Assembly: GCF_027352905.1 (NCBI RefSeq)
Contig: NZ_DAIEIF010000029.1
Span: 1-64,000 of the forward strand
Source of the DNA: Acidocella sp.
Lineage (GTDB): Bacteria > Pseudomonadota > Alphaproteobacteria > Acetobacterales > Acetobacteraceae
Reading direction: 5' to 3'
Length of the DNA stretch: 64,000 bases
Shown: one piece after another, positions 1-64,000 of the stretch
Layout: the number at the start of each line of letters is the position of its first letter
Position numbering within the stretch: position 1 is the first letter of the stretch
Position numbers and translations under genes: made by a program
The notes under the pieces: generated by a model
What the model was told of the DNA's origin: nothing
The model's input: the letters and a program-made list of their open reading frames with translations, nothing else
The model's database searches: none

Positions 1-222
1 GCCCGCCGGCGCGGGCGCGGCGGAGGCGGGGGCGGCGGCAGGCGCGGCGCCCGGCGCCGGGCCGCGCTTTTTGCGCACCTCCACCTGCACGACCTTGGAG
101 CGGCCATGCGAGAAGCTTTGCCGCACGGAACCGGCATCGACCGTGTGTCCGGCATCGCCGCGCGCGGCAGGGCGCAGCGAAAGCCGGCCCTTGGGTTCAT
201 TTTGTTCTTTGCCGTCACTCAT
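1..222 (-). CDS. infB: Translation initiation factor IF-2, N-terminal fragment
   Basis: This is the first 74 codons of IF-2, the GTPase that places initiator tRNA on the 30S subunit; the rest lies beyond the left edge. The N-terminus reads MSDGKEQNEPKGRLSLRP, followed by a VRQSFSHGRSKVVQVEVRKKR stretch typical of the alphaproteobacterial IF-2 N-terminal domain, then an Ala/Pro/Gly-rich linker. It is the fourth gene of the minus-strand rimP-nusA-ylxR-infB operon and follows the ylxR stop by 55 bases. The family identity is firm from the SFSHGRSK motif and the gene order. The GTPase domain cannot be seen here. Confidence 0.93.
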   Translation of the reverse strand, partial: MSDGKEQNEPKGRLSLRPAARGDAGHTVDAGSVRQSFSHGRSKVVQVEVRKKRGPAPGAAPAAAPASAAPAPAG

Positions 223-277
223 GCCTTATCCGGTCCAATCTCACGTCGCGGCCGCACCAACCGGCCTGTTGGCGGGC

Positions 278-884
278 TTACTGCCCGCTTACTCCGTCCT
301 TCGCAACACCTTGCAGGCGCCGCGTCTCGATTCCGATCATCCGCGCCAGGCGGCCCGGCGCGACAATCGCGTGCACCGCCTGTTCCCGGCCGAAAATCCG
401 CCCCAGCGTGGCGGCGGAAAGCACCGCCGCGCAGGGAATCTCCCGCCCAGCGGCAAAGCGCGCGCGCTCCGCCGGGCTGCCATCCGCGGCCTGGACGATG
501 AGTCCGCCCCGCCCCGCCCGCAGCCATTCCCGCGCCTTCTCGAAGCCGGAGACCGCCGCACCGCCCCGCCGGGCCAAGCCCAGCAGCTCGCCGATGCGCC
601 GGGTGAGCGCGGCCTCCACCTGGGCCCGCAAATCCTGCGGCACGTTCAGCTGGGTTCGCGCCGCCCGGGAAAACACGCCGCGCTTGACCGCCAATTCTAT
701 CACATCGCCATCCGCGCTCAACCACAGCCCACGTCCGGGCAGGGTTGCGCCGGGATCGAAAACCAGCCCGCCATCCGGCGCGGCGACGAAACGGAGCATC
801 TCCTCCCGCCGGCCCTGGGCGCGGGTGACGAGGCAGCGCCGGAGCGGCCCGCGCTCCGGTTCCTCCGTCACGGCGGGATCGGGT

Positions 885-901
<17 letters not shown>
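278..901 (-). CDS. ylxR: YlxR (DUF448) nucleic-acid-binding protein fused to an L7Ae-like domain
   Basis: A 207-residue protein between nusA and infB. The N-terminal half (about residues 15-95) contains the YlxR/DUF448 pattern [10 protein letters not shown]...EMLRFV...PGRGLWL. The C-terminal half (about 105-190) resembles the L7Ae/L30e RNA-binding fold ([18 protein letters not shown]). This two-domain form is usual in alphaproteobacteria. I start it at ATG 901, which overlaps the end of nusA by 17 bases; an upstream in-frame extension inside nusA is rejected because the DUF448 motif would begin too late. It probably acts on RNA or the translation/transcription machinery; the exact function in this group is not established. 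Confidence 0.88.
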
Positions 902-2402
<1,501 letters not shown>

Positions 2403-2411
2403 GTAATCCTC

Positions 2412-2936
2412 TTAATTGGTCACTTTGGGTTGGGAGGTGAAGGCGATCAGCGCGTCGGTGAGGACGAGCCTGGCCTTCCTGATATCGGCGCGGGGCAGCT
2501 CGGCGATCTCCCCGCTCTCCAGCCGCAGCCGCGCGGTCTGGGCATCCGCTCCCACCAGCTGGCCGGTGAAGCGCTTGCGGTTGCCCGGGCCGGGGAAATT
2601 CAGCTCGATCCGCGCCTCGAACCCCGCATAGGTGTTGAAATCCTTGGTGCGGGTCAAAGGCCGGTCGATGCCGGCGGAGGAGACCTCCAGCGTCCAGGCG
2701 CTCTCGATCGGGTCTTCCACATCCAGCACGGCGGAGAGCAGGCGCGAGATTTTCTCGCAATCCTCCAGCGTCAGGGACGCGCCATCGGCACGGTCGGCCA
2801 TGATCTGCACGGTCGGGTTCTCGGTGCCGATGATCTGCACGCGCACCAGCTCATAGCCTTGGGCTTCCAGCGGCTCGATTATGATCTCGGCGATGCGGCC
2901 TTCCAGGCCGGTATGGGTCGGGCGGTTGTCTGACAA
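2412..2936 (-). CDS. rimP: Ribosome maturation factor RimP
   Basis: RimP assists 30S subunit maturation. The protein contains GLEGRIAEIIIEPLEAQGYELVRV, then the RimP core with EDCEKISRLLSAVLDVEDPI and the signature LEVSSAGIDRPL, and a C-terminal SH3-like domain. I place the start at TTG 2936 (SDNRPTHTGLEG), giving 174 residues, because the in-frame ATG at 3020 would add a run that spans a hairpin-T6 terminator structure and does not look like protein. The start is therefore uncertain. It is the first gene of rimP-nusA-ylxR-infB. Confidence 0.88.
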   Translation of the reverse strand: MSDNRPTHTGLEGRIAEIIIEPLEAQGYELVRVQIIGTENPTVQIMADRADGASLTLEDCEKISRLLSAVLDVEDPIESAWTLEVSSAGIDRPLTRTKDFNTYAGFEARIELNFPGPGNRKRFTGQLVGADAQTARLRLESGEIAELPRADIRKARLVLTDALIAFTSQPKVTN

Positions 2937-2950
2937 ACCTAAAATCCAAT

Positions 2951-2976
2951 AAAAAAGGCGGCCGGTTAGGGCCACC
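2951..2976 (-). terminator. Intrinsic terminator / possible attenuator just before rimP
   Basis: Read on the minus strand, GGTGGCC and GGCCGCC form a 7-bp stem (one G-U) around the loop CTAACC, followed at once by TTTTTT. It ends only 14 bases before the rimP TTG start, so it either terminates the GSCFA transcript upstream or attenuates the rimP-nusA operon. The structure is seen directly; its role is inference. Confidence 0.7.
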
Positions 2977-3006
2977 CTGCGGAACAGCGGGTCTTTTATT
3001 GGTCCT

Positions 3007-4116
3007 TTAGATAGGCGCATCCCGGCCGGACGGCAAGGGGGTATGGTGAGGATAGTCCGGGTCGAGGGCGAGTTCGTCGCAATCCACGCGCATCGCCTCC
3101 TCCATCCGGGCCAGCCGGTCCATGGTAGCGTCGTGAGCCTGGAAGGATTCGCGCGGCGCGGAATGGCCGGTGAAACTAGCGGCGAAGCAGCGCATCACGT
3201 GATCCACCCCGGCCGGGGTCACGCTGCGCTGATCCGCGGCGAAGTAATGGGGCGTCGCGGCGCTGGTGATGATCTCGTAGGCGGGGAAATAGGCTGAATC
3301 CTCGCGTTGCGCGACGGCCATTTGCGCGGCCACGCGCAGCACCGCCTTGGAATAATCCGAGGCCACCATCACATGCGCATCCCGGCGCGCCGTGGCGACC
3401 AGCGGCACGGGCGAGACGGTGAAAATGAACCGGCAGGCCGGGTTCCGCCGCCGGATGGCGTCGATGAACCGCAAAAGATCGGCCATGACCTCATCCACGG
3501 TGAAGTTATGGAATTCATGCCGCGCTGGGTCATAGACCCCACCCGCCACTCCGGGGCAGAGCGGAAACACCGCGCCATCCGCCCGGGCCCGCCAGCATTC
3601 CGTCAGGCCGAGGGTGAAGATGAACACGTCCATCGTCTCGAAAGCCTCGCGCACGGCGGCGAAATGGCGGTCGCGGTCCGCCTCGTATTCCTGGGCGGTA
3701 AGAAAGCCGCGCGGCTGGATACGCGGACGGAACGGATCGATCCAGGCGCCGTCCTGGCCGCTCCACACATCCTCCCGCGGCTGGAACATTCCGTAAACCC
3801 GGTCGCAAAGCTGCAATAATTGCCGCGCGGTGTAGAGATTGCCGTAGCGCGCGGAGAATAGCCCGTAGCCGAATCGCGCCGCCAGCGCCGCGGGAAAAAT
3901 GGGGTGGGCGGGTTCCGTCACCAGAAAATGCAGCCCCATGCCGGGCAGCCGCGGGCTGATGTTTTGGGCAAAGCAGCTGCCGGCGGTGACGATCTTGTCG
4001 CGCGGCGAGAGCGTGAAGGGGGCGGGCAGGGCGGGGTTGATGTCACGAGGGTCGTGCGCCGCCACGCCCCGGCTCCAGAACGCCTCGTTGCCTTGTTGCC
4101 GGTACGGGTGGCTCAT
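3007..4116 (-). CDS. GSCFA domain-containing protein
   Basis: A 369-residue protein of the GSCFA family, named for the motif visible as TAGSCFAQNI at about residues 45-54. Family members have an SGNH/GDSL-hydrolase-like fold and are of largely unknown function. Further conserved pieces are FTLGLTECW (about 167-175) and FTVSPVPLVAT (about 231-241). It overlaps the preceding gene by the four bases ATGA (4113-4116), so the two are translationally coupled and probably act together. There is no signal peptide. An esterase acting on an acylated glycan or lipid is a guess from the fold only. Confidence 0.85.
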   Translation of the reverse strand: MSHPYRQQGNEAFWSRGVAAHDPRDINPALPAPFTLSPRDKIVTAGSCFAQNISPRLPGMGLHFLVTEPAHPIFPAALAARFGYGLFSARYGNLYTARQLLQLCDRVYGMFQPREDVWSGQDGAWIDPFRPRIQPRGFLTAQEYEADRDRHFAAVREAFETMDVFIFTLGLTECWRARADGAVFPLCPGVAGGVYDPARHEFHNFTVDEVMADLLRFIDAIRRRNPACRFIFTVSPVPLVATARRDAHVMVASDYSKAVLRVAAQMAVAQREDSAYFPAYEIITSAATPHYFAADQRSVTPAGVDHVMRCFAASFTGHSAPRESFQAHDATMDRLARMEEAMRVDCDELALDPDYPHHTPLPSGRDAPI

Positions 4117-4877
4117 GCGGTAAACTCCAGCAGCGCTTTCAAGACATGGCCGCCATAAAGAGCGTTGCCGTGGGTGGCGTCGGGATGGCAGCCGAAGGGC
4201 AGCATGATGCCCGAGGGGTCACGCATGGCCAGGGGCGAGGGCAGGAGATCGACGCCGAGGCGCGCGCAAGCCTCGCGGTAGAGCCCGGAATGGAGCCGCC
4301 ATATTTTGTAGCGCAGCAGCGCGGGCGCGATGCCCAAGGCGGCGATCTCATCCGCGAACGGCGCGGAGTGGCGCCGGATATGGTCCTCCGGCAGGGGAGG
4401 GGGCGACTCGATATGCACGACTCGTCCCGCCACGGCGGCGCGCAGCAGGGCCAGGGCCCGCAAATGCGGCGCGATGCGGCGTTCCAGCTCCTCGCGCAGC
4501 ATCTCCGCCGGCACCAGTCGGGCCTGGCGGTCGAGCGGCAGATCCGGCTCATCCGGGAGCACGAAATCGAAACCGGGCGGATGCGCCACCAGGCCGATCA
4601 TCGAATGGTCGTTTCCGCCGAGAACCGAGACATGGATTTGGGCGGCGCTGGTCGCAAGGGCGCGCCCGACCTCCGGATGAAACGCGCCCTCCGGCGTGAA
4701 AAGCGGCTCGTAACGCTGGGATTCGAGCTGAAGAAACGTCATCCGCGTGCCGGGCGCCACCAGCGGCGCGTGGGCGTAGGGCTGAGGAGGCGGGCCGCCC
4801 GCCTCCGCCTGATTATGCCACGCATACCACAATGCCGTGAGGTGGCTGCGGCCCATCAGGAAGTAGGAGCGGCTCAT
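4113..4877 (-). CDS. Uncharacterised SGNH-like protein coupled to the GSCFA gene
   Basis: A 254-residue protein that I do not recognise with certainty. The N-terminus MSRSYFLMGRSHLTALWYAW and the internal VSVLGGNDHSMIG and MLPFGCHPDATHGNALYGG fit a GDSL/SGNH-like layout: an early S-H element, a central GGND block and a late D-x-x-H (PDATHGN). No signal peptide or membrane segment is seen. It precedes the GSCFA gene with an ATGA stop/start overlap, so the two products are likely made in similar amounts and may share a substrate. Confidence 0.6.
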   Translation of the reverse strand: MSRSYFLMGRSHLTALWYAWHNQAEAGGPPPQPYAHAPLVAPGTRMTFLQLESQRYEPLFTPEGAFHPEVGRALATSAAQIHVSVLGGNDHSMIGLVAHPPGFDFVLPDEPDLPLDRQARLVPAEMLREELERRIAPHLRALALLRAAVAGRVVHIESPPPLPEDHIRRHSAPFADEIAALGIAPALLRYKIWRLHSGLYREACARLGVDLLPSPLAMRDPSGIMLPFGCHPDATHGNALYGGHVLKALLEFTA

Positions 4878-4923
4878 GACCCTGTTTCTTTAGCAGGGCC
4901 GCCCCTGCCCGGCCATCTTGAAA

Positions 4924-4970
4924 CGAAAAAGCCCCGGACCTCCGGCCAACGGCCGAAGAGTCCAGGGCGT
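4924..4970 (-). terminator. Rho-independent terminator of glnA
   Basis: Downstream of the glnA stop, the minus strand has a long GC-rich hairpin: an outer CCCTGGAC/GTCCGGGG pair and an inner CGGCC-GTT-GGCCG pair. It is followed by CTTTTTCG. Position, stem and T-run fit an intrinsic terminator. Confidence 0.8.
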
Positions 4971-4988
4971 TCTTGTCCCGCGCCCGGT

Positions 4989-6419
4989 TCAGGCGGAGTA
5001 GTACATCTCGAATTCAACCGGGTGGGGCGTATGCTCGAACCGGTAGACTTCCTTCCATTTCAGCTCGATATAGCTCTCGATCTGCTCCTCGGTGAACACG
5101 TCTCCCGCCAGCAGGAATTCATGATCCGCCGCCAGCGATGTCAGCGCCTCGCGCAGGCTGCCGCAAACGGTGGGGATGTCCTTCAACTCTTCCGGCGGCA
5201 GGTCGTAGAGATCCTTGTCCATCGGGTCGCCGGGATGGATCTTGTTCTTGATGCCGTCGATCGCCGCCATCAGCAGGGCCGAGAAGGAGAGATACGGGTT
5301 GCAGGTCGGATCGGGGAAGCGGACCTCCACGCGTTTCGCCTTCGGGCTGGTGGTGTAGGGAATGCGGCAGGAGGCGGAGCGGTTGCGCGCCGAATAGGCG
5401 AGCAGCACTGGCGCCTCGAAGCCCGGGATCAGCCGCTTGTAGCTGTTGGTGGAAGGGTTGGAAAACGCGTTGATCGCCTTGGCGTGCTTGATGATGCCGC
5501 CAATGGCGTAGAGGCAGGTCTCGGAGAGGTCCGCATAGCCATTGCCCGCGAAGAGCGGCTTGCCGGCCTTCCAGATGGAAAGATGGGTATGCATCCCCGA
5601 TCCGTTATCGCCATAAATCGGCTTCGGCATGAAGGTCGCGGTTTTGCCGTAGGAATGGGCGACATTCTGGACGCAGTATTTATAAATCTGCATCTGGTCG
5701 GCCATGGTGGTCAGCGTGCTGAACTTGGTGCCGAGCTCGTGCTGGGACTGTGCGACCTCGTGGTGATGCTTCTCGATCGGCAGGCCCATCTCGCCCATGG
5801 CGGAGAGCATCTCGGCGCGCAGATCGCTCTCGCTATCCACGGGCGGCACGGGGAAGTACCCCCCCTTCACGCTGGGGCGGTGGCCCATATTGCCTTCCGG
5901 ATAGTCCTTCATGTTGGAGCCCGGCCCCTCGATCGAATCGAGTTGATAGGTGCCGAAATTGCCGCCCGTGCCGAATTTCACGCTGTCGAAGACGAAGAAT
6001 TCCGCCTCGGCGCCGACAAAGGCGGTATCGCCGATACCGGTGGATTTCAGATAATCCTCGGCCTTCTTGGCGGTGGAGCGGGGGTCTCGCGCATAGCCCT
6101 GGCCGGTGGCGGGTTCGACGATGTCGCAGAACAGGATGAGGCTCGGCTTGGCCGAGAAGGGGTCCAGCACCGCCGTCTCCAGATCCGGCTGGAGGATCAT
6201 GTCGGATTCGTTGATCGCCTTCCAGCCGGCGATGGAGGAGCCGTCGAACATGAAGCCATGCTTCAGCGTGTCCTCATCCACGGTGCTGACATATTGCGCG
6301 GTATGCTGCCATTTGCCCCTGGGGTCGGTGAATCGCAAATCCACGTACTCAACCCCGTTTTCCTTGATGAGGTTGAGAACCCTCGCGACGCCGTCGCCGC
6401 TCTCGGCCTTCTTAGCCAT
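4989..6419 (-). CDS. glnA: Glutamine synthetase, type I
   Basis: A 476-residue GSI-beta type glutamine synthetase that condenses ammonia and glutamate with ATP. Visible signatures are FDGSSIAGW (about 58-66), AEAEFFVFD (metal site), the ATP-binding region [16 protein letters not shown], and [12 protein letters not shown]. Tyr405 in [11 protein letters not shown] is the adenylylation site of the GlnE-regulated class. It lies downstream of glnB on the same strand with a stem-loop between them, and ends at a clear terminator. Likely regulation is by nitrogen status through NtrC/sigma-54 upstream of glnB and by adenylylation of the protein. Confidence 0.98.
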
Positions 6420-6479
6420 GTGTATCCCCGTTGTGTAAGGTTGCGTTTTTGATACGGGCGCCCGATGCGCCCGGCAGAC

Positions 6480-6519
6480 GCCAAGCCGCCCGGATGTTAA
6501 TCACACCGGGCGGCTTGGC
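6480..6519 (-). repeat. Perfect 14-bp inverted repeat between glnB and glnA
   Basis: GCCAAGCCGCCCGG and its exact complement flank a 12-base AT-rich loop (6494-6505). No T-run follows on either strand, so it is not a standard terminator. It sits 11 bases after the glnB stop. A role in partial termination, RNA processing or mRNA stability between glnB and glnA is plausible but inferred. Confidence 0.65.
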
Positions 6520-6530
6520 AATGGGATCGC

Positions 6531-7169
<639 letters not shown>

Positions 7170-8351
7170 GTGAAGCCAGCCAATTCCCTGCTCTCGGCCG
7201 CCGGCACCACGATTTTCACGGTCATGTCGGCGCTGGCCATGCGGCACCAGGCCATCAATCTCGGCCAGGGCTTTCCGGACACGGAAGGCCCGCGCGATGT
7301 GGTGGAGGCGGCCGCCGCGGCGCTTCTCGACCAGCGCAACCAATACCCGCCCTTGACGGGCCTGCCGGAACTACGCGAGGCGGTGGCCGCCGCCAACCGG
7401 CGTTTCTACGGGCTGGAGATCGACCCGGCGGCGGGGGTCGTCGTCACCTCCGGCGCGACGGAGGCGATCACCGCCTGCCTGATGGCGCTGCTCAACCCGG
7501 GCGACGAGGTGGTGCTAATGGAGCCGCTCTACGATACCTATATGCCAGTGGTGCGGCTGTTGGGCGCCACGCCCCGGCTGGTGCGGCTGCAACCCCCGCA
7601 TTGGGACCTGCCGCGCGCGGAGCTGGCGGCGGCGTTCGGCCCGCGCACCAAGCTGCTGCTGCTCAACACGCCGATGAACCCCACGGGCAAGGTCTTCACC
7701 CCGGAGGAGCTCGGCTTTCTCGCCGGGCTGCTGCAACGGCACGACGCCTATGCCGTGTGCGATGAGGTTTATGAGCATCTCGTCTTCGCCGGAGCGCGGC
7801 ACGTGCCGCTGATGACCTTGCCGGGCATGGCGGGGCGCTGCCTGCGCATCGGCAGCGCCGGCAAGACCTTCTCCCTCACCGGCTGGAAGGTGGGGTACGT
7901 CTCGGGGCCGCCAGACCTCGCCGGGCTGGTCGCCAAGGCGCATCAGAACCTCACCTTCGCCACCCCGCCCAACCTGCAGCGCGCCGTGGCGCTGGGGCTG
8001 GCCAAGCCCGAGGCCTATTTCGCGGAGCTGGCGGAGGATCTCCGCCGCCAGCGCGACCTGCTCGCGGCAGGGCTGGAACGGCTTGGTTTTCGCACCCTTC
8101 CCGCCCAGGGGAGCTATTTCATCACCGCCGATTTCGCGCCGTTGGGTTTCGCGGGCGGCGATCTCGCCTTTTGCGAGGCGATCACCGCCTAGGCCGGCGT
8201 CGCCGCCATCCCTCTCTCCGCCTTTTATGCCGCGGACGCGCCCGGCCATTATGTCCGCTTCGCCTTCTGCAAGCGCCCGGCGGTGCTGGAGGAGGCGCTG
8301 GCGCGGCTGGAGGGCTGGCGGGCGGCGCGGCCATTGACGGCCCTGGCTTGA
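7170..8351 (+). pseudogene. Class I/II PLP aminotransferase interrupted by an in-frame amber codon
   Basis: From GTG 7170 the frame encodes a class I/II aminotransferase (kynurenine/methionine transaminase-like). It shows INLGQGFPD, NTPMNPTGKV, the DEVYEHLVF block and the PLP lysine in GSAGKTFSLTGWKVGY. At 8190-8192 a TAG stops translation after 340 residues. The same frame continues for 52 more codons (AGVAAIPLSAFY...HYVRFAFCK) to TGA 8349-8351, which is the normal C-terminus including the Arg that holds the substrate carboxylate. A truncated product should be inactive. A one-base change from GAG or CAG would explain it; sequencing error is possible. Confidence 0.85.
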
Positions 8352-8377
8352 CCGCGTTAGACGCCCGCTACCTGGAT

Positions 8378-8454
8378 GGCGGACGTAGCTCAGTTGGTAG
8401 AGCGCCGGTTTGTGGTACCGGTTGTCGCGGGTTCGATCCCCGTCGTTCGCCCCA
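8378..8454 (+). tRNA. tRNA-His (GTG anticodon)
   Basis: A complete cloverleaf with a 7-bp acceptor stem (GCGGACG/CGTTCGC, one G-U), the D-arm AGCTCAGTTGGTAGAGC, the anticodon stem CCGGT/ACCGG with loop TTGTGGT (anticodon GTG), and the T-arm GCGGGTTCGATCCCCGT. The extra G at position -1 (8378) faces C73, the identity element of tRNA-His, and CCA is encoded. Confidence 0.97.
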
Positions 8455-8467
8455 GGCCGCCCTCTTT

Positions 8468-8479
8468 GTAAAATTTTAC
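8468..8479. promoter_or_regulatory. Operator-like palindrome upstream of aceA, copy 1
   Basis: A perfect 12-bp palindrome GTAAAATTTTAC, identical to the copy at 8500-8511 and 32 bp away (about three helical turns). It lies about 100 bp before the proposed aceA start point, a position that suits an activator or upstream repressor site. The regulator is unknown. Confidence 0.65.
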
Positions 8480-8499
8480 GCTGCATGCGCGAAGGCGGT

Positions 8500-8511
8500 G
8501 TAAAATTTTAC
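8500..8511. promoter_or_regulatory. Operator-like palindrome upstream of aceA, copy 2
   Basis: The second perfect GTAAAATTTTAC. Both copies are preceded by T (TGTAAAATTTTAC), so the core may be 13-14 bp. The identical sequence on the same helical face suggests cooperative binding by one dimeric regulator. Confidence 0.65.
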
Positions 8512-8540
8512 CTATTTACCCGGTTTTTTCACGAATTCCT

Positions 8541-8581
8541 CTGACACGCCTTGCCCCGCCGCGTATGTCACCCCCGTGACA
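8541..8581 (+). promoter_or_regulatory. Candidate sigma-70 promoter of aceA with overlapping inverted repeat
   Basis: CTGACA (8541-8546) and TATGTC (8564-8569) are separated by 17 bases. The inverted repeat TGTCAC-CCCC-GTGACA (8566-8581) overlaps the -10 element and the likely start point, where a repressor would act. The leader to the aceA start is short (about 30 bases) and contains a GGAG ribosome-binding site. Confidence 0.5.
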
Positions 8582-8608
8582 ATTTCCGGAATTTTAGCGG
8601 AGCAGCCA

Positions 8609-10204
8609 ATGTCGTACCAAGATAGCATACGCAGCCTGAATGACCTGATCGCCGCCAAGGGTGGTGCCTGGGATGGAATCTCACCCGAGGCGGTGGCCCG
8701 TATGCGGCTGCAGAACCGCTTCAATACCGGGCTGGACATCGCCCGCTACACCGCGAAGATCATGCGGGAGGATATGGCGGCCTATGATGCCGACCCCGCC
8801 AATTACACCCAATCCTTGGGCTGCTGGCACGGCTTTATCGCCCAGCAGAAGATGATCTCCATCAAGAAGCATTTCGGCTCGACCAAGGGGCGCTACATCT
8901 ATCTTTCCGGCTGGATGGTCGCCGCCTTGCGCTCCGAGTTCGGCCCGTTGCCCGACCAGTCCATGCACGAGAAGACCTCCGTGCCGGCGCTGATCGAGGA
9001 GATCTACACCTTCCTGCGCCAGGCGGATGCCCGCGAGCTCGGCCTGTTGTTCCGTGACCTGGATGCCGCCCGCGCCGCGGGGGACCTGGCCCGCCAGAAG
9101 GAGATCCAGACCAGGATCGACAATTACGAGACCCATGTCGTTCCCATCATCGCCGATATCGATGCCGGGTTCGGCAATGCCGAGGCCACCTATCTGCTGG
9201 CCAAGAAGATGATCGAGGCGGGCGCCTGCGCCCTGCAGATCGAGAACCAGGTTTCCGACGAGAAGCAATGCGGGCATCAGGACGGCAAGGTCACCGTGCC
9301 GCATGAGGATTTCGTCCAGAAAATCCGCGCCTTGCGCTACGCCTTCATGGAGCTGGGCGTGGAGGATGGCATCATCGTCGCCCGCACGGACAGCCTGGGA
9401 GCGGGGCTGACCAAGCAGATCGCCTTCTCCAAGGAGCCGGGCGATATCGGCGACCAGTATAACGCCTTCCTCGATTGCGAGGAGGTCGACCCCTCCGCCA
9501 TCGGCAATGGCGATGTGCTGATCACCCGCAACGGCAAGCTGATGCGGCCGAAGCGCCTGCCCTCCAATCTCTATCAGTTCCGTCCCGGTACCGGGGCCGA
9601 GCGCTGCGTGCTTGATTGCATCAACGCCCTCAATAATGGCGCCGATTTGCTGTGGATCGAGACCGAGAAGCCGCATATCGAGCAGATCGCCGGGATGATG
9701 GACAAGATCCGCGAGGTTTGGCCAACGGCCAAGCTGGCCTATAATAATTCGCCGTCCTTCAACTGGACGCTGAATTTCCGCCAGCAGGTTTACGATGCCT
9801 GGAAAGAGCAGGGCAAGGACGTCTCGGCCTATGACCGCGCCCGGTTGATGAGCGCCGATTACGACCGGACCGATCTCGGCGCCGAGGCGGATGAAAAGAT
9901 CCGCACCTTCCAGCGCGACGCGGCCAAGCGGGCGGGCATTTTCCACCATCTCATCACCCTGCCGACGTACCACACCGCCGCCCTTTCCACCGACCATCTC
10001 GCCAAGGAATATTTCGGCGATATGGCGATGCTGGGCTACGTGGCCGGGGTGCAGCGCAAGGAGATCCGTGAGGGAATCGCCTGCGTCAAGCACCAGAACA
10101 TGGCGGGCTCCGATATCGGCGACGATCATAAGGAATATTTCGCCGGCGAGGCCGCTCTCAAGGCGGGCGGCAGCCACAACACGATGAACCAGTTCGCGGC
10201 CTGA
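8609..10204 (+). CDS. aceA: Isocitrate lyase (531-residue type)
   Basis: Cleaves isocitrate to glyoxylate and succinate, the first step of the glyoxylate shunt for growth on acetate or fatty acids. The length and the active-site motif KQCGH around Cys221 match the long bacterial isocitrate lyases rather than the KRCGH methylisocitrate lyases. Other conserved blocks are PIIADIDAGFGN and NNSPSFNW. ATG 8609 is chosen over the upstream ATG 8576 because GCGGAG sits 8 bases before it. No malate synthase is in the window. Two identical palindromes, an inverted repeat and a promoter lie upstream, and a strong hairpin lies downstream. Confidence 0.95.
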   Translation: MSYQDSIRSLNDLIAAKGGAWDGISPEAVARMRLQNRFNTGLDIARYTAKIMREDMAAYDADPANYTQSLGCWHGFIAQQKMISIKKHFGSTKGRYIYLSGWMVAALRSEFGPLPDQSMHEKTSVPALIEEIYTFLRQADARELGLLFRDLDAARAAGDLARQKEIQTRIDNYETHVVPIIADIDAGFGNAEATYLLAKKMIEAGACALQIENQVSDEKQCGHQDGKVTVPHEDFVQKIRALRYAFMELGVEDGIIVARTDSLGAGLTKQIAFSKEPGDIGDQYNAFLDCEEVDPSAIGNGDVLITRNGKLMRPKRLPSNLYQFRPGTGAERCVLDCINALNNGADLLWIETEKPHIEQIAGMMDKIREVWPTAKLAYNNSPSFNWTLNFRQQVYDAWKEQGKDVSAYDRARLMSADYDRTDLGAEADEKIRTFQRDAAKRAGIFHHLITLPTYHTAALSTDHLAKEYFGDMAMLGYVAGVQRKEIREGIACVKHQNMAGSDIGDDHKEYFAGEAALKAGGSHNTMNQFAA

Positions 10205-10225
10205 CGCCCCGCGCTGATGCTTGAG

Positions 10226-10252
10226 AACGGCCCGGGCCAAGCCCGGGCCGTT
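10226..10252 (+). terminator. Terminator hairpin after aceA
   Basis: AACGGCCCGGGC and its exact complement enclose the loop CAA, a 12-bp stem, 21 bases after the aceA stop. It is followed by TTTGCCGTTCC, a weak T-tract, so termination efficiency is uncertain. Confidence 0.7.
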
Positions 10253-10289
10253 TGCCGTTCCTTGTCCGGTTTGCCGGTGGGGCACCCCT

Positions 10290-10309
10290 ATGTTATGGCT
10301 GGGTAACAT
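10290..10309. promoter_or_regulatory. Inverted repeat before the lipid locus
   Basis: ATGTTA-N8-TAACAT, a perfect 6-bp inverted repeat, lies about 50 bases before the fatty-acid hydroxylase gene that opens the sphingolipid locus. It could be a regulator site for that transcript. Only the symmetry supports this. Confidence 0.35.
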
Positions 10310-10360
10310 GGCGGGCCGGTTCCGCCATCCCTCCGGTGCGGTGGATTGGGCAGACGAGCA

Positions 10361-11146
10361 ATGGCAAAAAAACTGGTTTGGGGCCGGGCCTGGCATGGCC
10401 GTTCCTATGATCTCGGGCGCATGTCCCTCGCCGAGCTATGGGGGGCCTATCTCACCAACCCCGCCATCAATCTCTACGCCGCGCTGGCCTTGCTCTCCGG
10501 GGCCTATGCGCTGCTCACCGTCCGGCATTGGCCGCAGCTGGCCTGGCCCGCCCTCGCGGTCTTCATCGTCTATCCGCTGGTCTGGTACGGGCTGCACCGC
10601 TATGTCCTGCATGGCCGCTGGCTCTACCGCATGCGCTGGAGCGCGGGGTTGTGGAAGCGCATCCATTTCGACCATCATCAGGACCCGCACCGGCTGGAGG
10701 TGCTGTTCGGCTCGCCGCTCAACACCATCCCCACCATGGCGGTCATCACCGGTCCCATCGGCTATGCTCTGGCGGGCTGGACCGGGGCCGCCGCCGGCTT
10801 CGCCACGGCGCTATTCATAACCTGCGTTTATGAATTCTTCCATTGCATCCAGCACCTCAACTACAAGCCGCGCAACCGCTTCATCCAAAAGCTCAAGCGC
10901 GACCATTTGCTCCATCATTTTCAGAGCGAGCAGGTGAATTACGGCATCGTCAGCTTTCTGCCAGACATGCTGTTCCATACCTATGCCAGCCAGGCCAAGG
11001 ATTGCCCGAAAAGCCCAACGGTTTTCAATCTAGGTTACGATCTTGAGGAAGCGCGGCGATATCCCTGGGTGATGCGGAAAACCGGCGCGCCGCCCCTGGA
11101 TAAACCCCCGCCCGCCATGGAGGAAACCGCCAGGCGCGGTTGCTGA
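10361..11146 (+). CDS. Fatty acid hydroxylase / sterol desaturase superfamily membrane protein
   Basis: A 261-residue di-iron membrane hydroxylase. Four hydrophobic stretches surround the histidine boxes HRYVLH, HFDHHQDPH, HCIQH and HLLHH that bind the two irons. ATG 10361 (MAKKLVWGRAWH) is preferred to an upstream TTG. It overlaps the next gene, a GNAT-fold acyltransferase of ceramide-synthase type, by one base (TGATG), which ties it to lipid synthesis. Family members hydroxylate fatty acids or long-chain bases of sphingolipids, and hydroxylated ceramides are known in acetic acid bacteria, so ceramide or acyl-chain hydroxylation is the likely role. The exact carbon is unknown. Confidence 0.82.
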   Translation: MAKKLVWGRAWHGRSYDLGRMSLAELWGAYLTNPAINLYAALALLSGAYALLTVRHWPQLAWPALAVFIVYPLVWYGLHRYVLHGRWLYRMRWSAGLWKRIHFDHHQDPHRLEVLFGSPLNTIPTMAVITGPIGYALAGWTGAAAGFATALFITCVYEFFHCIQHLNYKPRNRFIQKLKRDHLLHHFQSEQVNYGIVSFLPDMLFHTYASQAKDCPKSPTVFNLGYDLEEARRYPWVMRKTGAPPLDKPPPAMEETARRGC

Positions 11147-12279
11147 TGCCGGGGGTCGAGATTGTCCCCGTCACGGATAAGCGCCTGCTCTCCCGTTTCA
11201 TCCGCCTGCCAGAGCGGCTGCACGCCACGGACCCCGCCTATATCGCGCCGCTGCACATGGAGCGCGCGGAGGCATTGAACCCCGGAAAAAACCCGCTTTT
11301 CGGCCATGCCGAGGCGCAATACTGGCTGGCCGTGCGGGAGGGGCGGGATGTCGGGCGCATCAGCGCCCAGATCGACCGGCTCGCCCTCAAGCTGCGCCCG
11401 GACGAGCCCGGCCTGTTCGGCCTGCTGGCGGCGGAGGACGACGCGGAGGTTTTCACCGCTCTGCTAGACACCGCGGCGGACTGGCTGCGCGTGAGGGGCA
11501 TGAAGGCGATGCGCGGGCCATTCAGCCTCAACATCAACGAGGAGACCGGCCTGCTGGTGGACGGGTTTTCCGCCCCGCCCATGCTGATGATGCCGCATGA
11601 CCTGCCTTATGTGGCGGGGCAGGTGGAAAAACGGGGGCTGGTCAAGGTCAAGGATGTCCTCGCCTATCTCTACGATATCCGGGTGGAGCTGCCGGATGCC
11701 GTCCGCCGCCTGCTCGCGCGGGAATTGCCGCCGGGGCTGAAGGTGCGCCGGCTCGATCTCAAGCGGATCAAGGAGGAGATTCGCAATGTCACCGCTATTT
11801 TCAATGATGCCTGGTCGCAAAACTGGGGCTTCGTGCCGCTGACCGAGGCGGAGACCGATTACCTTGCCAAGGCTCTGAAGCCGCTGCTTCATCCCCGCCT
11901 CACTAGCCTGGTGGAGCGGGATGGCGAGCCGGTGGCCTTCATGATCGCCCTGCCGAATCTGAACGAGGCGATCAAGGGCCTCAAGGGCCGCTTGCTGCCT
12001 TTCGGCTGGGTCCGGCTGTTATGGCGGTTGAAGGTGGCGGGGGTGAAAACCGCGCGGGTGCCATTGATGGGCGTGCGCCGCGCCGCCGCCCGGGACATGA
12101 TCGGCGGGCTGCTGCCCTATTTGATGATAGACCAGGTGCGCCGGGAGGGTCTCGCCATGGGCTATACCCATATCGAACTCTCCTGGATTCTCGAGGATAA
12201 CCTGCCGATGCGCCGGATGATCGAGGGGCTGCGCGCCGCGCCCTACAAGACCTACCGGGTCTACGAAAAGCCGATTTAG
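11146..12279 (+). CDS. GNAT-fold acyltransferase, likely bacterial ceramide synthase
   Basis: A 377-residue soluble protein of the GNAT-like family that includes the Caulobacter bacterial ceramide synthase (bCerS), which N-acylates the long-chain base. Features seen are a first half with KAMRGPFSLNINEETGLLVDGF and a second half with NDAWSQNWGFVPLTEAE, then the acceptor-side block YTHIELSWILEDNLPMRRMIE typical of this group. The start ATG 11146 overlaps the hydroxylase stop. Its stop (TAG) overlaps the convergent reductase gene by four bases. The assignment rests on family resemblance plus the neighbouring serine palmitoyltransferase, reductase, ACP and ligase. Confidence 0.75.
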   Translation: MPGVEIVPVTDKRLLSRFIRLPERLHATDPAYIAPLHMERAEALNPGKNPLFGHAEAQYWLAVREGRDVGRISAQIDRLALKLRPDEPGLFGLLAAEDDAEVFTALLDTAADWLRVRGMKAMRGPFSLNINEETGLLVDGFSAPPMLMMPHDLPYVAGQVEKRGLVKVKDVLAYLYDIRVELPDAVRRLLARELPPGLKVRRLDLKRIKEEIRNVTAIFNDAWSQNWGFVPLTEAETDYLAKALKPLLHPRLTSLVERDGEPVAFMIALPNLNEAIKGLKGRLLPFGWVRLLWRLKVAGVKTARVPLMGVRRAAARDMIGGLLPYLMIDQVRREGLAMGYTHIELSWILEDNLPMRRMIEGLRAAPYKTYRVYEKPI

Positions 12280-13223
12280 AGCCAGCCGCTCGCGCGATAC
12301 CAGGCGGCGGTCTCGGCGAACCCCGCCGCCAGGCCGTAGCGGGGCGAATAAACCGCGGCGGGCAACAATTCCGCCAGGGGCACGGACCAATCCGGATGCA
12401 GGAGTTCCCGCGCCTTGCCGAGGGTGAGGATCGGCGGCTCCGCGCGCAGCCGCCCAGCCAGCCCGCAGGCGAGGCCCGCAGCCAGCACCGCTTGGCCCGG
12501 CATGGGAAGCAGCAAGGGCCGTCCGCCCGTGGCCCGCGCCGCTTCCTCGAGCAGGGCGCGCGGGCTGTAGCCCTCCGGGCGGGAATCGGCGAGGGCGAAG
12601 CGGCCGGGACGGAAAGCCTCCCCCGCCAGGGCGGCGATGGCCGCCGCCGCGTCCGCGGCATGGATCACCGCCACCCGCCCGGCGCCGAACACCGGCGCCA
12701 CCCGCCACAGGCTGGCGCGGAAGAGCGCCAGGGTTTCCCGGTCCCATGGCCCGTAAATCGCGGGCGGGCGGAGAATGGCGAGCTGTTCCGCCGCCCCGGC
12801 ATACGCCTCCCGCGCTGCCTCCTCGCCGGCGCGCTTGCTGGCGGCATAGGCGGAGAGCCCGGCCTCCCGCGCGGCGAGGGAGGAAACCAGCAGGAAGCGC
12901 GCCCCCGGCGCGAGGCGCCGCACCGTGCCAGCCAGCAGGGCGGTGCCGTCCCGGTTGACACGGAAGAATTCGGCCCGGCTGCGCGCCTTGATGAGACCCG
13001 CCGCGTGGATCACCACATCCGCGCCGCGCACCAGCGCCTCCACCGCTCCAGCATCGGCCAAATCGCCGCGCAGCGTCTCGAAGGCGAGGCCGGCGAAGGC
13101 GGGATGCGCGGGGTCGCGCCGCGCCAGCAGGCGCAAGCGGAAGCCGGCGCGCGCCAGAGCGGGGATGAGATGCAGGCCGAGAAAGCCAGTGCCGCCGGTG
13201 ACGGCGGCGAGGCGCGGGGTCAC
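12276..13223 (-). CDS. NAD(P)-dependent SDR epimerase-type reductase, CerR-like
   Basis: A 315-residue extended short-chain dehydrogenase. The Rossmann motif GGTGFLG is at residues 10-16, SSLAA is the strand before the active site, and YAASK is the catalytic Tyr-x3-Lys. In Caulobacter a protein of this type (CerR) reduces the keto group of the ceramide intermediate. The start is GTG 13223, which overlaps the acyl-AMP ligase stop by the four bases GTGA, so the two are coupled. The longer upstream frame is only an extension inside the ligase gene. Confidence 0.78.
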   Translation of the reverse strand: MTPRLAAVTGGTGFLGLHLIPALARAGFRLRLLARRDPAHPAFAGLAFETLRGDLADAGAVEALVRGADVVIHAAGLIKARSRAEFFRVNRDGTALLAGTVRRLAPGARFLLVSSLAAREAGLSAYAASKRAGEEAAREAYAGAAEQLAILRPPAIYGPWDRETLALFRASLWRVAPVFGAGRVAVIHAADAAAAIAALAGEAFRPGRFALADSRPEGYSPRALLEEAARATGGRPLLLPMPGQAVLAAGLACGLAGRLRAEPPILTLGKARELLHPDWSVPLAELLPAAVYSPRYGLAAGFAETAAWYRASGWL

Positions 13224-14959
13224 TCCGCCGCGGTGGCGGCGGGGCGCGGCTCGAAGGCGCCCTCCAGATACATGGCGCGGGCGCGCGAGCGGCTGAGCTT
13301 GCCGGAGGAGGTCAAGGGCAGGCTGTGCGGCGGCACCGGCACCACCCGCGTCTCCAGCCCGTGCCGCCCGCGGAAAAACCGGGCGAGGTCGAGGGCCAGG
13401 GTCTCGCGCGCGGCGGGGTCGACCAGCCGGCATTGAACGAGGACCACGACCTCCTCCTCCTCCCCGTCATCAACCGAGAACACCGCGACATCACCGCTGC
13501 GCAGCGAGGCGAATTCCGCCTCCGCCGCCCATTCGAGGTCTTGAGGCCAGACATTGCGGCCATTGGCGATGATGAGATCCTTCGCCCGACCGGTGATCAC
13601 CAGCTGGCCATTGGCGAGATAGCCGAGATCGCCGGTATCGAGCCAGCCATCCGGGGAGAGGACGCGCGCGGTTTCCTCCGGTGCGCCGTGATAGCCCAGC
13701 ATCAGGCTGGGGCCGCGCACGAAAATGCGCCCCACCTGCCGCTCGGGCAGTAAGTTTCCCGCCTCGCCGCGCACCTGCGCCTCGTGCCTGGGCAGCATCT
13801 GGCCGCAAATCACGAAGCGGCGGGTGCGCTCACTGCGGCCATTGGCGGGCACGGCGCGGTGCTCGCGTTCCAGGATCATGCCATCCACCGCGTCCTCGCG
13901 AGCGCCATGGCCATCCGGGCTGAAGCTGAGCGCCAGCGTCGCCTCCGCCATGCCGTAGCAGGGAATGAAGGCGTTGGGAGAGAAGCCGCTGGCGGCGAAG
14001 CGTTCCGCGAAGCGGGTGAGCACGGCGGGGCGGATCATGTCGCCGCCGATCCCCGCCCGCCGCCAGGAGGAAAGATCGAGCTCCTCGGTGGAGACCGTCT
14101 GCGCCCGGCGCGTGCAAAGCTCATAGCCGAAGGAAGGGCTGAAGGAGATGCTGCCCCGGTTGCGGGTGATGAGTTGCAGCCAGAGCAGGGGGCGGCGGGC
14201 GAATTCCCGCGTCGGCAGAATATCGACCGAGAGCTGGCAGGCCATCGGCATCAGCAGGAAGCCGACCAGGCCCATATCGTGATAATAGGGCAGCCAGGTG
14301 GTGCAGCGGTCGCCATCGCCCACCTGCAATCCATATTTCGCCATGTAATGGGCGTTGGCCATGAAGGCGCGCTGGGTGACGGCGATGCCGAGGGGAAAGC
14401 GGGTGCTGCCGGAGGAGAATTGCAGATAGGCGAGGGAGTCCGGCGCGGCCGGCGGCGTGGCCTTCGCCAAGGGGGCCTCGGCCAGGGCGGAGATGACCCC
14501 CGAGCATTTCAGGCCGAGCCCGGCGACGGCCTGGGCCAGCCAGTCCGCGAGAATGGCGGGGCCAAACACGGCATGCGCGTCCGCGCCCTGGATCATCCGG
14601 CGCAGGAAGGCGATATAACCATCCTTGCCGCCGAAGGCGGTGGGAAGAGGCAGCGGCGCGGGAACCAGCCCGGCATATTGGCAGGCGAAGAAGGCGCGGG
14701 CGAAATCGCCATCGCTCTCCGCGAGCAGGCCGACGCGCTCGCCGGGTTTGAGCCCCAGGCCGAGCAGCCTCCGGGCGAGCAGCATCGCCTCGGCCCGCAG
14801 TCTCGCATAGGGTAATATCTCGGTGAGAACGCCTTTGCCTGAATAGAAGTTGAGGCCGGTCTGGCCTTGGGCGGCGTAATCGAGAGCCTCGGCAATGGTT
14901 CCGAAATCGGCGAAGCGCTTGGCCAGACCTGGGTGGCGAGTCGGGGTCGGCTCAGTCAT
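13220..14959 (-). CDS. Fatty acyl-AMP ligase / acyl-ACP synthetase
   Basis: A 579-residue AMP-forming ligase of the FAAL type. The P-loop-like FSSGSTRFPLGI is at 181-192, LPYYHDMGLVG at about 226, and the adenylate motif YGMAEATLAL at about 333. The C-terminal part has GWLDTGDLGYL and ITGRAKDLIIANGRNVWPQDLE. FAALs load fatty acids onto carrier proteins. With a stand-alone ACP and serine palmitoyltransferase 6 kb away, it probably charges that ACP, as the ACP synthetase of the Caulobacter sphingolipid operon does. It is divergent from ino1. Confidence 0.85.
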   Translation of the reverse strand: MTEPTPTRHPGLAKRFADFGTIAEALDYAAQGQTGLNFYSGKGVLTEILPYARLRAEAMLLARRLLGLGLKPGERVGLLAESDGDFARAFFACQYAGLVPAPLPLPTAFGGKDGYIAFLRRMIQGADAHAVFGPAILADWLAQAVAGLGLKCSGVISALAEAPLAKATPPAAPDSLAYLQFSSGSTRFPLGIAVTQRAFMANAHYMAKYGLQVGDGDRCTTWLPYYHDMGLVGFLLMPMACQLSVDILPTREFARRPLLWLQLITRNRGSISFSPSFGYELCTRRAQTVSTEELDLSSWRRAGIGGDMIRPAVLTRFAERFAASGFSPNAFIPCYGMAEATLALSFSPDGHGAREDAVDGMILEREHRAVPANGRSERTRRFVICGQMLPRHEAQVRGEAGNLLPERQVGRIFVRGPSLMLGYHGAPEETARVLSPDGWLDTGDLGYLANGQLVITGRAKDLIIANGRNVWPQDLEWAAEAEFASLRSGDVAVFSVDDGEEEEVVVLVQCRLVDPAARETLALDLARFFRGRHGLETRVVPVPPHSLPLTSSGKLSRSRARAMYLEGAFEPRPAATAAE

Positions 14960-15623
14960 TTTGCCTGGAATCTACCTTTGCCATGATCCATGGGCGCTAA
15001 CAGAGTCAAAAGAGAATGGCAATGGCTTTGCCGTAAAGGCGCAGGCACTCCTTGCCAAATCGTGCTGAACCGGCTTGGCCTTCCTTCCGCCGGCTTTCCG
15101 AGCCCGTAATCTCCCGGCGCATGGGAGCCGAGTCCCGCACCGCGCATTGGGCTGGACCTTTCCAGCTCCGTCATCCGTCCCGGCGAGATCATGGGAGGCG
15201 AGGCCGGAGCGCCACGATTCGCGCTTTGCCGCGCATGGCTGCCATACCGGGAACCCGCCAAAACCCGCCATTGACGCGGGCGCGCCGCCCGCCCAGCGCT
15301 TCCCCCGCCCTGATCCGCCGGTTGCTCCCGATCTTATCGCCTATTCCCTGTCATGCTTGCGACACATAATGGAAAGAGCTAGGAAACTGACTCACCACGC
15401 AGAGTTCGGGCTCGCCCAGATTCTTCCGCGTTAGAGCCTTGAAGCTTCTGGCGCTGTCCCGCGGGGTGCGGCTGCAGGAGGCTTGAGAGCGGTTGATGGA
15501 TGAGGGTGAGGTTCCGGTCGGAGGGGCAAAGGCGGGGTTCCGCTCTTTCGCTGGTGGTGCAATCCGGCCGGATGGAAAAGCGTTCCGCTCTTCCGGCGGC
15601 CTTAGCGACAAACGAGGTTGATG
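14960..15623. other. Long divergent intergenic region between the ligase and ino1
   Basis: About 660 bases with no convincing gene; short open frames on both strands lack a ribosome-binding site or family features. It must hold the promoters for the leftward ligase-reductase pair and the rightward inositol genes. A weak promoter-like pair TTGCGA-17-TAGGAA lies near 15358-15386. The stretch 15440-15560 has a different, purine-rich texture and could be a dispersed intergenic element. Confidence 0.4.
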
Positions 15624-16757
15624 ATGGCGAAAAACGGCATCCGCATCGCGATTGCTGGCGTCGGCAATTGCGCGAGTTCCCTGATCCAGGGGTTGTATTA
15701 TTATACGCCGGAGCGTTGCGCCACCGATGTTGTCGGCCTCATGCACACCGAGATCGGCGGGTACCGGCCCTGCGATATCAGCGTCGTCGCCGCCTTCGAC
15801 GTGGATGCCCGCAAAGTCGGCCAGGATGTGAGCCGCGCCATCTTCGCCAAGCCCAACTGCACCAAGGTATTCCAGGCGGATATTCCGGAGATGGGGGTGG
15901 TGGTGCGGATGGGCCAGGTGCTGGACGGCATCTCTCCCCATATGGCGGATTACGATGACAACCGCACCTTCGTGCGCGCCGGGGCGGCTGAATTGAGCAA
16001 GGCGGAGATCGTCGCCAGCCTCAAGGAGAGCCGGGCCGACATCCTGCTGAATTATATGCCGGTAGGCTCGGAGCGGGCGGCCCGGTTCTATGCCGAATGC
16101 GCGCTGGAGGCGGGCTGCGGTTTCATCAACAACATGCCGGTCTTCATCGCCAGTGACCCGGCCTTCGCCGCGCGGTTCACCGCCGCCGGGCTGCCGATCA
16201 TCGGCGACGACATCAAATCCCAGCTCGGCGCCACCATCACCCACCGGGTGCTGACGGATCTGTTCGCCAAGCGGGGGGTGAAGCTGCTGCGCACCTACCA
16301 GCTCAATACCGGCGGCAATACCGATTTCCTCAACATGAAGAATCAGGAGCGGCTGGCCTCCAAGAAAACCTCCAAGACCGAGGCTGTGCAAGCCGTGGCC
16401 AAGAGCCGGATGGAGAACGAGAACATCCATATCGGCCCCTCGGATTACGTGCCCTGGCAGAACGACAACAAGATCTGCTTCATCCGCATGGAGGGGCTGC
16501 TTTTCGGCGATGTGCCGATGGACCTCGAACTGCGTCTCTCCGTGCAGGACAGCCCCAACTCCGCCGGCGTGGTCATCGACATGATCCGCTGCTGCAAGCT
16601 GGCGCTGGAGAATGGCATTGGCGGGGTGCTCGCCGGCCCCAGCGCCTATTTCTGCAAGCACCCGCCGGCGCAATACACCGATGACGTGGCCTATGAGATG
16701 ACGGAGGAATTCATCCGCTCTTGCCGGCCGGCCTTGGCGGCCACCGCCGCCGAATGA
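15624..16757 (+). CDS. ino1: Inositol-3-phosphate synthase family protein
   Basis: A 377-residue NAD-dependent enzyme of the bacterial/actinobacterial Ino1 type that converts glucose-6-phosphate to inositol phosphate. The Rossmann motif [10 protein letters not shown] is at 11-20. Further family blocks are [38 protein letters not shown] and [16 protein letters not shown]. The start is taken at ATG 15624, six bases after GAGG; ATG 15621 is an alternative. It overlaps the next gene by ATGA. Together with the nucleotidyltransferase and CDP-alcohol transferase it forms a three-gene head-group operon inside the ceramide locus. Confidence 0.93.
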
Positions 16758-17470
16758 AATGCCTCATCGCCGCGGCGGGCCAGGGCACGCGCCTGCGCGA
16801 GAAGGGAGAGCTGAAACCGCTCATCCCCATTCGCGGCGTGCCGCTGATCGAGCGGGTGATCATGAACGCCCATGCCGCCGGGGTGGAGGAGTTTCTCGTC
16901 GTCACCGGCTACCGGGCGGAGGAGTTGCAGGCGCGGCTCGGCGAATTCTCGCGCCGCACCGGCATCCACGTCACCCGCATCCATAACCGCGCCTGGACAC
17001 GGGCGAATGGCGTTTCGGTGCTGACGGCCAGGCAATATCTGGACGAGCCGTTTCTGCTGACCATGTGCGACCATCTGGTCGATCCCGAGATCCTGCGCCG
17101 CATGATCGAGGCCCGGCAGGAGGCGGACACCGTGATGCTCGGCGTCGATTTCAATATCGACAACCCGTTGAACGACCCGGATGATGTGACCCGCGTGAAA
17201 AGCGAGGGCGCGCGGCTCCTGCATATCGGCAAGGTGATCCGCGACTTCAACGGTTTCGATACCGGCGTTTTCCGCTGCACCCCCGTCATGTTCGCGGCGC
17301 TGGAGGAATCCCAGGCGCGCGGGGATGACAGTATTTCCGGCGCCATGAACGTGCTGGCCGAATGGGGCAAGGCGCGGGTCTTTGATATCGGCGACCGGCT
17401 CTGGGTCGATGTGGACGACCCGGTCGCCTTCGGCAAGGCCGAGGCGCTTCTCGATTCCAAGCGGCTCTGA
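16754..17470 (+). CDS. Nucleotidyltransferase, probable CTP:inositol-1-phosphate cytidylyltransferase
   Basis: A 238-residue MobA/GlmU-type nucleotidyltransferase. The N-terminal loop [20 protein letters not shown] (6-25) binds the nucleotide, [11 protein letters not shown] (101-111) supplies a metal-binding Asp, and LWVDVDDP near 216-223 a second. It resembles the cytidylyltransferase half of IMPCT/DIPPS enzymes that make CDP-inositol. Its ATGA overlap with ino1, and the CDP-alcohol phosphatidyltransferase 13 bases downstream, support inositol phosphate as substrate. Sugar-phosphate specificity cannot be excluded. Confidence 0.8.
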
Positions 17471-17483
17471 AGGGGCGGTGAGA

Positions 17484-18362
17484 ATGAGCGATGCCGCTCT
17501 GGGCGGGGCTGAGCCGGTTCGCCGGACGGAGGAGATCGAGGATCCCTCCAATCTGTACTTCATCCACCCGCTCTCGGCCCGGCTCGTGCCGCTCTGCGCC
17601 CGGCTGGGCGTCAAGCCCAACGCCGTATCGCTCGCCGGCATGGCCTGCGGGCTGCTGGCCGGCCTCTCCTATTATTTTTACCAGAATACCGGCTGCGCCA
17701 TTCTCGGCTTCGCGCTGATGCTGGCCTGGCATGTGCTGGATGGGGCGGATGGCCAGCTCGCCCGGCTGACCAAGAGCTATTCCGAGCTGGGCAAGGTGCT
17801 GGACGGCATTTGCGATTACGTCACCTTCACCGCCGTTTATGCCGGGCTGGCGCTGGCTCTCAGCCATCAGCTCGGCCCCTGGGTCTGGGCGCTGGCGGCG
17901 CTCTCCGGCCTGGCGCATGCTGTGCAATCAGCGGCTTACGAGATGCAGCGCCAGGAATATAATTTCTGGGGCTGGGGGCGGAACTCGGCCGCTCTGCCAG
18001 AGCTGAGGGCGCGGCCGCGCGGTCTCGCGGGCTGGCTGCATCATCTCTATGCGCGGGTGCAGGTCTGGGCCTCCGGCGGGGCGGCGGAGTTCCACACGCG
18101 CTTCGCCAGGATTTTTGCCGCTCGTCCGGCCCAGCAGAAGGCGCTGCGCGCCGCCTACCGCGCGGCCTTCGCGCCGCTGGTCCGGCGCTGGGGGGTGCTC
18201 AGCGCCAATTACCGCACGCTGGCCATTTTCATCGCCGCGCTGCTCAAACTGCCGGTGCTCTATTTCGTTTTCGAAATTCTCGGGCTGGGCGCGGCGATGC
18301 TGGTGCTGCTGGAGGCCCAGAGGCAACAATACAAGGCGTTTCTGGCGGGACTCACCCGCTGA
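17484..18362 (+). CDS. CDP-alcohol phosphatidyltransferase
   Basis: A 292-residue membrane enzyme with the complete family signature D89-G-x2-A-R...G103...D107...D111 (DGADGQLARLTKSY and GKVLDGICD). Hydrophobic segments lie at about 48-67, 72-88, 112-150 and 255-280. Such enzymes transfer a phospho-alcohol from a CDP donor to a hydroxyl acceptor. With ino1 and the nucleotidyltransferase just upstream, the likely donor is CDP-inositol and the acceptor a ceramide, giving inositol-phosphoceramide. Phosphatidylinositol-phosphate synthesis is the alternative. Its 3' end overlaps the convergent lptG by 11 bases. Confidence 0.85.
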   Translation: MSDAALGGAEPVRRTEEIEDPSNLYFIHPLSARLVPLCARLGVKPNAVSLAGMACGLLAGLSYYFYQNTGCAILGFALMLAWHVLDGADGQLARLTKSYSELGKVLDGICDYVTFTAVYAGLALALSHQLGPWVWALAALSGLAHAVQSAAYEMQRQEYNFWGWGRNSAALPELRARPRGLAGWLHHLYARVQVWASGGAAEFHTRFARIFAARPAQQKALRAAYRAAFAPLVRRWGVLSANYRTLAIFIAALLKLPVLYFVFEILGLGAAMLVLLEAQRQQYKAFLAGLTR

Positions 18363-19449
18363 ACAGGGTTTGCAGGCGGTTATGGCCGCGCGCCAGCAAC
18401 CAGGCGCCCAGCGAGACGAGCAAAAGCGGGGGGGTGAGAGCGGAGATGGCGGGGTTGACCGCCATCAACAGCCCGGCATAGCCGGTGATCTCCTGGATCA
18501 GCAGAAACCCTATGCCGATGACCGCGCCGGTCACGGTCTGCCAGCCCGCATGGCCGGAGCGTTGCGTGCCGCCAAAGACGAAGGGCGCGGCGATGAGAAC
18601 CATGCCGATCAGCGAGACCGGGACCGCCACCATATTCCAGAAGCTTTGCTCGTAAATCAAAGCCTCTTGATGCTGGCGCTTGAGTTCATGGACATAGGCG
18701 AACAAAGCCAGAGGCGGCATGGTTTCCGGCGGGATGGCGAGAAGCTGCAATTGCTTGTCGGAGAGAAAAGGCCGCCAGGCGAGCGAGGCGGGATGGTCGG
18801 TCTCGATCTGGCCGTTAGAGACGGCGTCCCGCTCGACCCCGGTGAGTTGCCATTCTCCATCCGGCAGGGGGCGGGCGGTTTCCGCCCGGATATGGCTTTG
18901 CAACGTGCCATCCGGATTGAACGCGAAGATCTCCACCCCCCGCAGCGTGTGCCGCCCGGTGTAATTCTGCACGTTGAGGAAGACGCCGTTTTTCTGGGCC
19001 CAGAAGCCGCCATTCGAAAGCCCGGGCAGGGCATCGCCCAGCGCGGCGGCCTGCTCGCGCTGGGCTTTTTGCTGGGCTGGGGGGACGACGAATTGCGCGA
19101 TGAGAAACAGGCCGAGGATGACCGGCAGGCAAAGCTTGACCACCGCGCCCATCATCCGCGCCTCGGAGACGCCGAAGCTGCGCCAGGCGGTGAGTTCCGA
19201 ATACCGGGCGAGGCCGCCCAGGCCGATGAGGCTGCCCAGCAGCATGGCGATGGGAGCGATTTGTAAAAGCCGGTCGGGCGCGGTGAGGAGGGCGCTGCTC
19301 AGCGCATCGCGCAGCTGGTAGCGCCCGTAGCCGATCAGGCTCAGCTGCTCGATGAAGTCGAGCAGGCTGAACAGCGCGGTCAGGCCAATGGCGACGAGCA
19401 GGAAGGCACGAAACACCGCCCAGCCGAGATAGCGGTCGAGCAGGGTCAT
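18352..19449 (-). CDS. lptG: LptG-family lipid export permease
   Basis: A 365-residue YjgP/YjgQ permease. It has N-terminal membrane helices (RYLGWAVFRAFLLVAIGLTALFSLLDF and two more), a periplasmic beta-jellyroll (about 130-265) and three C-terminal helices. LptF/LptG form the membrane part of the ABC machine that pulls lipopolysaccharide toward the outer membrane. It starts one base after the lptF stop. The canonical alphaproteobacterial neighbours lptD, surA and pdxA are absent; the neighbours are ceramide and inositol-lipid genes, so this may be a paralogue for sphingolipid transport. Whether another lptFG pair exists cannot be seen here. Confidence 0.88.
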   Translation of the reverse strand: MTLLDRYLGWAVFRAFLLVAIGLTALFSLLDFIEQLSLIGYGRYQLRDALSSALLTAPDRLLQIAPIAMLLGSLIGLGGLARYSELTAWRSFGVSEARMMGAVVKLCLPVILGLFLIAQFVVPPAQQKAQREQAAALGDALPGLSNGGFWAQKNGVFLNVQNYTGRHTLRGVEIFAFNPDGTLQSHIRAETARPLPDGEWQLTGVERDAVSNGQIETDHPASLAWRPFLSDKQLQLLAIPPETMPPLALFAYVHELKRQHQEALIYEQSFWNMVAVPVSLIGMVLIAAPFVFGGTQRSGHAGWQTVTGAVIGIGFLLIQEITGYAGLLMAVNPAISALTPPLLLVSLGAWLLARGHNRLQTLFSG

Positions 19450-19450
19450 G

Positions 19451-20608
19451 CTAACCCGCTAAGGAGCGCAAGGCAGCGGGGTGCAGGCGCCGGGCCGAAG
19501 CCGCGCCGGGCGGCGGCCGCCGCGCTTGCCGCCGCCAGACCGGCACGTACCAGATGATGGCGATGGCCAGGGCGAGCATGGCGGGCGCCCACCATAAGCC
19601 GGGGAAACCGCCGATCAAGCCGTGCTGCACCCAGCTTCGCGCCGTGCTGCACGCGAAAAAATAGGCGGAATAGGCGAGGATCGCCGGACCGAATCTGGTG
19701 TAGCGGCCCTGGCGCGGCTGCCCCCGGCTGAGCAGCGCGCCCAACAGCGCCAGCAGCATGGTGGAGACGCCGGTGGACAGGCGCCATTGCCGCTCGGCCA
19801 CATCGGGAGGGCTGGAGGAGGAGAGCAGATGCTCCATGCCCGCCGCCACCGAGCTATATTTGTAATTCGTCGTAATCTCGCTATCGGGGCTGACATTGAT
19901 CTGAGCCGCGTCGAGAACCTGGTCTTTGGCCGGGGCGTCCGGGTAAAACTGATAGACATGGGCGCCGAAGAGATGGACGACGCGGCGTCCATCCGTCCCG
20001 GTGGCGGCGGGTGTCGCGTTATCGGCGTAGATCACCTCGATATGATCACGCTCGCGCTGCGCCACGAAAACCCGCAGGGCCGGGGCGTGCGGCCCGGCGC
20101 GGCTGCCGAGGAAAATGACACGGTCGCCATCGGAGCTGGCGTAGAACGTTCCCGCCTCCATGGCGTTTACATTCATCATCGCCGCGGCGCGGTGGGAGAT
20201 GTCATGCGTGGCCAGATAGGCTTTGGGCCGGGCGAAGACCGAGAGGCCGACGACGAGCAGGGCGAGCGCCAGCGCCACCCCCATGACGGGGGCCAGGAAT
20301 TCGCGCGGCCCCATGCCGAGCGCCTGCATGGCGGTCACCTCGTCATCCATTTGCAACCGGCCGAATCCCGTCACCACGGCCATGAACAGCGAGACCGGGA
20401 GGATGACATCCATGGAGATCAGCAGCTTGAGAAAGGTGAGGGCGAAGATGGAGCCGACCGGCAGCAGGCCGCTCACCGCGTCCGAGAGAATCTGGGCCAG
20501 GCTGTAGCCAGAGAACAGCAAGGCGAGAATGCCGAGGATCACCGCGAAGGGCCGTAGAATCTCCCGGATGATATATGCCGTGACGATCAATTTCCTGGAC
20601 CCATCCAT
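19451..20608 (-). CDS. lptF: LptF-family lipid export permease
   Basis: A 385-residue partner of LptG with the same plan. Helices are at about 12-35 and 50-80, QALGMGPREFLAPVMG precedes the third helix, a periplasmic domain spans about 120-265, and three C-terminal helices end in a basic tail. ATG 20608 (MDGSRKLIVTAYIIREILRP) is preferred to an upstream TTG 20656. It is divergent from the ACP-serine palmitoyltransferase operon, with a short AT-richer promoter region around 20670-20700. It pairs with lptG at one-base spacing. Confidence 0.88.
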   Translation of the reverse strand: MDGSRKLIVTAYIIREILRPFAVILGILALLFSGYSLAQILSDAVSGLLPVGSIFALTFLKLLISMDVILPVSLFMAVVTGFGRLQMDDEVTAMQALGMGPREFLAPVMGVALALALLVVGLSVFARPKAYLATHDISHRAAAMMNVNAMEAGTFYASSDGDRVIFLGSRAGPHAPALRVFVAQRERDHIEVIYADNATPAATGTDGRRVVHLFGAHVYQFYPDAPAKDQVLDAAQINVSPDSEITTNYKYSSVAAGMEHLLSSSSPPDVAERQWRLSTGVSTMLLALLGALLSRGQPRQGRYTRFGPAILAYSAYFFACSTARSWVQHGLIGGFPGLWWAPAMLALAIAIIWYVPVWRRQARRPPPGAASARRLHPAALRSLAG

Positions 20609-20778
20609 CTTCGCCCGCCCGCGGGTGCCGCGGTTTTGCCCGGCCCCCCGTGACAATGCGATGCCGACTCTTTAATAAGGAGGCTTAGGACTTGTATAGG
20701 TTTAAATTTCCGCCCGCCATGGGCCGCCCATGCGGGGCTGGCTTGCGGCGGCGGGACAGAGGAGCGGCGGTCCGCCAG

Positions 20779-21030
20779 ATGCCCGAAGACAATGAGGATA
20801 TCCGTGAGGTGATTTTCGGCGCGCTGCGCGCGGCCCTGCCGCAGGCGCGCCCGCTCTCGGACGAAACGCATATCATTGAGGATCTCGGGCTGGATTCCGT
20901 GGCGGTGATGGATTTTGTCATGGAGATCGAGGACAGGCTCGATATTTCCGTGCCGCTCGACCAGATCGCCGAGGTCGAGACGCTGGGGGATCTCGTCGCG
21001 ACAGTGCAACGGCTGAAGGCCGCGCGGTGA
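20779..21030 (+). CDS. Acyl carrier protein of the sphingolipid pathway
   Basis: An 83-residue acyl carrier protein. The phosphopantetheine attachment serine is Ser40 in EDLGLDSVAVMDFVMEIED. It ends three bases before the serine palmitoyltransferase start, so the two are co-translated. In Caulobacter a dedicated ACP next to spt supplies the acyl donor. Here the FAAL-type ligase in the same locus is the probable loading enzyme. The upstream in-frame extension to 20692 is not ACP-like and is rejected. Confidence 0.9.
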   Translation: MPEDNEDIREVIFGALRAALPQARPLSDETHIIEDLGLDSVAVMDFVMEIEDRLDISVPLDQIAEVETLGDLVATVQRLKAAR

Positions 21031-21033
21031 GCG

Positions 21034-22251
21034 ATGGCCCTGTTCGATAAATACGCGGCCCTGGCTGAACAGTATCGCCGGCTGGAGGAGGCGGGAGCCA
21101 ACCCCTTCAATGTTCCGTTCGACGAGGTGCTCTCCCCCACCGAGGCGGTGATCGCCGGGCGGCGGACGCTGTTGCTTGGCACCAATAATTATCTCGGACT
21201 CACCTACGACCCCGCCGTGATCGAGGCGGCCCGCCAGGCGACGCGGGCGCTGGGCACCGGCACCACCGGCTCGCGCATCGCCAATGGCAGCTATGGCGGC
21301 CATGCGCGGCTGGAGCGCGCCCTGGCGGCGTTTTATGACCGCGCCCATGGCATGGTGTTCTCCACCGGTTACCAAGCCAATCTCGGCATCATCTCCGCCC
21401 TGGCGGGCAAGAACGATCATCTGCTGCTCGACGCCGATTCCCACGCCAGCATCTATGACGGCGCCCGGCTCGGCCATGCCCAGGTCATCCGCTTCCGCCA
21501 TAACAGCCCGGAGGATCTCGCCAGCCGGCTGCGCCGCCTGCGGCACGAGCCGGGGGACAAGATCATCGTCGTCGAGGGCATTTACTCGATGCTGGGCGAT
21601 ACCGCGCCGCTCAGGGAATTCGCGGCGGTCAAGCGGGAATATGGGGCCTATCTGGTGGTGGATGAGGCTCATTCCCTGGGCGTGCTGGGGGAGACGGGAC
21701 GCGGGCTGGCGGAACAGGCGGGGGTGGAGCCGGATGTCGATTTCATCGTTGGCACCTTCTCCAAGAGCCTCGCCGGGGTGGGCGGGTTCTGTGTCACCGA
21801 TATCGCCGGGGCGGAGATTTTACGGGTCGTCAGCCGGCCCTATATGTTCACCGCCTCGCTGCCGCCGGGGGTCATCGCCGCCGCCGAGGCCGCCTTGCAC
21901 GAGCTGCGCATGCGCCCCGCCTTGCGCCAGCGGCTGAACGAGAACGCGGTGCGGCTTTATCGGGGGCTGGAGCGGCTCGGCTTCGAGCTGGGGCCAGAGC
22001 CGAGCCCGGTGGTTTCCGCGATCATGCCTTCGCCGGATGCCGCCTTCGGCTTCTGGGCGGCCTTGCTCAAGGCCGGGCTCTACACCAATGTCAGCCTGCC
22101 TCCGGCCACGCCCGGGGGGCTGGCCTTGCTGCGTTCCAGCGTCAGCGCCGCGCATAGCCCGGCGCAGATCGATCATGCCATCGGCCTGTTCGCCGAGCTG
22201 GGCCGCGCGCAGGGGCTGCTGCCGAGCCGGGCCGCCCTGGCGGTGAAATAA
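21034..22251 (+). CDS. spt: Serine palmitoyltransferase (alpha-oxoamine synthase family)
   Basis: A 405-residue PLP enzyme that condenses serine with an acyl thioester to 3-keto-sphinganine, the committed step of sphingolipid synthesis. Active-site residues of the family are present: His137 in DADSHASI, Asp210 and His213 in VVDEAHSLG, and the PLP lysine Lys244 in GTFSKSLAGVGG. TGYQANLGII and the GTGTTGSRIANGSYGGH loop are typical of bacterial SPT rather than of KBL or BioF. Partnership with a dedicated ACP, CerR-like reductase and bCerS-like protein supports SPT over 8-amino-7-oxononanoate synthase. Confidence 0.9.
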   Translation: MALFDKYAALAEQYRRLEEAGANPFNVPFDEVLSPTEAVIAGRRTLLLGTNNYLGLTYDPAVIEAARQATRALGTGTTGSRIANGSYGGHARLERALAAFYDRAHGMVFSTGYQANLGIISALAGKNDHLLLDADSHASIYDGARLGHAQVIRFRHNSPEDLASRLRRLRHEPGDKIIVVEGIYSMLGDTAPLREFAAVKREYGAYLVVDEAHSLGVLGETGRGLAEQAGVEPDVDFIVGTFSKSLAGVGGFCVTDIAGAEILRVVSRPYMFTASLPPGVIAAAEAALHELRMRPALRQRLNENAVRLYRGLERLGFELGPEPSPVVSAIMPSPDAAFGFWAALLKAGLYTNVSLPPATPGGLALLRSSVSAAHSPAQIDHAIGLFAELGRAQGLLPSRAALAVK

Positions 22252-22271
22252 CGCTTAATCACCCGGCGCCG

Positions 22272-23411
22272 ATGCGTGAGGTCGCGATCTACCGGCACAA
22301 CCTGTTCAGGGTGTCGGAACCGTTCATCACCCAGCAGGCGCAGGGCCTGCAACGCTACCGGCCGGTTTATCTAGGGCGGCTGCGCATGGGTCCGGCGCCG
22401 CCAGGCGCGGAGTTCCTGGCGCTGGAGGATCTCGCGCCGCCGCGGCTGAAGCTGCTGCCCGCCGGCTGGCACCTGCTTTCCGCCAGCCCGCATCCCTATC
22501 TCTATATGCTGGAAGGGCGGCGGCCCGCCCTCATCCATGCCCATTTCGGCGTGGACGGTCTGCACGCCCTGCCGCTGGCGGCGCGGCTCGGCGTGCCGCT
22601 GGTCACCACCTTTCATGGGTTCGACGCCACGCTCGGCACGCCCGGCCTGCTCGCCAACCCGGCCTGGGCGCGCTATGCGCTGCGGCGCGGGCGGCTGGCG
22701 GCGCAAGGCGGGCTTTTTCTCGCCGCCTCGGCCTTTCTGCGCCGCAAATTGCTGGATCTCGATTTCCCGCCGGAGCGGGTGCGCGTGCATTATATCGGGG
22801 TGGATACCCGCGCGATCATGCCCCGCGCCCCGGCGGAGGAAGAGGAGGTGATCCTCCACGTGGCGCGGCTGGAGCCGGTGAAGGGAACGGAAATTCTGAT
22901 CCGCGCCTTCGCCCAATTGGCGCCCCGCTATGCCCAGGCCCGGCTCGTTATCATCGGCGAGGGCGGGCTGCGCAAATCCTTGCAGCGCCTGGCGCGGGAA
23001 AGCGGCGCGGGTGAGCGGATCGTCTTTCTCGGGGCGCGCCCTCATCCGGAGGTTCTCGCCTGGATGCGCCGGGCCGCCATGCTCGTTCTGCCCAGCGTGC
23101 GCACCTCATCGGGCCGGGAGGAGGGGCTCGGCATGGTGCTGCTGGAAGCCGCCGCCACTGGCGTGCCGGGCATCGGCTCGCGCGTCGGCGGCATCGCCGA
23201 GGGCATCGCCGAGGGCAAAAGCGGCTTCGTGGTGCCCGAGCGCGATCCCGACTCGCTGGCCCACGCCATCGCCACCCTGCTTGCCAACCCTGGCTTGCGC
23301 CAGCGCATGGGGGCGGCGGCGCGCCAGCAGGTGGAGCGGTATTTCGACCTCAGCCGCCAGACCGCCGCGCTTGAGGATCTTTACGACGCCATGCTGGACG
23401 GGCGCGGATGA
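22272..23411 (+). CDS. Glycosyltransferase, GT4 family
   Basis: A 379-residue cytoplasmic GT-B enzyme. The N-terminal domain includes ALIHAHFGVDGLHAL and TTFHGFDATL. The C-terminal domain starts near ILHVARLEPVKGTEIL and holds the E-x7-E nucleotide-sugar motif in EEGLGMVLLEAAATG. It lies 20 bases after spt and overlaps the PIG-L deacetylase by ATGA. The pair GT4 plus de-N-acetylase parallels MshA-MshB of mycothiol synthesis and PIG-A/PIG-L of GPI synthesis, so transfer of N-acetylhexosamine to the inositol-lipid is a reasonable hypothesis. Confidence 0.88.
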   Translation: MREVAIYRHNLFRVSEPFITQQAQGLQRYRPVYLGRLRMGPAPPGAEFLALEDLAPPRLKLLPAGWHLLSASPHPYLYMLEGRRPALIHAHFGVDGLHALPLAARLGVPLVTTFHGFDATLGTPGLLANPAWARYALRRGRLAAQGGLFLAASAFLRRKLLDLDFPPERVRVHYIGVDTRAIMPRAPAEEEEVILHVARLEPVKGTEILIRAFAQLAPRYAQARLVIIGEGGLRKSLQRLARESGAGERIVFLGARPHPEVLAWMRRAAMLVLPSVRTSSGREEGLGMVLLEAAATGVPGIGSRVGGIAEGIAEGKSGFVVPERDPDSLAHAIATLLANPGLRQRMGAAARQQVERYFDLSRQTAALEDLYDAMLDGRG

Positions 23412-24154
23412 CCCGCGCCGCGCTGGTGGCCGCCCATCCCGATGATGAGATCCTTTGGCTCAGCCCGGCGGTGGCGGCGGCTGACCCGCTGGTGCTCTGC
23501 TTCGGCGCGCCATTTGCCAACCCGGCCAGGGCGGCCAGCCGCGCCCGCGCCGTGGCCGCTTTGGGCCTGCCGCGACTCGTCAACCTGAACCTGCCGGAAA
23601 GCGGGGCGCGGCCCCATGTGGATTGGACCCCGCCCCATCTCACACCCTTCGGGATCGGGATCACCGACCTCGCCGCGCGGGCGCGCTATGAGGCGAATTT
23701 CCATAGCCTCGTGGAGCGGCTGCGGCTGGTGCTGCAAGGGGTGGAGGCGGTCTATACCCATAATCCCTGGGGAGAATATGGCCACCCGGAGCATATCCAG
23801 GTGCATCGCGCCGTGGGCACCCTGCAAGCGGAGCTGGGCTTTACGCTATGGTTTTCCGGCTATGTCGCGCCGCTGAGCCTGGGGCTGGCGCGCCAGCTGG
23901 GGGCGGAGCCGCTCTGGCGGGAGAAGCGGGTGGCCGCGCCGGATGTGCGCCTCGCGCGGCGTTTGCGCGGCGTGTATCTGCGCTACCGGGCCTGGACGTG
24001 GTCGCCTTTTCATGTCTGGCCCGCCTGGGAGACGCTCTATGCCCAGCCGCCCGGCCCGCGCGCGGGCTGGCGGGGCCTGCGTGGCGAAACCTTGCTGGAT
24101 GCGACGCGGCTGCGCTGGTGGGTGGCGCCGGCGAAGGCGAAATGCTTAATCTAG
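23408..24154 (+). CDS. PIG-L family de-N-acetylase
   Basis: A 248-residue zinc-dependent deacetylase. The metal and catalytic motif AHPDDE is at residues 9-14, and the second zinc site HPEH is at 126-129. Homologues remove acetyl from GlcNAc-inositol compounds (MshB, PIG-L) or from lipid intermediates. It is translationally coupled to the GT4 gene. In this locus the likely substrate is a GlcNAc-inositol-phosphoceramide, giving a free amine on the head group. It terminates at TAG, 19 bases before the serine hydrolase gene. Confidence 0.88.
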   Translation: MTRAALVAAHPDDEILWLSPAVAAADPLVLCFGAPFANPARAASRARAVAALGLPRLVNLNLPESGARPHVDWTPPHLTPFGIGITDLAARARYEANFHSLVERLRLVLQGVEAVYTHNPWGEYGHPEHIQVHRAVGTLQAELGFTLWFSGYVAPLSLGLARQLGAEPLWREKRVAAPDVRLARRLRGVYLRYRAWTWSPFHVWPAWETLYAQPPGPRAGWRGLRGETLLDATRLRWWVAPAKAKCLI

Positions 24155-24173
24155 CCGTCTAAGGAGGGATGCC

Positions 24174-25322
24174 ATGAATAAAACCGGGCTGGATCATCTG
24201 CTGCGCGAGGCCGCCGCCAAGGGACGCGTGGCGGGGGTGGTGGCACTGGCCGCCGACCGCAACGGCCCGATTTACGAGGCGGCCTTTGGCGAGCGCGTGC
24301 GCGGCGGCGGCGTGGCCATGACGCTGGATACGGTGTTTCACATCGCCTCGATGACCAAGGCCATCACCGCCGCCGCCGCGATGCAGCTGGTGGAGCAGGG
24401 AAAAATCTCCCTGGATGAGCCGCTGGGCCGGCTGCTGCCCTATCTGGATCAGCCGCCCGTGCTGGAAGGGTTCGAGGCCGCAGGCCAGCCCCGCCTGCGT
24501 CCGGCTCGCGCGCCGGTCACGCTGCGCCAGCTTCTCACCCATACGGCCGGCTTCGCCTATGATATCTGGAACGCCGATCTCAACCGCTATCTCAAAGCTT
24601 CGGGACTTCCCGGCGCGCGGTCGGGACGGCTCAAGGGGCTGGAGCAACCGCTCGCCTTCGAACCGGGAACGCGCTGGGAATACGGCATCGGCATAGACTG
24701 GGCCGGGCGGGTGGTCGAGGCGGTGAGCGGCCAGGATCTCAATTCCTATGTCCTGGATCATATCCTCCGCCCCCTGGGCATGAAGGATGCGAGCTACGTT
24801 CCGGACGACGCGCAGGCCGGGCGCGGGGCCGGGCTGCATGTCCGCCATCCGGATGGCACGCTCTCCGGCCAGGATTTCCGCAAGCCGAGCTTTCCTGAAT
24901 TTTTTCCGGGTGGCGCTGGCCTCGTTTCCACCGGGCCTGATTATCTGCGTTTCCTCCAGGCTTTATTGGCGGGCGGCGGCGGGGTTCTGCGCCCGGAGAC
25001 GGTGGCGATGATGCTGCAAAACCAGATGGGCGCGCTCGACGTGCTGCCGCTGCGCACCGCCGAGCCTGGATTGTCTCATGATTTCGAGTTTTTTCCTGGC
25101 CAGCCGAAGAAATGGGGGCTGAGCTTTCTCATCAATACCAAGGCGGTGCCCGGCCGCCGGGGGGCGGGCAGCGCGGGCTGGGCCGGGCTGTTCAACTGCT
25201 ATTACTGGCTCGACCCCGGCGCGGGTGTGGCGGGGGTGATGCTGACCCAGAGCCTGCCCTTCGCCGATCCCGTTCTGCTCGACCTGTTCGGTCGATTCGA
25301 AGCCGGGGTTTACGCGGCCTAA
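24174..25322 (+). CDS. Serine beta-lactamase-fold hydrolase/esterase
   Basis: A 382-residue protein of the class C beta-lactamase/family VIII esterase group. The nucleophile motif S59-M-T-K62 is in FHIASMTKAI, the tyrosine motif is in RWEYGIGIDW, and LLTHTAGF is the conserved loop. There is no signal peptide, so it is probably cytoplasmic and an esterase rather than a secreted lactamase. A strong ribosome-binding site (AAGGAGG) precedes ATG 24174. It follows the PIG-L gene by 19 bases and may share its transcript, but a link to lipid synthesis is unproven. Confidence 0.85.
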   Translation: MNKTGLDHLLREAAAKGRVAGVVALAADRNGPIYEAAFGERVRGGGVAMTLDTVFHIASMTKAITAAAAMQLVEQGKISLDEPLGRLLPYLDQPPVLEGFEAAGQPRLRPARAPVTLRQLLTHTAGFAYDIWNADLNRYLKASGLPGARSGRLKGLEQPLAFEPGTRWEYGIGIDWAGRVVEAVSGQDLNSYVLDHILRPLGMKDASYVPDDAQAGRGAGLHVRHPDGTLSGQDFRKPSFPEFFPGGAGLVSTGPDYLRFLQALLAGGGGVLRPETVAMMLQNQMGALDVLPLRTAEPGLSHDFEFFPGQPKKWGLSFLINTKAVPGRRGAGSAGWAGLFNCYYWLDPGAGVAGVMLTQSLPFADPVLLDLFGRFEAGVYAA

Positions 25323-26593
25323 ACCCCCATCCAGTCACGCAGCCGGTACCACCAGGAGCCCATGACGGTCAGCGGCACACGCAGGCGCTGCCCGCCGGGG
25401 AAAGGAAAATAGGGCAGGCTGGCGAAGACGTCGAAACGCGATGGATCACCCGTCACCGCCTCGGCCAGCAGCCTTGCCAGCAGATGCGTGGTCGTTACCC
25501 CATGGCCGCTATCGCCATGGGAGAAATAGACGTTCGGGGCGAACCGCCCGATTTGCGGAAACCGCGTGAGGGTGAGGGCGAAATTGCCGCTCCAGGCGAA
25601 ATCGATGCGCGCTTCCTTGAGGCTGGGAAAGGTCTTGTGCATCAGCGGCAGGATCTTGGCGCGCACGCTCTCCGGATCATGCCCGCCATAGACGGTGCCG
25701 CCGCCATAAAGAATGCGGTTATCGGCGGTGCGGCGGAAATAATCGAGGAAGAAATTGCAATCCTCGACGCAGAGATCGGTGGGCAGGAGGGCGGCGGCCT
25801 CCTCGCCCAGCGGCTCGGTCGTCAGCACCTGGGTGGAAACGGGCATGATCCGCCCTTCCAGCTCCGGTAGCACCCCGCGCAGATAGGCATTGCCGCAAAC
25901 CAGCACGGTCTTGGCCCGCACCTCGCCCTGCGCGGTTTTCACCGCCACCGTCTCGCCCGGGGTGACGGCGGTGACCGGGGAATTCTCATAGATCGCGACG
26001 CCTAAGGATTCGGCGGCCTCGGCCTCGCCCTGCACGAGGTTGAGCGGGTGCAGATGCCCGCCCTTGCGGTCGATGAGACCGCCGACATAACGCTCGGTTT
26101 TCACGTGGCGTTGCAGCCCCGCCTTGTCGAGCAGTTCGAAATCGCGGAAGCCGTACTCCCCCCAGAGTTTCTGATGCCGCTCCAGCCCGCGCAGCTGGGC
26201 GTGGTTGAGCGCGGCAAAGAGATTGCCGGGCTTGAGATCGCATTGAATGTTATATTTGGCGGCGCGGGCGCGGATGATGTCGCCGCCCTCGCAGGCCATG
26301 GCGCCGATCTTGCGGCCCGCCGCCTAGCCATAACGTTTGGCGATGACATCGAGATCGCGGGAGTAGCCATTGACGATCTGGCCGCCATTGCGGCCCGAGG
26401 CGCCGAAGCCGATTTTTACCGCCTCCAGCAGCACGGGCCGCCGGCCACGCTCCGCGAGCTCCAGCGCGGCGTTCACCCCGGTGAAGCCGCCGCCGATGAC
26501 ACAGATATCGGCCTCGATGCCGCCCCGCAGCGGCGGTCTCGCATCCTTCCGGTGCGCGGTGGCGGCGTAATAGGAATTCACATGGTCAGTCAT
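25319..26593 (-). pseudogene. FAD-dependent amine oxidoreductase (PuuB-like) interrupted by an amber codon
   Basis: From ATG 26593 the frame encodes a DAO-family flavoprotein of about 424 residues resembling gamma-glutamylputrescine oxidase. The FAD motif VIGGGFTGVNAALEL is followed by GASGRNGGQ, and the C-terminal FSHGDSGHGVTTTH is typical. At codon 90 (26324-26326) a TAG interrupts the frame between KRYG and AAGRKIGAM, after which the reading frame is intact to the end. The FAD-binding fragment is thus separated from the rest. A point mutation from GAG or CAG would account for it. The start overlaps the preceding gene by 8 bases. Confidence 0.85.
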
Positions 26594-26990
26594 TTTTATC
26601 CGGTCCCATCAACATGACGGCGAAGATCGCGCCCAATACGCTCATGGTGATGACCATGAGTCTGATCCGGTAGGCTTCCGCCCTGGCCTGGGCCAGCGCC
26701 TCCTGCCGCATATGCCGCTCGGCGGCGGCGACGCGGGCCGCCAGTGGCCCGGCGTCATTGGCGACGATGGCGGCGGTATCCGGGTCCACGGCGTTTGGCA
26801 GCGCGGCGATCGCCGCCTGCGCCGCGGCCGGGTTCGGCGCGTCCCGCACCTTATCCAGCGCCGCCTGCTGGTGCAGCAGATCCACCAGCGGGGCGGGAAT
26901 GGAGAAGCTGGCGAAGCAGCCGATGAGAGCCGGCAGCAGGAAGCAGCACAGCATAAAGCCGATGCGGGAGGGCGAAACCTGGCGGGCCAT
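26586..26990 (-). CDS. Small membrane protein of unknown function
   Basis: A 134-residue protein (start ATG 26990, MARQVSPSRIGF; ATG 27026 would add 12 residues). It has a helix near each end (FMLCCFLLPALIGCFASF and LMVITMSVLGAIFAVMLM) and an Ala-rich, partly charged segment between them that is probably periplasmic and helical. I recognise no family. Its stop overlaps the start of the interrupted FAD oxidoreductase by 8 bases, so the two were translated together and it may have served the same amine-oxidising system. Confidence 0.55.
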   Translation of the reverse strand: MARQVSPSRIGFMLCCFLLPALIGCFASFSIPAPLVDLLHQQAALDKVRDAPNPAAAQAAIAALPNAVDPDTAAIVANDAGPLAARVAAAERHMRQEALAQARAEAYRIRLMVITMSVLGAIFAVMLMGPDKND

Positions 26991-27045
26991 GCCGCCCCGC
27001 ATCAGGGGAAAACGCGCCGATGTCAAATGAAAGGATGGCGGCCGG

Positions 27046-29829
27046 TCAGGCGGCGGTGGCGGCCTGCCGGGAGGCCGGGCCGACGGGAGGATCGTCCGGC
27101 GGCGGTTTCAGCGCCGCCAGCAAGGCCTGGCGGAGATGGGTCAGCTTGCGCTCGTTTTCCACCTTCATGCCGAACACGTCCTTGACGTAAAAGACGTCCA
27201 CGGCGCGCACGCCATAGGTGGTCACATGGGCGGAGGCAATTTGCAGCCCCTCCGCCGAGATCGCCGCCGTCACGTCGTGCAGCAGGCCGGGCCGGTCCCG
27301 CCCGTTCACCTCGATGACGGTGTGGCGGTTGGAGGCGCGATTATCCACCACCACCCGCGGCGGCACGTGGATGGCGCGGGTGCGGCCCGGCACCAGACTC
27401 TTGGCCGCCTTGCGAATCTCCGCTGCCAGTTTCAGCCGCCCGGTCAGCGCCTGTTCGATCACGGTGGAGAGCCGCGCCAGACGGTGCGGGGATTCGAAAG
27501 GCCCGCCGCTGGCGTCTTGAATCCAGAACGTGTCGAGCGCCATGCCGTTGGTGAGGGTGTGAATCCGCGCATCCACGATCGAGGCGCCGGCGATGGCGAG
27601 AGCGCCGCTGATGCGGCTGAACAGCCCGGCATGGTCGGCGGTATAAACCACCACCTCGGTCACGGCGCGCTCGGGCAGGGGTTCGGTCTGGATGGTGAGC
27701 GGCGCGTGGCGGGCATCGGCGTCCCGGATCATGCGGGCATGACGCTCGATGCTTTCCGGGTCGAAGCCCAGCCAATAGCTCGGATAGCCGAGGGAGAGAA
27801 ATTCCTCCAGCTCTTCCGGCCGCCAATCGGCCAGCATCGAGCCGACGATCTCCTTCACCCGGGCGATGCGCGCGTCGCGCTCCGTGGTGGAAAGCCCGCC
27901 CTCCAGCACCTCCGCCACGCGGGCGTAAAGTTCGCGCAGTAAGGTGGCCTTCCAGCCATTCCATACTTTGGGGCTGACCGCGCGGATGTCGGAGACGGTG
28001 AGGATCAGCAGCAGGCGCAGCCGCTCCGGGCTCTGGATCGTATCGGCGAGATCGAGAATGGTCTTGGGATCGTCGATATCGCGGGAGAAGGCGGTCTGGC
28101 TGAGCAGAAGGTGGTGGAGCACCAGCCAGGAGACCATCTCCGTCTCCTCCTGGTTGAGGCCGAGCGCGGGGCAGATGGTCAGCGCCAGGTCGGCTCCGAG
28201 CACGGAATGATCCCCGCCCCGCCCCTTGGCGATGTCGTGCAGCAGGAGGGCCACGTAAAGCGCGCGGCGCGATTGAATCTGGCCGATCAGCTCGGAGGCC
28301 ACCGGGGCGACATCCTTCAGCCGCCCGGCCTCGAGATTATTGAGGTTGCGGATGGCCTGGATGGTATGAACGTCCACGGTATAGACGTGATAGGTGTCGA
28401 ACTGCATCTGCCCGACGATGCGCCGCCAATCCGGCAGATACCGGCCGAGAATGCCGCTATCGTTCAGCACCGCCAGCCAGTCTGCGGAGGCGCGCTGGGC
28501 CGCCGGCATATCCTCATCGCCGCCGCAGAGCAGGTCGAGAAACAGGGCGGCCGCCTGCTTGTCGCCACGCAATTCCGCGCCGAGTGGGGCGGAACGGATC
28601 AGCGTGCGCCAGCCCAGCGGATGCAGGGAAAGGCCCCGGTTACGCGCCTCGATCAGGATGCGGAAGATCGAGGTCGGGTCAGTGGCCGGGTCATGACCGG
28701 GGGCGAAGAGAATCTGCCCGTCCGCCAGCACGAAACCGGCGCTGACCAGCGAGGCGTCGGCGGCGGGGGCGATGGCGGGCGGGCCCAGCGAGGCGCGGAT
28801 CAGCGCGGGCTCCAGCACGCCGGTGACCCGCGCCACCTCCCGCACCACGAGAAAATAATGGCGCATGAACCGCTCGACCCCGTTCTGGCGGCCATGGCGG
28901 GTATAGCCCATGCGCGCCCCCACCACCGGCTGAAGATCGAAGGTCAGCCGCTCTTCCGCCCGGCCGGAAATGTAATGGAGATGAAACCGCACCGTCCAGA
29001 GATATTCCCAGGCGCGCTTGCAGGCGCGCGCCTCGGTGACCGTGAGGATCCCGCCCCCCGGCGCGTCCGGCCCCACCAGCTCGGTCATGGCGAAGGTATT
29101 GAAAACGTAGCGGGCGAGCCAGTACAGCGTTTGCAGATCGCGCAGGCCGCCCTTGCCCTCCTTCACATTGGGTTCGACCATGAAAGGCGTCTCGCCGAAG
29201 CGCTTATGCCGCGCCGCGCGCTCGGCCTGCTTCGCCTGGATATAGGCCGAGGGGCCCTCAGCGGCGCAATCGGCCCGGAAGGCGGTGTGGAAATCGGCGA
29301 AAAGGGCGCGGTCCCCGGCGAGGCAGCGCGCGTCGAGCATGGAGGTGCGGATGGTGGCGTCGGCCTGGGCCTCTTCCAGGCATTGGGCCAGCGTGCGGGT
29401 GGCGTGGCCAACCTTGAGGCCGAGATCCCAGAGGAAATAGAGGATGAATTCCACCCCGGCCTTGAGCGAGGCGGAGGGCGAGGCGCTGGTGAGAAACAGC
29501 AGGTCGATATCTGAGAACGGGGCGAGGGTGGCGCGGCCATACCCGCCCGTGGCGGCCATGGCCAGCCGGTCCTTGGCCGCCAGGGGCAGGATGCGCAGCG
29601 TGTAGGCGTAGAGCCCGCCCAGGAGATCATCCATGAGCCTGGCGTGCAGCCGCGCCGCTTGCAGACCGTTGAGCCCATCCGTTTCGAAACAAGTCTGCAC
29701 GTGAGCCTGGAGGCGTCCCAGCTGGCGGCGGAAGGCGGCGAGTGCCTCATCGCGCGGCGGCGGGGCGTCCGCTTCCAGCAATTCGGCCAGGGCGGCGGCG
29801 ATGTCGGGCAGTTTCCGGGCGGAGGACAT
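27046..29829 (-). CDS. glnD: Bifunctional [protein-PII] uridylyltransferase/UMP-removing enzyme
   Basis: A 927-residue GlnD that uridylylates P-II (GlnB Tyr51, encoded at 6531-6869) when glutamine is low and removes UMP when it is high. The nucleotidyltransferase site GGYGR...FSDIDLL is at 95-110, the HD domain has LLHDIAKGRGGDHSV, and two ACT domains near the C-terminus contain YTADHAGLFSRISGAL and NGRDRPGLLHDVTAAI. The start is ATG 29829 (MSSARKLPD); a TTG nine bases upstream is less likely. It is 52 bases downstream of mutS on the same strand. Confidence 0.96.
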   Translation of the reverse strand: MSSARKLPDIAAALAELLEADAPPPRDEALAAFRRQLGRLQAHVQTCFETDGLNGLQAARLHARLMDDLLGGLYAYTLRILPLAAKDRLAMAATGGYGRATLAPFSDIDLLFLTSASPSASLKAGVEFILYFLWDLGLKVGHATRTLAQCLEEAQADATIRTSMLDARCLAGDRALFADFHTAFRADCAAEGPSAYIQAKQAERAARHKRFGETPFMVEPNVKEGKGGLRDLQTLYWLARYVFNTFAMTELVGPDAPGGGILTVTEARACKRAWEYLWTVRFHLHYISGRAEERLTFDLQPVVGARMGYTRHGRQNGVERFMRHYFLVVREVARVTGVLEPALIRASLGPPAIAPAADASLVSAGFVLADGQILFAPGHDPATDPTSIFRILIEARNRGLSLHPLGWRTLIRSAPLGAELRGDKQAAALFLDLLCGGDEDMPAAQRASADWLAVLNDSGILGRYLPDWRRIVGQMQFDTYHVYTVDVHTIQAIRNLNNLEAGRLKDVAPVASELIGQIQSRRALYVALLLHDIAKGRGGDHSVLGADLALTICPALGLNQEETEMVSWLVLHHLLLSQTAFSRDIDDPKTILDLADTIQSPERLRLLLILTVSDIRAVSPKVWNGWKATLLRELYARVAEVLEGGLSTTERDARIARVKEIVGSMLADWRPEELEEFLSLGYPSYWLGFDPESIERHARMIRDADARHAPLTIQTEPLPERAVTEVVVYTADHAGLFSRISGALAIAGASIVDARIHTLTNGMALDTFWIQDASGGPFESPHRLARLSTVIEQALTGRLKLAAEIRKAAKSLVPGRTRAIHVPPRVVVDNRASNRHTVIEVNGRDRPGLLHDVTAAISAEGLQIASAHVTTYGVRAVDVFYVKDVFGMKVENERKLTHLRQALLAALKPPPDDPPVGPASRQAATAA

Positions 29830-29881
29830 GGGTAACAAGCTAGATCAATCCCAGACAGGAAGGAACGCGGGAACACACGGA

Positions 29882-32494
29882 TCAGCCCCTGCTTTCCATG
29901 GGATCGGCGAGGACTTTCCGCGCCTCGTCGCGCAGGCGGTAGAGGCTGGCCAGCGCCTCGCGCGGCGAGAGCGCGTCCGGGTCGAGGCGGGCGAGGCTCG
30001 AGAGCAGGGTATCGCGCGCCTCGTCCTCCGGCGGGCGGGAGCCGGCCGCGAAGAGGGGGAGAGGCTGGGCCGCCATCTGCTGGCGTTCGGCGTTTTTCAG
30101 CAAGGCGTCGGCGCGGCCCAGCACCGCCTCGGGCACCCCGGCCAGACGGGCCACGTGCACGCCCCAGCTTTTTTGCGCCGCGCCCGCCACGACCTCATGC
30201 ATGAACACCACATCCCCGCGGAACTCCTTCACCCGCATCGTGTGGGATTTGAGGCGTGGCAGGGCTTCCGTGAGCTGCACTAGCTCATGGAAATGTGTGG
30301 CAAATATGGCGCGGCAGCGATTGCCGCCATGCAGGCTCTCCAGCACCGCCTGGGCGATGGCGAGGCCGTCGCGCGTGCCGGTGCCCCGGCCGATTTCATC
30401 GACGATGACGAAGCTGCGGGGACCAGCCTGATGGAGAATGGCGGCGGTTTCGGTCATCTCGACCATGAAGGTCGAGCGCCCGGAGGCGAGATCATCCGCC
30501 GCGCCGACACGGGAGAACAGACGGTCCACGAGGCCGAGCCGCATCGCCTCGGCGGGCACGGGCAGCCCGGCCTGGGCCAGGACCACCAGCAGCGCGTTCT
30601 GGCGGAGAAAGGTGGATTTGCCCGCCATGTTGGGGCCGGTGAGCAGCATCAGGCGGCGGGCGGAAGAAAGATCGCAGTCATTGGCGATGAAGGCGGCGCC
30701 GGGCGGCAGGGCCGCCTCCACCACCGGGTGCCGCCCCGCCCGGATGCAGAAAGCCTCGTCCTCGCTGAGGTCCGGGCGGACATAGCGGCCCGTGGCGGCG
30801 AGATGCGCCGCGGATTGAAGCACATCCGCGAGGGAGAGCGCCCCGGCGCAGCGGGCCAGCGCCTCGGCCTGATCCAGCACCTTCTGAACGAGCCAGGAGA
30901 AGACCAGCCTCTCCCGCGCGGCGGCGCGGGCGGCGGCCTCGGTGATGCGCCGGTCGAGATCGGCGAGCTGGGGGTGGGAAAAGCGCGCGCCATTGGCCAT
31001 CCCCTGGCGCAGCTGCAATTCCGGGCGTTCGCGCAAGGCTGCCACGGCCCCCGCCGGGGCTTCCAGCACATAGCCAAGCTGGGCGTGATGGCGGATTTTA
31101 AGGGCGGCGACGCCGTAATGCTGGGCGAGTTCGGCTTGCAGCGCGGCGATGACTTGGCGGGTGTCGTCGCGCAGCCGCCGCTCGGCGTCGAGTTCGCCAT
31201 CGAAACCGGGGGCGATGGCCCCGCCTTCCTCCAGGCGCAACGGAGCGGGCTCGGCGAGGGCGGCTTGCAGCGTGGCGAGCAGCTCTGGCGCCGGGGTGAG
31301 GGCGGTGGCGGCCTCCTCCAGCAACGCCGCGCCCGGGGGCAGGAGGGGCGCCAGGCTGGCCGCAGCCTCCAGCCCGGCGCGGATGGCGACGAGGTCGCGC
31401 GGGCCGGCGCGGCCGATGGCGATGCGGCCGAGGGCGCGCGCCATATCCGGCACGCCGCGCAACGCTGCCCGTACCGGCTCCGCTTGGCCGGAATCGCGCA
31501 GCAGCACCCAGCCCTGTTGCCGGGCGAGAAGCGGCGGCAGGGTATTGAGCGGGGCCGTGATCCATTCCGCCAGCAGCCGCGCCCCGGCCGGGGAGACGGT
31601 GCGCTTGATCGCGCCCAGCAGGCTGCCCGCCTCCGCCCCGCCCCGCGCCGCGGCCAGCTCCAGGCTGGCGCGGGTGGCGGCGTCCATGGCGAGCCGCCCG
31701 GCCAGCCCGGCGCTCACCGGGCGGGCGAGGCGCGGCGTCGCCCCCATCTGGGTCGCCTGGATATAAGCGAGAACGAGGGCGGCGGCGCGCGCCTCCGCGC
31801 CGGAAAAATCCCCGAACGCGTCCAGGCTGGCGGCGCCAAAGGCGCGGGCCAGCTCCCGCCGCGCTATCGCCTCGTCGGCGGTGGAGGCAAGGGCGAGGCG
31901 CTTTGCCTCCACCCGCCGGGCGGCAAATGACCCGAGGGGAATGTCCGCCGGGGCGAGAATTTCCGCCGGATCTAGCCGCCCAAGAATGGCGGCGAGCCCC
32001 TCCGGCCCGGCTTGCTCGGTTTCGAACTGGCCGGTGGAAATATCCGCCCAGGCGAGGCCAAACCGGCCCTCATGCGTGACGATGGCAAGGCAGAAATTGG
32101 CCCGGCCGGCCTCCAGCAGCGCCTCCTCGGTTAGCGTGCCGGGGGTGACGAGCCGCACCACCCCGCGTTTGAGCGGCCCCTTGGCGCCGCGCGCCCGGGC
32201 GGCGGCGGGATCTTCCAACTGCTCGACGATGGCGACCCGGAAGCCCCGGCGGATCAGCCGGGCGAGATACATCTCCGCCTGGACTACCGGCACGCCGCAC
32301 ATCGGCACCTTCTCTCCCTGATGCTGGCCGCGCGCGGTGAGGGCGATATCGAGCGCGGCGCTGGCGGCCACGGCATCGGCGAAGAACAGCTCATAAAAAT
32401 CGCCCATGCGGAAAAACAGGAGCGCGTCCTCATGCTCCGCCTTGAGAGCGAACCATTGCGCCATCGCCGGCGAGGCTCCCGCTGCATCCTTCAT
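29882..32494 (-). CDS. mutS: DNA mismatch repair protein MutS
   Basis: An 870-residue MutS that recognises mispairs and recruits MutL. The mismatch-wedge motif GDFYELF (Phe33, Glu35) is near the N-terminus. The Walker A GPNMAGKS (about 620-627), FMVEMTET, the Walker B VIVDEIGRGTGTRDG and ATHFHEL are all intact. ATG 32494 (MKDAAGASPAMAQW) is chosen because family proteins start shortly before the mismatch-binding domain. No clear ribosome-binding site is visible, so ATG 32464 is an alternative. MutL is encoded in the same window at 50022. Confidence 0.96.
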   Translation of the reverse strand: MKDAAGASPAMAQWFALKAEHEDALLFFRMGDFYELFFADAVAASAALDIALTARGQHQGEKVPMCGVPVVQAEMYLARLIRRGFRVAIVEQLEDPAAARARGAKGPLKRGVVRLVTPGTLTEEALLEAGRANFCLAIVTHEGRFGLAWADISTGQFETEQAGPEGLAAILGRLDPAEILAPADIPLGSFAARRVEAKRLALASTADEAIARRELARAFGAASLDAFGDFSGAEARAAALVLAYIQATQMGATPRLARPVSAGLAGRLAMDAATRASLELAAARGGAEAGSLLGAIKRTVSPAGARLLAEWITAPLNTLPPLLARQQGWVLLRDSGQAEPVRAALRGVPDMARALGRIAIGRAGPRDLVAIRAGLEAAASLAPLLPPGAALLEEAATALTPAPELLATLQAALAEPAPLRLEEGGAIAPGFDGELDAERRLRDDTRQVIAALQAELAQHYGVAALKIRHHAQLGYVLEAPAGAVAALRERPELQLRQGMANGARFSHPQLADLDRRITEAAARAAARERLVFSWLVQKVLDQAEALARCAGALSLADVLQSAAHLAATGRYVRPDLSEDEAFCIRAGRHPVVEAALPPGAAFIANDCDLSSARRLMLLTGPNMAGKSTFLRQNALLVVLAQAGLPVPAEAMRLGLVDRLFSRVGAADDLASGRSTFMVEMTETAAILHQAGPRSFVIVDEIGRGTGTRDGLAIAQAVLESLHGGNRCRAIFATHFHELVQLTEALPRLKSHTMRVKEFRGDVVFMHEVVAGAAQKSWGVHVARLAGVPEAVLGRADALLKNAERQQMAAQPLPLFAAGSRPPEDEARDTLLSSLARLDPDALSPREALASLYRLRDEARKVLADPMESRG

Positions 32495-32549
32495 GGAAAG
32501 GTAATTTAGCCGCGCCCCGCCCCGCAGGCCAAGAGCGGAAGAGCGGAAG

Positions 32550-34949
32550 CTAAACCCCATCCGGCATGCGCCGTGGCGAGGCCGTTTCCCGCGATGCGAC
32601 GAGCCGGGCGAAATCCTGCCCGCTCATCGGTTGATAAAACAGGAACCCCTGGGCTTGGGCGCAGCCATAGGAACGCAGCAACTCCGCCTGCGCCGCGGTT
32701 TCCACACCCTCCGCGGTCACCAGCATGTTCATCTGCTCGGCCAGCCGGATGATGGTCAGGACGATGGAATCGTCCCGGTCCTCCTCGCCGAGGTCACGGA
32801 TGAAGGAGCTGTCGATCTTGAGCTTGCCGAAGGGAAAGCGGCGCAGATAGGAGAGGGAGGAATAACCGGTGCCGAAATCATCCAGGGCGATGCGTACTCC
32901 GAGCCGGTGCAATTGGCGCAGCGTTTCCTCGGTCGGGCTGCCTGATTCCAGCATGGTGTTTTCCACCACCTCCAATTCCAGCCGGGAGGCGGGCAGGCCG
33001 GAGGATTTGAGAATGCCCGCGATGAGGGGAACAATCCTCGCCTCGCCGCTTTGCAGGGGGGAGAGATTGACGGCGACGGTGAGCTCAGGCGGCCAGGCGG
33101 CCGCCTCGCGGCAGGCCTCGCGGAGAACGAACTCACCGATCTCCTCCATTATTCCCCCTGCCTCGGCAAGGGGAATAAATTGCGCTGGCGGAATGTTGCC
33201 GCGTTCGGGATGGGTCCAGCGGAGCAGCGCCTCGGCCCCCGCGATGCGCTGATCCACCAGGTTGACGATGGGCTGGTAGACTACCGAGATCTCGCCCCGC
33301 GCCAAGGCCTGGTGCAGAGAGGTTTGCAGAACATGGCGGACTCGCATGGTCTCGTCCATTGCCGGGTCGTAGACGCGTACCGTGCCGCGCCCGTCTCCTT
33401 TGGCGCGGTAGAGGGCGAGATCGGCATTCTTCAAAAGTTGAGTGGGGGTGGAGCCGTCAACCGGCGCCATGGCGATGCCGACGGAGATGCCGATCTGCAG
33501 GGTCTGGCCGTCGAACCGAAATGGGCGGCTGACCCTCTCGATGATGCGGCCGGCGACGGCTAAAGCCTCATCGATGTCCGTGGTGAGGACGATAATGGCG
33601 AACTCATCGCCACCCAGCCGCGCGGCGATGTCGAAGTCGCGGATGCAGCTGCGCAGCCTCTCCGCTACGGTGACCAGCAGGGCATCCCCCATGGCATGGC
33701 CGAGCGTGTCGTTGATGGCCTTGAACTCATCGAGATCCATGCAGAGCAGGGCGAAACCCGCCTCATGGGCCGTCTCGCAGAATTGAGAGAGGGTTTCCGA
33801 GAACAACACCCGGTTGGCGAGGCGGGTCAGGCTGTCGTGGCGGGCGAGAAAGGAAATATGCTCCTGCTGGCGGCGCTGGCGGGTGATGTCGGAACCGACG
33901 CCATGATAGCCGCTGAAGCGGCCCTGCCTGTCGAGTATGGGCTTGCCGGTCAAGGACCAGTAGCGCTGCTCGCCGTCCAACACGACCGGGACGACGAGAT
34001 CGCGGAACGGAGCGCGATCCGCGATGGCTTGCCGCAGGCGGTCCAGAGCCGAGCCCGGCAAACTATCCCGCAACGCTTCCTCTCCCAGCAGGGCCTCGGG
34101 AAACCGGCCCCGCAGGCTCTCCGCCGGGCGGCGTGCCACTTGCACCAGGCGCTGGCTGGCGGGCTGCATCTCCATTTGCGCGTTGGTTTCCCACAGCCAG
34201 TCGGAGGCGTTTTCCTCGAAGTCGCGCAGCAGCAGCCGGATAAGCTCGGCGTTTTCCTCGAGACGGATGGCGCTGATCGCCCGCTCGTTCATCCGCCGGT
34301 TGAGATAGAGGATGCAAAACCCGGTGAGCCCCGCGAAAGCCAGCAGATCGCTGATGGCGTAGATATCCGGGTTGAACAGCACCAGGCTGAGCAGGGCGCC
34401 CAGCGACATCGGCGCCCAGAAGGCGATGGCGCTGGCAGGGGGGGAGACGAGAACGGAGGTGGAGATGCTGCCGACGGCGATAGCGTAGAGCAACGCCCGC
34501 TCTTCCGCCGGGCTGGTCTGCATGAGCAAAATGACGAGGACGCCCCAAAGCACGCCCAGGCCGAAAAGGAGACCGCAGGCGACACGAAAATAACGCCGCG
34601 CATCTGCGCCTGAGGCGTCACTCCGGCGGAGCCAGCGCCAGCCATGCCAAATAATGAGGGTATATATACAGGCGAGCCCGAGCAAGACGCTGTTACGGTA
34701 AAAACCATATGGGTTGTGGCGAAAATAGAAAAAAAGGAGCCCGAGCGTGGTAAGGCCCATCACGGAAATGGCGCGGATGACGTAGCTGAAATCCCTCGCC
34801 TGGTCGAGAAACAACCTTTGGCTGAACTCTGGCGGGATATGAGAGACCAAAGATAACCGTTCAAGCATCTTACGCCACCGCCGCCGCAAATTTCCCAGCC
34901 AGGAACGGCTTTGCGTCTCGGAAGCAGAATGGGGAAACGAATCGGTCAT
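32550..34949 (-). CDS. Membrane PAS-GGDEF-EAL cyclic-di-GMP signalling protein
   Basis: A protein of about 799 residues with some six N-terminal membrane helices forming a sensor, a PAS domain (WLWETNAQM...YWSLTGKPILDRQGRFSGYHGVGSDIT), a GGDEF domain and an EAL domain. The GGDEF site is RLGGDEFAI with an allosteric I-site RDFD five residues before it. The EAL site has EALLRW, DDFGTGYSS and KIDSSFI. Both catalytic domains look active, so it could make or degrade c-di-GMP. ATG 34949 (MTDSFPHS) is used; GTG 34985 is possible. It ends 55 bases upstream of mutS, without obvious functional linkage. Confidence 0.92.
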   Translation of the reverse strand: MTDSFPHSASETQSRSWLGNLRRRWRKMLERLSLVSHIPPEFSQRLFLDQARDFSYVIRAISVMGLTTLGLLFFYFRHNPYGFYRNSVLLGLACIYTLIIWHGWRWLRRSDASGADARRYFRVACGLLFGLGVLWGVLVILLMQTSPAEERALLYAIAVGSISTSVLVSPPASAIAFWAPMSLGALLSLVLFNPDIYAISDLLAFAGLTGFCILYLNRRMNERAISAIRLEENAELIRLLLRDFEENASDWLWETNAQMEMQPASQRLVQVARRPAESLRGRFPEALLGEEALRDSLPGSALDRLRQAIADRAPFRDLVVPVVLDGEQRYWSLTGKPILDRQGRFSGYHGVGSDITRQRRQQEHISFLARHDSLTRLANRVLFSETLSQFCETAHEAGFALLCMDLDEFKAINDTLGHAMGDALLVTVAERLRSCIRDFDIAARLGGDEFAIIVLTTDIDEALAVAGRIIERVSRPFRFDGQTLQIGISVGIAMAPVDGSTPTQLLKNADLALYRAKGDGRGTVRVYDPAMDETMRVRHVLQTSLHQALARGEISVVYQPIVNLVDQRIAGAEALLRWTHPERGNIPPAQFIPLAEAGGIMEEIGEFVLREACREAAAWPPELTVAVNLSPLQSGEARIVPLIAGILKSSGLPASRLELEVVENTMLESGSPTEETLRQLHRLGVRIALDDFGTGYSSLSYLRRFPFGKLKIDSSFIRDLGEEDRDDSIVLTIIRLAEQMNMLVTAEGVETAAQAELLRSYGCAQAQGFLFYQPMSGQDFARLVASRETASPRRMPDGV

Positions 34950-35345
34950 AGGAAGGCGAGAGGCTTTTCGTGCAAAAAATAACACCCCGCGCCGGGTAAG
35001 GGACGCAACCTCCCGTAATATATATTTTTTTGGAAATTGCCACCGTTAATTGATTAATTACCGCTTGCTGGCGCTTCTGGTCATGCCAGAGTATCGAAAG
35101 CGTTTTACTTTGTAAACGCGGCGAAAATTGTAACGATAAAAAAATGTGGGTGCCTTTCATATTCATAGAGGTAAAGGCTTTATCAGAGTTTTTTTACGCC
35201 ATGGACGAAGCGGAAAGAATAGCCCATCCGCCGGCCGGGTTTTACTTTGAAGTTTTTCAATCATTTATCGAGAGTTTTCTCTACATATTTTTGGGAAATT
35301 CGTTTCTACTCTCTCCCGTTTCCTCTTATAAAAAGGAGTTTTGCC
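34950..35345. other. AT-rich intergenic region
   Basis: About 400 bases that are strikingly AT-rich against the GC-rich surroundings, with A/T runs near 35019-35032 and 35134-35142. The palindromic TTAATTGATTAATTA is at 35046-35060. An imperfect inverted repeat GCGTTTTAC-TTT-GTAAACGC is at about 35099-35118. Short open frames here lack family features. It probably holds the regulated promoter of the downstream acyltransferase gene and may be a site for a xenogeneic silencer. AAAAAGGAG at 35331-35339 is the downstream gene's ribosome-binding site. Confidence 0.55.
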
Positions 35346-36071
35346 TTGAGCACACTTAAATCTCACACCGCCGGGCTGGTACGCGGCGAAATGATGCGCC
35401 AATCCCCCAGCGGGCTGACGGCCCGCCTGGCTCTGGATGAGCAAACGAAAGCGGATGCCTATGCGATCCGCCATGCGAGCTATCTGGCCGGCGGCTATAT
35501 CGATCCGATGCCGGGCGGCTTGTTTTCCGACGCGGATGATTTGCGGCCCAATAACCGCTCCGTCGTCATCTACCGGCACAATCGTCCCGTGGCCTCGGTG
35601 CGCATGTCGGTCTACGATCGTGATCGCGGCCTCGCCGGGTTTGACGAAATTCCGGCCTCGCGCATATTTCCAGACGAGGTGGCGGCGCTGGCGGATGAGG
35701 TAGCGACCGGCCGGCCAGCCAAATTCATCGAGATCAACCGGCTGGTGCGTCACCCGGATTTCGCCACGGATTACGAGCTGGTCTTCGTTCTTTACCGCTT
35801 CGTCGGGTTTTTCGTTGCGGAGGAAAAGGCGGATATGACGCTCTCCTGTGTGCGGCGCAACCATACGCCGTTTTATAAACGGCTTCATTTCGAGTATGTC
35901 GCCGGGCCGCGCCGCTATGCCGGAGTGAAATTCGAGACCAATTTGATGCGCTGCCCCAACTCCTCCTATGCCAACGTGCTGAAGGATATTCCCGTGGTCA
36001 ATGCCGGGGCCGGTCCTGGCAGCGCCTATGCCGGGTTGCTGCGGGGCGAAACCGTGCGGGTCTTCGCCTGA
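35346..36071 (+). CDS. N-acyl amino acid synthase-like (FeeM/GNAT fold) acyltransferase
   Basis: A 241-residue protein of the FeeM/autoinducer-synthase-like GNAT group. It contains IRHASYLAGGYI, VASVRMSVYD, the helix with KFIEINRLVRHPDF and the block ADMTLSCVRRNHTPFYKRLHFE. Family members join acyl-ACP to an amino acid or related amine. Translation most likely begins at TTG 35346, because AAAAAGGAG lies seven bases before it; an upstream ATG 35247 would add a non-conserved AT-rich leader. It is followed 62 bases later by a membrane methyltransferase. The substrate is unknown. Confidence 0.75.
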   Translation: MSTLKSHTAGLVRGEMMRQSPSGLTARLALDEQTKADAYAIRHASYLAGGYIDPMPGGLFSDADDLRPNNRSVVIYRHNRPVASVRMSVYDRDRGLAGFDEIPASRIFPDEVAALADEVATGRPAKFIEINRLVRHPDFATDYELVFVLYRFVGFFVAEEKADMTLSCVRRNHTPFYKRLHFEYVAGPRRYAGVKFETNLMRCPNSSYANVLKDIPVVNAGAGPGSAYAGLLRGETVRVFA

Positions 36072-36133
36072 CCCTTCGCATCCCGCCGGCCTGGCTGAAA
36101 AAAACTCAATCATATTCACCAAAAGGTGCCAAA

Positions 36134-36694
36134 ATGCATATCATCTCCACGAGTCTCACGATCTCCGACGCCTCCCTCTGCTTTGCCGCCTTCTCCTGGG
36201 GGGTGAAAAAGCATTTCCGCTCCACCGGTGCGATGCCGCTGGGCATGAAAATCACCAGCCTGCTCAGCTTGGCTTTATTCGCCGCGTTTCTCTGGCGCGC
36301 CGCCCAGGGCGTATCCTTCACTTGGGTCCTCGCCATCGCCTTGTTCAGCGCCTCGCTCGCGGTATTCGCGGCTGCCATCGCCGCCAGCCGCCGGACACCG
36401 CCCACACTGGCTTTTGACACGGACCGCCCGGCTTTTCTGTTGCAAAACGGTCCCTATCGTTTCGTCCGGCACCCCTTTTATCTTGCTTATGTCCTGTTTT
36501 GGCTGGGCACCGCAGCGGCAACGAACGGCTGGCTGGGCTGGCTCGCTCCCGCCGTGATGACCGCTCTTTATATCGAGGCCGCCGCGCGCGAGGAGCGCAA
36601 ATTCGCCGATTCCAGCCTGGCCCAGGCCTACCGGGCCTATCGTATCCGGGCCGGCATGTTCTGGCCGCGGCCGCTGGCGCTGCTCGCCGGTTGA
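36134..36694 (+). CDS. Isoprenylcysteine carboxyl methyltransferase-like membrane protein
   Basis: A 186-residue integral membrane protein with about four helices. It has the ICMT/PEMT-type SAM-binding C-terminus: GPYRFVRHPFYLAYVLFWLG, then AAREERKFADSSLAQAYRAYRIR. Such proteins methylate lipidic carboxylates, amines or phospholipids. AAGGTG precedes ATG 36134. Because it directly follows an N-acyl amino acid synthase-like gene, esterification of an N-acyl amino acid carboxylate is a reasonable but untested idea. A bidirectional terminator closes the unit. Confidence 0.75.
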   Translation: MHIISTSLTISDASLCFAAFSWGVKKHFRSTGAMPLGMKITSLLSLALFAAFLWRAAQGVSFTWVLAIALFSASLAVFAAAIAASRRTPPTLAFDTDRPAFLLQNGPYRFVRHPFYLAYVLFWLGTAAATNGWLGWLAPAVMTALYIEAAAREERKFADSSLAQAYRAYRIRAGMFWPRPLALLAG

Positions 36695-36743
36695 AAAGCC
36701 GCCTGGCCGGGGGCGCAAGACCGTCCCCGGCGTGAGGCCAACG

Positions 36744-36771
36744 AAAAACCCGGCCTTCGCCGGGTTTTTTT
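36744..36771. terminator. Bidirectional intrinsic terminator
   Basis: AAAAACCCGGC and GCCGGGTTTTT pair around the loop CTTC and are flanked by A- and T-runs, so it can stop transcripts from both sides. It serves the membrane methyltransferase on the plus strand and rpmJ on the minus strand. Confidence 0.88.
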
Positions 36772-36793
36772 GAAAATCACAGGAAGAGCCAGC

Positions 36794-36919
36794 TCAGCCC
36801 TGGCGGGCCTTCATGCGCGGGTTCTTCTTATTGATGACGTAAACCCGGCCGTGACGGCGGACGACGCGGCAGTTCTTGTCGCGAATCTTCGCGGATTTCA
36901 GGGAGTTGCGGATCTTCAT
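36794..36919 (-). CDS. rpmJ: 50S ribosomal protein L36
   Basis: A 41-residue protein with [20 protein letters not shown], then [21 protein letters not shown], the alphaproteobacterial L36 form. It has the single Cys of the zinc-less C- type instead of the four-ligand zinc site. It stands alone on the minus strand, with the bidirectional terminator 23 bases after its stop. It binds 23S rRNA in the large subunit. Confidence 0.95.
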
Positions 36920-36982
36920 CACGGGTCTCGGGGTTGGAAATGGAACAATGGGTGGCCGATATGCCGCCCTGGCGCGCGCCTG

Positions 36983-37942
36983 TCAACCGCCGCCGGGGGC
37001 GGGCGGGGGAGGGCCGGGGTACTGCCTGCGGATGATATAGGCTGGGCGTTGCTTGGTCTCCACATAGATGCGCCCGATATATTCACCGAGAATGCCGATG
37101 GAGATGAGCTGCACCGAGCCGAAGAAGGTGACCGCGACGAAAAGCGAAGGATACCCCGGCACCGGATTGCCATAGATGAGCGTGCGCAGGAGGATAAGCG
37201 CCCCATAGGCGAGGGCGAGGGCGGCTCCCGCCAGGCCCAGATAGGTCCAGACCCGCAGCGGTGCGGTGGAGAAGCTGGTGAATCCCTCGAGGGCGAAATT
37301 CCACAAGGCGAAGCCGGAAAATTTCGTGTTGCCCGCCGCCCGGGAAGGCCGGACGTAATCGATGGTCACGGTGCGGAACCCGACCCAGGCGAACAGCCCC
37401 TTCATGAAGCGCTGACGCTCCGGCAATTGTCTCAGCGCCTCGACCACGCGACGGTCCATGAGGCGGAAATCGCCGACATTCTCCGGAATCCTGGTTTTGG
37501 AGAGGGCGTTGTGCAGCTTGTAGAACAAGGCGGCGGTCTGGCGTTTGAGAAGGCTGTCAGTGGAACGGTCCATACGCCGGGCCAGCACCACCTCCGCTCC
37601 AGCGCGCCAGGCCTCGACCATCGCCGGAATGAGTTCCGGCGGGTCCTGCAGATCGGCGTCGATGGGAATGACCGCCTCGCCCCGGGCCACGTCCAGCCCG
37701 GCGGTCATCGCCGCCTCCTTGCCGAAATTGCGGGAGAATTCCACGATTCGGAAGCGCGGGTCGGTCTCCGCCAGGGCGATGAGCTGGCTCAGCGTGTCGT
37801 CCCGGCTGCCATCATCCACGCAGACGATCTCCCATTCCGTTCCCGGAATCGACTCTAGCACCGGCAAAACCGCGGCGGTGAACACCGGGAGGGATTCGCT
37901 TTCGTTATGGCAGGGAACGATGAGGGATAGGAGCTGGGTCAT
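36983..37942 (-). CDS. Polyprenyl-phosphate glycosyltransferase, GT2 family (GtrB/ArnC-like)
   Basis: A 319-residue enzyme. A GT2 catalytic domain (VPCHNESESLP, CVDDGSRDDT, PIDADLQDPPE, NVGDFRLMDRRVVEAL) is followed by two membrane helices (about 232-256 and 268-292) and a short basic tail. Members attach a sugar to undecaprenyl phosphate at the cytoplasmic face. It starts 10 bases after the large membrane protein gene at 37952-39925, which could use the lipid-linked sugar. A Gro/Pro-rich C-terminal tail is normal here. Confidence 0.9.
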   Translation of the reverse strand: MTQLLSLIVPCHNESESLPVFTAAVLPVLESIPGTEWEIVCVDDGSRDDTLSQLIALAETDPRFRIVEFSRNFGKEAAMTAGLDVARGEAVIPIDADLQDPPELIPAMVEAWRAGAEVVLARRMDRSTDSLLKRQTAALFYKLHNALSKTRIPENVGDFRLMDRRVVEALRQLPERQRFMKGLFAWVGFRTVTIDYVRPSRAAGNTKFSGFALWNFALEGFTSFSTAPLRVWTYLGLAGAALALAYGALILLRTLIYGNPVPGYPSLFVAVTFFGSVQLISIGILGEYIGRIYVETKQRPAYIIRRQYPGPPPPAPGGG

Positions 37943-37951
37943 GCGGTGGTG

Positions 37952-39925
37952 TCACTGGTCTGAGGAGGTGGCGCGGTAAATTCGCCAATCTCCAGGCTTC
38001 TCGGCTGCCAGGCGGTAATAGGGTTCAGGGGTCGAGCGCGGCAGCGTCCATAAAGCATCGCCCGGCGTCACGAGCAATGTGCGGCACTCATAAACATCCC
38101 GCAGCGTTTTGAAATCTTCCGGCTGCGGTGCGCCATTAAAGACCGTTTGCGCCAGGGCTGACAGCTCCGCCTGCTGTTGCGGCGGAACGCCCGAGGCAAA
38201 CGCGGCGAGATAGGCGGCAGGCGGCGTGCAGCTGCTCCGGTTGCTGAGCATGGCCCAGGAAATATTGCCCGCCCAGGGTGTCAGGCTTTGCTCGTAAAGC
38301 GGGTTGCTCGCCACGGCCTCGCGCGGCGGCGTCAGGGCATCCACCGCGCGCCACATCTCCCGGTCGACGGCGCGAAACCGGCGCGCATCCGGGCTGGGCG
38401 TGCCGTACAGGGCCTGGGTGGCGGTCATGCCGGTGGCATAGGCGAGGCCGGAAACCAGGCCAGGGCCGAGCAGTGCCGCGCCGAAGACCAGCACCCAGGC
38501 CTTGCCGCGCAATTCGGCAAGCCAGGCGGCGGAGACGATGGTCATTGCCAAAACGCTGACGAGAACGCAGCGCCAGCCCAGATCATTGGTGGCGATGACG
38601 CTGTGCAAACTCTCCGCCACCAGAAGCGGAACGAAGCAGGCGGCGACCAAGCCCCGTTCAGCCGGGCGCATCCGGCCCTTGCGTGCTAGCCGCGGTGCGG
38701 CCCAGGCTAGGGCGCCGATATAAAGGGCGCCGAAGAACAGGGGCAGAAGCAAAAACCAATAGCCGAATAGATTGAGAAGGGTGTTCGCGGATGCCGCAAA
38801 AACGGGAAACAGCCAGAAGCCGATCACCGGGCCGGTATGGAGCCGCCCCGCCTCCTGAAGGGCGAGAGCGGCGGCGGCGGCGAGACAAAAACCGCCCGCC
38901 AGGCTCATCTGAGCCAGCCAGAGGCCCCGCCGGTTCCAGGTGAAACCGGCCAGGGCGGTGACGGCCAACACGGGCAAAAGCCCGGTCAACCCGACCCAAA
39001 CCGAGGCGTTATAAGAGAAGCCGACCAGCGCGCCGATCAACAGGCAAAGAACCGGGTCCACCCGCCGGCTTTCCATCAGCCGCAGCAACGCGATCAGCGC
39101 CAAACCGGCCAGAACGGCGGCGAAGAGATGTTGCGGCACCCAGGCGCTCTGGATGATCCAGCTTTCCAGGCCGTGCTCATTGGCAAAGATGTGGCCGAAA
39201 GCGGGGCCGATGATGAAGCCGAGGATGGGAAACAGGGTCGAGGTGAGGCTGAGCGGCAAGACCAGCCAGGCGGCTAGGGCGCGGCCGCTCAAACGCAGCG
39301 CCGCCCAGCCCATGAAGACAAGGGAGACAAAGGCGGTGAGGCCGGTGAAGACGATATCCGCGCTCCAGCCATTGACACCGGTGAGGAGCGCCGCCTGCGC
39401 CGCCAGGAAATACCAGCCATAATAATAGCTGAGCCAGGGCGAAACACCGGTTTTGGAGAAAAACGGATTGAGCGGAGGGATGCCGGTCCTGACCATCGCG
39501 TCGATCAGCGCCGCTTTTTCATGGTCGAAAATCGGCGCGGCAAAGCCGATTCCGTCATGAAAGACATGGGGCGCGACGCTGTAAGCCGGAATCAGGCTCA
39601 CCAAACCGGCGATGGTGATCCACGGCCAGCTCAAGCGCGGCGAGGCTGTCTCCGCTGGCATGGACGGCTTGATCCAACCCCCCAGGAGCCAGGCGCTGGC
39701 GGCCACCAGCAAGGTCACCAGCGCCACGGCGGCGGGCCGGAACGGAACGAGCATGAAGACCGGCAAGGAGATGGCGCCGAGCACGGCCCAGCCCAGGGCG
39801 GGCGCGAGAAGCAGACGATGCCGGGGGATCGTGTCGAAATAACGGGAGAAGGGATAGCCGGCGAGCAAGCCGGCGAGGATGAGATAGAAAAGGGCGCTGA
39901 ACAGCCGCGCCGGTTCAGAAATCAT
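37952..39925 (-). CDS. Large polytopic membrane protein, GT-C glycosyltransferase-like
   Basis: About 657 residues with some twelve to fourteen hydrophobic segments and a C-terminal soluble domain (about 530-657, with TPPREAVASNPLYEQSLTPWAG). The plan of many helices plus a terminal periplasmic domain, and the GT2 polyprenyl-phosphate glycosyltransferase directly downstream, suggest a GT-C enzyme that transfers sugar from a lipid carrier on the periplasmic side. I do not recognise a precise family. The start could be ATG 39964, but that codon abuts AGGA with no spacing. ATG 39925 (MISEPARLFS) precedes the first helix. Confidence 0.62.
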   Translation of the reverse strand: MISEPARLFSALFYLILAGLLAGYPFSRYFDTIPRHRLLLAPALGWAVLGAISLPVFMLVPFRPAAVALVTLLVAASAWLLGGWIKPSMPAETASPRLSWPWITIAGLVSLIPAYSVAPHVFHDGIGFAAPIFDHEKAALIDAMVRTGIPPLNPFFSKTGVSPWLSYYYGWYFLAAQAALLTGVNGWSADIVFTGLTAFVSLVFMGWAALRLSGRALAAWLVLPLSLTSTLFPILGFIIGPAFGHIFANEHGLESWIIQSAWVPQHLFAAVLAGLALIALLRLMESRRVDPVLCLLIGALVGFSYNASVWVGLTGLLPVLAVTALAGFTWNRRGLWLAQMSLAGGFCLAAAAALALQEAGRLHTGPVIGFWLFPVFAASANTLLNLFGYWFLLLPLFFGALYIGALAWAAPRLARKGRMRPAERGLVAACFVPLLVAESLHSVIATNDLGWRCVLVSVLAMTIVSAAWLAELRGKAWVLVFGAALLGPGLVSGLAYATGMTATQALYGTPSPDARRFRAVDREMWRAVDALTPPREAVASNPLYEQSLTPWAGNISWAMLSNRSSCTPPAAYLAAFASGVPPQQQAELSALAQTVFNGAPQPEDFKTLRDVYECRTLLVTPGDALWTLPRSTPEPYYRLAAEKPGDWRIYRATSSDQ

Positions 39926-39964
39926 GATTTCAGGAATCCCATCCGTCAGGGGCGACACTCTCAT

Positions 39965-40128
39965 TCCTGGCTCGGGCCCGCAAGGCCAGCCCCAGGGAAA
40001 GCACCAGCGCGCCTACCTCCATCATCCTTGATGGGGTAGAGCAGCGCCACGACGATGGTGGTGAAATCCATGAGTCTGGCGATGACGGCAGCGCCGCCCA
40101 CCCGGTTGAAGCCCGCCGCAAGGCGTGT
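39965..40128 (-). pseudogene. Possible remnant of a membrane-protein gene
   Basis: Between two envelope glycosyltransferase genes, one minus-strand frame reads NRVGGAAVIARLMDFTT then IVVALLYPIKD. A second frame continues MMEVGALVLSLGLALRARA. A single frameshift near 40025 would join them into a plausible hydrophobic C-terminal segment. No start codon with a ribosome-binding site is visible. This may be the tail of a deleted transporter or flippase gene; the evidence is weak. Confidence 0.3.
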
Positions 40129-41406
40129 TTATGCCCCTCCGGGCCCGGCTGCATGCTCAGCGCGGGCTGCCGCTGACGCCCGTGGCGGGAGGATCACCGA
40201 GCCGGTGCGCAGCAGATGGGCGGCCCAGCGGCGCGACTGCCCGGCCCAGGCCAGGGTTTGCGCGCGGCCCCATAGGCCCGGGCGCGGGCTGGAGGCCATT
40301 TCCTGCCATGTCTCGATCGCGGCGATGAGTTTCACCGCGCGCGCGGCCCAGCTGTAATCAAGGCTATCGGCTCCGGCCTGGGCGGCAAGCCGGGCGGCCA
40401 GGGCCTCGTCGGCAGTGAGACGGCGCAGCCCCTCGGCCAGCGCCTCCGGGGAATCCGGCGGGCAGAGCCAGGCGTTCTGGTCGTGGCGGAGGATCTCGGT
40501 TACGTCCGGTGTCTGCCCGGCCAGAATCGGCCGGCCTGAGCCCAGGTAAAGAAAAAGTTTTAACGGCAGTACGGTCGAGCCGAACTTGGCCAGAGGTTGC
40601 AGAGAGGGCGGGATGAGCAGCACATCGGCGGCCTGGATATAGCGGCCGAGCGTGGCTTCCTCCTGCCAGGGGATGATGCGGATATTCGGCACGTCCCGCG
40701 CCAGTTCCTCGATCGGTCCCTCCCCATAGGAGCCGACAAAGACGAAAACCAGATCCGGCAGGCGTTTCGCCGCCTCGATCACGAGCTCCAGCCCCTTCTT
40801 TTGATTGACCCGGCCCGTATACACCACGGTTTTGGCGGTCTCCGGCAAGCCGGTGAGACGTTTGGCCGCCGCGGGAGAAAGGGGCTCGGCGAATCGGATG
40901 GGGTCGAAGCCATTATGGACGCAGCGCAGTTTCTCGGGCGGCACGCCGAGGGCGATATATTTCCGCCTTGTATATTCCGAGTGGCAGATGCCGCCGAGAA
41001 AACGCGGATGGCTGAACAGCTTGTAGAGCCAGTGCTGCAGGGGGGGGATCTGGTCCGGCCAGGGGCGGTAATGGTCATAGACCACGCGCTGGCCGGCGAG
41101 GATGGCTGTCCACGCGACCCAAAGATTGCGGGTATACACCAGATCCGCCTGATGAAAGGCCCCGCGCAGCCCCAGCGTCGCGCCGCAGGCGAAATGCCGC
41201 AGGAAAGCCGGTTGCGCCGGCGCCCGGGCGGGAATGACCGGCATGCCCGCCTGTCCGCTGATCAGCGCGGGATCGCCCGTGGCGATGGGGACATGCAGCC
41301 AGGCGGCCTCCAGATGGGGCCGCAGATGCCGGGCCGTGGTGATGAACACCTCCGCATCGGCCTCCGCGCTGGGCAGGGGATTCTCGAAGGCAAACAGGAT
41401 CTTCAT
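40129..41406 (-). CDS. Glycosyltransferase, GT4 family
   Basis: A 425-residue GT-B enzyme. The N-terminal domain begins KILFAFENPLPSAEADAEVF and includes VYDHYRPWPDQ and CHSEYTRRKYI. The C-terminal domain starts at VVYTGRVNQKKGLELVIEA and has a donor-site loop LPLKLFLYLGSGRPILAG. Start ATG 41406 is used because the upstream extension lacks conserved sequence. It heads the leftward group with the GT-C-like and GT2 genes and probably acts on an envelope polysaccharide or glycolipid. It is divergent from the TetR gene. Confidence 0.85.
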   Translation of the reverse strand: MKILFAFENPLPSAEADAEVFITTARHLRPHLEAAWLHVPIATGDPALISGQAGMPVIPARAPAQPAFLRHFACGATLGLRGAFHQADLVYTRNLWVAWTAILAGQRVVYDHYRPWPDQIPPLQHWLYKLFSHPRFLGGICHSEYTRRKYIALGVPPEKLRCVHNGFDPIRFAEPLSPAAAKRLTGLPETAKTVVYTGRVNQKKGLELVIEAAKRLPDLVFVFVGSYGEGPIEELARDVPNIRIIPWQEEATLGRYIQAADVLLIPPSLQPLAKFGSTVLPLKLFLYLGSGRPILAGQTPDVTEILRHDQNAWLCPPDSPEALAEGLRRLTADEALAARLAAQAGADSLDYSWAARAVKLIAAIETWQEMASSPRPGLWGRAQTLAWAGQSRRWAAHLLRTGSVILPPRASAAARAEHAAGPGGA

Positions 41407-41608
41407 TTTAACTTGCAGCACCCCGGCCTCGCGGGGCGAGGCGGTAAAGCGAATGACGACGAAGCCGGACGGCCGGCGGCGCAAACTAGGCCCAATGGCC
41501 GCGCCGGATCAATAACCCGGCGGAAGAAAATTGCCGGCTGGCAACCAAACGGTAAATCATCTACCATCCCGTAAAGCGGCCTCCCTTGCGCGCCAAGACA
41601 GGATCACC

Positions 41609-42235
41609 ATGGATACACCCCCCGGCCCCACGCCTTTCCGCAACGCCGGAGAACGGGAACAGGAGCGGGCGGCGAAGCGGGATGCCGTGCTGCGCGCCGC
41701 CGTGCGCATGTTCAACGAGCGTGGCTTTCATACCACCTCGCTTGATGATGTCGCGGCCAGCCTGCAGATCTCGAAGCCGTTGATCTACCATTATCTCGGC
41801 GCCAAGGACCAGGTGTTGTTCGAGTGCCTGCGCCTGGGGCTGACGCGGCTGCGCGAGGCCGCGGAGGCGGCCGCCGCCCAGCCCGGCACGGGGCTGGAGC
41901 GGCTGAAGTATTTTCTCCGCCGCTACGGCGAGGTGATCATGGATGATTTCGGCCGTTGCGTCGTGCGTACCGATGACGAGGCCCTTTCCACCGCGAGCCG
42001 GGCCAAGGTTCGCGCCATGAAACGGGAAATCGACCAGGGGTTGCGCCGCCTGATGGAGGAGGCGGTGGCTGATGGCTCGGCCTGCATCGGGGATATAAAG
42101 CTGACGACCTTCGCCTTTACCGGCGCGCTGAGCTGGACGATGCGCTGGCACAAGCCGGAGGGCGGGATGCCGCCCGGCGAAATCGCCGGGCGGCTGGTGG
42201 ATATTTTGATTCGCGGCATAGAACCCCGTGGCTGA
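41609..42235 (+). CDS. TetR/AcrR family transcriptional regulator
   Basis: A 208-residue regulator. The N-terminal helix-turn-helix (about 18-62) reads AAVRMFNERGFHTTSLDDVAASLQISKPLIYHYLGAKDQVLFEC. The C-terminal domain carries CVVRTDDEALSTASRAKVRAMKREID. AGGA precedes ATG 41609. It is convergent with the NCS1 permease gene and divergent from the GT4 gene. It differs from the RutR-like regulator at 47863. Its target is not evident. Confidence 0.88.
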   Translation: MDTPPGPTPFRNAGEREQERAAKRDAVLRAAVRMFNERGFHTTSLDDVAASLQISKPLIYHYLGAKDQVLFECLRLGLTRLREAAEAAAAQPGTGLERLKYFLRRYGEVIMDDFGRCVVRTDDEALSTASRAKVRAMKREIDQGLRRLMEEAVADGSACIGDIKLTTFAFTGALSWTMRWHKPEGGMPPGEIAGRLVDILIRGIEPRG

Positions 42236-42255
42236 AGGGCCGATTCCAGGCGCGC

Positions 42256-43761
42256 TCAGCTGGTTGCCGCGAGCGGGCGTGGCCGCGCCGCGGCGAGCAG
42301 GTAGTAGAGAATGCCCGCGACCGGAAAGGACCAGATCCAGCCAAAGCTGTAGATATTGGTGAGAAGGGTGGGGTGCGCCGGAATCCCGCCCGGCGTGGTG
42401 GAAGCGGCGATGAAGCCCGGCAGCATCGGCAGGATCGAGACGAGGACCGCGATCATGGCGGGGCCGTTCCATTTCGGGTAGCGGCGGCCTTCCAGATAGA
42501 GCGATTCGAGATCGAGCGTTTTGCGGCGGATGAGCCAGTAATCGACGATCATGACCGCGCCGACCGCGCCGAGCAGGGAGCCGTAGCCCGACAGCCAGGT
42601 GAAGACATAGGCGGCGGCGTTGCCCATGAGGTACCAAGGCTGCATGAGAATGCCGATGACACCCGTGATGAACACGCCCGTGCGAAAGCTGATGAGATGA
42701 GGAGCGAGATTGGAGATGTCATTGGCCGGTGAAACCACATTGGCCGCCATGTTGATGCTGAGCTGCGCCACCATCACCGCCACGAGGGCCACCACCAAAA
42801 TCAGAGCATTGTGGGTGAGGTACGGAATGAGGTCGATGGGATTCCAGATGACTTGATGAAAGACCATGAAGGCGGTGGCGGTGACGAAGATGCCCACGAA
42901 GCTCGTGGCCATCATGCCGATGGGCAGGCCGATCGCCTGGCCGATAAGCTGCGCCTTCTGGCTCGTGGCATAGCGGGTGAAGTCCGGGATGTTGAGGCTG
43001 AGCGTGGCCCAATAACCGATATTGGCGGCGAGGCTGGGCCAGAAAAGCTGCGCGAAACTATGCTTGGCGCCGATCATGTTCGCGGAGACGGCGAGCGGCG
43101 CCTCAAGGCCACCTCCCGCCGCCACCGCCCAGCCGAACAGCGCCGCCAAAACGAGCATGAGCAGCGGCGCGGCCCAGCGTTGCAGCGAACGGATCGCCTC
43201 CATGCCCTGCGCCATAATCGCCATCTCAAAAACCCAGAACACGGCGAAGGCGATGAATGCATGCCCCGGTATTTGCGGCCAGGCCGGCCATAGCCGCCCG
43301 ACAATGCCTGAAAGCGCGAGCGCGCCCAGCCAGGTTTGAATGCCGAACCACCCGCACGCCACCAGCCCGCGCGCCATCGCCGCGACCTTGGCGCCGGTGG
43401 TGCCGAAAGAGGAACGCACGAAGACGGGAAACGGAATTCCATATTTGACGCCGGCATAGGCGTTGAGAACCATCGGAATGAGAACAATGACATTGCCGAG
43501 CCCGATGGTGAAAATCGCCTCCTGCCAGGTCATTCCAGCCTCGATCAGACCTGAGGCGAGGGTATAGGTCGTCAGCACGATTGACATGCTGATCCAGAGA
43601 AACAAGATATTGCGCCCGCGCCAGTCCCGTTCCGAAGCCCGGATGGGCCGCAGATCGTCATTATACAAGGGAGAGTCCCGCACCCGCGAAATCAAGCTCT
43701 CGTAAGCCGTGCCATCCGGCACGGCAATCTCAAACGCGCGGCCCGCCTCGTTCTGAATCAT
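42256..43761 (-). CDS. NCS1 family nucleobase permease
   Basis: A 501-residue transporter with about twelve helices. NCS1 features are the N-terminal NDDLRPIRASERDWRGRNIL, TIGLGNVIVLIPMVLNAYAGVKYGIPFPVFVRSSFG, and a central NIPDFTRYA. It is the last gene of the leftward pyrimidine-catabolism operon preT-preA-amidase-permease, 83 bases after the amidase, so uracil, thymine or a dihydropyrimidine/hydantoin is the probable substrate, imported with Na+ or H+. Confidence 0.9.
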   Translation of the reverse strand: MIQNEAGRAFEIAVPDGTAYESLISRVRDSPLYNDDLRPIRASERDWRGRNILFLWISMSIVLTTYTLASGLIEAGMTWQEAIFTIGLGNVIVLIPMVLNAYAGVKYGIPFPVFVRSSFGTTGAKVAAMARGLVACGWFGIQTWLGALALSGIVGRLWPAWPQIPGHAFIAFAVFWVFEMAIMAQGMEAIRSLQRWAAPLLMLVLAALFGWAVAAGGGLEAPLAVSANMIGAKHSFAQLFWPSLAANIGYWATLSLNIPDFTRYATSQKAQLIGQAIGLPIGMMATSFVGIFVTATAFMVFHQVIWNPIDLIPYLTHNALILVVALVAVMVAQLSINMAANVVSPANDISNLAPHLISFRTGVFITGVIGILMQPWYLMGNAAAYVFTWLSGYGSLLGAVGAVMIVDYWLIRRKTLDLESLYLEGRRYPKWNGPAMIAVLVSILPMLPGFIAASTTPGGIPAHPTLLTNIYSFGWIWSFPVAGILYYLLAAARPRPLAATS

Positions 43762-43844
43762 TATGGTCTCCCCGGTTAAGCTGCTTTCGAGGTTTCATAC
43801 AACCAGCCAATCCCGCCCGCGCCAAATAAAAAATGGCATGCTTG

Positions 43845-45104
43845 TTATTTTATCTTCGCGTCTTGTCCCAGCCGCGCATCGGTTTCGAGCACGGCCTGCA
43901 GCAGCACATCCGCGCCGGCGGTCAGTTGCTCCGGCTCGGTCTTTTCCATTTCGTTATGGCTGATGCCTTTCTCGCAAGGAATGAAGATCATCGTGGTTGG
44001 TGCGACCCGCGCGATATAGGCGGAATCATGCCCGGCCCCGGCGACGATGCGCCGTGCCGGATGGCCGAGCGCCGCCGCCGCCCGCTCCACCGCGGCGATG
44101 CATCCGGGGTCAAAATGAACCGCGGGCGAATCCCAGATGCGCTCGAAATTCAAGGTGACGCCGCTCTCCGCGGCGATGGTCGCGAGCGCCGCCCGCAGCT
44201 CGGCCTCCATCGCCGCCACCACCGCATCCTCGGGATGGCGCAGATCGATGGTGAAAAACACCTCGCCGGGGATGACGTTGCGGCTGTTGGGGCGCGCCTC
44301 GATCAGCCCGACCGTGGCCACCGCATCCGGCGGATGGGCGAGCCCGGTCGCTTGCACCGCCTGGATCATCCGCGCCGTGGCCGCCAACGCGTCGCGGCGC
44401 AGATGCATGGGGGTGGAGCCGGCATGGCAATCCATTCCCGTCACCGTCGCCTCATACCAGCGCATGCCCTGCACACCGGTGACGATGCCGATGGTCTTGC
44501 CTTCATCCTCCAGAATCGGGCCCTGCTCGATATGCAGCTCGAAATGGGCGGCCAGCGGATGCACGCCGCAAGGCTCCTCGCCCTGAAAACCGATGCGGCG
44601 CAGCTCGTCGCCGAATTTCAGCCCGTCCCGGTCCTCGCGCGAATAGGCGTAATCGCGGGTAAAGACGCCAGCAAAAACGCCGGAGGAAAGCATGGCCGGG
44701 GCGAAGCGCGAGCCTTCCTCATTCGTCCAGTCGATCACCTCGATGGGCGCGCGGGTCTCGATGCCGGCATCGTTGAGCGTTCGCAACACTTCCAGCCCGG
44801 CGAGCACCCCGATGACGCCATCGAATTTGCCGCCGGTGGGCTGGGTGTCGAGATGGCTGCCGATGGCGATCGGCGGCAGGGAATTATCCCGCCCCGGCCG
44901 GCGGGCGAAAATATTGCCCATGTCATCGAAACGAACCTCGCACCCCGCCCGCTCGCAGGCGGCGATGAACCAGCGCCGGACCTGCGCGTCCAGATCGGTC
45001 AGCGTCAGGCGCTTGATGCCGCCTTTTGGCGTCGCGCCGATCTTCGCCGTTTCCATCACGCTGTCCCATAACCGCGCGCCGTCCACGCGCAGGTTGCGGC
45101 TCAT
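43845..45104 (-). CDS. Zn-dependent amidase, probable N-carbamoyl-beta-alanine amidohydrolase
   Basis: A 419-residue M20/hydantoinase-carbamoylase enzyme that would hydrolyse N-carbamoyl-beta-alanine (or the beta-aminoisobutyrate form) to the beta-amino acid, CO2 and ammonia. Metal-ligand motifs are GSHLDTQPTGGKFDG, DWTNEEGSRF, LHIEQGP and DCHAGSTPM. The start ATG 45104 overlaps the preA stop by ATGA. It completes the third step of reductive pyrimidine degradation after PreTA and dihydropyrimidinase. Confidence 0.92.
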   Translation of the reverse strand: MSRNLRVDGARLWDSVMETAKIGATPKGGIKRLTLTDLDAQVRRWFIAACERAGCEVRFDDMGNIFARRPGRDNSLPPIAIGSHLDTQPTGGKFDGVIGVLAGLEVLRTLNDAGIETRAPIEVIDWTNEEGSRFAPAMLSSGVFAGVFTRDYAYSREDRDGLKFGDELRRIGFQGEEPCGVHPLAAHFELHIEQGPILEDEGKTIGIVTGVQGMRWYEATVTGMDCHAGSTPMHLRRDALAATARMIQAVQATGLAHPPDAVATVGLIEARPNSRNVIPGEVFFTIDLRHPEDAVVAAMEAELRAALATIAAESGVTLNFERIWDSPAVHFDPGCIAAVERAAAALGHPARRIVAGAGHDSAYIARVAPTTMIFIPCEKGISHNEMEKTEPEQLTAGADVLLQAVLETDARLGQDAKIK

Positions 45105-46372
45105 TCCGCCGCCTCCGCCACCCGCAACGGGTTGTTGGGATGTTGCTTCCAGGTGAGGTGTTGGCTTGCTTGTTGCGGCTTCATGGTGATGCAGCCATCC
45201 ACGGGGCAAATATGGGAGCAAAGATTGCAGCCCACGCATTCATCCTCAATGATCTCATAAACTCTTTTGGCGTCCCCCGGGCTCAGGCGAATCGCCTGGT
45301 GCGCGGTATCCTCGCAAGCGATATGGCAGAGTCCGCAACCGATGCAGGCCTCGGGATCGATGCTGGCGATGGTCTTCCAGGCCAGGTTCAAATCCTGCCA
45401 ATGCACGAATTTCGGTATGGCACGGGCGGTGACATCGGCGATCCGCGCATAGCCCTTCTCGTCCATCCAATCGGAGAGGCCGTTGATCATGTCATCGACG
45501 ATGCGGAATCCATAATGCATCGCCGCGGTGCAAACCTGCACGCAGCCCGAACCCATCGCCAGAAACTCGGCGGCGTCACGCCATGTGCCGATGCCGCCAA
45601 TGCCGGAAACCGGCAGGCCCGGCATGGCGCGGGCGATCTCGCCCACCATGCGCAGGGCAATCGGCTTGACCGCGGGGCCGCAATACCCGCCATGCGTGCC
45701 AACCCCGTCCACCGTGGGCAGCGGCGCCATATTATCGAGATCGACGCCGATGACCGATTGCACGGTATTGATGAGGCTGACCGCGTCCGCCCCGCCCGCC
45801 TGCGCGGCGGCGGCGGGTTTGAGAATATCCGTGATATTGGGCGTGAGCTTGACGATGACCGGCATGCGGCTGTGCTGTTTACACCAGCGCGTGACCATCT
45901 CGACATAGTCCGGCACCTGGCCCACCGCTGCTCCCATGCCGCGCTCGCTCATGCCGTGCGGACAGCCGAAATTCAGCTCCACGCCATCCGCGCCGGTTTC
46001 CTCCACCTGCCGCAGGATGCGCCTCCAGCTTTCCTCCTCGCAAGGCACCATCAGGCTCACCACCACGGCGCGGTCCGGCCATTTGCGCTTGACCATGGTG
46101 ATCTCTTCGAGATTGACCTGAAGGGGCCGGTCCGTGATCAGCTCGATATTGTTGAGCCCCATCAGCCGTTGGCCGTTATAGCCGATGCCGCCGTAACGGG
46201 AGCTGGCATTGACCACGGGCGGGTCCTCGCCCAGCGTTTTCCACACCACCCCGCCCCAGCCCGCGGCGAAGGCGCGCTCGACATTATAGGCTTTGTCGGT
46301 AGGCGGGGCGGAGGCCAGCCAGAACGGGTTGGGGGCCTTGATGCCCGCGAAATTAATGCTGAGATCAGCCAT
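45101..46372 (-). CDS. preA: NAD-dependent dihydropyrimidine dehydrogenase subunit PreA
   Basis: A 423-residue subunit that reduces uracil and thymine at FMN. A TIM-barrel dihydroorotate-dehydrogenase-like domain (IKAPNPFWLASAPPTD, ELNFGCPHGMSERGMG, VKLTPNITD, GIGGIGTW) is followed by two 4Fe-4S motifs (CIGCGLCHIAC and CVGCNLCSHICP). Its start overlaps the end of preT by 8 bases, fitting a PreTA complex made in equal amounts. Confidence 0.97.
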   Translation of the reverse strand: MADLSINFAGIKAPNPFWLASAPPTDKAYNVERAFAAGWGGVVWKTLGEDPPVVNASSRYGGIGYNGQRLMGLNNIELITDRPLQVNLEEITMVKRKWPDRAVVVSLMVPCEEESWRRILRQVEETGADGVELNFGCPHGMSERGMGAAVGQVPDYVEMVTRWCKQHSRMPVIVKLTPNITDILKPAAAAQAGGADAVSLINTVQSVIGVDLDNMAPLPTVDGVGTHGGYCGPAVKPIALRMVGEIARAMPGLPVSGIGGIGTWRDAAEFLAMGSGCVQVCTAAMHYGFRIVDDMINGLSDWMDEKGYARIADVTARAIPKFVHWQDLNLAWKTIASIDPEACIGCGLCHIACEDTAHQAIRLSPGDAKRVYEIIEDECVGCNLCSHICPVDGCITMKPQQASQHLTWKQHPNNPLRVAEAAE

Positions 46373-47747
46373 GGTTCCGGCCTTTCAAATATTCATCGAT
46401 ACGCTGGGCGGCGCGCTTGCCATCCGCCACCGCCTGCACGGTCAAATCCTGCCCGGAGATGCAATCCCCCCCGGCGAAAACACCGGGCAGGCTCGTCTCC
46501 AATGTGTCCGGATTCACCACGATCCGCCCTTGCGCGATGGCGGGCAGGGCCTCGCTCTCCGCCACATCCAGGCTCTGGCCGACGGCCTTCAGCACCATAT
46601 CCGCCGCCAGAACGAAACCGTCTTCGAGCAAAGCGAGCCGCCCCCCGGCGAGGGTGGTGCGGGCGAAGCGCACGGCGCGCACGCCCTCGCCGCCCTCGAT
46701 CGCCACCGGCGCCGCCCAATGGCGGAAGGCGACACCGTTCATCAGCGCCCAATCCTGCTCGACCGTGGTGGCCGGCATATCCTCGCGCCCGCGCCGGTAG
46801 ACCAGCGTCACCAGCTCCGCCCCCAGCCGCTTGGCTTGCACCGCCGCGTCTATGGCGGTGTTGCCGCCGCCGATCACCACCACATGCCGCCCCACCGGCA
46901 CGCTCGCCTTATCCTCGGCCTGGCGCAACGTTTCGATGAAGCGCACCGCATCCATCACGCCGGGCAAAGCCTCGCCGGGAACGGCGAGGGATTTGACCCC
47001 GGCCTGACCGATGGCGAGGAAGACGGCGTCAAAATCCCGGCGCAGCGCGCCCAGATCCAGCTCGCGTCCCAGCGCCTGGTTGGTGAAAACCCTGATCCCG
47101 CCGATGCCTAAAATGAAATTCACCTCGCGCGCCGCGAAGCCGTCCGCCATTTTATAGGCGGCGATGCCGTATTCATTGAGCCCGCCCGGTTTCGGCCGGG
47201 CCTCGAAGAGATCGACCGCATGGCCGGATCTCGCCAGCTCATGCGCGCAGGCGAGACCGGCTGGCCCCGCCCCCACCACGGCGACGCGCCGGCCGGTGGC
47301 CGCGGCGCGCTGGAACGGGTGCACGCCCGTCGCCTCGGCGCGGGTGATGACGGCATCTGTCGCCACGCGCTGCAACGCGCCGATCTCGACGGGCTTGTGC
47401 TGCTGGGCGTTGCGCACGCAAGCGCCCTCGCAAAGAATCTCGGTGGGACAGACCCGCGCGCAGGCGCCTCCCATAATGTTCGCCTCAAAAATCCGCCGCC
47501 CCGCGCCGGGAAGATTGCCGGTGGCGATGGCGCGAATGAAGCCGGGAATGTCGATGGCGGTGGGGCAGGCGGTCACGCAAGGCGCGTCGTAACAAAAATA
47601 GCAGCGATTCGCCTCGATATCCGCCTGGTCGCGGGTGAGCGGCGGGTGGGCATCGGCGAAGCAGGCGGCCAGGGCTTCCCCGGGCAGCCGCCCCGCCTTG
47701 ATATCGGGAGAACTGCCTGAAAAAACGTCATCGAGAAGATCGGACAT
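46365..47747 (-). CDS. preT: NAD-dependent dihydropyrimidine dehydrogenase subunit PreT
   Basis: A 460-residue GltD-like flavoprotein that passes electrons from NAD(P)H to PreA. N-terminal iron-sulfur cysteines (CYFCYDAPCVTACP, CARVCPTEILCEGAC) precede the FAD motif AVVGAGPAGLACA and the NAD(P) motif VVIGGGNTAID; a late GGDCISG closes the FAD site. ATG 47747 (MSDLLDDVFSG) with GGAGAG five bases upstream is the start; the longer open frame lies across the divergent rutR-like gene. It heads the operon preT-preA-amidase-permease. Confidence 0.96.
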   Translation of the reverse strand: MSDLLDDVFSGSSPDIKAGRLPGEALAACFADAHPPLTRDQADIEANRCYFCYDAPCVTACPTAIDIPGFIRAIATGNLPGAGRRIFEANIMGGACARVCPTEILCEGACVRNAQQHKPVEIGALQRVATDAVITRAEATGVHPFQRAAATGRRVAVVGAGPAGLACAHELARSGHAVDLFEARPKPGGLNEYGIAAYKMADGFAAREVNFILGIGGIRVFTNQALGRELDLGALRRDFDAVFLAIGQAGVKSLAVPGEALPGVMDAVRFIETLRQAEDKASVPVGRHVVVIGGGNTAIDAAVQAKRLGAELVTLVYRRGREDMPATTVEQDWALMNGVAFRHWAAPVAIEGGEGVRAVRFARTTLAGGRLALLEDGFVLAADMVLKAVGQSLDVAESEALPAIAQGRIVVNPDTLETSLPGVFAGGDCISGQDLTVQAVADGKRAAQRIDEYLKGRNHG

Positions 47748-47779
47748 CGAAACTCTCCGGTTTCTGATTGTATATTCAG

Positions 47780-47807
47780 CTTGACCAAAGCTGATGAAGC
47801 AGTCAAG
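47780..47807. promoter_or_regulatory. Candidate RutR-type operator between preT and rutR
   Basis: CTTGAC at 47780-47785 and its complement GTCAAG at 47802-47807 form an inverted repeat in the divergent promoter region. The left half reads TTGACCA, identical to one half of the RutR consensus TTGACCANNTGGTCAA, but the right half is imperfect and the spacing is wider. A RutR homologue is encoded 55 bases away. Confidence 0.45.
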
Positions 47808-47862
47808 TTGTTTGTCACGTCCGCCAAATATAAAAGTGAGGCTGGAGAACGGATCATAATTT

Positions 47863-49994
<2,132 letters not shown>

Positions 49995-50021
49995 GCGTCA
50001 GCGGGGGTCTTCGCAGTAAGA

Positions 50022-51767
50022 TTAGGAGCGGCTGAACAGTTTTTCGAGATCGGCGCGGGTGAGCCTGAGAAACGTGGGGCGGCCATGCGCGCAGGTGGCG
50101 GCGCGGGGCGTCGCCTCCATCTCGCGCAGCAGCGCGTCGATCTCCTCGCGCTGCATGCGCCGCCCGGCGCGGATGGAGCGATGGCAGGCGAGGCGGGCGA
50201 GGGCCGCGTCCAGCTTCGCTTCGAGCGCCACCGGCGCGCCGGTCTCGGCGAACTCCTCGGCGAGGTCGCGGATGAGCCCGGCGGCGTCCGGCTCCCGCAG
50301 CGCCGCGGGAACGGCGCGGACCAGCACCGCGCCGGGGCCGAACGCCTCGATCTCCAGCCCGAGCCGGGCGAGATTGGCCGCCTCCGCCAGAACCCCCGCC
50401 GCCTGGAAGGGGGGCAGATCCACCACCACCGGCACCAGGAGAGGCTGGGCGGGGATGGCGCCGGCGTTGAACTGGGCGCGCAACTTTTCCTCGGTCAGCC
50501 GCTCATGCGCGGCGTGCTGGTCGACGATGACGAGGGAGCCATCCGCCGCCAGGGCGAGCAGGTAGGTATCGAGAATCTGGGCGAGGGGCGCGCCGAGCGG
50601 ATGGGGCGGGTCGGAAGGGGCGGGGAGCGCGGCCGCCTCATCCTCCGCCGGCGGCGCGAAGGCGGGGCGCAAAGCCGGCGGCGCGGCGAAGCCCAGCTCC
50701 GCCTCGGCGAAACCCCGCGCGGCGGGGCCGGGCGGCCGCGGCCGAGGGTAGGCGGCGGGCATGGCGCTGGGGGCGGCGGCAAGGCTGATGGGCCGCGCCA
50801 GCGCCCGGCTGATCGCGCCGATGAGCAGGCTGCGCACGCCGTTGGGTTCGGCGAAGCGCAGCTCGGTCTTGGCGGGGTGGACGTTCACGTCCAGCGTCTC
50901 GTCCGGCAGGTCGAGCCGCAGCGCCGCCACCGGAAACCGCCCGGCGGGAATCACCTCCCGATAGGCGAGGCGCAGCGCGGTCTTGAGCAGCGGGTCCTGC
51001 ACCGGGCGGCCATTGACCACGAAGCTTTGCAGCTGGGTGGTGGCGCGGTTGAGGCTGGCGGGGCCGATGAGACCGGTGAGGCGCACCTCCTCGCGCGCCG
51101 CTTCCAGGGGCAGCAGAGCCTGAGCCGCCTCGCGCCCGAACAAGGCGGCGATGCGCGAGGACTCGTCCTGGGCGGGCAGGTCGAACAGCACCCGCTCCTC
51201 CGCCACCAGGCGGAAGGCGGTGGCGGGCGCGGCCAGGGCGAGGCGCCAGACGGCGCGGGCCGCCGCCTCCGCCTCCGCGCGGGGGCTGCGCAGGAATTTA
51301 CGCCGGGCCGGCGTGGCGTAGAACAGATCCTCGACGATGGCGCGGGTGCCCGCCGGGCCGGGCGCGGGCCGGGGCGGGGTGACGGCGCCGCCCGCGACCT
51401 CGATCCGCCAGGCGGAGTCCTGCCCCGCCGGGCGGCTGATGAGGCTGAGCCGGGCGGCGGCGCCGATGGAGGGCAGGGCCTCGCCCCGGAAGCCGAGCGT
51501 GGCGATGCGCACCAGCGTCTCGTCGCCGAGCTTGGAGGTGGCGTGACGCTCGATGGCCAAAGGCAATTCTCCGGCGGGGATGCCGCAGCCATCGTCGATC
51601 ACCTCGATCCGCTCGATCCCGCCCCCGGCGAGGATGACCTCGATGCGCCGCGCCCCGGCATCGAGCGCGTTTTCCACCAGCTCCTTCACCGCGGCGGCGG
51701 GGCGCTCGATCACCTCGCCGGCGGCGATGCGGTTGATGGTGGTTTCGGCGAGGCGGCGGATGGGCAT
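50022..51767 (-). CDS. mutL: DNA mismatch repair protein MutL
   Basis: A 581-residue MutL. The GHKL ATPase motifs ELVENALDAGA, DDGCGI and TLGFRGEALPSI are at the N-terminus, with TRAIVEDLFYATPARRKFL and the DVNVHPAKTELRF linker following. The C-terminal domain contains DQHAAHERLTEE, which fits the DQHA(x)2E(x)4E metal-dependent endonuclease motif, so it should nick DNA itself rather than depend on MutH. The true start is ATG 51767 (MPIRRLAETTIN); the open frame upstream runs through the NRAMP gene and is not coding. Confidence 0.96.
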   Translation of the reverse strand: MPIRRLAETTINRIAAGEVIERPAAAVKELVENALDAGARRIEVILAGGGIERIEVIDDGCGIPAGELPLAIERHATSKLGDETLVRIATLGFRGEALPSIGAAARLSLISRPAGQDSAWRIEVAGGAVTPPRPAPGPAGTRAIVEDLFYATPARRKFLRSPRAEAEAAARAVWRLALAAPATAFRLVAEERVLFDLPAQDESSRIAALFGREAAQALLPLEAAREEVRLTGLIGPASLNRATTQLQSFVVNGRPVQDPLLKTALRLAYREVIPAGRFPVAALRLDLPDETLDVNVHPAKTELRFAEPNGVRSLLIGAISRALARPISLAAAPSAMPAAYPRPRPPGPAARGFAEAELGFAAPPALRPAFAPPAEDEAAALPAPSDPPHPLGAPLAQILDTYLLALAADGSLVIVDQHAAHERLTEEKLRAQFNAGAIPAQPLLVPVVVDLPPFQAAGVLAEAANLARLGLEIEAFGPGAVLVRAVPAALREPDAAGLIRDLAEEFAETGAPVALEAKLDAALARLACHRSIRAGRRMQREEIDALLREMEATPRAATCAHGRPTFLRLTRADLEKLFSRS

Positions 51768-51805
51768 GGCGCGTCTATAGCATGGGCGCCCGCGAGTCTC
51801 CTGCC

Positions 51806-53068
51806 TCAGCCCAGGAGGATGCCGCCAATCCCGCCCAGCACGCCGAACCCGCATGTGACAAGGCACACCGCCGCCACCACCCAGAGATACCAGCCGCGTA
51901 GGCGCCGCGCGGGGGGCAGCGTCACCATCGCCAGGCGGACGAGAAAGCCGAGCACCAACGGCAGCAGCAGCGCGTTCATCACCTGCACACCAACATTGAG
52001 GTTGACGAGGTTGGGGGCCAGCCCCACTCCCAGCGCACCGCCGATGACGCAAAACGCGTAGACGCCGTAAAACCACCGCGCCTTGAGCGGGTGATGCTCG
52101 AGCGAGCGGCGGTAGCCCGCCACCTCGCCCAGCCCCCAGGCCAGCGCCAGAGAAGCGACGATGGCGGCGACCAGCCCGGCCCCCAGCACGCCGAGGGCGA
52201 AGATGATTTTGCCCGCCCCGGCTCCGAGATAGGGCGTCATCGCCTTGCTGACATCGCCGACGCTGGCGAGGGTGGCGCCGGCCGCGTGCGGTCGGATGGA
52301 GGCCGCCGCCGCGATGAGCACGGCGGCCATCACCAGCTGGGTGATGACCGAGCCGATGGCGGTATCCCACCGCGCCGCGGTGAAATGGGCGGGGCCGAGG
52401 CGTTTATCCGCCACCGCCGATTGCTGGTAGAACACCATCCAGGGCATGATGACCGCGCCGATATTGGCGGCGACGAGATATTCGTATCGCGGGTTGAATA
52501 CCGGCACCCGCGCCGCCTCCCGCGCCATGGCCGCCAGGTCGGGCTTGGCCGCCCAGGCGACGAAAAAGAAGGCGAGCTCGAACAGGCCGATGATGAGGGC
52601 GGCGCGCTCGACCCGCTTATAAGAGCCGGTGAGCACCACGGCGAGCAGGGCGGCGGCGGCGAGGCTGAGCGAGGCGTAATGCGGCACGCCGAACAGATCC
52701 CCCACCCCGGCGACGCCCGAAAACTCCGTCAGCAGCGCCCCGGTGGTGGCGATGGCGAGACCCGCCGCCGACACCCAGGCCCAGAACGGGCCGAATGCCG
52801 AGCGGATCAGCTCGCCATGCCCCTTGCCGGTGAAGATGCCGAGCCGCACCGTCAATTCCTGGACAATATAAAGCACCGGCATGAGGATGAATTGCGGCAG
52901 CAGGAGCTTGTAGCCCCATTGCACGCCGCTCTGCGCGGCGGTGATGATGGAGCCGACATCCGTATCGGCGAGCATGACGACAAGGCCCGGCCCGAGCACG
53001 GCGAGACTCAGCGCCAGGCGCTGCCGGCGGATCGGGGCGGGCGGCTGAGACGGGCGGGGCTGGGACAT
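51806..53068 (-). CDS. Divergent NRAMP-family divalent metal transporter
   Basis: A 420-residue protein with about eleven helices and the NRAMP fold. The TM1 metal motif, usually D-P-G-N, here reads DTDVGS in GLVVMLADTDVGSIITAAQSG. The TM6 motif, usually MPHN, reads VIMPWMVFYQQSA. Losing the Asn and changing the TM6 site suggest altered ion choice, as in NRAMP-related magnesium or other atypical subfamilies. ATG 53068 (MSQPRPSQPP) is preferred to an upstream start at 53119. It is divergent from the amidotransferase gene. Confidence 0.85.
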   Translation of the reverse strand: MSQPRPSQPPAPIRRQRLALSLAVLGPGLVVMLADTDVGSIITAAQSGVQWGYKLLLPQFILMPVLYIVQELTVRLGIFTGKGHGELIRSAFGPFWAWVSAAGLAIATTGALLTEFSGVAGVGDLFGVPHYASLSLAAAALLAVVLTGSYKRVERAALIIGLFELAFFFVAWAAKPDLAAMAREAARVPVFNPRYEYLVAANIGAVIMPWMVFYQQSAVADKRLGPAHFTAARWDTAIGSVITQLVMAAVLIAAAASIRPHAAGATLASVGDVSKAMTPYLGAGAGKIIFALGVLGAGLVAAIVASLALAWGLGEVAGYRRSLEHHPLKARWFYGVYAFCVIGGALGVGLAPNLVNLNVGVQVMNALLLPLVLGFLVRLAMVTLPPARRLRGWYLWVVAAVCLVTCGFGVLGGIGGILLG

Positions 53069-53234
53069 CGTTGGAGGCCGCTTTGCAAATAAGAATTTTT
53101 CGCGAATTTCGGTTCGCACTCTTATGGCAAGGCGCGCGGCGAGGCAAGCGCGGGGGTGTCAACGATGCTTTCCGGGGCGGTTATCCTCTGGCATATGTCT
53201 CGTCCGGCAGAGGCACAAAAAGGGGGCGTACTTT

Positions 53235-53936
53235 TTGAACATTCTGGTTTTTCAACATGTGGCCTCGGAGCATCCCGGCAGTTTGCGGGAGGTGATGAGA
53301 GAGCGCGGCTGCGCCATGCGGGCGGTGGAATTGGATGAGGGCGAGGCGATCCCGCCGCTGGAGGATTTCAACGCGCTGTTGGTGATGGGCGGGCCGATGG
53401 ATGTGTGGGAAACGGATAAGCATCCCTGGCTGGTGGAGGAGATGGCGGCGATCCGGCAGTGGGTGGAAGGCGGGCGGCCTTATCTTGGCATCTGCCTCGG
53501 CCATCAGCTTCTCGCTCAGGCGCTGGGCGGCGAGGTGGGGCGCATGGACAAGCCCGAGGTGGGGATGAGCCGTGTGCAGGTGGCGGATGACCCGATTTTC
53601 GCCGGGCTGCCCGCGCTGTGGCCCTGCATGCAATGGCATGGGGCGGAGGTGAAGCGCCTGCCGGAGGGGGCGGTGGCGCTGGCCACCTCGCCGGGTTGCG
53701 CCATTCAGGCCCAGCGCTGGGGCCGCGCCGCCTATGGGCTGCAATTCCATATCGAGCCCACGCGGGATACCACCGCCGAATGGTCGCGCATGCCCTCCTA
53801 TAAAAAGGCGCTGGAGCGGGCGCGCGGGCCGGGCGGCTTCGCGGCGATGGCGGCGGAGGTTCAGGCGGAGATCGCCGGGCTGAATGGCGCGGCGCGCGTC
53901 ATTTTCAGCAATTTTCTCGATATCGCGTCGGGCTGA
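53235..53936 (+). CDS. Class I glutamine amidotransferase-like protein
   Basis: A 233-residue GATase1 protein of the GMP-synthase-like type. The nucleophile Cys is in LGICLGHQLLAQALGG, and the His-Glu pair in LQFHIEPT, so the triad is complete. There is no partner synthetase domain, so it may act alone on a gamma-glutamyl compound. Translation probably starts at TTG 53235 (NILVFQHVASEHPG), with GGGGG upstream; no ATG fits the family N-terminus. It converges on rsmD with three bases between. Confidence 0.82.
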   Translation: MNILVFQHVASEHPGSLREVMRERGCAMRAVELDEGEAIPPLEDFNALLVMGGPMDVWETDKHPWLVEEMAAIRQWVEGGRPYLGICLGHQLLAQALGGEVGRMDKPEVGMSRVQVADDPIFAGLPALWPCMQWHGAEVKRLPEGAVALATSPGCAIQAQRWGRAAYGLQFHIEPTRDTTAEWSRMPSYKKALERARGPGGFAAMAAEVQAEIAGLNGAARVIFSNFLDIASG

Positions 53937-53939
53937 GCC

Positions 53940-54485
53940 TCAGCCGCCGAAGCGCCAGATGACGAGGCGCGCCTTGCCATGGGTCCGCTCGGCCAGCGGC
54001 GACGGAACATCCAGCCGGTCATCCGGCCCCAGCTCGGCGAGGATGATCGCCCCAGGCGCGGCCCAGCCCGCCGCCGCCAGCGCCGCCAGGGCCGGCCCGG
54101 CCAGGCCCGCGCCATAGGGCGGGTCGAGACATAATAAATCATGCGGCGCGCCAGGCGGGGGGTTGAGCGCGTCGGCGGCGATGATCCGCCCCGCCTCCGC
54201 CCCGCAGGCGGCGAGATTGGCGCGCAGGGCCGCCAGGGCGGCGGGCGCGTTCTCGATGAAGCTGGCCAGGGCGGCCCCGCGCGAGAGCGCCTCCAGCCCA
54301 TAGGCGCCGGTGCCCGCGAACACATCCAGCACCCGCTTGCCTTGCAGCCCGCCCCAGGGCGCATGAGCGAGGATGTCGAAGGCCGCCTGGCGGGCGCGCA
54401 GGCCGGTGGGGCGGGTGGCGAGCCCGGCGGGGGCTGTCAGCTTGCGGCCCCTCCAGCGCCCGGCGATGATGCGCGGCGGGCTCAT
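53940..54485 (-). CDS. rsmD: 16S rRNA (guanine966-N2)-methyltransferase RsmD
   Basis: A 181-residue SAM methyltransferase. The N-terminal RIIAGRWRGRKL and RPTGLRARQAAFDIL, the SAM loop VLDVFAGTGAYGLEALSRGA and the catalytic LDPPYG are all typical. It methylates G966 of 16S rRNA in the small subunit. It overlaps the upstream pseudouridine synthase gene by ATGA, forming a small rRNA-modification operon. Confidence 0.94.
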   Translation of the reverse strand: MSPPRIIAGRWRGRKLTAPAGLATRPTGLRARQAAFDILAHAPWGGLQGKRVLDVFAGTGAYGLEALSRGAALASFIENAPAALAALRANLAACGAEAGRIIAADALNPPPGAPHDLLCLDPPYGAGLAGPALAALAAAGWAAPGAIILAELGPDDRLDVPSPLAERTHGKARLVIWRFGG

Positions 54486-55225
54486 TTGCCGGGGCTGGGC
54501 AATTGCTCGCGCAGGATTTTGCCCGGCACCTCCTCCACCGCGCCCCGCGGCAGATGACCCAGCTGGAACGGCCCGTAGGCGACACGGATGAGGCGGGTGA
54601 CCGGCAGGCCGAGCGCCTGCATGAGGCGGCGGATCTCCCGGTTCTTGCCCTCGCGCAGGCTGACCGAGAGCCAGGTATTGGAGCGCTGCACGGAATCGAT
54701 CGCCGCCTCGACCGGCCCGTATCTTACCCCCTCCACCACCATGCCTTCGGCGAGGCGGGTGAGCGCCGCCTGGGGGACGCCGCCATGCACCCGGACCCGG
54801 TAGCGGCGCATCCAGCCGGTTTGCGGCAATTCCAGCTGGCGGGCCAGGCCGCCATCATTGGTGAGCAGCAAAAGCCCCTCCGAGGTGAGGTCGAGCCGCC
54901 CCACCGAGACCACGCGCGGCAGGCCGGGCGGCAGGCTGGCGAAGACGGTGGGGCGGCCCTCCGGGTCCTTATGCGTCGTCACCAGCCCTTCCGGCTTGTG
55001 ATAGCGGAACAGCCGGGTGCGCTCCGGCGCCGCCACCGGCGCGCCATCCACCAGCACCGCGTCCCCCGGCCGCACGAAGGCCGCCGGGTGGGTCAGCGCC
55101 TCGCCATTCAGCCGCACGCGCCCGGCGGCGATCATCGCCTCCGCGTCGCGGCGGCTCGCCACCCCGGCGCGGGAGAGGAATTTGGCGATCCGCTCGCCGC
55201 GCGGCCCGGGCGCCTCATCCGCCAT
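54482..55225 (-). CDS. RluB/RsuA-family rRNA pseudouridine synthase
   Basis: A 247-residue enzyme with an N-terminal S4 RNA-binding domain (ERIAKFLSRAGVASRRDAEAMI) and the catalytic aspartate in VGRLDLTSEGLLLLTND. The REGKNREIRRLMQALGL block is also typical. RluB acts on 23S rRNA; RluE/RsuA specificity cannot be excluded from sequence reading. ATG 55225 overlaps the end of the amidotransferase gene by 11 bases, so 55928-53940 forms a three-gene run. Confidence 0.92.
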   Translation of the reverse strand: MADEAPGPRGERIAKFLSRAGVASRRDAEAMIAAGRVRLNGEALTHPAAFVRPGDAVLVDGAPVAAPERTRLFRYHKPEGLVTTHKDPEGRPTVFASLPPGLPRVVSVGRLDLTSEGLLLLTNDGGLARQLELPQTGWMRRYRVRVHGGVPQAALTRLAEGMVVEGVRYGPVEAAIDSVQRSNTWLSVSLREGKNREIRRLMQALGLPVTRLIRVAYGPFQLGHLPRGAVEEVPGKILREQLPSPGK

Positions 55226-55928
55226 GGCAAGCCGCGATGAAGGCGCGGTAGAGCGCCCGGTCTCCCGCATCGACGAAATATTCGGGATGCCATTGCACGC
55301 CGATGAAAAAGCGCTGGTCCGGGTCCTCGATGCCCTCGATGACCCCATCCGGGGCGAGGGCGTTGACCACCGCGCGGCCCGGCGTTCTCACCGCCTGGTG
55401 GTGGGAGGTGTTGACCCGCATCACCGGCCCGGCGATGGCGAAGAGGCGGCTGCCGGCGAGAATCCGCACCTCATGGCCCGGCTCGTAATGGCTGGTCTTC
55501 TGCTCATGCTCCAGCGCGCCGGGAATCGCATCCGGGATATGCTGGTGCAGCGTGCCGCCCAGCGCCACCGCCATCAATTGCTGGCCGCCGCAAATGCCGA
55601 GGCAGGGCAGGCCGCGGGCCATGGCGCCGCGCAGCAGGGCGAGTTCCGCCGCCGTGCGGTCCGCCTTGAGCTCCACCGAGGCGTGGCGCGTATCCTCGCC
55701 ATACAAGACCGGGTCCACATCGAAGGCGCCCCCGGTGACGACCAGCCCATCCAGCCGGTCGAGATACTCCTCCGCCAGAGCCGGATCATGCGGCAGGGCC
55801 ACGGCCAGCCCGCCATGCGCCGCCACCGCCTCGGCATAGTTCTGGCGCAGCGCGTACCAGGGATAGCGGGACCAGCCGCCCGCCGGTTCCGCGTCGAGGG
55901 TGAGGCCGATCAAAGGGCGCTTGCTCAT
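55215..55928 (-). CDS. Gamma-glutamyl-gamma-aminobutyrate hydrolase family protein (PuuD-like)
   Basis: A 237-residue class I glutamine amidotransferase-like hydrolase of peptidase family C26. The nucleophile is in LGICGGQQLMAVALGG, and the His-Glu pair in VQWHPEYF; GGAFDVDPVLYGE and NTSHHQAV are family blocks. PuuD homologues cleave gamma-glutamyl-GABA in putrescine use. A PuuB-like oxidase gene is present in this window but is interrupted, and the two are 29 kb apart. ATG 55928 is preferred to TTG 55937. Confidence 0.88.
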   Translation of the reverse strand: MSKRPLIGLTLDAEPAGGWSRYPWYALRQNYAEAVAAHGGLAVALPHDPALAEEYLDRLDGLVVTGGAFDVDPVLYGEDTRHASVELKADRTAAELALLRGAMARGLPCLGICGGQQLMAVALGGTLHQHIPDAIPGALEHEQKTSHYEPGHEVRILAGSRLFAIAGPVMRVNTSHHQAVRTPGRAVVNALAPDGVIEGIEDPDQRFFIGVQWHPEYFVDAGDRALYRAFIAACHGG

Positions 55929-55974
55929 GCGCCCCAACTAGACCTGCCGCCGGGGTTGAGGCAAATACGGGCCG

Positions 55975-56424
55975 ATGACCAGCCCCATGGAGATCGCGCT
56001 CGGCGAGGCGCGCCGCGCCGCAGCGGCGGGCGAGGTGCCCGTGGGCGCGGTGGTGACCGACGCCGCCGGGGCGGTGCTGGCGGCGCGGGGCAATGCTGTG
56101 GAGGCCGGGCGCAACCCGCTCTATCATGCCGAATTTCTCGCCCTCAGCGCCGCGCGGGCCGGCCGGGATGAGAAATACCTGGCTGATTGCACGCTGACGG
56201 TAACGCTGGAGCCCTGCGCCTTCTGCGCCGGAGCCATCGCCGCGCTGCGCCTCGGGCGGCTGGTCTTTGGCGCCTATGATCCCAAGACCGGGGCGGTGGA
56301 GCATGGGCCGCGCCTCTTCGCCCAGCCCACCACCCATCACCGGCCGGAAATCATCGGAGGCGTGCGCGAGCAGGATTGCGCCGCCTTGCTCAGGGAGTTT
56401 TTCGGAGCCCGGCGCGATGCCTGA
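55975..56424 (+). CDS. tadA: tRNA-specific adenosine deaminase TadA-like
   Basis: A 149-residue zinc deaminase that converts A34 of tRNA-Arg(ACG) to inosine. The motifs LYHAEFLAL (His and catalytic Glu) and [23 protein letters not shown] (two Cys ligands) are present, followed by [14 protein letters not shown]. It overlaps rnhB by 8 bases. The Glu at HAE and the TadA-type length favour tRNA editing over a guanine or cytosine deaminase. Confidence 0.9.
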
Positions 56425-57043
56425 CCTCTCGCACGAACGCGCGATCGGCGGGCGGGTCGCCGGGGTGGATGAGGCGGGGCGCGGCCCGCTGGCCGGGCCG
56501 GTGCTGGCCGCCGCGGTGGTGCTGCCCGCGCGGCTGCCGAGGGGGCTGGCCGGGCTGCTCGACGATTCCAAGGTTTTGAGCGCCAAGCAGCGCGGGGCGG
56601 CGCTGGCGGCCTTGCGGTGCTCGAAGGCGGAGATCGGCATCGGCGCCGCCTCGGTCGCCGAGATCGGACGGATCAATATTTTTCACGCCTCGTTACTGGC
56701 GATGCGCCGGGCCATCGCCGCCTTGCCCGCCGCCCCCGCCCATGTGCTGGTGGACGGCAATAAAACGCCCGGGCTCGCCATGCCCTGCACGGCGCTGGTG
56801 GGGGGGGACGGGTTGTCGCTCTCCATCGCCGCCGCCTCCATCGTCGCCAAAGAAACCCGCGACGCGCTGATGCGCCGACTCGCCACGCGCTACCCGCATT
56901 ACGGCTGGGAGCGCAATGCCGGCTATGCCGTGGAGTTTCACCGTGCCGCGCTGCTGGCGCATGGCCCCACCCCTCATCACCGCCCCGGCTTCGGCATGAT
57001 CTTGCGGGAGGAGCTGCCCTTGCTCGCCGGGCTGTTGGACTAA
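56417..57043 (+). CDS. rnhB: Ribonuclease HII
   Basis: A 208-residue enzyme that removes ribonucleotides from DNA. The N-terminal [15 protein letters not shown] supplies the Asp-Glu pair, [11 protein letters not shown] follows, and the later Asp pair is in VLVDGNKTP and [15 protein letters not shown]. The start ATG 56417 lies inside the last codons of tadA (ATGCCTGA overlap). The tandem 41-bp repeats begin three bases after its stop. Confidence 0.95.
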
Positions 57044-57045
57044 CG

Positions 57046-57196
57046 CGCGCAGGGTTGGCGTGGCGGCTGCGCGCCAAAGAAAACTCCGCGCAGGGCTGGC
57101 GTGACGGCTGCGCGCCAAAGAAAACTCCCCGCGGGGCTGGCGTGGCGGCTGCGCGCCAAAGAAAATCCGCGCGGGGTTGGCGTGGCGGCTGCGCGA
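57046..57196. repeat. Four tandem copies of a 41-bp extragenic repeat
   Basis: Four adjacent units with spacings of 41, 41 and 40 bases. Each has the core TGGCGTGGCGGCTGCGCG followed in the first three by CCAAAGAAAA. Each unit contains the half-palindromes TTGGCG or CTGGCG and CGCCAA around an 11-base loop, so it can form a hairpin. The array fills the gap between convergent rnhB and the CoA-transferase gene. Units differ by a few bases, showing decay or gene-conversion history. It could be a REP-like or protein-binding element. Confidence 0.9.
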
Positions 57197-57205
57197 AATG
57201 ATGTT

Positions 57206-58414
57206 TTAAGCGGCGTCCGGCTCCGCCACCACCCCGGCGGCGATGAGGGCGTCGATCTCGCTCGCCGTTTTGCCCAGCACCTCATGCAGCACCGCCCGGG
57301 TGTTCTGCCCCAGCAAGGGGGGCGCGGTGGGCGCGGCGGGCATCCCCTCCAGCCGCAGCGGCGAGGCGACGACGCGAACCTCTCCCGCCGTGGGGTGCGG
57401 GATGGTCTGCACATTGCCGCGGGCGACGACCTCCGGCGCGGTGAGGGCCTGGGGCACGGTTCTGACCACGGCGGCGGGCACGTCCGCCGCCATCAGCCGC
57501 CGCACCCAATGCGCGGCCGGCTGCCGCGCGAATAGGGCGGCGAGGGTTTCCTCAAGCTCGGCGCGATGGGTGTGGCGACCGGCATTGCGGGCGAATCGGG
57601 GGTCGTCCGCGAGATCCGGCCGCTCCAGCGCCTGGACACAGAGAATGCGGAACTGACGGTCATTGCCGCAGCCGAGCACGAAGGGCGCGTCGCTGGCCTG
57701 ATAGATGCCATAAGGTACCACGGTGGGGTGGCGGTTGCCGAAACGCGTCGGCGTGAGCCCGGCATTGAGATAGGCGCTGCCGACATTCACCAGCAGGGCG
57801 AGCCCGCCATCGAGCAGGGCGATGTCGAGAAACTGGCCAACCCCCGTCCGCTCCCGGAGCAGCAGCGCCGCGAGAATGGCCTGGGTCGCGTTCATGCCGC
57901 AGACCACGTCCGTCACCGCGATGCCCAGTTTCATCGGCTCGCCCCTCGCCTCGCCGGTGATCGACATCAGCCCGCTTTCCGCCTGGATCACCGCGTCATA
58001 GCCCGGATCCGCCGCGCGCGGGCTGTGGCGGCCATAGCCGGAGATCGAGCAATAGATCAGCCGGGGGTTGAGGCCGCGCAGCGCCTCCACGCCGAGACCG
58101 ACCCGCTCCAGCGCGCCGAAGCGCATGTTCTCGATGAACACATCGGCTTGTTTCGCCAGTTCGAGGATGATCTCCTGCCCTTGGGGGGATTTGAGATCGA
58201 GGGCGATGCTTTTCTTGTTGCGGTTGGCGCAGAGGTAATAGGTGCTCTCACCGCCAACTTCCGGCGGCCGCCAGCCCCTCGTGTCGTCACCGCTCGCCGG
58301 ATGCTCGATTTTCCAGACCTCCGCGCCGAGATCCGCCAGGGTCATCGTGCACCATGGCCCGGCGAGCACGCGGGTGAGGTCCAGCACTTTTATTCCGTCG
58401 AGCGGACGAATCAT
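57206..58414 (-). CDS. CaiB/BaiF family (class III) CoA-transferase
   Basis: A 402-residue CoA-transferase. It begins MIRPLDGIKVLDLTRVLAGPW and has GAEVWKIEHPASGDDTR, CANRNKKSIALDLKSPQG and NMRFGALERVGLG; the catalytic-Asp region is near PGYDAVIQAESGLMSITGE. It transfers CoA between carboxylic acids. The start is ATG 58414, 40 bases after the stop expected for the upstream paralogue. Because that paralogue is currently out of frame, ribosomes translating it would run straight into this gene in the same frame. Confidence 0.9.
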   Translation of the reverse strand: MIRPLDGIKVLDLTRVLAGPWCTMTLADLGAEVWKIEHPASGDDTRGWRPPEVGGESTYYLCANRNKKSIALDLKSPQGQEIILELAKQADVFIENMRFGALERVGLGVEALRGLNPRLIYCSISGYGRHSPRAADPGYDAVIQAESGLMSITGEARGEPMKLGIAVTDVVCGMNATQAILAALLLRERTGVGQFLDIALLDGGLALLVNVGSAYLNAGLTPTRFGNRHPTVVPYGIYQASDAPFVLGCGNDRQFRILCVQALERPDLADDPRFARNAGRHTHRAELEETLAALFARQPAAHWVRRLMAADVPAAVVRTVPQALTAPEVVARGNVQTIPHPTAGEVRVVASPLRLEGMPAAPTAPPLLGQNTRAVLHEVLGKTASEIDALIAAGVVAEPDAA

Positions 58415-58454
58415 TTTGCATACTCCGGCAAAGCTAAAGCGTAACGGGCGCGGG

Positions 58455-59659
58455 CTAGCGCCGCGGCCTGCCATCCAGCACGGCGCCCTTCGCCACCATC
58501 CGCTCGATCTCCTCCGGCGAGTAGCCGGTTTCCTCCAGAAGCTCGACACTGTGCTGGCCGAGAAGCGGGGCGGGGCGGGACGGGGCGGGGTGTCGCTCCA
58601 TTGCCCAGGCACGCGCACGGAGCGGATGCGGCCCTCGCTCGGGTGCTCCGTCCATTCGAACATGCCCACCGCCTGCAAATGCGGGTCTTGCAGCAGGCTT
58701 TCGGGCGTGTTGAGCGGCATGGCGGGAATATCGAGGCGCTGGAAGATTTCCAGCCATTCCGCCGTGGTGTGCTGGGCGAGAATTCCGCCGAGAAACTCGT
58801 AGACATGGTCGATATGGGCGTTGCGCGACGTGAGATCCTTGAAACGCGCATCCGCCTTCACATCCGCGCGGCCGAGATGGGAGAGGAAACGGTCCCATTG
58901 GCCATCATTATAGACGAGGGCGCAGATATAGCCGTCCTTGGTGCGGTGGGGACGGCGGTTGGGCGAGAGCAGGCGGACATAGCCGGGGGGGGCGAGCGGC
59001 GGGTCGAAGGCCTCGCCATAAAGATGATCCGAGAGGACCGTGCTGGTCATCGTCTCGAACATCGGCAGGTCGATGCGCTGGCCGCGCCCCGTGCGCTCGC
59101 GGTTGAAGAGCGCCATGCCGATGCTGAACACGGCGTTGAGCCCGACCATACGGTCCGCGATGTTCAGGGGCACGTAGCGCGGCTCGGCCCCGGAGGCGCG
59201 GGCCATGAGGGAGGGAATGGCGACGCTGCCCTGGATGAGATCGTCATAGGCGGGGCGGCCCGCATAGGGGCCCTCCTCTCCATAGCCATAGGCGCTGCAA
59301 TAAATGATGCGTGGGTTGAGGGCGGAGACGGCCTCGTAGGAGAGGCCGAGGCGCGACATCGAGGCGGGGCGCAGATTCTGGATCATCACATCGGCGGTGG
59401 CGAGCAGCTTGAGCGCGAATTCCCGCCCTTCCGGCGTTTTGAGCTCCACGGCGACGCTGCGCTTGCTCCGGTTGAGGCCGAGGAAGAGCGGACCCATGCC
59501 GGGGCTGCGGGACGGGCCGATCCAGCGCGTGGTGTCGCCGGCGGGGGACTCCACCTTGATGACGTCGGCTCCATGGTCGCCGAGAATCTGCGTGGCGTAG
59601 GGACCCATCAGCACCGAGGAGAAATCGACGATTTTTACTCCGGCCAGTGGTCCGCTCAC
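58455..59659 (-). pseudogene. CaiB/BaiF family CoA-transferase shifted out of frame by a CCCCG repeat
   Basis: From ATG 59659 the frame encodes a class III CoA-transferase (MSGPLAGVKIVDFSSVLMGPY, GADVIKVESPAGDTTR, LNRSKRSVAVELKTPEG, AYDDLIQGSVAIPSL). After WSDTPPRPAP the current frame diverges from the family. The expected C-terminus (LLGQHSVELLEETGYSPEEI...GRPRR, stop TAG at 58455-58457) lies in another frame. A tract of five CCCCG-type units at 58566-58590 sits exactly at the break; four units would restore the frame. As sequenced, the frame instead continues into the downstream paralogue, giving an 817-residue fused open frame. Sequencing error in the tract is possible. Confidence 0.82.
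58566..58590 (-). repeat. Pentanucleotide tract (CCCCG)5 inside a coding region
   Basis: Read on the minus strand: CCCCG, CCCCG, TCCCG, CCCCG, CCCCG. Since the unit is not a multiple of three, gain or loss of one unit changes the reading frame. It lies at the point where the CoA-transferase sequence leaves its family frame. Confidence 0.88.
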
Positions 59660-59738
59660 GCTATCATCCTCCCATATCCGCTTTTTTGTGCCGGGCTTTT
59701 ATCGGACCGCCAAATCGCATATGTCAATATGATGCAGG

Positions 59739-59761
59739 AACCCCCGGCGCATGCCGGGGTT
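59739..59761. promoter_or_regulatory. Stem-loop in the divergent CoA-transferase/dehydrogenase promoter region
   Basis: CCCCGGC-GCAT-GCCGGGG is a 7-bp perfect inverted repeat about 40 bases before the acyl-CoA dehydrogenase start. The intergenic region (59660-59798) must contain promoters for both directions. It may be an operator or part of the 5' leader; nothing in the sequence decides. Confidence 0.35.
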
Positions 59762-59798
59762 GAGCCAACCTATCATTGTGTCTGCGGGAGGGAAATGA

Positions 59799-60791
59799 AT
59801 GGCTGACATGATCAGCGAGAGCGCGGCGCGGCTCTTCGCGGGCACGGCGCGGCGGGCCGCCACAGAGGCGTGGTCCCCGGACCTGTGGCAAGAGATCGAG
59901 GAAGCGGGCTATCCTCTCTCGCTCCTTTCGGAGGAAAAAGGCGGGTTCGGCCTGGAGGGCGAGGAGGCCTTCGCCGCCCTGCGGATCGCCGCCCGCCACG
60001 CCGCCCCCGTCCCCCTGGCCGAGACGATGGTGGCGAACTGGCTGCTGGCCGAGGCCGGCCTGCCGCTGGCGGAAGGGCCGGCGGCGGTGGATGACGGGAC
60101 GGGGCGGATTCCCTGGGGCCGCCATCTCGCCGTGCTGGTGCGGGTGAGCGCCGGGGCGGAGCCGAGGCTTCAGCGCCTGGCGCTGGCGGACGCCTCCTGG
60201 CGGGAAGGGCGGAACCTCGTGGGCGAGCCGCGCGACGAGCTGCTCTCCGCCCCCGGCGTGGCGGTGGAAGCGAGGCTGGGGGTGGCGGCGGAGGTGCCGC
60301 AAGCCCTGGCGGCGCTGGCCCGCGCCCAGCAGCTGGCGGGGGCGATGGAAAGTGTGCTCGATATGACCGTGCGCTACGCGACGGAGCGGGTGCAGTTTGG
60401 GCGGCCCATCGCCAAGTTCCAGGCAATTCAGCAATATCTGGCGGTGATGGCCGAGGAGACCGCCGCCGCGAGCGCCGCCGCCGCCATGGGGGCGCTGGCG
60501 CTGAGCCTGGCGCGTACCGCCCCCGCGCGGTTCCGCCTGCTCGCGGGCGCGGCCAAATTGCGCGCTGGCGAGGCGGTGGGCAAGGTGGCGGATCTGGCCC
60601 ACCAGATCCACGGCGCCATCGGCTTCAGCCAGGAATATCCGCTGCATGAACTCACCCGCCGCCTCTGGTCCTGGCGCGACGAGGACGGGCGGGAGGATGA
60701 TTGGGCGGAAATTCTGGGCCAGGCGGTTCTCGCCGGGCGCGCCCGGGGGCTGTGGCCCCAGATCACCCATTTGCAATCGGATCGGTTCTGA
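59799..60791 (+). CDS. Acyl-CoA dehydrogenase family protein (smaller subunit-like)
   Basis: A 330-residue flavoprotein of the acyl-CoA dehydrogenase fold. The N-terminal domain is shortened (LWQEIEEAGYPLSLLSEEKGGFGL). The C-terminal four-helix domain includes YATERVQFGRPIAKFQAIQQYLA and LAHQIHGAIGFSQEYPLHELTRRL. GGGAGGG precedes the ATG. Its stop overlaps the next dehydrogenase start by one base, so the two likely form a heteromeric enzyme, as in steroid side-chain dehydrogenases. The substrate is unknown. Confidence 0.88.
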   Translation: MADMISESAARLFAGTARRAATEAWSPDLWQEIEEAGYPLSLLSEEKGGFGLEGEEAFAALRIAARHAAPVPLAETMVANWLLAEAGLPLAEGPAAVDDGTGRIPWGRHLAVLVRVSAGAEPRLQRLALADASWREGRNLVGEPRDELLSAPGVAVEARLGVAAEVPQALAALARAQQLAGAMESVLDMTVRYATERVQFGRPIAKFQAIQQYLAVMAEETAAASAAAAMGALALSLARTAPARFRLLAGAAKLRAGEAVGKVADLAHQIHGAIGFSQEYPLHELTRRLWSWRDEDGREDDWAEILGQAVLAGRARGLWPQITHLQSDRF

Positions 60792-61927
60792 TGTCCTCCC
60801 TCGACTTTCCCCTGCCCGCCCCGCTGGAGGGCCACGCCGCGCTGCGCGCGCAAGTCCGCGATTTTCTCAAGGAGACCCTGCCGCCCGGCTATTCGGCGGC
60901 GGAGCGCGCCCGTAGCTGGATGGGCTTCGACCCCGAATTCAGCCGCGCCTTGGGCGCGCGCGGCTATATCGGCATGACCTTGCCGGTGGAATATGGCGGG
61001 CATGGGCGCAGCGCCATCGAGCGGCATGTTGTCGTGGAGGAGTTGCTGGCGGCGGGCGCGCCTGTCGCCGCGCATTGGATCGCCGACCGGCAAAGCTCGC
61101 AGATGATCCTGCGCTGCGGCACGGAGGCCCAGCGCCGGGAGATCCTGCCGCGCATCGCGGCGGGCGAGTGCTATTTCTGCATCGGCATGAGCGAGCCGGA
61201 TAGCGGCTCGGACCTCGCCTCCGTGCGCAGCCGGGCCGAGCGCGTGCCCGGCGGCTGGCGGCTCACCGGCACCAAGCTCTGGACGACCTTCGCCCATAAA
61301 TCTCATTACATGATCTGTTTCTGCCGGACCGGCCCGGCGGAGGAGCGCCATGCGGGCAACAGCCAGTTCATCGTCGATCTGAGCCTGCCCGGCATCAGCA
61401 TCCGCCCGGTGCTGGACATCGCGGGCGAGCACCATTTCAATGAGGTCAGCTTCGATGATGTCCTGCTCCCCGAGGACGCGCTGCTCGGCCGTGAGGGGGA
61501 GGGCTGGACGCAGGTGATGTCCGAACTCGCCTTCGAGCGCAGCGGGCCGGAGCGTTTTCTTTCCTCCTTCGCCCTGCTTGAAGAAACATCGCGCTTGGCC
61601 GGGGCCGATGACGCGGGCGCGGCGCGGGCGCTGGGACGGCTCACCGCGCATCTTCTCGTGCTGCGCCACATGTCCCAATCCGTCGCCGGGCGGCTCCAGC
61701 AAGGCGAGAAGCCCGATCTGCACGCCGCCATTGTCAAGGATCTCGGCGCCACCTTCGAGCAGGAGATCCCCGAGCGCGCCCGCCAGCTCATCGCGCCCGC
61801 CCAGGGAGACGCGGATTACGCCGCCGCTTTCGCCCGCACGCGCCTGGCCGCGCCCTGCTTCTCCCTGCGCGGCGGCACGCGGGAGGTGCTGCGCGGCATC
61901 ATCGCGCGGCATCTCGGCGTGAGGTGA
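60791..61927 (+). CDS. Acyl-CoA dehydrogenase
   Basis: A 378-residue acyl-CoA dehydrogenase with conserved blocks RGYIGMTLPVEYGGHG, CYFCIGMSEPDSGSDLASVRS, WRLTGTKLWTTFAHK and SLRGGTREVLRGIIARHLGVR. The SEPDSGSD loop binds FAD and substrate. It is coupled to the smaller dehydrogenase and divergent from two CaiB-type CoA-transferases, suggesting a pathway in which an acid is activated by CoA transfer and then dehydrogenated. The substrate is not identifiable here. Confidence 0.92.
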   Translation: MSSLDFPLPAPLEGHAALRAQVRDFLKETLPPGYSAAERARSWMGFDPEFSRALGARGYIGMTLPVEYGGHGRSAIERHVVVEELLAAGAPVAAHWIADRQSSQMILRCGTEAQRREILPRIAAGECYFCIGMSEPDSGSDLASVRSRAERVPGGWRLTGTKLWTTFAHKSHYMICFCRTGPAEERHAGNSQFIVDLSLPGISIRPVLDIAGEHHFNEVSFDDVLLPEDALLGREGEGWTQVMSELAFERSGPERFLSSFALLEETSRLAGADDAGAARALGRLTAHLLVLRHMSQSVAGRLQQGEKPDLHAAIVKDLGATFEQEIPERARQLIAPAQGDADYAAAFARTRLAAPCFSLRGGTREVLRGIIARHLGVR

Positions 61928-61929
61928 GG

Positions 61930-62232
61930 CTACATCATCCGCTGGCGCAGATTGATCATGATGACCAGCGTGCCGCCGACCATGAAGGCGATGATGAGGG
62001 TGGAAAACAGCACCAGCATCAAATCGGCGCGGGCGGAGCGTTGCAGGCTCATATGGAGGAAGCAGCGCATATGAACGATGATCTGCACCAGCCCGAGGAT
62101 GAGAATGGCGGCGAACGCCGTCTCCGGCGCGGCCAAATGGTAATAGACCAGGGCGAAGGCCGCGCCGGTGAGGAGCATGGCCAGCCCATAGCCGGTGGCA
62201 TAGGTGAGAAAATCCCCGCGCAGCGCCTTCAT
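61930..62232 (-). CDS. cyoD: Cytochrome bo3 ubiquinol oxidase subunit IV
   Basis: A 100-residue membrane protein with three helices. It contains YATGYGLAMLLTGAAFALVYY, AILILGLVQIIVHMRCFLHM and the C-terminal FSTLIIAFMVGGTLVIMINL, the CyoD pattern. It overlaps cyoC by ATGA. It is a small subunit of the proton-pumping terminal oxidase. Its 3' end converges closely with the acyl-CoA dehydrogenase gene. Confidence 0.94.
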   Translation of the reverse strand: MKALRGDFLTYATGYGLAMLLTGAAFALVYYHLAAPETAFAAILILGLVQIIVHMRCFLHMSLQRSARADLMLVLFSTLIIAFMVGGTLVIMINLRQRMM

Positions 62233-62855
62233 GCCAGCAGCCCCCGCAAATACACCACAGAGAAGATGGCAACCCAGACCACATCCAGGAAATGCCAGAA
62301 CAAGCCGAGCCGGATGAGATTGATCTTCACGCGGTCGTCCAGCCCGTACACCGCCATCTGCGCCGCCATCAGCACGATCCAGATGAGGCCGCTGGTGACA
62401 TGCAGCCCGTGCGTGCCGACGAGCACGAAGAAGGAGGAAAGCGCCCCGCTGGCCTCCGGCGTGGCGCCATGGGCGAACATGTCGAGAAAATCGCTTACCT
62501 CCAGGACGATGAACCCGGCCCCCAGGCAGAAGGTGACGCCGAGCCAGAGCGCCACCCAGCGCCGCCGCAAGCCGAGCTTGAGGCTGAGCGAGACCATGCC
62601 GTAGGTGAAGCTGCTGGTGAGCAGCAGCCAGGTCTCCTGAAAGGCGGGGCCGATCTTGAACTGGGAGTCCGCCGAAGGCGCGCCGCCCAGCATCGTGCCA
62701 TAGACCGCGAAGAGCAAAGCGAAGAGCAGGGCGTCGCTCATCAGGAACACCCAGAAGCCGAACACGTCGCTCTCCAGCCGCCTCAGCGCGGCGGGAGAAT
62801 GATTGCGCAGGTTTAGCCCGGCATGGATCAGTTCCGGTTCGCTTACTCGCGCCAT
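62229..62855 (-). CDS. cyoC: Cytochrome bo3 ubiquinol oxidase subunit III
   Basis: A 208-residue subunit III with five helices. It contains FGFWVFLMSDALLFALLFAVYGTM, ETWLLLTSSFTYGMVSLSL, FVLVGTHGLHVTSGLIWI and LFWHFLDVVWVAIFSVVYL. It overlaps cyoB by 13 bases and cyoD by 4. The GTHGLHV and WHFLDVVW motifs are diagnostic of CyoC. Confidence 0.96.
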   Translation of the reverse strand: MARVSEPELIHAGLNLRNHSPAALRRLESDVFGFWVFLMSDALLFALLFAVYGTMLGGAPSADSQFKIGPAFQETWLLLTSSFTYGMVSLSLKLGLRRRWVALWLGVTFCLGAGFIVLEVSDFLDMFAHGATPEASGALSSFFVLVGTHGLHVTSGLIWIVLMAAQMAVYGLDDRVKINLIRLGLFWHFLDVVWVAIFSVVYLRGLLA

Positions 62856-64000
62856 AGGGCCAATCCTTCATTCAAGGGGCTCGCTTCGAGGTCGCGCGTC
62901 ACCGGGGTGGCGGCGGCCACCCGGGCGAGCCAGGCGCGATCCTGCGCTTCCACCTCCGCCGCCGGGATGATCCGCTCGAGATCCCGCCGGAAGCTGCGGA
63001 TGATGCCGGCGACAAGGGTCACCAGGAAGAACAGGATCGCCATCCACCAGATATGCCAGACCAGGCCGAAGCAGCAGCCGCAGAGCGCGAGGCCGAAGAC
63101 GAGGCCGCAGGCGCTGTTCGCCGGCATCTCGATATCACGGTAGCGCGGCGCGGGCTGATACGCGCCGCCATGCCGTTTTTTCTCGTGAAAGGCGTTGAGA
63201 TGGGTGATTTGCGGGAGGACGGGGAAATTATATTCGGGGGGCGGCGAGGGGGTTGACCATTCCAGCGTGCGGGCGTTCCAGGGGTCGCCGATGGGCGAGG
63301 CGAGCTGCTCGCGCTTGGCGATGCTGGACCAGACCTGCAGGACCAGGGCGCCGAACCCCGCGACGATGCAACAGACGCCGAGCAGCGCGACGGCGAGCCA
63401 GGGCTGAAAAGCGGGGTTGAACAATTCCTGCGAGCGGCGCGGCACGCCGGAGGCCCCCAGCACATAGAGCGGCATGAAGGCGAGATAGAACCCGGTGACC
63501 CAGAGCAGCGCGGCCACCTGCCCCCAGCGCTCCTCCAGCCGGAAGCCGAACGCCTTGGGAAACCAGTATTGATACCCGGCGATCATGCCGAACAGCGTGC
63601 CGGGGATCAGCATGTTATGAAAATGCGCGACCAGGAAGAGCGTGTTGTGCACCTGGTAATCCAGCGGCGGCGTGGCGAGGATTATGCCGCTCAGCCCGCC
63701 GACGACGAAGGTGACCATGAAGGCGATGGAAAACAGCATCGGCGCGGTGTAGCGCACCCGGCCGCGAAACATCGTCCAGATCCAGTTATAGATTTTCACG
63801 CCGGTGGGAATGCCGATCAGCATGGTGGCGATGCCAAAAAACGCGTTCACCGCCGGAGCCTGGCCCATGGTGAAGAAATGATGCAGCCAGACGGTGAAGG
63901 ACAGCACCGCGATGGCCACGGTAGCGATGACGAGAGAGACATAGCTGTAGAGCGCCTTGGCCGAGAAGGTGGAGACCACCTCTGAAAACACGCCGAAGGC
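62843..64000 (-). CDS. cyoB: Cytochrome bo3 ubiquinol oxidase subunit I, C-terminal part
   Basis: The C-terminal 385 or so residues of the heme-copper subunit; the gene enters from the right edge. SEVVSTFSAKALYSY, TVWLHHFFTMGQAP (copper-B His-His pair) and FFGIATMLIGIPTGVKIYNW with the farnesylated-heme-binding lysine are seen. HNTLFLVAHFHNMLIPG, the region with the two heme histidines, is also present. The late part has the typical soluble tail of CyoB. It heads the visible segment cyoB-cyoC-cyoD; cyoA should lie to the right. Confidence 0.97.
   Translation of the reverse strand, partial: AFGVFSEVVSTFSAKALYSYVSLVIATVAIAVLSFTVWLHHFFTMGQAPAVNAFFGIATMLIGIPTGVKIYNWIWTMFRGRVRYTAPMLFSIAFMVTFVVGGLSGIILATPPLDYQVHNTLFLVAHFHNMLIPGTLFGMIAGYQYWFPKAFGFRLEERWGQVAALLWVTGFYLAFMPLYVLGASGVPRRSQELFNPAFQPWLAVALLGVCCIVAGFGALVLQVWSSIAKREQLASPIGDPWNARTLEWSTPSPPPEYNFPVLPQITHLNAFHEKKRHGGAYQPAPRYRDIEMPANSACGLVFGLALCGCCFGLVWHIWWMAILFFLVTLVAGIIRSFRRDLERIIPAAEVEAQDRAWLARVAAATPVTRDLEASPLNEGLALWRE

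Follow-up and report, generated by a model that had tools for sequence, protein, structure and literature searches.

A glycosyltransferase and PIG-L-type deacetylase pair that probably modifies the inositol head group of an alphaproteobacterial sphingolipid

A GT4 glycosyltransferase and a PIG-L-type de-N-acetylase, encoded at the end of a sphingolipid gene cluster in Acidocella sp., probably act in turn on a sphingolipid: the first would attach a sugar to its inositol head, and the second would remove the acetyl group of that sugar. The resulting membrane lipid would belong to a class best known from fungi. The form of this reading that we favour, with somewhat better than even confidence, is that the pair completes a bacterial glycosyl-inositol-phosphoceramide head group: inositol would be supplied through a CDP-inositol route, the GT4 would add GlcNAc, and PIG-L would deacetylate it to give GlcN-inositol-phosphoceramide. 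The pair and the inositol genes co-occur over families, as seen in the genus, in a sample of the class, and in one genome (G283) where they accompany a different ceramide core. The evidence set out below consists of gene content, co-occurrence, catalytic motifs and predicted folds.

Results

Organization of the cluster

In the window, that is, the whole 64,000-nucleotide stretch of DNA that was analysed, the cluster spans approximately 10.3 to 24.2 kb and is closed by the pair. It comprises the following genes.

10346..11146, + strand: fatty acid hydroxylase-like protein, ceramide core (PF04116); recurs in SPT regions
11140..12279, + strand: ceramide-synthase-like acyltransferase (GNAT-like is our own label); recurs in SPT regions
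12276..13355, - strand: SDR/epimerase-type, ceramide-reductase-like reductase (PF01370); start uncertain, overlaps the ligase frame
13220..14959, - strand: fatty acyl-AMP ligase, ceramide core (NF006624, 839.4 bits, cut-off 600)
15618..16757, + strand: ino1, myo-inositol-1-phosphate synthase (PF01658, E 2.7e-36; TIGR03450, 443.8 bits, below the equivalog cut-off of 638)
16751..17470, + strand: CTP:inositol-1-phosphate cytidylyltransferase-like protein, a nucleotidyltransferase (best three PDB profile matches 2xme, 4mnd, 4jd0)
17472..18362, + strand: CDP-alcohol phosphotransferase, proposed CDP-inositol:ceramide inositolphosphotransferase (PF01066, CDP-alcohol motif, PDB profile matches)
18352..19449, - strand: LptG-like permease (PF03739)
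19451..20656, - strand: LptF-like permease (PF03739)
20692..21030, + strand: acyl carrier protein (ACP) of the sphingolipid cluster (PF00550)
21034..22251, + strand: serine palmitoyltransferase, spt (NF047599, 658 bits, above the equivalog cut-off of 500)
22272..23411, + strand: GT4 glycosyltransferase, 379 aa, proposed UDP-GlcNAc:inositol-phosphoceramide GlcNAc transferase (Pfam Glycos_transf_1, E 5e-41)
23408..24154, + strand: PIG-L-type de-N-acetylase, 248 aa, proposed GlcNAc-inositol-phosphoceramide deacetylase (PF02585, E 1.4e-8)

The arrangement described in an earlier note on this DNA was borne out: the GT4 and PIG-L reading frames are joined by an ATGA overlap at 23408-23411 (GT4 stop TGA, PIG-L start ATG), the pair lies downstream of spt across a gap of 20 bases, and ino1 occupies the same locus together with ceramide pathway genes. 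The next gene, at 24174, encodes a beta-lactamase-fold protein that found no counterpart when 20 genus stretches were examined, a few of them stopping shortly beyond PIG-L; the conserved block thus looks as if it ends at PIG-L. The cluster genes included no recognisable ceramide kinase, as would be expected if CDP-inositol reacts directly with ceramide. The ceramide-synthase-like protein matched no Pfam family at E up to 0.001. The reductase adjoins SPT or the acyl ligase in many SPT regions, and its role in ceramide reduction is one that we assume by analogy with Caulobacter.

Motifs of the pair and of the inositol enzymes

The PIG-L protein scored 35.7 bits against the superfamily model PF02585, above the curated Pfam cut-off of 28.2, and was the one match to that model in the source genome at E up to 0.001; at the same threshold, 19 of 19 aligned PIG-L proteins of the genus matched. 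HPDDE and HxEH are the zinc/catalytic motifs of this superfamily. HPDDE was kept in all 24 cassette rows, as was GEYGHxEH, in which x is P or A in 22 rows and T in the other 2. Together, the domain match in every aligned protein and the retention of both motifs in every row argue that the pair is more than a chance association. GT4 has both the fold and the E-x7-E motif of its glycosyltransferase class, the latter reading EGLG[ML]xxLE in 24/25 rows, with the 25th (G005) cut by a contig end.

A pI above 9 was calculated for GT4 in 24 of 25 rows and for PIG-L in 15 of 24, and for none of the 80 rows of ino1, cytidylyltransferase, SPT and ligase. This basic character fits work at the membrane but is suggestive only, and several other lipid-side proteins of the cluster are basic too (in the window: reductase 11.2, LptF 10.1, hydroxylase 9.8, phosphotransferase 9.7, GNAT-like protein 9.5).

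Against PDB profiles, the cytidylyltransferase-like protein matched 2xme (6.8e-23), 4mnd (3.5e-22) and 4jd0 (5.2e-20), with the next match at 1.3e-9. These three entries are CTP:inositol-1-phosphate cytidylyltransferases, 4jd0 being identified as such in the available text of PMC12275187. The same text gives 4jd0 as the top structural match of Caulobacter CpgD, which acts on another substrate as a phosphoglycerate cytidylyltransferase, so resemblance to 4jd0 says little about whether inositol is the substrate, and the adjoining ino1 is the better argument. The phosphotransferase motif DxxDGxxAR(x8)GxxxDxxxD was present in 22 of 23 rows, the 23rd (G026) being cut by a contig end, and the best PDB profile match of this protein was AF2299 (E 2.1e-7). 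As judged from sequence, the two enzymes could make inositol-phosphoceramide.

Relatives of PIG-L and GT4

By profile, the only PDB matches of PIG-L were three MshB chains, and its predicted model (pLDDT 88.3) found MshB first in Foldseek (E 1.2e-6). VIA-align placed a teicoplanin deacetylase first (Z 15.0, 3.3 A, 190 aligned), with MshB lower (Z 13.1, 3.2 A, 184 aligned) and tied with diacetylchitobiose deacetylases. Against the MshB equivalog TIGR03445, PIG-L reached 25.2 bits (cut-off 224.35). For the GT4 model (pLDDT 94.1), the best Foldseek match was MshA (E 1.5e-24), followed by BshA, and the PDB profile search returned BshA and then MshA. GT4 scored 107.1 bits against the MshA equivalog TIGR03449 (cut-off 462.5) and 113.6 bits against the BshA equivalog TIGR03999 (cut-off 273.7), and its top NCBIfam scores, EpsE with 135 bits and the XrtA-system transferase stp2 with 126.9 bits, were also far below cut-off. 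Six Pfam families matched at E up to 0.001, none of them named PIGA, a domain that has a Pfam model. Since GT4 missed the equivalog cut-offs and the PIGA domain, we rejected MshA, BshA and PIG-A as identities for it. The likeness to MshA-MshB and PIG-A that had been noted earlier extends to the proposed chemistry and to the nearest structures by profile and Foldseek (MshA/BshA and MshB), but not to family membership.

In a profile alignment with MshA numbering assumed, MshA Y110, T134 and R154, which we take to be the inositol phosphate-binding residues, correspond to F92, G116 and Y135 of GT4. Neither donor nor acceptor is readable from the GT4 sequence. The MshC ligase was over its cut-off in 0/38 genus genomes and in 1/14 control genomes; weaker matches in 36 of the 38 are taken to be cysteinyl-tRNA synthetase. 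On this basis the mycothiol pathway was rejected, and a soluble thiol of the mycothiol type, which the earlier note had set against its own proposal, is disfavoured.

Distribution in the genus and class

Within the genus, an SPT orthologue and ino1 occur in the identical set of 22 of 38 genomes, including G001, in which ino1 is a fragment (E 3.2e-9). A GT4 orthologue (60% identity or more) was found in 20 of the 38, and PIG-L in 18 of 37 plus G061. In the SPT-positive genomes without PIG-L (G005, G018 and G025), contigs end inside GT4 or SPT. GT4 orthologues and PIG-L were absent from all 16 SPT-negative genus genomes, several of which are incomplete. In three genomes the block of ino1, nucleotidyltransferase and phosphotransferase is separated from the SPT block: in G007 it is inverted, and in G020 and G028 it is on a separate contig. 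In each of these genomes the pair remains with SPT.

The class sample comprised 385 genomes, the source genome included, and 49 of them carry SPT. The cassette phosphotransferase was found at E<1e-90 in three genomes (14 genomes have a match when the limit is relaxed to 1e-10), close PIG-L (E<1e-100) in three, and ino1 of 80% identity or more in three among 33 ino1 carriers. All were the same three genomes, G000, G283 and G392 (Fisher p 5.4e-5 among the 49 SPT genomes, uncorrected for common descent). In both genus and class sample, close PIG-L was found only where SPT is present.

Among the remaining 46 genomes with SPT, we examined 38 SPT regions, some of them short (G064 3.0, G239 8.6 and G267 9.7 kb). 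The PIG-L profile matched none of them at E up to 1e-4, and GT4 matched one, G063, weakly. There were weak nucleotidyltransferase matches in four (G351, G267, G095 and G312) and weak phosphotransferase profile matches at 12 loci in ten genomes (E 1e-11 to 5e-6; two each in G223 and G074). Compared with the window copy, LptF was 45-65% identical in 24 carrier stretches versus 21-30% in 9 cassette-free SPT regions, and LptG was 43-72% identical in 22 carrier stretches versus 24-28% in 10 cassette-free regions. G242 has a weak PIG-L match (E 1.9e-31, 29% identity) with no further cluster gene on that stretch of its contig; SPT of that genome is on a different contig, and no phosphotransferase match was found in it at E up to 1e-10. 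A search with the PIG-L query only in the families of G392 (1/39) and G283 (1/5) gave no additional carriers, and a plasmid search with PIG-L returned three PIG-L proteins, none of them more than 41% identical.

A PIG-L scan of genome contigs yielded at least 27 loci, four of which (L095-L098) have SPT beside the pair; L098 is apparently the genus genome G020. In the stretches read of the 23 other loci listed (L099-L121, 26-38% identity to PIG-L), SPT and phosphotransferase were absent at E up to 1e-4, and there were weak matches to GT4 (L101, L102, L114, L116, L118) and to the nucleotidyltransferase (L114, L119). Nitrospirillum amazonense (L096) and an Elstera MAG (L097) carry, in similar order, the nucleotidyltransferase, phosphotransferase, LptG, LptF, ACP, SPT, GT4 and PIG-L. 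Each of the two contigs begins within the cytidylyltransferase gene or shortly ahead of it; ino1 was seen as a 26-residue piece at the far contig end in L096 and was not seen in L097. On the contig of Rhodospirillales REEB358 (L095), ACP, SPT, GT4 and PIG-L stand together, with no ino1, cytidylyltransferase, phosphotransferase, LptF or LptG on the 17.6 kb stretch. Limited as it is to 17.6 kb of a MAG, this contig speaks more clearly than any other result against a fixed cassette.

The cassette on a different ceramide core

In G283, the SPT and acyl ligase each group with those of the cassette-free G351/G267 (support 100/99, careful trees), and the ceramide-synthase-like (GNAT-like) protein groups with that of G351 (support 99, quick tree). 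G283 SPT is 71% identical to the G351/G267 proteins and 59% to that of the window; its reductase is nearest to G351 and its hydroxylase to the cassette-free G308. The contig that bears the ligase also bears the phosphotransferase, LptG, LptF, GT4 and PIG-L, and the contig that bears SPT also bears the nucleotidyltransferase (68% identity) and ino1 (82%). In quick trees of GT4, PIG-L and the phosphotransferase, G283 falls with the other non-genus carriers. Thus, with core genes of cassette-free lineages and the cassette on the same contigs, the inositol genes, transporters and pair occur here on a different core, although G283 is a draft MAG of approximately 400 contigs and represents one event, independent events being few overall.

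Tentatively, and at slightly less than even odds in our judgement, some Alphaproteobacteria possess a mobile cassette (ino1, CDP-inositol synthesis, inositol transfer, LptF/LptG, GT4 and PIG-L) that is transferable from one ceramide core to another. Its product would be GlcN-inositol-phosphoceramide, perhaps with the phosphate at D-3 of inositol, and would parallel the GIPC core of fungi.

Other possible substrates for the pair

The pair might instead act on soluble inositol phosphate in an MshA/MshB-like order, with the resulting GlcN-inositol serving as a soluble metabolite or thiol precursor that draws on the same Ino1. The nearest folds would suit this idea, since MshA, BshA and MshB act on soluble acceptors, and Ino1 is in the same cluster; we nevertheless consider it improbable, given the MshC result in the genus and its controls, the restriction of close PIG-L to genomes with SPT in the genus and the class sample, and the absence from GT4 of the phosphate-binding residues of MshA. 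A sugar placed on ceramide itself, or on another part of the sphingolipid, would give the cluster two products, inositol-phosphoceramide and, distinct from it, an amino-glycosphingolipid. Sphingomonads do have glycosphingolipids with amino sugars, and gene positions lend this some weight: the pair directly follows SPT in the window, keeps its place by SPT in the genomes whose inositol block lies elsewhere (G007, G020, G028), and in REEB358 accompanies SPT with zero inositol genes on the stretch. It is unlikely in view of the 38 other SPT regions read, which gave no PIG-L match and one weak GT4 match, and of G283, in which pair and inositol genes sit together with a different ceramide core.

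With the acceptor unchanged, the sugar could be another N-acetylated hexosamine such as GalNAc, or PIG-L could remove an acyl group other than acetyl. We give this little credence: the GT4 sequence leaves room for other donors and VIA-align sets PIG-L nearer to teicoplanin deacetylases than to MshB, but the nearest GT4 structures, MshA and BshA, use UDP-GlcNAc, the BshA entry being named as a GlcNAc-malate synthase. Very improbable, finally, is that the pair modifies LPS and just happens to lie beside the sphingolipid genes. Members of the GT4 and PIG-L families take part in many polysaccharide pathways, and LptF/LptG homologues lie nearby; in the genus, however, the pair tracks SPT and is missing from the SPT-negative genomes, and second LptF/LptG copies are described inside the Caulobacter phosphosphingolipid cluster in the available portion of PMC11324152.

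Discussion

Modification of an inositol-phosphoceramide head group by the pair remains our preferred reading. Weighing against it are the REEB358 contig, the displaced inositol blocks of G007, G020 and G028, the top NCBIfam scores of GT4 (EpsE and stp2), the differing residues at the MshA inositol phosphate positions, the VIA-align order for PIG-L and the CpgD match to 4jd0. In the proposed pathway, for which we infer donor sugar, acceptor, linkage, membrane side, transport role and product, Ino1 would form inositol-1-phosphate, the cytidylyltransferase would convert it to CDP-inositol, and the CDP-alcohol phosphotransferase would place phosphoinositol onto ceramide, yielding inositol-phosphoceramide without a ceramide kinase step. 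At the cytoplasmic face, GT4 would then transfer alpha-linked GlcNAc from UDP-GlcNAc onto the inositol, PIG-L would remove the acetyl group, and the LptF/LptG pair would help to carry GlcN-inositol-phosphoceramide toward the outer membrane. A GlcNAc donor is suggested by the PIG-L partner and by the likeness of GT4 to MshA and BshA, an inositol-phosphoceramide acceptor by the co-occurrence of the pair with the inositol module, and export through LptF/LptG by analogy with the Caulobacter cluster, as far as PMC11324152 describes it in the excerpts available.

The idea that GlcNAc is added to a ceramide-linked inositol and then deacetylated, put forward in the earlier note, fits the cluster, the co-occurrence and the near folds; the positively charged head group that it expected is not supported. 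With one phosphodiester and one amine, the head group would be zwitterionic, so that GlcN cancels, rather than inverts, the charge of inositol-phosphoceramide. The product of Ino1 is 1L-inositol-1-phosphate, i.e. D-3. Since a CDP-inositol route would preserve the phosphate position fixed by Ino1, the phosphate of the lipid may be at D-3 of inositol, in contrast to the D-1 position in inositol lipids of eukaryotes.

The mycothiol set MshA-MshB-Ino1 resembles this locus in having a GT4 and then a PIG-L-type deacetylase beside Ino1, with near folds, and differs in that GT4, PIG-L and Ino1 here all score below the respective equivalog cut-offs and no MshC exceeded its own in 38 genomes. GPI anchor synthesis starts with PIG-A and PIG-L, which add GlcNAc onto an inositol lipid and then de-N-acetylate it. 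The order of steps is the same as proposed here, whereas GT4 has no PIGA Pfam match and ceramide would replace the glycerolipid.

In fungi, GlcN-alpha-1,2-inositol-phosphoceramide is described, with Aspergillus fumigatus GntA as the UDP-GlcNAc:IPC transferase and a GIPC core in S. schenckii; the available text of PMC5954224 names the GlcNAc transferase and terms the GlcN-IPC core zwitterionic. The predicted product class, inositol-phosphoceramide with glucosamine, is the same, but here the organism is a bacterium with enzymes of its own and a proposed CDP-inositol route, and no mannose extension genes were recognised in the window cluster. In Bacteroidetes, an alternative inositol-lipid cluster (MIPS, NTP transferase, CDP-alcohol phosphotransferase and HAD) has been proposed, without confirmation, to lead through CDP-inositol to inositol dihydroceramide (PMC9246714, excerpts). 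A CDP-inositol route to an inositol sphingolipid is thus proposed in both; the window cluster, from another phylum, adds GT4, PIG-L and LptF/LptG, and no HAD gene was recognised in it. According to the same excerpts, an inositol-like sphingolipid is also made by Novosphingobium acidiphilum, an alphaproteobacterium that has neither of the known clusters. The Caulobacter cluster for ceramide diphosphoglycerate, with CpgA-D and LptF2/G2, likewise joins genes for a ceramide core to a module for the head group, and it also has a related cytidylyltransferase and an additional LptF/LptG set, but, according to the available parts of PMC11324152 and PMC12275187, its head group is phosphoglycerate and a ceramide kinase acts first, compared with inositol and probably an amino sugar here.

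Each enzyme family, GlcN-IPC in fungi, and a proposed CDP-inositol route to sphingolipids in Bacteroidetes are already known. Among the matches listed in a search of titles and abstract openings in the open-licence literature, we found no report of a bacterial GlcN-inositol-phosphoceramide or of a GT4-PIG-L pair in a sphingolipid cluster.

Glycosyl-inositol-phosphoceramides are major lipids of plants and fungi (PMC11907402, available text). If our reading is correct, they would arise in Gram-negative bacteria too, through a different set of enzymes, and head group and exporter would be exchangeable as one unit. Nitrospirillum amazonense is a named carrier for which the predictions are a 42 Da shift in a PIG-L mutant and loss of hexosamine in a GT4 mutant. 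The finding would also open the question of why some bacteria would prefer a zwitterionic to an anionic surface sphingolipid.

Genes adjoining the GT4/PIG-L pair

A DUF2141 gene (PF09912) adjoins the GT4 glycosyltransferase and PIG-L-type deacetylase genes in the non-genus carriers L095-L097 (Rhodospirillales REEB358, Nitrospirillum amazonense and an Elstera MAG), L127 and L128, where it lies between GT4 and either serine palmitoyltransferase (SPT) or LptF. It also adjoins the pair in the genus genome G028 (locus L087); at a match threshold of E up to 1e-4, none was found in the window or in the other genus loci searched. Weaker copies (31-39% identity) occur in seven cassette-free SPT regions.

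The gene directly downstream of PIG-L in the window encodes:

24174-25322, beta-lactamase-fold protein, nearest model AcmB

Its score against this methyl acetate hydrolase model was 393.1 bits, under the cut-off of 550, and it had no matches in 20 genus stretches, some of which end soon after PIG-L.

Overlapping frames and relatives of cassette genes

The minus-strand frames of the acyl-AMP ligase and reductase overlap (12276-14959), reflecting either a true gene overlap or a later reductase start. Several relatives likewise show overlap between the aligned parts, amounting to some 10 to 130 bases; locus L075 does not.

Distant relatives of the cytidylyltransferase (27-33% identity) were present in four cassette-free SPT regions (L211, L212, L231 and L246), and are perhaps of the phosphoglycerate type reported from Caulobacter (PMC12275187). 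The window's LptF/LptG (18352-20656) share 43-72% identity with carriers' copies, versus 21-30% with those of cassette-free SPT regions. Judged from these LptF/LptG identities, the exporter appears as if matched to the head group.
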